This document shows, one piece after another, positions 1 to 12,027 of a stretch of 12,027 nt of DNA. This DNA comes from an uncultured Hippea sp. Its GTDB lineage: Bacteria; Campylobacterota_A; Desulfurellia; JAADFJ01. The DNA lies in NCBI GenBank assembly GCA_913009315.1, contig CAJVZA010000061.1, positions 1 to 12,027 of the forward strand. Direction: 5' to 3'. How positions within the stretch are numbered: position 1 is the first letter of the stretch; each line of letters opens with the position of its first letter. Made by a program: the position numbers and the translations under genes. A model generated the notes under the pieces. It did not search any database. It was not told the DNA's origin and was given only the letters and a program-made list of their open reading frames with translations.

Positions 1-791
1 AAAATTACAATGAGAAGTATAGATTTCTTCTCGCTGATGAGGAAGAGGCATCAAAAGAAGACATAATAGATACATTAAGGGCGTCTGGGGCTGAGATTCT
101 TTTGAATTATCTCCCTGTGGGCTCTGAAGATGCTGTTAGATTTTATGCAGAATGCGCTCTGGACGCGGGAGTGGCATTGATAAATAATGTGCCTGTCTTC
201 ATCGCCAGCGATCCCGAATGGGGCAGGCGTTTTGAAAAGAAGGGGATACCCATTATTGGGGATGACATAAAATCCCAGCTCGGTGCAACCATAGTGCATC
301 GAGTGTTAACCAACCTTTTTAAGATGAGGGGAGTGAAACTTGAGCGGACATATCAGCTCAATACCGGGGGAAACACAGATTTTCTGAACATGCTCGACAT
401 AAATCGTTTGGCTCTCAAAAAAGAGTCCAAGACCGAATCTGTCCAATCCCAAACGGAAAACCGATTGGAAGATGAAAACATTCACATCGGACCCAGTGAT
501 TGGGTGGCATGGCAGAAAGACAACAAAATCTGTTTCATCAGGATGGAAGGTAAACTTTTTGGTGATATTCCCATGAACCTCGAACTGCGGCTTTCTGTGG
601 AAGATTCTCCCAACTCCGGAGGAGTGGTAATAGATGCGATTAGGTGTTGCAAACTGGCACTTGAAAGAGGTAAAGGAGGGATTCTATACTCTCCATCGGC
701 CTATTTTATGAAGCACCCCTCAAAACAGTTTACCGATAATGAGGCATATCAATTAACAGAAAATTTCATCAAAGGAAAAAGGGAAGATTGA
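1..791 (+). CDS. ino1: myo-inositol-1-phosphate synthase, 5' end cut by window edge
   Basis: Converts D-glucose-6-phosphate to 1L-myo-inositol-1-phosphate with NAD+, a cytosolic reaction and the first step to inositol solutes and lipids. The frame is open from base 3 to the TGA at 789-791, giving 262 visible residues. Compared with archaeal-type enzymes of about 390 residues, roughly the first 130, including the NAD-binding glycine loop, lie outside the window. Family signatures seen in order are LLNYLPVGSEDA, GDDIKSQLGATIVHR, TGGNTDFLNM, LKKESKT, DNKICFIRMEGK, EDSPNSGGVVIDAIR and SAYFMKHPSKQ. These carry the lysines and the SPNS loop of the active site. A TTG at 102 could be mistaken for a start, but conserved sequence continues upstream of it. 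The stop lies 2 nt before the ATG of the next gene, so the two are co-transcribed. The identification is secure; the true start is not visible. Confidence 0.95.
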   Translation, partial: NYNEKYRFLLADEEEASKEDIIDTLRASGAEILLNYLPVGSEDAVRFYAECALDAGVALINNVPVFIASDPEWGRRFEKKGIPIIGDDIKSQLGATIVHRVLTNLFKMRGVKLERTYQLNTGGNTDFLNMLDINRLALKKESKTESVQSQTENRLEDENIHIGPSDWVAWQKDNKICFIRMEGKLFGDIPMNLELRLSVEDSPNSGGVVIDAIRCCKLALERGKGGILYSPSAYFMKHPSKQFTDNEAYQLTENFIKGKRED

Positions 792-793
792 AT

Positions 794-2149
794 ATGAAAT
801 GCTTAATCATCGCTGCTGGGCAGGGAATCAGACTGTCAGCTAAGGATGATTCAAAGCCCCTTATTCCGCTTCTGGGATTATCCCTCATTGAACGGGTGAT
901 ATTAACCGCAAAGAAGGGTGGTTTAACAGATTTCTATGTGGTAACAGGATACAATGGTGAAAAGGTGAGACGTTTTCTGGACAGATTTAGCCAGAGAAGA
1001 GATATAAAGATAACCCATATCATAAATGATGATTGGGAAAGGGAAAATGGTATATCAGTTCTTAAAGCAAAAGACACGCTTAAAGAAAATTTTATCCTAT
1101 TAATGAGTGACCATATCATTGATGAATCAATAATAGTGAAATTGAAGAATGAAAAGATAGCAGATGATGAAGTTATGCTGGTTGTAGATTACAACATCAA
1201 GACAAACAAACTTGTTGATATTGATGATGTTACCAAGGTTCTTGTGAAAGACGATAGGATTTTAGAGATTGGAAAGGATACCAAAAAATATAACGCCTAT
1301 GATACAGGAATTTTCCTTAGTTCTCCAGCAATATTCAATGCCATCAAAGAAAACTCGGGTAACGGCGATTCCTCCCTCACGGGAGGGATAAGGATATTTG
1401 CTAAAAAGGGAAAGGCTAAAGCCCTTGATATTAAAGATGATTTCTGGATTGATGTAGATGATGAGAAGGCATTTAAAAAAGCCGAGGGCAAGCTTTTAGC
1501 TAACTTAGAAAAGCCCTCTGATGGGCCTATATCAAGATACTTAAACAGACCATTATCAATCAGGATTTCAAAGTATCTTGTAAAAACTAATATTTCTCCA
1601 AATTTTATATCATTCCTTTCTTTTATCCTTTGTTGTATCGGAGCATTTTTCTTCTTTTTAGGAGAATACACTTTTCTATTATGGGGAGCAATACTGGCCC
1701 AAGCGGCATCTATTGTTGATGGCTGTGACGGTGAAATAGCAAGATTGAAATTCCAGGAAACAGAGTTTGGCGCATGGTTTGATGCCGTTTTAGATCGCTA
1801 TGCAGATGCCTTCCTTCTTTTCGGTCTGACTTATTACGTCTATTTCCTAAGCGGAAACCTTCTATATCTTTTTGTCGGATTTCTGGCGATCATCGGCACC
1901 TTCATGAATAGTTATACCGCTGATAAATATGATGGCTCGATGAAGAAAATAATCGGGCCAAAAGGACACTATTTCAGAATGGGTCGTGATGTTAGGATAT
2001 TTATTATATTTCTTTTTGTAATACTAAATATACCCTTTTTATTTCTGGGGAAAGTAGTAAACTTGCCCTTCCTGGCAATTCTTTTAATCGCTATTTTGAT
2101 GAATACAGAGAATATCAGAAGGGTGGTGGTTCTATATAAAAATAGATAA
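794..2149 (+). CDS. bifunctional CTP:inositol-1-phosphate cytidylyltransferase / CDP-inositol:inositol-phosphate transferase (DIP-phosphate synthase, IPCT-DIPPS)
   Basis: The predicted reactions are inositol-1-phosphate + CTP to CDP-inositol, then CDP-inositol + inositol-1-phosphate to di-myo-inositol phosphate phosphate, precursor of the thermoprotectant DIP. The 451-residue protein has two domains. The first is a soluble nucleotidyltransferase (about 1-230) opening with MKCLIIAAGQGIRL and continuing with SKPLIP, NGISVL and MSDHI. The second is a membrane-embedded CDP-alcohol phosphotransferase (about 245-451) with the complete motif DG-x2-DG-x2-AR-x8-G-x3-D-x3-D; its aspartates are D309, D312, D330 and D334. 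About six hydrophobic segments follow the usual topology. I chose ATG 794 over the TTG at 788 because the family begins at MKCLI and GGGAAG sits about 7 nt upstream. Neighbouring ino1 supplies the substrate. Some mesophiles use similar fusions for inositol lipids, so the DIP product is likely rather than proven. Confidence 0.9.
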   Translation: MKCLIIAAGQGIRLSAKDDSKPLIPLLGLSLIERVILTAKKGGLTDFYVVTGYNGEKVRRFLDRFSQRRDIKITHIINDDWERENGISVLKAKDTLKENFILLMSDHIIDESIIVKLKNEKIADDEVMLVVDYNIKTNKLVDIDDVTKVLVKDDRILEIGKDTKKYNAYDTGIFLSSPAIFNAIKENSGNGDSSLTGGIRIFAKKGKAKALDIKDDFWIDVDDEKAFKKAEGKLLANLEKPSDGPISRYLNRPLSIRISKYLVKTNISPNFISFLSFILCCIGAFFFFLGEYTFLLWGAILAQAASIVDGCDGEIARLKFQETEFGAWFDAVLDRYADAFLLFGLTYYVYFLSGNLLYLFVGFLAIIGTFMNSYTADKYDGSMKKIIGPKGHYFRMGRDVRIFIIFLFVILNIPFLFLGKVVNLPFLAILLIAILMNTENIRRVVVLYKNR

Positions 2150-2720
2150 TATTAACTGCGTAAAGAAGAAGATTGATGGGATTATCAAAAAATCGCCTGT
2201 TCCCGAAGATCCAATCCATGCAAAAAACACTTTGGAGTGGCTACTTAAATTAAAGCCTGATGCTGATGAGGCCCTAAAAATAGCTGCTTTAGGTCATGAT
2301 ATTGAAAGAGCTATTAAGGAACAAAAAATAAGACGCAAAAATTACATGAGCTACGATGAATTTAAAAAAGCTCATGCTTTAAATAGTGCCAAAATATTAA
2401 AAGAAATAATGACAATGTGCAATGTAAGAAAAGAATTAGTCGATGATGTCTTTTTTCTTGTAAGCCACCATGAAATAGGAGGCGACAAAAGAGTCGATGT
2501 TTTAAAAGATGCCGACAGCATCTCTTTTTTCCATGTAAACCTGCCCTATTACTTTGTCCGGAATGGCGTAGAAGAGACGAAAAAGAGGTGTTCATGGGGA
2601 TACAAGAAGCTACCCTGCAACCTGCAAGAACTTGCGGTTAAGTTTAACTATAAAGATAAAAAACTTGGGCAACTTGTAATGGCCTGGATTGTGAGAAAGG
2701 GGTCAGGTCTTCATTCTTGA
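2136..2720 (+). CDS. HD-domain phosphohydrolase with no canonical start codon and a 3' end rewritten by an insertion element
   Basis: A metal-dependent HD-superfamily hydrolase; the substrate is unknown. Numbered from an ATA at 2136, the 194 residues contain H28, H54-D55 (GHDIERA), H80, H112 (HHEIGGD) and D125/D127 (LKDADS), a ligand set that fits a two-metal HD site. The only TTG (2232) lies after H28, which would remove the first ligand, and the frame is open back to 2103 without ATG, GTG or TTG. ATA 2136 follows GGGTGGTGG at a plausible distance. ATT 2151, or a +1 frameshift from the upstream gene on the A-run at 2138-2142, are alternatives. The gene overlaps the DIP-phosphate synthase by about 14 nt, suggesting coupling and a role as the phosphatase that pathway needs; this role is inferred. 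The last codons (GSGLHS, stop) come from the inverted repeat of the adjacent element. It is a paralogue of the HD gene at 3855-4472. Confidence 0.7.
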   Translation: MKIDNINCVKKKIDGIIKKSPVPEDPIHAKNTLEWLLKLKPDADEALKIAALGHDIERAIKEQKIRRKNYMSYDEFKKAHALNSAKILKEIMTMCNVRKELVDDVFFLVSHHEIGGDKRVDVLKDADSISFFHVNLPYYFVRNGVEETKKRCSWGYKKLPCNLQELAVKFNYKDKKLGQLVMAWIVRKGSGLHS

Positions 2721-2722
2721 CA
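2700..2722 (+). repeat. left inverted repeat of the transposase element
   Basis: A 23-bp sequence beginning GGGTCAGG and ending CTTGACA. It is the exact reverse complement of 3760-3782; homology stops one base beyond on either side. Inside one copy, GTCAAG and CCTGAC can pair with one mismatch, giving a small hairpin like a REP unit. The last six codons and TGA of the HD gene (2700-2720) lie in it. Confidence 0.9.
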
Positions 2723-2756
2723 ATTTATCGCTATTTTACAAGGTAACTCGGCATTA

Positions 2757-3698
2757 CTATACCAATTTCATCTTTCCCTCTATTTCCCCCACTTTATCTT
2801 TTAGTTCTTCATTTTGTCTTATCTTAATAGCAATACGACGGCTTGCCTGGGATACACCGGAAGCTCCAATGCCGAAATAATTGCCTATTTCTTTCAGCAT
2901 TTTATCTGTATGTTTATGGCAAAGATAGATTTTAACCCCTTTAGCTAACGTTCCATTTTCCCTAAAAACTCTATCAACCTCTTTTATTATATCATTAATT
3001 GAAGGTTTATCAGAGAGTTTTTTTAATGCAGGCAATTCATAATCAATATTTTTATTTGTCAAGTATTTATCTTTTATGTTTTCGATAAAATCAGGACTTC
3101 CTAATATGGTTGAGCTTATAGTTTTTTCCATAGGGTTTTTATACTCACTCCCAATCAAATCTTCAACAAAGAGACGGTATCTTTTTTGGGCAGATAAATG
3201 TTTATCGTCAAAATAACTTAATACAAAATCTGTAACAAGCCACTCCGGCGGTTTTTTATACTCTATGTAGTACCTGTAGCTTGACCAAAGATATTCTTCC
3301 GGTTTGCCCACCATTTTAGCTCTTACCGGATTTAGGTGGATATAGCGTGATAGCTCTTTTGCGTATTCGTCTATATTAACAAGAATTGCCTTATATCTTC
3401 CTTGGAAAAGATGTCCCGAGCGTTTATGTTTTATGTTAAAATATGTGGTGTATGCACCGTTAATATGCTGCATTATTTGCGAAATATTTCCTTTCGGTGT
3501 TTCGAGTAGAATGTGATAATGGTTGTTCATAAGGCAAAAAACATGTATCAAAGCGCCATAACGCTTATAAGCCGATTGCAGATATGAGATAAATTTTTCT
3601 TTATCCTTATCACTGTTGTAGATATCTTTTCTTTCGTTGCCGCGCGATGTGATATGATAAAATGCTCCCGGATATAATATTCTTAGTGGTCTTGCCAT
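2757..3698 (-). CDS. REP-associated tyrosine transposase (Y1_Tnp / RAYT family)
   Basis: A single-strand DNA endonuclease/transposase of the IS200-like HUH superfamily, predicted to cut and join REP-type palindromes. The 313 residues open with MARPLRILYPGAFYHITSRGN, the family hallmark. The metal-binding HUH motif is H60-Y61-H62 (MNNHYHILLE), and SRYIHLNPVRA follows, with Y119 the likely nucleophile. The last 65 or so residues (KIYLCHKHTDKMLKEIG through VSQASRRI) resemble the helix-turn-helix DNA-binding domain IV of DnaA, as seen in longer members of this family. I chose ATG 3698 rather than the TTG at 3722 because GAGGGGAAG lies just upstream and the family starts at MARPLR. It has no metabolic link to its neighbours. 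No frameshift or missing catalytic residue is seen. Confidence 0.92.
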   Translation of the reverse strand: MARPLRILYPGAFYHITSRGNERKDIYNSDKDKEKFISYLQSAYKRYGALIHVFCLMNNHYHILLETPKGNISQIMQHINGAYTTYFNIKHKRSGHLFQGRYKAILVNIDEYAKELSRYIHLNPVRAKMVGKPEEYLWSSYRYYIEYKKPPEWLVTDFVLSYFDDKHLSAQKRYRLFVEDLIGSEYKNPMEKTISSTILGSPDFIENIKDKYLTNKNIDYELPALKKLSDKPSINDIIKEVDRVFRENGTLAKGVKIYLCHKHTDKMLKEIGNYFGIGASGVSQASRRIAIKIRQNEELKDKVGEIEGKMKLV

Positions 3699-3759
3699 AA
3701 CTTCCCCTCTCTCGATTATCAATAAATATCATAATTCTTATATACTAGAAAGTTTTATA

Positions 3760-3782
3760 TGTCAAGAATGAAGACCTGACCC
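3760..3782 (-). repeat. right inverted repeat of the transposase element
   Basis: A 23-bp perfect reverse complement of 2700-2722, reading TGTCAAG through CCTGACCC on the + strand. It lies about 60 bp upstream of the transposase start, so it may also overlap the transposase promoter region. Just beyond it the nonamer TGACCCTTA occurs twice, 12 bp apart (3777 and 3789); the first copy overlaps the repeat end. Confidence 0.9.
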
Positions 3783-3854
3783 TTATGATGACCCTTAATT
3801 CTAAGCGTTTTAGATTGAAAGTCCTGATTTACTAGATAATAAACAGCTCTGTCA

Positions 3855-4472
3855 TCACAAAGATTTGCAACGAATGTGCTTATATTTGTGTATAAATTCA
3901 GATGCGAGCTCTTTGGCATAATCAAACGTTATTCTGTTGTATGTCCAATCGAGCTTGTCCGCCACTATCTCTTTAGATGTTCGTTTCACCTGAATCTCTA
4001 AAAAGAAATCTATGTAAGTCTCAAAAAATGCAAGGCTATCCGCATCTTTTAATATGTTTGTTTCAAAATCTCCACCGGTCTCATGATTTCTTATCATCCT
4101 GCAAACCTTTTCGACAAACGATTGATCCATTCCATTCTCAAATAAAAACCGTGAGGCAATCTCGGCGCTTAGCTTCTGATGATACTCTAAAAACTGCTTA
4201 TTTCTAAATCCGTCCTTCTTTTTGCTGTACATCTTGTTGTAGGCATCTTTATCTTTAATAAAAGCCCTCTCGATATCGTGCATCAGCGAAGCCACAAGAA
4301 GTGTATCATCGGCAGATATTCCCGTTTCGTGTTTATGAAGTTTTTCTGCATAAAATTTTGTCATTTTAAGATGTTTTAAAAAGTTTTTCCCCTGCTGATT
4401 GAATCCTGTTTCCGGTCTGCATACCTCTTCGATAAATAATTCAGTTTTTTTCACAATCGAATTATCAGTCAT
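3855..4472 (-). CDS. HD-domain phosphohydrolase, last gene of the aromatic operon
   Basis: A 205-residue HD-superfamily metal hydrolase of unknown substrate. Ligands seen in order are H34, H65-D66 (MHDIERA), H98 (EYHQKLSAEIA), H130 (NHETGGD) and D143/D145 (LKDADS). The same pattern occurs in the HD protein at 2136-2720, with shared blocks HDIERA, HE-x-GGD and LKDADS-x2-FF, so the two are paralogues. No signal peptide or membrane segment is seen. Its ATG overlaps the end of the CoA ligase gene by 8 nt (ATGACTGA), with little Shine-Dalgarno sequence, which suggests translational coupling and a function tied to the pathway. In the Thauera phenylphosphate carboxylase the phosphatase-like delta subunit belongs to the HAD family and is not seen here. 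An HD enzyme acting on a phosphorylated intermediate or stray phosphoester is a guess consistent with the context. Confidence 0.82.
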   Translation of the reverse strand: MTDNSIVKKTELFIEEVCRPETGFNQQGKNFLKHLKMTKFYAEKLHKHETGISADDTLLVASLMHDIERAFIKDKDAYNKMYSKKKDGFRNKQFLEYHQKLSAEIASRFLFENGMDQSFVEKVCRMIRNHETGGDFETNILKDADSLAFFETYIDFFLEIQVKRTSKEIVADKLDWTYNRITFDYAKELASEFIHKYKHIRCKSL

Positions 4473-6099
4473 TGAACTTAGTGCTTGCTTCTTTTCTCAA
4501 AGCGGCTTTATTTACTTTTCCCGAATCACCAACCGTCGGGAAACGGTCAACAATTTCAAGATATTCGGGGATCTTATATTTTGCCACTTTTTTAGCAATT
4601 AGAAAATCTTTAATTTGATTGAGTGAGATTGCAGTGTCTTTTTTGGGTATAACGAAGGCAACAGCCCGTTCTCCATACTCCGCATCAGGAATTCCGATAA
4701 CCGACACACTGGCAATCGCCGGATGCTCATTAAGCAAACCTTCAATCTCAGGAGGATAAATATTCTGCCCGCCTCTGATTATCATATCTTTTTTTCTACC
4801 CATTATCCACAGATTATCATTATCAAACTTGACAAGATCCCCTGTTGTCGCCCATCCGTTCAGATCGAAAACTTTCATAGTCGCATCAATATCTCTATGA
4901 TATCCGGCGGGTGAATTGGGTCCTCTGAACCAGAGTTCGCCTACCTCGTCTTTCAGTAAATTACCTTCACTGTCCAAAATTTTTATCTTATTGCCCGGAA
5001 GCGGCTTTCCAACCGTTCTTCTTCTTATATCAGGCGTGTCATCGACACTGCAGCCTGAGATCGATCCTACATCCTGAGTTCCAAGATCACTCGTTATGAC
5101 AGCATTCATTCTTCTTTCCACCTCGACTGCTATCTGAGGAGACAGATATCCGCCGGCAGATCTGATAAATCGCAGTGACGATAAATCGTATTTTTCGATA
5201 TCTGCGGCCAGCATACGAACGATATGCGTCGGCACCACTCCGATTGCCGTACATCGTTCCCGTTCTATGGTTTCCAGCGCCGAAGCAGGCGAGAACTCTT
5301 CAAGCAGGACAATCTTTGCGCCCACTATGGGTGCCGCAAAATAGGTAAGCGTTCCGCCTGCCCCTCCGGCATGCGGCGCAATTGCCATAACCGTATCATC
5401 TTTTGTCAATCTCCATAGTTCGGTTCGTGCCTTAGATGTGCATAATCTTGGTGCTATATTCCATTCAACCATTTTAGGAAGACCGGTTGAACCGCTTGTA
5501 GAAGTAAGGAATGCCGTATCGGTAAACGGATTAAAACGTCTGTTTTTAAACTCATCAAGATTCACTTGCTCCTGCGATTGCGCTATTTTTATCAATGAAT
5601 GAACTTTATTATCTTTATCGGGATAGTCTTGATCAAGCAGATAGATCAATTTTATCGAACTATGTTTACGATTCAGTTCTTCAAACATATCGAGATAATT
5701 AAAATCACGATATATATGCGGAATTACAACCGCTTTTGCCTGGGTTTTATCAAGCATGAAATCAAGTTCTTTATGTCTCAAATATGGATAAACGGAAAGC
5801 GATATGAGTCCTGCACGCTCAGAGGCTATTCTTGCCAAAAATCCATATACAGTGTTTGGAGTCTGAATTATAATTCTATCATCTTTTTGAAGACCAAGTT
5901 TTATAAAATTTGCTGCAATTTGGTCTGTCATAATTTTGGCCTCTTTCCAGGTCAATCTGCAGGCAGAATCAACCAATGCCGTTTTATCCGGTATTGTTTC
6001 AGCATTTTTCTCCCAAAACTCGTAAAATGTTTCATCGGTCCAGTAGCCGTTGTCAACAAACTCATTGATCATTTTGTCAGTATATCTAACAACTCTCAT
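4465..6099 (-). CDS. AMP-forming acyl/aryl-CoA ligase (probable aromatic acid-CoA ligase)
   Basis: A 544-residue member of the ANL adenylate-forming superfamily: carboxylate + ATP to acyl-AMP, then thioester with CoA. Visible motifs are the P-loop TSTSGSTGLPK (199-209); a degenerate Mg/ATP motif SDLGTQDVG where most relatives have YG-x-TE; the hinge-region block WATTGDL, GRKKDMIIRGGQNIYPPEIE; and the C-terminal catalytic lysine K528 in SGKVNKAAL. The N-terminal stretch (GYWTDETFYEFW) recalls aryl-acid ligases of the EntE/DhbE and benzoate-CoA type. The start ATG 6099 has GAGGAG about 9 nt upstream. Downstream of phenylphosphate synthase, UbiD and UbiX genes, the expected substrate is 4-hydroxybenzoate or a related acid, forming the CoA ester for benzoyl-CoA-type degradation. 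Specificity cannot be read from sequence; a general fatty or alicyclic acid ligase is the alternative. Confidence 0.85.
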   Translation of the reverse strand: MRVVRYTDKMINEFVDNGYWTDETFYEFWEKNAETIPDKTALVDSACRLTWKEAKIMTDQIAANFIKLGLQKDDRIIIQTPNTVYGFLARIASERAGLISLSVYPYLRHKELDFMLDKTQAKAVVIPHIYRDFNYLDMFEELNRKHSSIKLIYLLDQDYPDKDNKVHSLIKIAQSQEQVNLDEFKNRRFNPFTDTAFLTSTSGSTGLPKMVEWNIAPRLCTSKARTELWRLTKDDTVMAIAPHAGGAGGTLTYFAAPIVGAKIVLLEEFSPASALETIERERCTAIGVVPTHIVRMLAADIEKYDLSSLRFIRSAGGYLSPQIAVEVERRMNAVITSDLGTQDVGSISGCSVDDTPDIRRRTVGKPLPGNKIKILDSEGNLLKDEVGELWFRGPNSPAGYHRDIDATMKVFDLNGWATTGDLVKFDNDNLWIMGRKKDMIIRGGQNIYPPEIEGLLNEHPAIASVSVIGIPDAEYGERAVAFVIPKKDTAISLNQIKDFLIAKKVAKYKIPEYLEIVDRFPTVGDSGKVNKAALRKEASTKFND

Positions 6100-6102
6100 A
6101 AA

Positions 6103-6234
6103 TTAGTTTCTCCTCGATAGTTTTTTTATATCTTCTATTAATAGCATCATCGGAAATACGATTTCATGCAGATAAAAACCCGACTCTACCTGCAAAGCTG
6201 TTTCATCGGCCCAATCAACATATAAAACAGCATA
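6103..6234 (-). other. short protein-like open frame without a clear start, between ubiX and the CoA ligase
   Basis: The only sizeable gap in the operon, about 150 nt, contains a 43-codon frame from just after a TGA (6235-6237) to a TAA at 6103-6105, ending 3 nt before the ligase ATG. It reads in part YVDWADETALQ and LHEIVFPMMLLIEDIKKL, with a balanced composition that looks coded. There is no ATG or GTG near its head; TTG 6195 or the paired ATGs at 6150/6147 could start a very short peptide. It may be the tail of a decayed gene, a small leader peptide, or chance. I recognise no family. Confidence 0.3.
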
Positions 6235-6248
6235 TCAGATAACAAGTT

Positions 6249-6803
6249 CTATTCCCATCTTTTAAACAGATTATGGTCTATGCCGAATAGATCAAGAATC
6301 TTGCCGATTGTCTGATCGATTATGTCATCTATACTTTTCGGTTTGTGGTAAAATGACGGAACCGGCGGAACAATTATACCGCCAATCCTCGTAACTTTTG
6401 CCATCAGTTCGATATGACCGAGATGAAGCGGTGTTTCTCTAACCATAAGTATCAATTTTCTTCTCTCTTTCAGGCACACATCAGCTGCCCTTATCATAAG
6501 GTTGTCGCTGTATGAATTTGCGATACCCGATAATGTTTTTATCGAGCAGGGTACAATGATCATTCCTTCCGTTATGAACGATCCGCTTGCAATCGGAGCA
6601 GCAATATCATCGTTTGAGTGACAAAATTTAGCCAATGATTTGATTTTCTCATAATTAATATCATGCTCATATCCTGCTATCTTTTTTGCCGCTTCGGTAA
6701 CAATCAGATGCACCTCGATTCCTTTGCTTCTCAATACTTCAAGCATTCTTATTCCGTATATCACTCCCGATGCCCCCGATATCCCAACTATTATCCTTTT
6801 CAT
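6249..6803 (-). CDS. ubiX: flavin prenyltransferase UbiX (prenylated-FMN synthase)
   Basis: Joins a dimethylallyl phosphate-derived unit to reduced FMN, making the prenylated FMN cofactor needed by UbiD enzymes; it is a soluble flavoprotein. The 184-residue protein starts MKRIIVGISGASGVIYG, the FMN-binding glycine-rich loop. Other family blocks follow: MIIVPCSIKTLSGIA, DNLMIRAADVCLKERRKLIL, RETPLHLGHIELM, GGIIVPPVPSFYHKP and a C-terminal KILDLFGI. I chose ATG 6803 because the family begins there. A TTG at 6836 overlapping the ubiD stop would add 11 unconserved residues and is the alternative, since ATG 6803 has no strong Shine-Dalgarno sequence. Its place directly behind a ubiD gene is the usual pairing and argues that its product serves that decarboxylase rather than ubiquinone synthesis. 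Confidence 0.95.
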   Translation of the reverse strand: MKRIIVGISGASGVIYGIRMLEVLRSKGIEVHLIVTEAAKKIAGYEHDINYEKIKSLAKFCHSNDDIAAPIASGSFITEGMIIVPCSIKTLSGIANSYSDNLMIRAADVCLKERRKLILMVRETPLHLGHIELMAKVTRIGGIIVPPVPSFYHKPKSIDDIIDQTIGKILDLFGIDHNLFKRWE

Positions 6804-6832
6804 GCTGTTATTTTCAGAATCGTTTACCGGTT

Positions 6833-8248
6833 TCAAATTCCATAATTATCCCAATTTTTTCTTACAACCTCTGCAGTCTTTTTATCCAGAAAAATCTCCT
6901 TCGGTTTTCTTTTCCATTCATACGGTACGCAGGCATCCATTATAATTCTTGAAACTATCTCTCTGTTTTCAATCGGAAGCGCAGGGTCCAGAGGAGTAGA
7001 TCTGCCTCTGTTGATAATCTGCGTATCTCTTCTCGGATCAAATCTCACCGATAACGCCCAGAACACTTTGTCCCAATCATCGGCAGCTATATCCTCATCG
7101 ACAACAATGACTCCCTTCAAGCCGTAGTGCCCCGTTGTCGTGGAGATAACTGCCGTGCCTATCTGATTAGCATGCCCCGGATACATCTGTTTTACAGAAA
7201 CTATCGCCCAAAATCTTCCTGTTGATTCCGGAGGAATATAAACCGACTGAATTCCGGGTATCTTCATATTTTCCAGATCCGTCCATAAGGTTGCGGTTCT
7301 GTTCAACGATTGAATCATGTGCGTATCTGTTATCGGTTTTCCTACCATTGTCGACCAGAATATATAATCGCTTCTCGTATACACTCTTTTAACATCAAGC
7401 CACGGTTTCGGCCATTCATCACTCTTTTTACCCGAATAATAGCCTGTATATTCGCCCAGCGGCCCTTCCTGCCTGAATTTTTCAGGATCCGTTTCGATTT
7501 CACCTTCCAATACAATTTCCGCATTTTTATCAAACGGAAGACCCGTATGTTCGGATTCAATAATTTCGATCGGCTCCTTTCGCAATGTTCCCATTATGTC
7601 AAACTCCGATATACCTGCGGAAATCAGGGCGGATCCGGTTAAAAATCCGAGCGGATCACCGCCGATAACCATAAGAGCCGGCATCTTTTTCCCCATTTTT
7701 TGGTATTTTTTCAACATGAAATCGGCATGTTTACCCTTGATTATCTGTATTCCGCAGCTTTTTTCATCAAGAACCTGCATCCTGTATGTTCCGCAATTGA
7801 CCCATCCGGTTTCAGGATCTTTTGTCACAAGATAATGCGTTGTGCCGATAAATCGTCCGCCATCTCCGGGGTACATAAAAGGAACCGGAAAATCGAACAG
7901 ATTCACATTGTTGCCTTCCACGATTCTATCCAATATCGGTCCGGTTTTCACCTTCACAGGCGGAATGTGCTTCTTTGTTGACAGCTTCATCCATTCACGG
8001 GACATCTCACACATACTGGTTCCCGGTTTCATTCCGAGTGCTATCGCAAGGCGTTCTTTAGACGAGAATGCACCTGTTAAAACAGGGTTTTTATAATCCT
8101 TTATATTCTCAAACAACAATGCATATCTATCTTTCTCATCGTTCACAATCGATACATGAGAAAGCTCCAGATTCCAATCAATCTCTTTTTTTACCCTTTT
8201 CAGTTCATTCGCCTTTTCACATTTTTCTATAAACTCTCGTAAATCCAA
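6833..8248 (-). CDS. ubiD: UbiD-family prenylated-FMN-dependent (de)carboxylase, candidate phenylphosphate carboxylase
   Basis: A 471-residue UbiD-type enzyme that reversibly adds or removes CO2 at an aromatic or unsaturated carbon. The cofactor and catalytic residues are all present: N151 and R156 in NCGTYRMQV, H174 in GKHADF, and E261/E266 in EGPLGEYTGYY. Their spacing matches N168, R173, H191, E277 and E282 of fungal Fdc1. The length is near that of the alpha and beta subunits of Thauera phenylphosphate carboxylase. It starts with TTG 8248 behind a perfect AGGAGG five bases upstream. The gene lies 13 nt after ppsB and just before ubiX, so the likely job is carboxylation of phenylphosphate to 4-hydroxybenzoate. 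Only one UbiD subunit is visible, against two in Thauera. A 4-hydroxybenzoate or other aryl decarboxylase is the alternative. Confidence 0.92.
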   Translation of the reverse strand: MDLREFIEKCEKANELKRVKKEIDWNLELSHVSIVNDEKDRYALLFENIKDYKNPVLTGAFSSKERLAIALGMKPGTSMCEMSREWMKLSTKKHIPPVKVKTGPILDRIVEGNNVNLFDFPVPFMYPGDGGRFIGTTHYLVTKDPETGWVNCGTYRMQVLDEKSCGIQIIKGKHADFMLKKYQKMGKKMPALMVIGGDPLGFLTGSALISAGISEFDIMGTLRKEPIEIIESEHTGLPFDKNAEIVLEGEIETDPEKFRQEGPLGEYTGYYSGKKSDEWPKPWLDVKRVYTRSDYIFWSTMVGKPITDTHMIQSLNRTATLWTDLENMKIPGIQSVYIPPESTGRFWAIVSVKQMYPGHANQIGTAVISTTTGHYGLKGVIVVDEDIAADDWDKVFWALSVRFDPRRDTQIINRGRSTPLDPALPIENREIVSRIIMDACVPYEWKRKPKEIFLDKKTAEVVRKNWDNYGI

Positions 8249-8261
8249 AAAATCCTCCTGT

Positions 8262-9329
8262 CTAACCGGCTTTTATGCCGCTAATAAGATTATTCAATAT
8301 AATATTCATGACATCTGCAGGCTTACCTGCTTTACCCGACATATCCTTTTTCTTATTCCATATCGATTCAGGACGAACCTGAAGCACAATCACATTTTCA
8401 GGAAACGGCAGATCTTCATCTATCCCGAACTCTATATCGTATGCTTTACCGTAGTAGTTTTCTATCTTTACCGCAGTTTCAGATAAATATGTCAGTTCCT
8501 GATTTGTCAAGGCAGATTTTTTTCTGAGTTCATCGTCCACATCTATCTTTTTTATATCGCTCCCGTATGTCTCGTATACACATTTTATCTCTTTACTGCC
8601 TATCTTAGTCTTTATTAACTCAAGTGTAACTTTGTCAATAAGATATGTGTCGGGGGTAACGAGACCTGAGACTACGGCTTCACCCAGCCCATAGCTTGCA
8701 TCAATGGAGATTTTGGAAAAATCTCCATTGATAGGGTTCAGCGTAAAAATAACTCCCGATACCTTTGAATGGACCATCTTTGGAATACCCACGCCAATAT
8801 TAAACAATACGCTCATGTCTCTATTGACACGATAATGAATCGCTTCCACATTGTATGAACTCGACCAGCATCTCTTTATATAGTGAATAAGATCTTTATC
8901 ACCTCTGATGTTGAGATATGTCTCCATCTGACCCGGCATGCTTACTCCGCCGCTTGATCTTACCGCCGCAGGAACAGCATCAAGATTGCATTTTTCGCAT
9001 AATCTATGATAATTCTCCAAAATATCCTCTTCGATTTCTGATGGAATGTCAGCTGATTCGATCTCGCTCATAATAGCTTTACTGAGTTTTTTTATATTTT
9101 CATCAGTAGCTTCACCATTCTTCTTCACAAGAGTCTCAATTTTCGAGCGTATGCCTGTTTTTTCAATAAAGTCGTGATTCGCATGAATGGTTATTGCAAA
9201 GCCGGGACTAATAGGAATCCCGGCATGCAGCATCTCTCCAAGATTTGCATTTTTTTTACCCACCAATCCGTAATCGCTGCCTCGCAGTTCATCATACCAA
9301 ATAGTGTATAGCTGATTTAATTCTCTCAT
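8262..9329 (-). CDS. ppsB: phenylphosphate synthase-like subunit B (ATP-grasp, PEP synthase N-terminal type)
   Basis: Equivalent to the roughly 40-kDa protein 2 of phenylphosphate synthase: it uses MgATP to phosphorylate the histidine of subunit A, giving AMP and Pi overall. The 355 residues match the ATP-binding half of PEP synthase: GKKNANLGEM (24-33), GIPISPGFAI, AVRSSGG (122-128), SMPGQMETYLN (130-140), IKRCWSSSYN, IHYR, SGVIFTLNP, YGLGEAVVSGLVTPDTY, YDIEF (297-301) and LQVRPES (316-322). There is no phosphohistidine or PEP-binding domain; those functions are split off into the preceding gene. The loop between RSSGG and PGQ is shorter than in true PEP synthases, recalling pyruvate phosphate dikinase (SMPG). 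The ATG has GAGG five bases upstream, and the gap to ppsA is 19 nt. The coding sequence contains a perfect 15-bp hairpin at 8700-8732. Phenol as substrate is inferred from context. Confidence 0.87.
   Translation of the reverse strand: MRELNQLYTIWYDELRGSDYGLVGKKNANLGEMLHAGIPISPGFAITIHANHDFIEKTGIRSKIETLVKKNGEATDENIKKLSKAIMSEIESADIPSEIEEDILENYHRLCEKCNLDAVPAAVRSSGGVSMPGQMETYLNIRGDKDLIHYIKRCWSSSYNVEAIHYRVNRDMSVLFNIGVGIPKMVHSKVSGVIFTLNPINGDFSKISIDASYGLGEAVVSGLVTPDTYLIDKVTLELIKTKIGSKEIKCVYETYGSDIKKIDVDDELRKKSALTNQELTYLSETAVKIENYYGKAYDIEFGIDEDLPFPENVIVLQVRPESIWNKKKDMSGKAGKPADVMNIILNNLISGIKAG
8700..8732. repeat. perfect 15-bp inverted repeat with 3-nt loop inside ppsB
   Basis: Arms ATCAATGGAGATTTT (8700-8714) and its exact reverse complement (8718-8732) flank a GGA loop. 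In the mRNA this would be a long stable stem over residues INGDFSKISID. It has no U-run, so it is not a standard terminator. It may affect translation or mRNA processing, or may arise by chance from the codons used. Confidence 0.75.
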
Positions 9330-9348
9330 ATATTCCTCTATCTATAAT

Positions 9349-11190
9349 TCATCTGCTTTCAACTATCTTGACTGTTCCTTCATTGCCGTTGATTCTTATC
9401 AGATCACCTGTTTTGATAACTGAGGTAGCATTTCCGGTTCCAACCACAGTAGGAAGTCCATACTCCCTGCAAACTATAGCTGCATGGCACATAGGCCCTC
9501 CAACATCCGTAACCGCTCCTGTAATCTTTGTAAAAACAGGTGCCCAGCTTGGTGATGTAGTAGGCGCCACCATAATTTCACCCTTTTCGAGCTGATCTAA
9601 CTGCTCAACCGTTCTAATAACCCTCGCCTTTCCTTCAACTATACCTGCCGACCCCGGAGATCCGTGAAGCTCGGTTATCTTTTCAGAAGTTGTGCCTTCA
9701 AGTGAACGAAGCCAATTTTTCAGAACACCTGTAGTAACACCCCACAACACTATGGTAAACGGCTCGTTTACAACCTCAGGCGGTGTTCCCAATGCAGGCG
9801 GCGGAGTCCATTCCTGAAATTTCTTTATTATAACTTTACGGTTTTTAATTTTCTCAGGCCAATATGTTCTTCCGGCAGGTATAATGCCGGTTGCCCATGC
9901 ACGCACCATATCATCTATTAGTGATTTTATCTCGAACCTGTTTAGATACCAAATATCTTCAGCATCCTCTATTATTTTGTTGTTTGCAAAAATCTTTGCC
10001 AGTTCTCTCATTTTTCTCCAGAATACCGAATGAAACCAATTCTCTACATAAAACATGTGATTTTCCACATAAGGAAAAACTCTTCTTGCTATTTTAAGTG
10101 TTTCCTCAAAAGCGTTTCTCTGATCTTCGTTTTTTATAAGATTTATATATTTTTCTACGATTTCATCGCGCTCTTTTATCAATTTTTCCGTTGATCTCGA
10201 CGGATTTTTGCCCTCTTTGATAACTTCAATATACATATTGATTGACGAGAGCGGAATATCAAGGTTGTCGTTCCAGCTTATATGATGGTGGTACCATCCT
10301 GTTCCGGTAGATATATAAAACCACGGATATCTTGCCTTTTCAAGTGCATTGAGCCAGCTTATTCCTTTATCGCTCTTTTTCAGCTCTTTAGCGAGAGTAT
10401 CAAATTTTTTTTGCGACACTATGAGCGAATCGATTTCAAGTGTGACTGCAAGTTTGGCAAGTTTAATCAGTTCCTCATCGGGTCTATACATAACAGTATC
10501 GATACCTGATACCATTTTTGTAAGATTATGCATCGGAATATCGGGAAATACTTCGTTTGCAGTGTTGATAAAAGTCACATAAGCAGCGTATCCGAGATTG
10601 AGCATCTCGAAATGATACTGCCAGATCTTGAATCCCATGTTTATCAGCTCGTCATATTTTATACCGAGATTATATCCGCTGCTTAAACCTTTGCTGTCGA
10701 ATACGATACTTTCATCCTCTATTTCCGGCAGATCCGGAAAAGAAATATTCTCAAGTTCGACTATAAGTTCTTTTGTTTTATCGACCCACTTATCGTAGAT
10801 CTTGTCCCAGTTTTCATAATAATATCCCGCCCTTTTCTGAAACAGCGGAATTCTTGACTCGATCTCCTTTGGATCTGCGATTCCGATAGGAGTTATATAA
10901 ACATATCCATTGACAATTCTGTGATCTATGCCCTTTGCCGGAGGCACCATAAAAACTCTCGTATTGTATTGAGATAATGCCAGATACCATGCCTCATCCC
11001 ATATAAGATCAAACGGATAGTGAGGTTCGGGATAGTGAAGCCCGTCATAAAACCATAACTGGCTGCTCTCATACTCCATCCTTTCCTTATCTGTCTTTGA
11101 AAACTGATAATAAAAAGGATACATCTCCTCCCATCCCTCTGTTCCTAAAATCGGTTTTACTTCATGCGGATCTAAAAACTTTTTCGCCAT
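9349..11190 (-). CDS. ppsA: phenylphosphate synthase-like subunit A (phosphohistidine swivelling-domain subunit)
   Basis: Equivalent to the 70-kDa protein 1 of Thauera phenylphosphate synthase, which passes a phosphoryl group from a phosphohistidine to phenol. The 613-residue protein has a long N-terminal part (1 to about 500) rich in W, Y and H that probably binds the phenolic substrate. A PEP synthase-like swivelling domain follows (about 507-613): ELHGSPGSAGIVEGKARV, then GGPMCHAAIVCREYGLPTVVG with the catalytic His at 569, and NGNEGTV. From recall, the Thauera phosphohistidine is also His569, so both length and register agree. I chose ATG 11190, preceded by AAAGGGGGG, over a GTG at 11211. 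This is not a PEP synthase despite the symbol: no PEP/pyruvate-binding barrel is present and the ATP domain is in a separate downstream gene. Phenol is the likely substrate; cresol, catechol or another phenolic is possible. Confidence 0.87.
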   Translation of the reverse strand: MAKKFLDPHEVKPILGTEGWEEMYPFYYQFSKTDKERMEYESSQLWFYDGLHYPEPHYPFDLIWDEAWYLALSQYNTRVFMVPPAKGIDHRIVNGYVYITPIGIADPKEIESRIPLFQKRAGYYYENWDKIYDKWVDKTKELIVELENISFPDLPEIEDESIVFDSKGLSSGYNLGIKYDELINMGFKIWQYHFEMLNLGYAAYVTFINTANEVFPDIPMHNLTKMVSGIDTVMYRPDEELIKLAKLAVTLEIDSLIVSQKKFDTLAKELKKSDKGISWLNALEKARYPWFYISTGTGWYHHHISWNDNLDIPLSSINMYIEVIKEGKNPSRSTEKLIKERDEIVEKYINLIKNEDQRNAFEETLKIARRVFPYVENHMFYVENWFHSVFWRKMRELAKIFANNKIIEDAEDIWYLNRFEIKSLIDDMVRAWATGIIPAGRTYWPEKIKNRKVIIKKFQEWTPPPALGTPPEVVNEPFTIVLWGVTTGVLKNWLRSLEGTTSEKITELHGSPGSAGIVEGKARVIRTVEQLDQLEKGEIMVAPTTSPSWAPVFTKITGAVTDVGGPMCHAAIVCREYGLPTVVGTGNATSVIKTGDLIRINGNEGTVKIVESR

Positions 11191-11263
11191 TTTAACCCCC
11201 CTTTTTTTCACTCATTGTACACATCATTAGAATCGTATTTAATGTGCAGCATCAGTTATTAAT

Positions 11264-11908
11264 TTAAAATGTTATCCATCTCGGCTTTTCGAATCTTTCT
11301 GTCGAACGCAAAATCTTACTTGAATAATCGGTTATAATCTCTTTTTTTAAAAGCTTTTCCATCTCTCTGAAATCTTCATTGTTCATCAATCTTGCTATGT
11401 CATAAGGATCCTTAAAACTCATCTCAAGCAGATAATCCGAAAATCCGCCATACAAAATATGCCACTCTTCGGTAAGTTCAACGAAATCAATTTTGTCTAT
11501 TATTTCAATTGCTTTTCTTATAAATGCACGATATGACTCTTTTTTCTCAGGTTTTACCGTATAATAATGATTCCATTTCCATATCCCTTCCTGTATCTTG
11601 TACTTTTTTAAATCTATTCTACCTGTCGATATTGCAAGCAAACTCCTCTTATTATCCACATAATTCAGCAATTCATTATTTAAGTTTATGAAATTCTCAT
11701 TATGTACGCATTCATTTATCGTACTTAAATCGTTAGCGGTAAAACATGCAATGGTCGATGGGCCCACGCCCACCTCGACATAATATCCGCCGACAATTTC
11801 CAATCCTGCAACTTTAGCGCCCGGATTGTATTTATTTATAACAAATGAGGAATATTCGTCTTCTTTTGATCTGTCTATATCCCAATACTGAACGTATAAA
11901 ACATTCAT
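11264..11908 (-). CDS. unknown protein with two tandem repeats, possibly a ferredoxin-like (dimeric alpha/beta-barrel) fold; first gene of the aromatic operon
   Basis: I do not recognise a named family. The 214 residues form two related halves, about 1-97 and 110-206. The sequence KEDEYSSFV matches KKESYRAFI, GGYYVEVG matches EEWHILYGG, HNENFINLNNELL matches NNEDFREMEKLL, and each half ends STGR / STER. Each half begins with an aromatic-rich strand and a helix, consistent with a fused pair of ferredoxin-like modules, as in small aromatic-binding or monooxygenase-like dimeric barrels; the fold is inferred. There is no signal peptide or membrane segment. The ATG has AAGGGGG four bases upstream. 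It is the promoter-proximal gene, 73 bp before ppsA, with a candidate promoter at 11958-11985. It occupies the operon without an obvious counterpart in the classical phenol cluster; a substrate-binding or accessory role, perhaps in place of CBS-domain PpsC, is speculative. Confidence 0.8.
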   Translation of the reverse strand: MNVLYVQYWDIDRSKEDEYSSFVINKYNPGAKVAGLEIVGGYYVEVGVGPSTIACFTANDLSTINECVHNENFINLNNELLNYVDNKRSLLAISTGRIDLKKYKIQEGIWKWNHYYTVKPEKKESYRAFIRKAIEIIDKIDFVELTEEWHILYGGFSDYLLEMSFKDPYDIARLMNNEDFREMEKLLKKEIITDYSSKILRSTERFEKPRWITF

Positions 11909-11957
11909 AAATCCCCCTTATAAAAAAATCAGATTATCTTTAATAGCATATTATTCT

Positions 11958-11985
11958 TTTATAAAGTATTGATAAAATATAACAA
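11958..11985 (-). promoter_or_regulatory. candidate promoter of the aromatic operon
   Basis: On the - strand, TTGTTA (11980-11985) and TATAAA (11958-11963) are separated by 16 nt, a fair sigma70-type arrangement about 50 nt upstream of the first ATG. The TATAAA core with flanking T and A tracts would also suit an archaeal TATA box. The surrounding DNA is very AT-rich, so chance matches are likely. No operator palindrome is evident. Confidence 0.4.
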
Positions 11986-12027
11986 AATCAAGTTAAATTA
12001 ATTTATAGTTACTATAAGATTTTTTAT

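Follow-up and report, generated by a model that had tools for sequence, protein, structure and literature searches.

Gene content of the locus

The window considered here is an entire contig of 12,027 bases from an uncultured bacterium with a small genome, a sister genome of which is labelled Campylobacterota. Seven genes lie on its minus strand, listed below from the first of the operon to the last together with the gap between UbiX and the ligase.

11264..11908, minus strand: ORF1 (214 aa), predicted tandem dimeric alpha/beta-barrel protein, first gene of the operon
9349..11190, minus strand: PpsA, phenylphosphate synthase alpha, with the phosphohistidine mobile domain
8262..9329, minus strand: PpsB, phenylphosphate synthase beta, ATP-grasp PPDK_N subunit
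6833..8248, minus strand: PpcB-type UbiD (de)carboxylase, presumed prFMN-dependent
6249..6836, minus strand: UbiX flavin prenyltransferase, source of prFMN, assigned by NCBIfam scores
6100..6248, no strand: 149-bp gap between UbiX and the ligase, occupied in relatives by an outer-membrane channel gene
4465..6099, minus strand: AMP-forming CoA ligase, presumed 4-hydroxybenzoate-CoA ligase from Pfam and cluster relatives
3855..4472, minus strand: predicted HD/DUF4202 metal-dependent phosphohydrolase, last gene of the operon

The ppsA reading frame as listed begins at a GTG (11211), and the ATG at 11190 is likely the true start. Intergenic gaps, read from ORF1 to the HD gene, are 73, 19, 13, -4, 149 and -8 bases, sizes that point to a single transcription unit. 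A preliminary description of this DNA had proposed a tight operon of PpsA, PpsB, UbiD, UbiX and a ligase, bracketed by a tandem-repeat protein and an HD phosphohydrolase, and all seven genes were recovered as described. The same seven genes are present on a 37.5-kb contig of the sister genome (G001), and dN/dS between the two genomes ranged from 0.04 to 0.10 across the six genes tested (lowest for ORF1, 0.038; 0.090 for the HD gene), indicating real coding sequences under purifying selection. A phenol-type outer-membrane channel gene is missing at the 149-bp gap in the window and in G001; in a further sister genome, G002, it occupies this position (L133:897-1865; PF13557, E 5e-49), as it does in Desulfobacterota relatives.

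PpsA carries a PEP-utilizers domain (PF00391, residues 542-612, E 1e-24) with an invariant H576 within GGPMCHAAIVCRE, and is 55-56% identical to PpsA of Azoarcus KH32C, whose plasmid pAZKH supplied the reference sequences of the Thauera/Aromatoleum type. PpsB matched PF01326 (PPDK_N, E 6e-88) and is 39% identical to its KH32C counterpart. By their domains, the PEP-utiliser protein with its histidine and the separate ATP-grasp protein appear to constitute a PpsAB pair. The UbiD protein scored 588.9 bits against the phenyl_P_beta equivalog model (TIGR02724, cut-off 468.95), matched the N, Rift and C domains, has invariant R156, E261 and E266 at the expected positions of the UbiD Arg/Glu/Glu triad, and shares 55% identity with KH32C PpcB. 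UbiX (58% identical to that of KH32C) has the flavoprotein domain and exceeded the cut-offs of NF004685 (275 bits vs. 188) and TIGR00421 (263 bits vs. 109). The ligase matched PF00501 (E 5e-59) and PF13193, and ligases 58-64% identical to it are found in pps clusters of other phyla.

The HD protein matched both PF13875 (DUF4202; E 6e-13, 49 bits, cut-off 35.1) and PF01966 (E 1e-8, 36 bits, cut-off 22), and its metal-ligand residues (H65, D66, H98, H130, D143 and D145) were invariant in seven aligned sequences. In G002 the ligase and HD parts form one protein of 756 aa (L133:1923-4193), about 76% identical over both. This divergence, eight extra bases at the junction and the lack of an in-frame HD start there led us to reject a plain sequencing error; an assembly error is a residual possibility. 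The window-type HD gene is confined to the genus, and only a minority of clusters carry a distantly related HD gene, so a general role as PpcD substitute was discarded. A literature search for DUF4202 returned nothing. The HD protein is an addition specific to this lineage and linked to the ligase; our guess is that it might act as a metal-dependent phosphohydrolase on phenylphosphate or on a ligase by-product.

As the preliminary description had noted, genes for PpsC (the CBS-domain subunit), PpcA, gamma and delta are absent from the window. Nor was ppcA, ppcC, ppcD or ppsC found in the 35 kb of the G001 contig that were read, and gamma (PpcC) was likewise absent from L025/L041 of G001. That description had also allowed for such genes elsewhere in the genome, where family searches (genome about 88% complete) gave no PpcA- or PpcD-level match: the best PpcA-model scores, 193 and 116 bits against a cut-off of 564.6, belonged to the window's own UbiD and to a second UbiD (116 bits), and the best PpcD-model match (108.9 bits vs. 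281.95) was a KdsC-like gene in a KdsD/KdsC/LptC-like context. For PpsC the sole find was an AcuB-like CBS protein with 25% identity, encoded elsewhere, which could act in trans. All these matches were rejected as the missing subunits on the grounds of what they resemble. The short carboxylase set, read earlier as a possibly reduced system, is in fact an ordinary and already known form: in a set of 47 related loci whose flanking sequence sufficed, a PpcB-type UbiD without PpcA was present in 41 and PpcA in only five, and PpcB-only precedents have been published for Geobacter and Desulfatiglans (PMC6114531, PMC1924859).

Fold of ORF1 and its linkage to ppsA and ppsB

Neither Pfam nor NCBIfam had a model that matched ORF1 at reported E-values. 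Comparison of the alignments of its two halves (hhalign probability 98.8, E 1.2e-16) indicated a real internal duplication, and an AlphaFold2 model (pLDDT 88.1, pTM 0.82) showed a b-a-b-b-a-a-b topology, twice. Against the PDB, the model resembled fused alpha/beta barrels, with many matches at Z >12 and PDB 2pgc at Z 16.7 (rmsd 3.2 over 193 residues). The predicted structure places ORF1 in the dimeric alpha/beta barrel superfamily, two ferredoxin-like repeats forming the barrel. The same arrangement of two fused repeats is seen in NIPSNAP and ABM-like barrels (2pgc, 3f44 and 3mcs), from which ORF1 differs in its low identity (7-16%) and in its link to PpsAB. Matches to the NIPSNAP family (PF07978) were absent for the window protein, weak in its close relatives (2 of 12, E 0.0009) and above the cut-off in a distant, subfamily-2 relative (31 bits vs. 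22.3, E 3e-7). A haem-binding role, to which the chlorite-dismutase-like fold of ORF1 might point, was considered and rejected, since no histidine is conserved through the family. A plasmid search with ORF1 found no match, a sequence search of solved structures gave chance-level matches, and a literature search did not retrieve any link between NIPSNAP and phenylphosphate synthase. ORF1 is a conserved, undescribed barrel protein and a new element of the operon.

A search not seeded by PpsA detected ORF1 in 45 of 395 sampled genomes (one phylum). After exclusion of seven loci already known, 20 informative loci were available, 16 of which had a same-strand PpsA or PpsB gene no more than 1.5 kb away, the other four lacking both alongside. 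The usual position of ORF1 is immediately upstream of ppsA, as in Desulfobacterota loci and in the window's genus. Of the two additional genes that the preliminary description had singled out, ORF1 proved to be conserved with ppsAB in other genomes, and the HD gene only in part, its own form being genus-specific.

Phylogenetic analysis of PpsB placed the window sequence, with support of 100/100, in the clade holding all ORF1 loci; 11 rows with ORF1 and 39 with PpsC were each explained by one change, with zero overlap, and a PpsA tree of 44 rows, including two distant kinase types, agreed with it. ORF1 and PpsC never occurred in the same locus (11 vs. 39 loci, each in one clade), an exclusion that reflects a single split in the tree rather than many independent replacements. 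The PpsC model gave at most 149 bits (AcuB-like) in ten ORF1-type genomes, whereas two PpsC-type genomes scored 340-347 bits. In some synthase clades neither ORF1 nor PpsC was seen, suggesting that the synthase may not always need a third subunit; in Thauera aromatica this subunit merely stimulates the reaction (PMC6114531). ORF1 was found with a PpcB-only carboxylase (L041, L043 and L050) as well as with full PpcABCD (L047 and L056), and therefore tracks the synthase, not the carboxylase.

Proposed route and alternative readings

On the evidence of protein families and conserved residues, PpsB would spend ATP on the phosphorylation of His576 in the PpsA mobile domain, and PpsA would then move the phosphoryl group to phenol, yielding phenylphosphate. 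The single PpcB-type UbiD, with prFMN made by UbiX, would carboxylate phenylphosphate to 4-hydroxybenzoate, and the AMP-forming ligase would form 4-hydroxybenzoyl-CoA. In our judgement the operon probably encodes this route, with ORF1 as a third synthase component in the place of PpsC, where it would most likely bind the phenolic substrate or product, or dock on PpsA/PpsB. Much more tentatively, ORF1 might found a new family of barrel subunits, a general partner of PpsAB-type enzymes that is equivalent to PpsC in function and exclusive with it in evolution, in a genus degrading phenol without the standard 4-hydroxybenzoyl-CoA reductase. The arene phosphotransferases embraced by this broader proposal are the phenol type, a type 40% identical to it and a 27%-identical type without known substrate. 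The presence of the family beside such distant kinases marks uncharacterised anaerobic pathways.

A possible though somewhat doubtful account holds that this is an ordinary Geobacter-type operon in which ORF1 is an accessory protein (serving, for instance, detoxification, sensing or substrate binding) that is co-regulated with phenol use and stands outside the synthase. PpcB-only clusters are indeed common and published, as seen above, proteins with the dimeric alpha/beta barrel fold serve many functions that have nothing in common, and a LysR neighbour is common to ORF1-type operons, so that co-regulation alone could account for the linkage. However, ORF1 adjoins PpsA/PpsB even where PpsA types share just 27-40% identity and where other genes, regulators and downstream enzymes vary, and its absence from every PpsC locus is unexpected for a generic accessory.

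The choice of substrate bears on a further alternative. In the window's genome, above-cut-off matches for bzdO/bzdQ, had, oah and benzoate-CoA ligase, together with a bzdN slightly under its cut-off (445 vs. 454 bits), indicate that the bzd-type benzoyl-CoA reductase set of the genus is complete. In the three genus genomes (drafts, 88-94% complete), searches for 4-hydroxybenzoyl-CoA reductase, including its large subunit (TIGR03194), and for the molybdopterin-binding subunit of the xanthine-oxidase family (PF02738) gave no candidate, although the controls matched. This second gap, beside an otherwise complete benzoyl-CoA route, interrupts the predicted path of the genus after 4-hydroxybenzoyl-CoA, and the true substrate could differ. 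The operon might then target an amine such as aniline, a substituted phenol or some other arene; alternatively, its aryl-CoA product might be processed without reductive dehydroxylation. Related kinases do phosphorylate 4-cresol and hydroxyphenylethanones (PMC9618137) or aniline (PMC7500099). We consider this alternative unlikely: the UbiD passed the threshold of the PpcB equivalog model, PpsA shares 55% identity with the phenol enzyme of Azoarcus, the closest relatives (L043 and L050) keep 4-hydroxybenzoyl-CoA-reductase-type subunits right downstream of the operon, 4-aminobenzoyl-CoA would likewise require such a reductase, and the genus genomes are drafts.

That the extra proteins replace carboxylase subunits (HD for the HAD-type delta, ORF1 for gamma or alpha) is very improbable. 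In its favour, PpcD belongs to a phosphatase family (PMC6114531), the HD protein retains its motifs, the genome searches gave no PpcA- or PpcD-level gene and G002 joins ligase and HD in one protein. Against it, ORF1 coexists with complete PpcABCD, dozens of PpcB-only clusters have neither ORF1 nor HD, the window-type HD gene is restricted to the genus, and L047 has a distant HD gene along with PpcD.

Comparison with known systems

The pathway logic of the operon is that of the PpsABC and PpcABCD system of Thauera/Aromatoleum, from which the window differs by lacking PpsC, PpcA, gamma, delta and the third UbiD, and by adding ORF1 and HD; its sister genomes have a LysR neighbour, in contrast to the sigma-54 regulator of that type. 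The aerobic phenol kinases HpeHI, AcvAB and CreHI are PpsAB homologues with hydroxyphenylethanones or 4-cresol as their phosphoryl acceptors (PMC9618137); they form distinct clades in which other chemistry follows, with no UbiD carboxylase. The phenylphosphoamidate synthase/carboxylase (ani) of D. anilini, like the window, combines a two-subunit arene kinase with a UbiD-type enzyme and no gamma or delta (PMC7500099), but acts on an amine, needs two UbiD-like subunits in vitro and has a PpsA-like subunit only 27% identical to PpsA.

Comparable arrangements are those of Gmet_2100-2102, a putative phenol operon of Geobacter metallireducens (PMC1924859), and of the D. anilini phe cluster, with PpsA, PpsB and PpcB only, as in the window (PMC6114531, PMC1924859). 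The phe cluster keeps a 4-hydroxybenzoyl-CoA reductase, which was not found in the genomes of the window's genus, whereas ORF1 and HD, not reported in the Geobacter and D. anilini clusters, are both present in the window. The literature consulted describes the role of the third synthase subunit (PpsC/gamma) as unknown and leaves its absence from clusters like that of D. anilini open, as it does a proposed PpsC-like protein acting in trans in that organism. At the position of PpsC, and recurring across the 45 sampled genomes, ORF1 provides a concrete candidate for the third subunit.

Gene content of the operon and its carboxylase

Seven closely spaced genes were found on the minus strand (11908-3855), in the order ORF1-ppsA-ppsB-UbiD gene-ubiX-AMP-forming CoA ligase gene-HD gene, bracketed by:

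11264-11908, minus strand: ORF1, tandem-repeat protein, first gene of the operon
3855-4472, minus strand: HD gene, last gene of the operon

The window makes up its contig in full. The operon's content, proposed in the preliminary description as a compact phenol-activation operon, recurs in two other genomes of the genus: all seven genes lie together on a 37.5-kb contig of G001 (record JAADFJ01), and those of G002 are divided over contig ends. The six tested genes are under selection, with dN/dS values between the window's genome and G001 of 0.04-0.10 and a minimum in ORF1 (0.038). The G001 UbiD gene (L025:9503-10931) is interrupted by a tandem duplication of 13 bp, which may be a true frameshift or an error of the assembly.

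The window's PpsA shared 55-56% identity with PpsA from the phenol operon of Azoarcus KH32C, and the His of the PEP-utiliser motif was invariant. The UbiD protein scored 588.9 bits against the NCBIfam phenylphosphate carboxylase beta model (equivalog cut-off 468.95), shared 55% identity with KH32C PpcB and retained the expected catalytic triad residues; it is therefore more specific than a generic family member. Genome-wide family searches for PpcA, PpcD and PpsC, all initially reported as missing, detected no PpcA- or PpcD-level gene in the window's genome, and only an AcuB-like CBS protein was found instead of PpsC.

The reduced carboxylase, initially raised as a possible departure from the known operon, turned out to be the ordinary form. 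A PpsA-alignment scan of 84,980 species genomes yielded 79 loci; among the 47 in which 7 kb or more of downstream sequence followed ppsA, a PpcB-type UbiD occurred without PpcA in 41, PpcA being present in only 5. Published precedents are the Geobacter metallireducens cluster, with a ppc-beta homologue as sole ppc gene, and Desulfatiglans anilini (PMC6114531, PMC1924859).

Linkage of ORF1 to the synthase

Among the PpsA-derived loci, ORF1 lay immediately upstream of ppsA in the window's genus and at ten further loci (L042, L043, L044, L047, L048, L049, L050, L052, L056 and L065). Conservation of the two bracketing genes thus holds for ORF1; the operon's HD gene, in its DUF4202-like form, was found in the window's genus only. 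PpsB proteins from ORF1 loci were distinct (56-66% identity to the window's PpsB vs. 33-44% in other loci), and in the PpsB tree 11 ORF1 rows and 39 PpsC rows fell each on one side of a branch, with zero overlap; the PpsA tree showed the same split. PpsC was absent from ORF1 loci, its model reaching at most 149 bits in ten ORF1-type genomes vs. 340-347 bits in two PpsC genomes. This exclusion is a strong pattern, without replicated evolution, since the ORF1 and PpsC labels each need one tree change only.

As ORF1 occurs with both PpcB-only (L041, L043, L050) and PpcABCD clusters (L047, L056), it is independent of carboxylase type, and a role as carboxylase substitute was ruled out. ORF1 tracks the synthase, and would be a synthase component occupying the place of PpsC.

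An ORF1-seeded search, independent of PpsA, covered 395 genomes from the phylum of the L043 genome and found family proteins in 45. Thirty loci were fetched, and 7 already known and 3 ending at a contig edge were left out. In 16 of the remaining 20, PpsA- or PpsB-type genes lay no more than 1.5 kb away on the ORF1 strand, and none was found in that range at L161, L168, L169 and L172. The loci with PpsA/PpsB were of three kinds: the phenol type; a second with PpsA ~40% identical to the window's and xanthine-oxidase-family genes upstream (L181); and a third with PpsA 27-28% identical, PpsB preceding ORF1 and often an HD gene after it (L178, L179, L180, L186, L189). Seven Desulfobacterota clusters (L178, L179, L180, L183, L184, L186, L188) combine a distant PpsA (25-28%), PpsB, an ABM-type barrel and an ORF1-family protein, often with an HD or ARMT1-like phosphatase; phytoene-dehydrogenase-like FAD proteins were also present. 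They may encode an arene or alcohol phosphorylation pathway.

ORF1 gave zero matches to Pfam and NCBIfam models. Its halves are homologous to each other, and the AlphaFold2 model (pLDDT 88, pTM 0.82; tandem b-a-b-b-a-a-b) predicts a fused dimeric alpha/beta barrel. In the PDB, the model's matches included 2pgc (Z 16.7, rmsd 3.2 over 193 residues) as well as coproheme decarboxylases and other enzymes built as fused barrels. A family member from the distant cluster type (27-28% PpsA) matched Pfam NIPSNAP (E 3e-7), so that the family belongs to the barrel superfamily. As no His is conserved throughout the family, it is unlikely to act in haem binding. On a Thermomicrobium roseum plasmid (L040:5584-5817), a PpsAB-like kinase pair is immediately preceded by another dimeric alpha/beta barrel, here an Lrp/AsnC ligand-binding domain encoded on its own.

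The HD gene and its surroundings

In G002, ligase and HD form one 756-aa frame (L133:1923-4193), with ~76% identity across both parts; the junction carries 8 extra bases and lacks an in-frame start for HD. Given this fusion, it is plausible that the HD protein works with the ligase. Distant HD relatives recur beside ORF1 in other clusters. The rest of the window contained:

3-791, plus strand: myo-inositol-1-phosphate synthase
788-2149, plus strand: fused nucleotidyltransferase/CDP-alcohol phosphatidyltransferase
2232-2720, plus strand: second HD/DUF4202 gene, its product sharing 29% identity with that of the operon's HD gene, ~1.1 kb from the operon's HD gene with the transposase-like gene between
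2757-3722, minus strand: transposase-like protein of the IS200/REP (Y1) type, ending in a DnaA-like helix-turn-helix at its C-terminus; lies just downstream of the operon's HD gene and is missing from the corresponding place in G001

The first two lie side by side, a gene combination known from compatible solutes or lipids of the inositol-phosphodiester type.

Downstream pathway and relation to known clusters

A bzd-type benzoyl-CoA reductase set was found in the window's genome (BzdO 645 and BzdQ 414 bits, both above cut-off; BzdN 445 bits vs. a cut-off of 454), together with Had (445 bits), Oah (558 bits) and, at 609 bits, a member of the benzoate-CoA ligase family; on this gene content, aromatic breakdown via benzoyl-CoA is well supported. 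A second 2-hydroxyacyl-CoA dehydratase/benzoyl-CoA-reductase-like gene pair (L142 in the window's genome, contig C5; L143 in G001, contig C18) is clustered with an AOR-type oxidoreductase, an indolepyruvate oxidoreductase, a PaaK-like ligase, a thiolase and a DUF35 protein.

In the three genomes of the genus, no candidate came up with the alpha model of 4-hydroxybenzoyl-CoA reductase or with the more general molybdopterin-binding domain. Given draft completeness of 88, 88 and 94%, joint chance loss of the reductase from all three is unlikely. In the relatives L043 and L050, FAD and 2Fe-2S reductase subunits immediately follow the same operon. Relatives also carry an LpdD/PAC-like gene between ubiD and ubiX, absent from the window operon. 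A phenol-type outer-membrane channel gene (PF13557) lies between ubiX and the ligase in G002 (L133:897-1865), and is absent from the window operon and from G001. Phenol is the probable substrate, and the system is a variant of the phenylphosphate synthase/carboxylase clusters.
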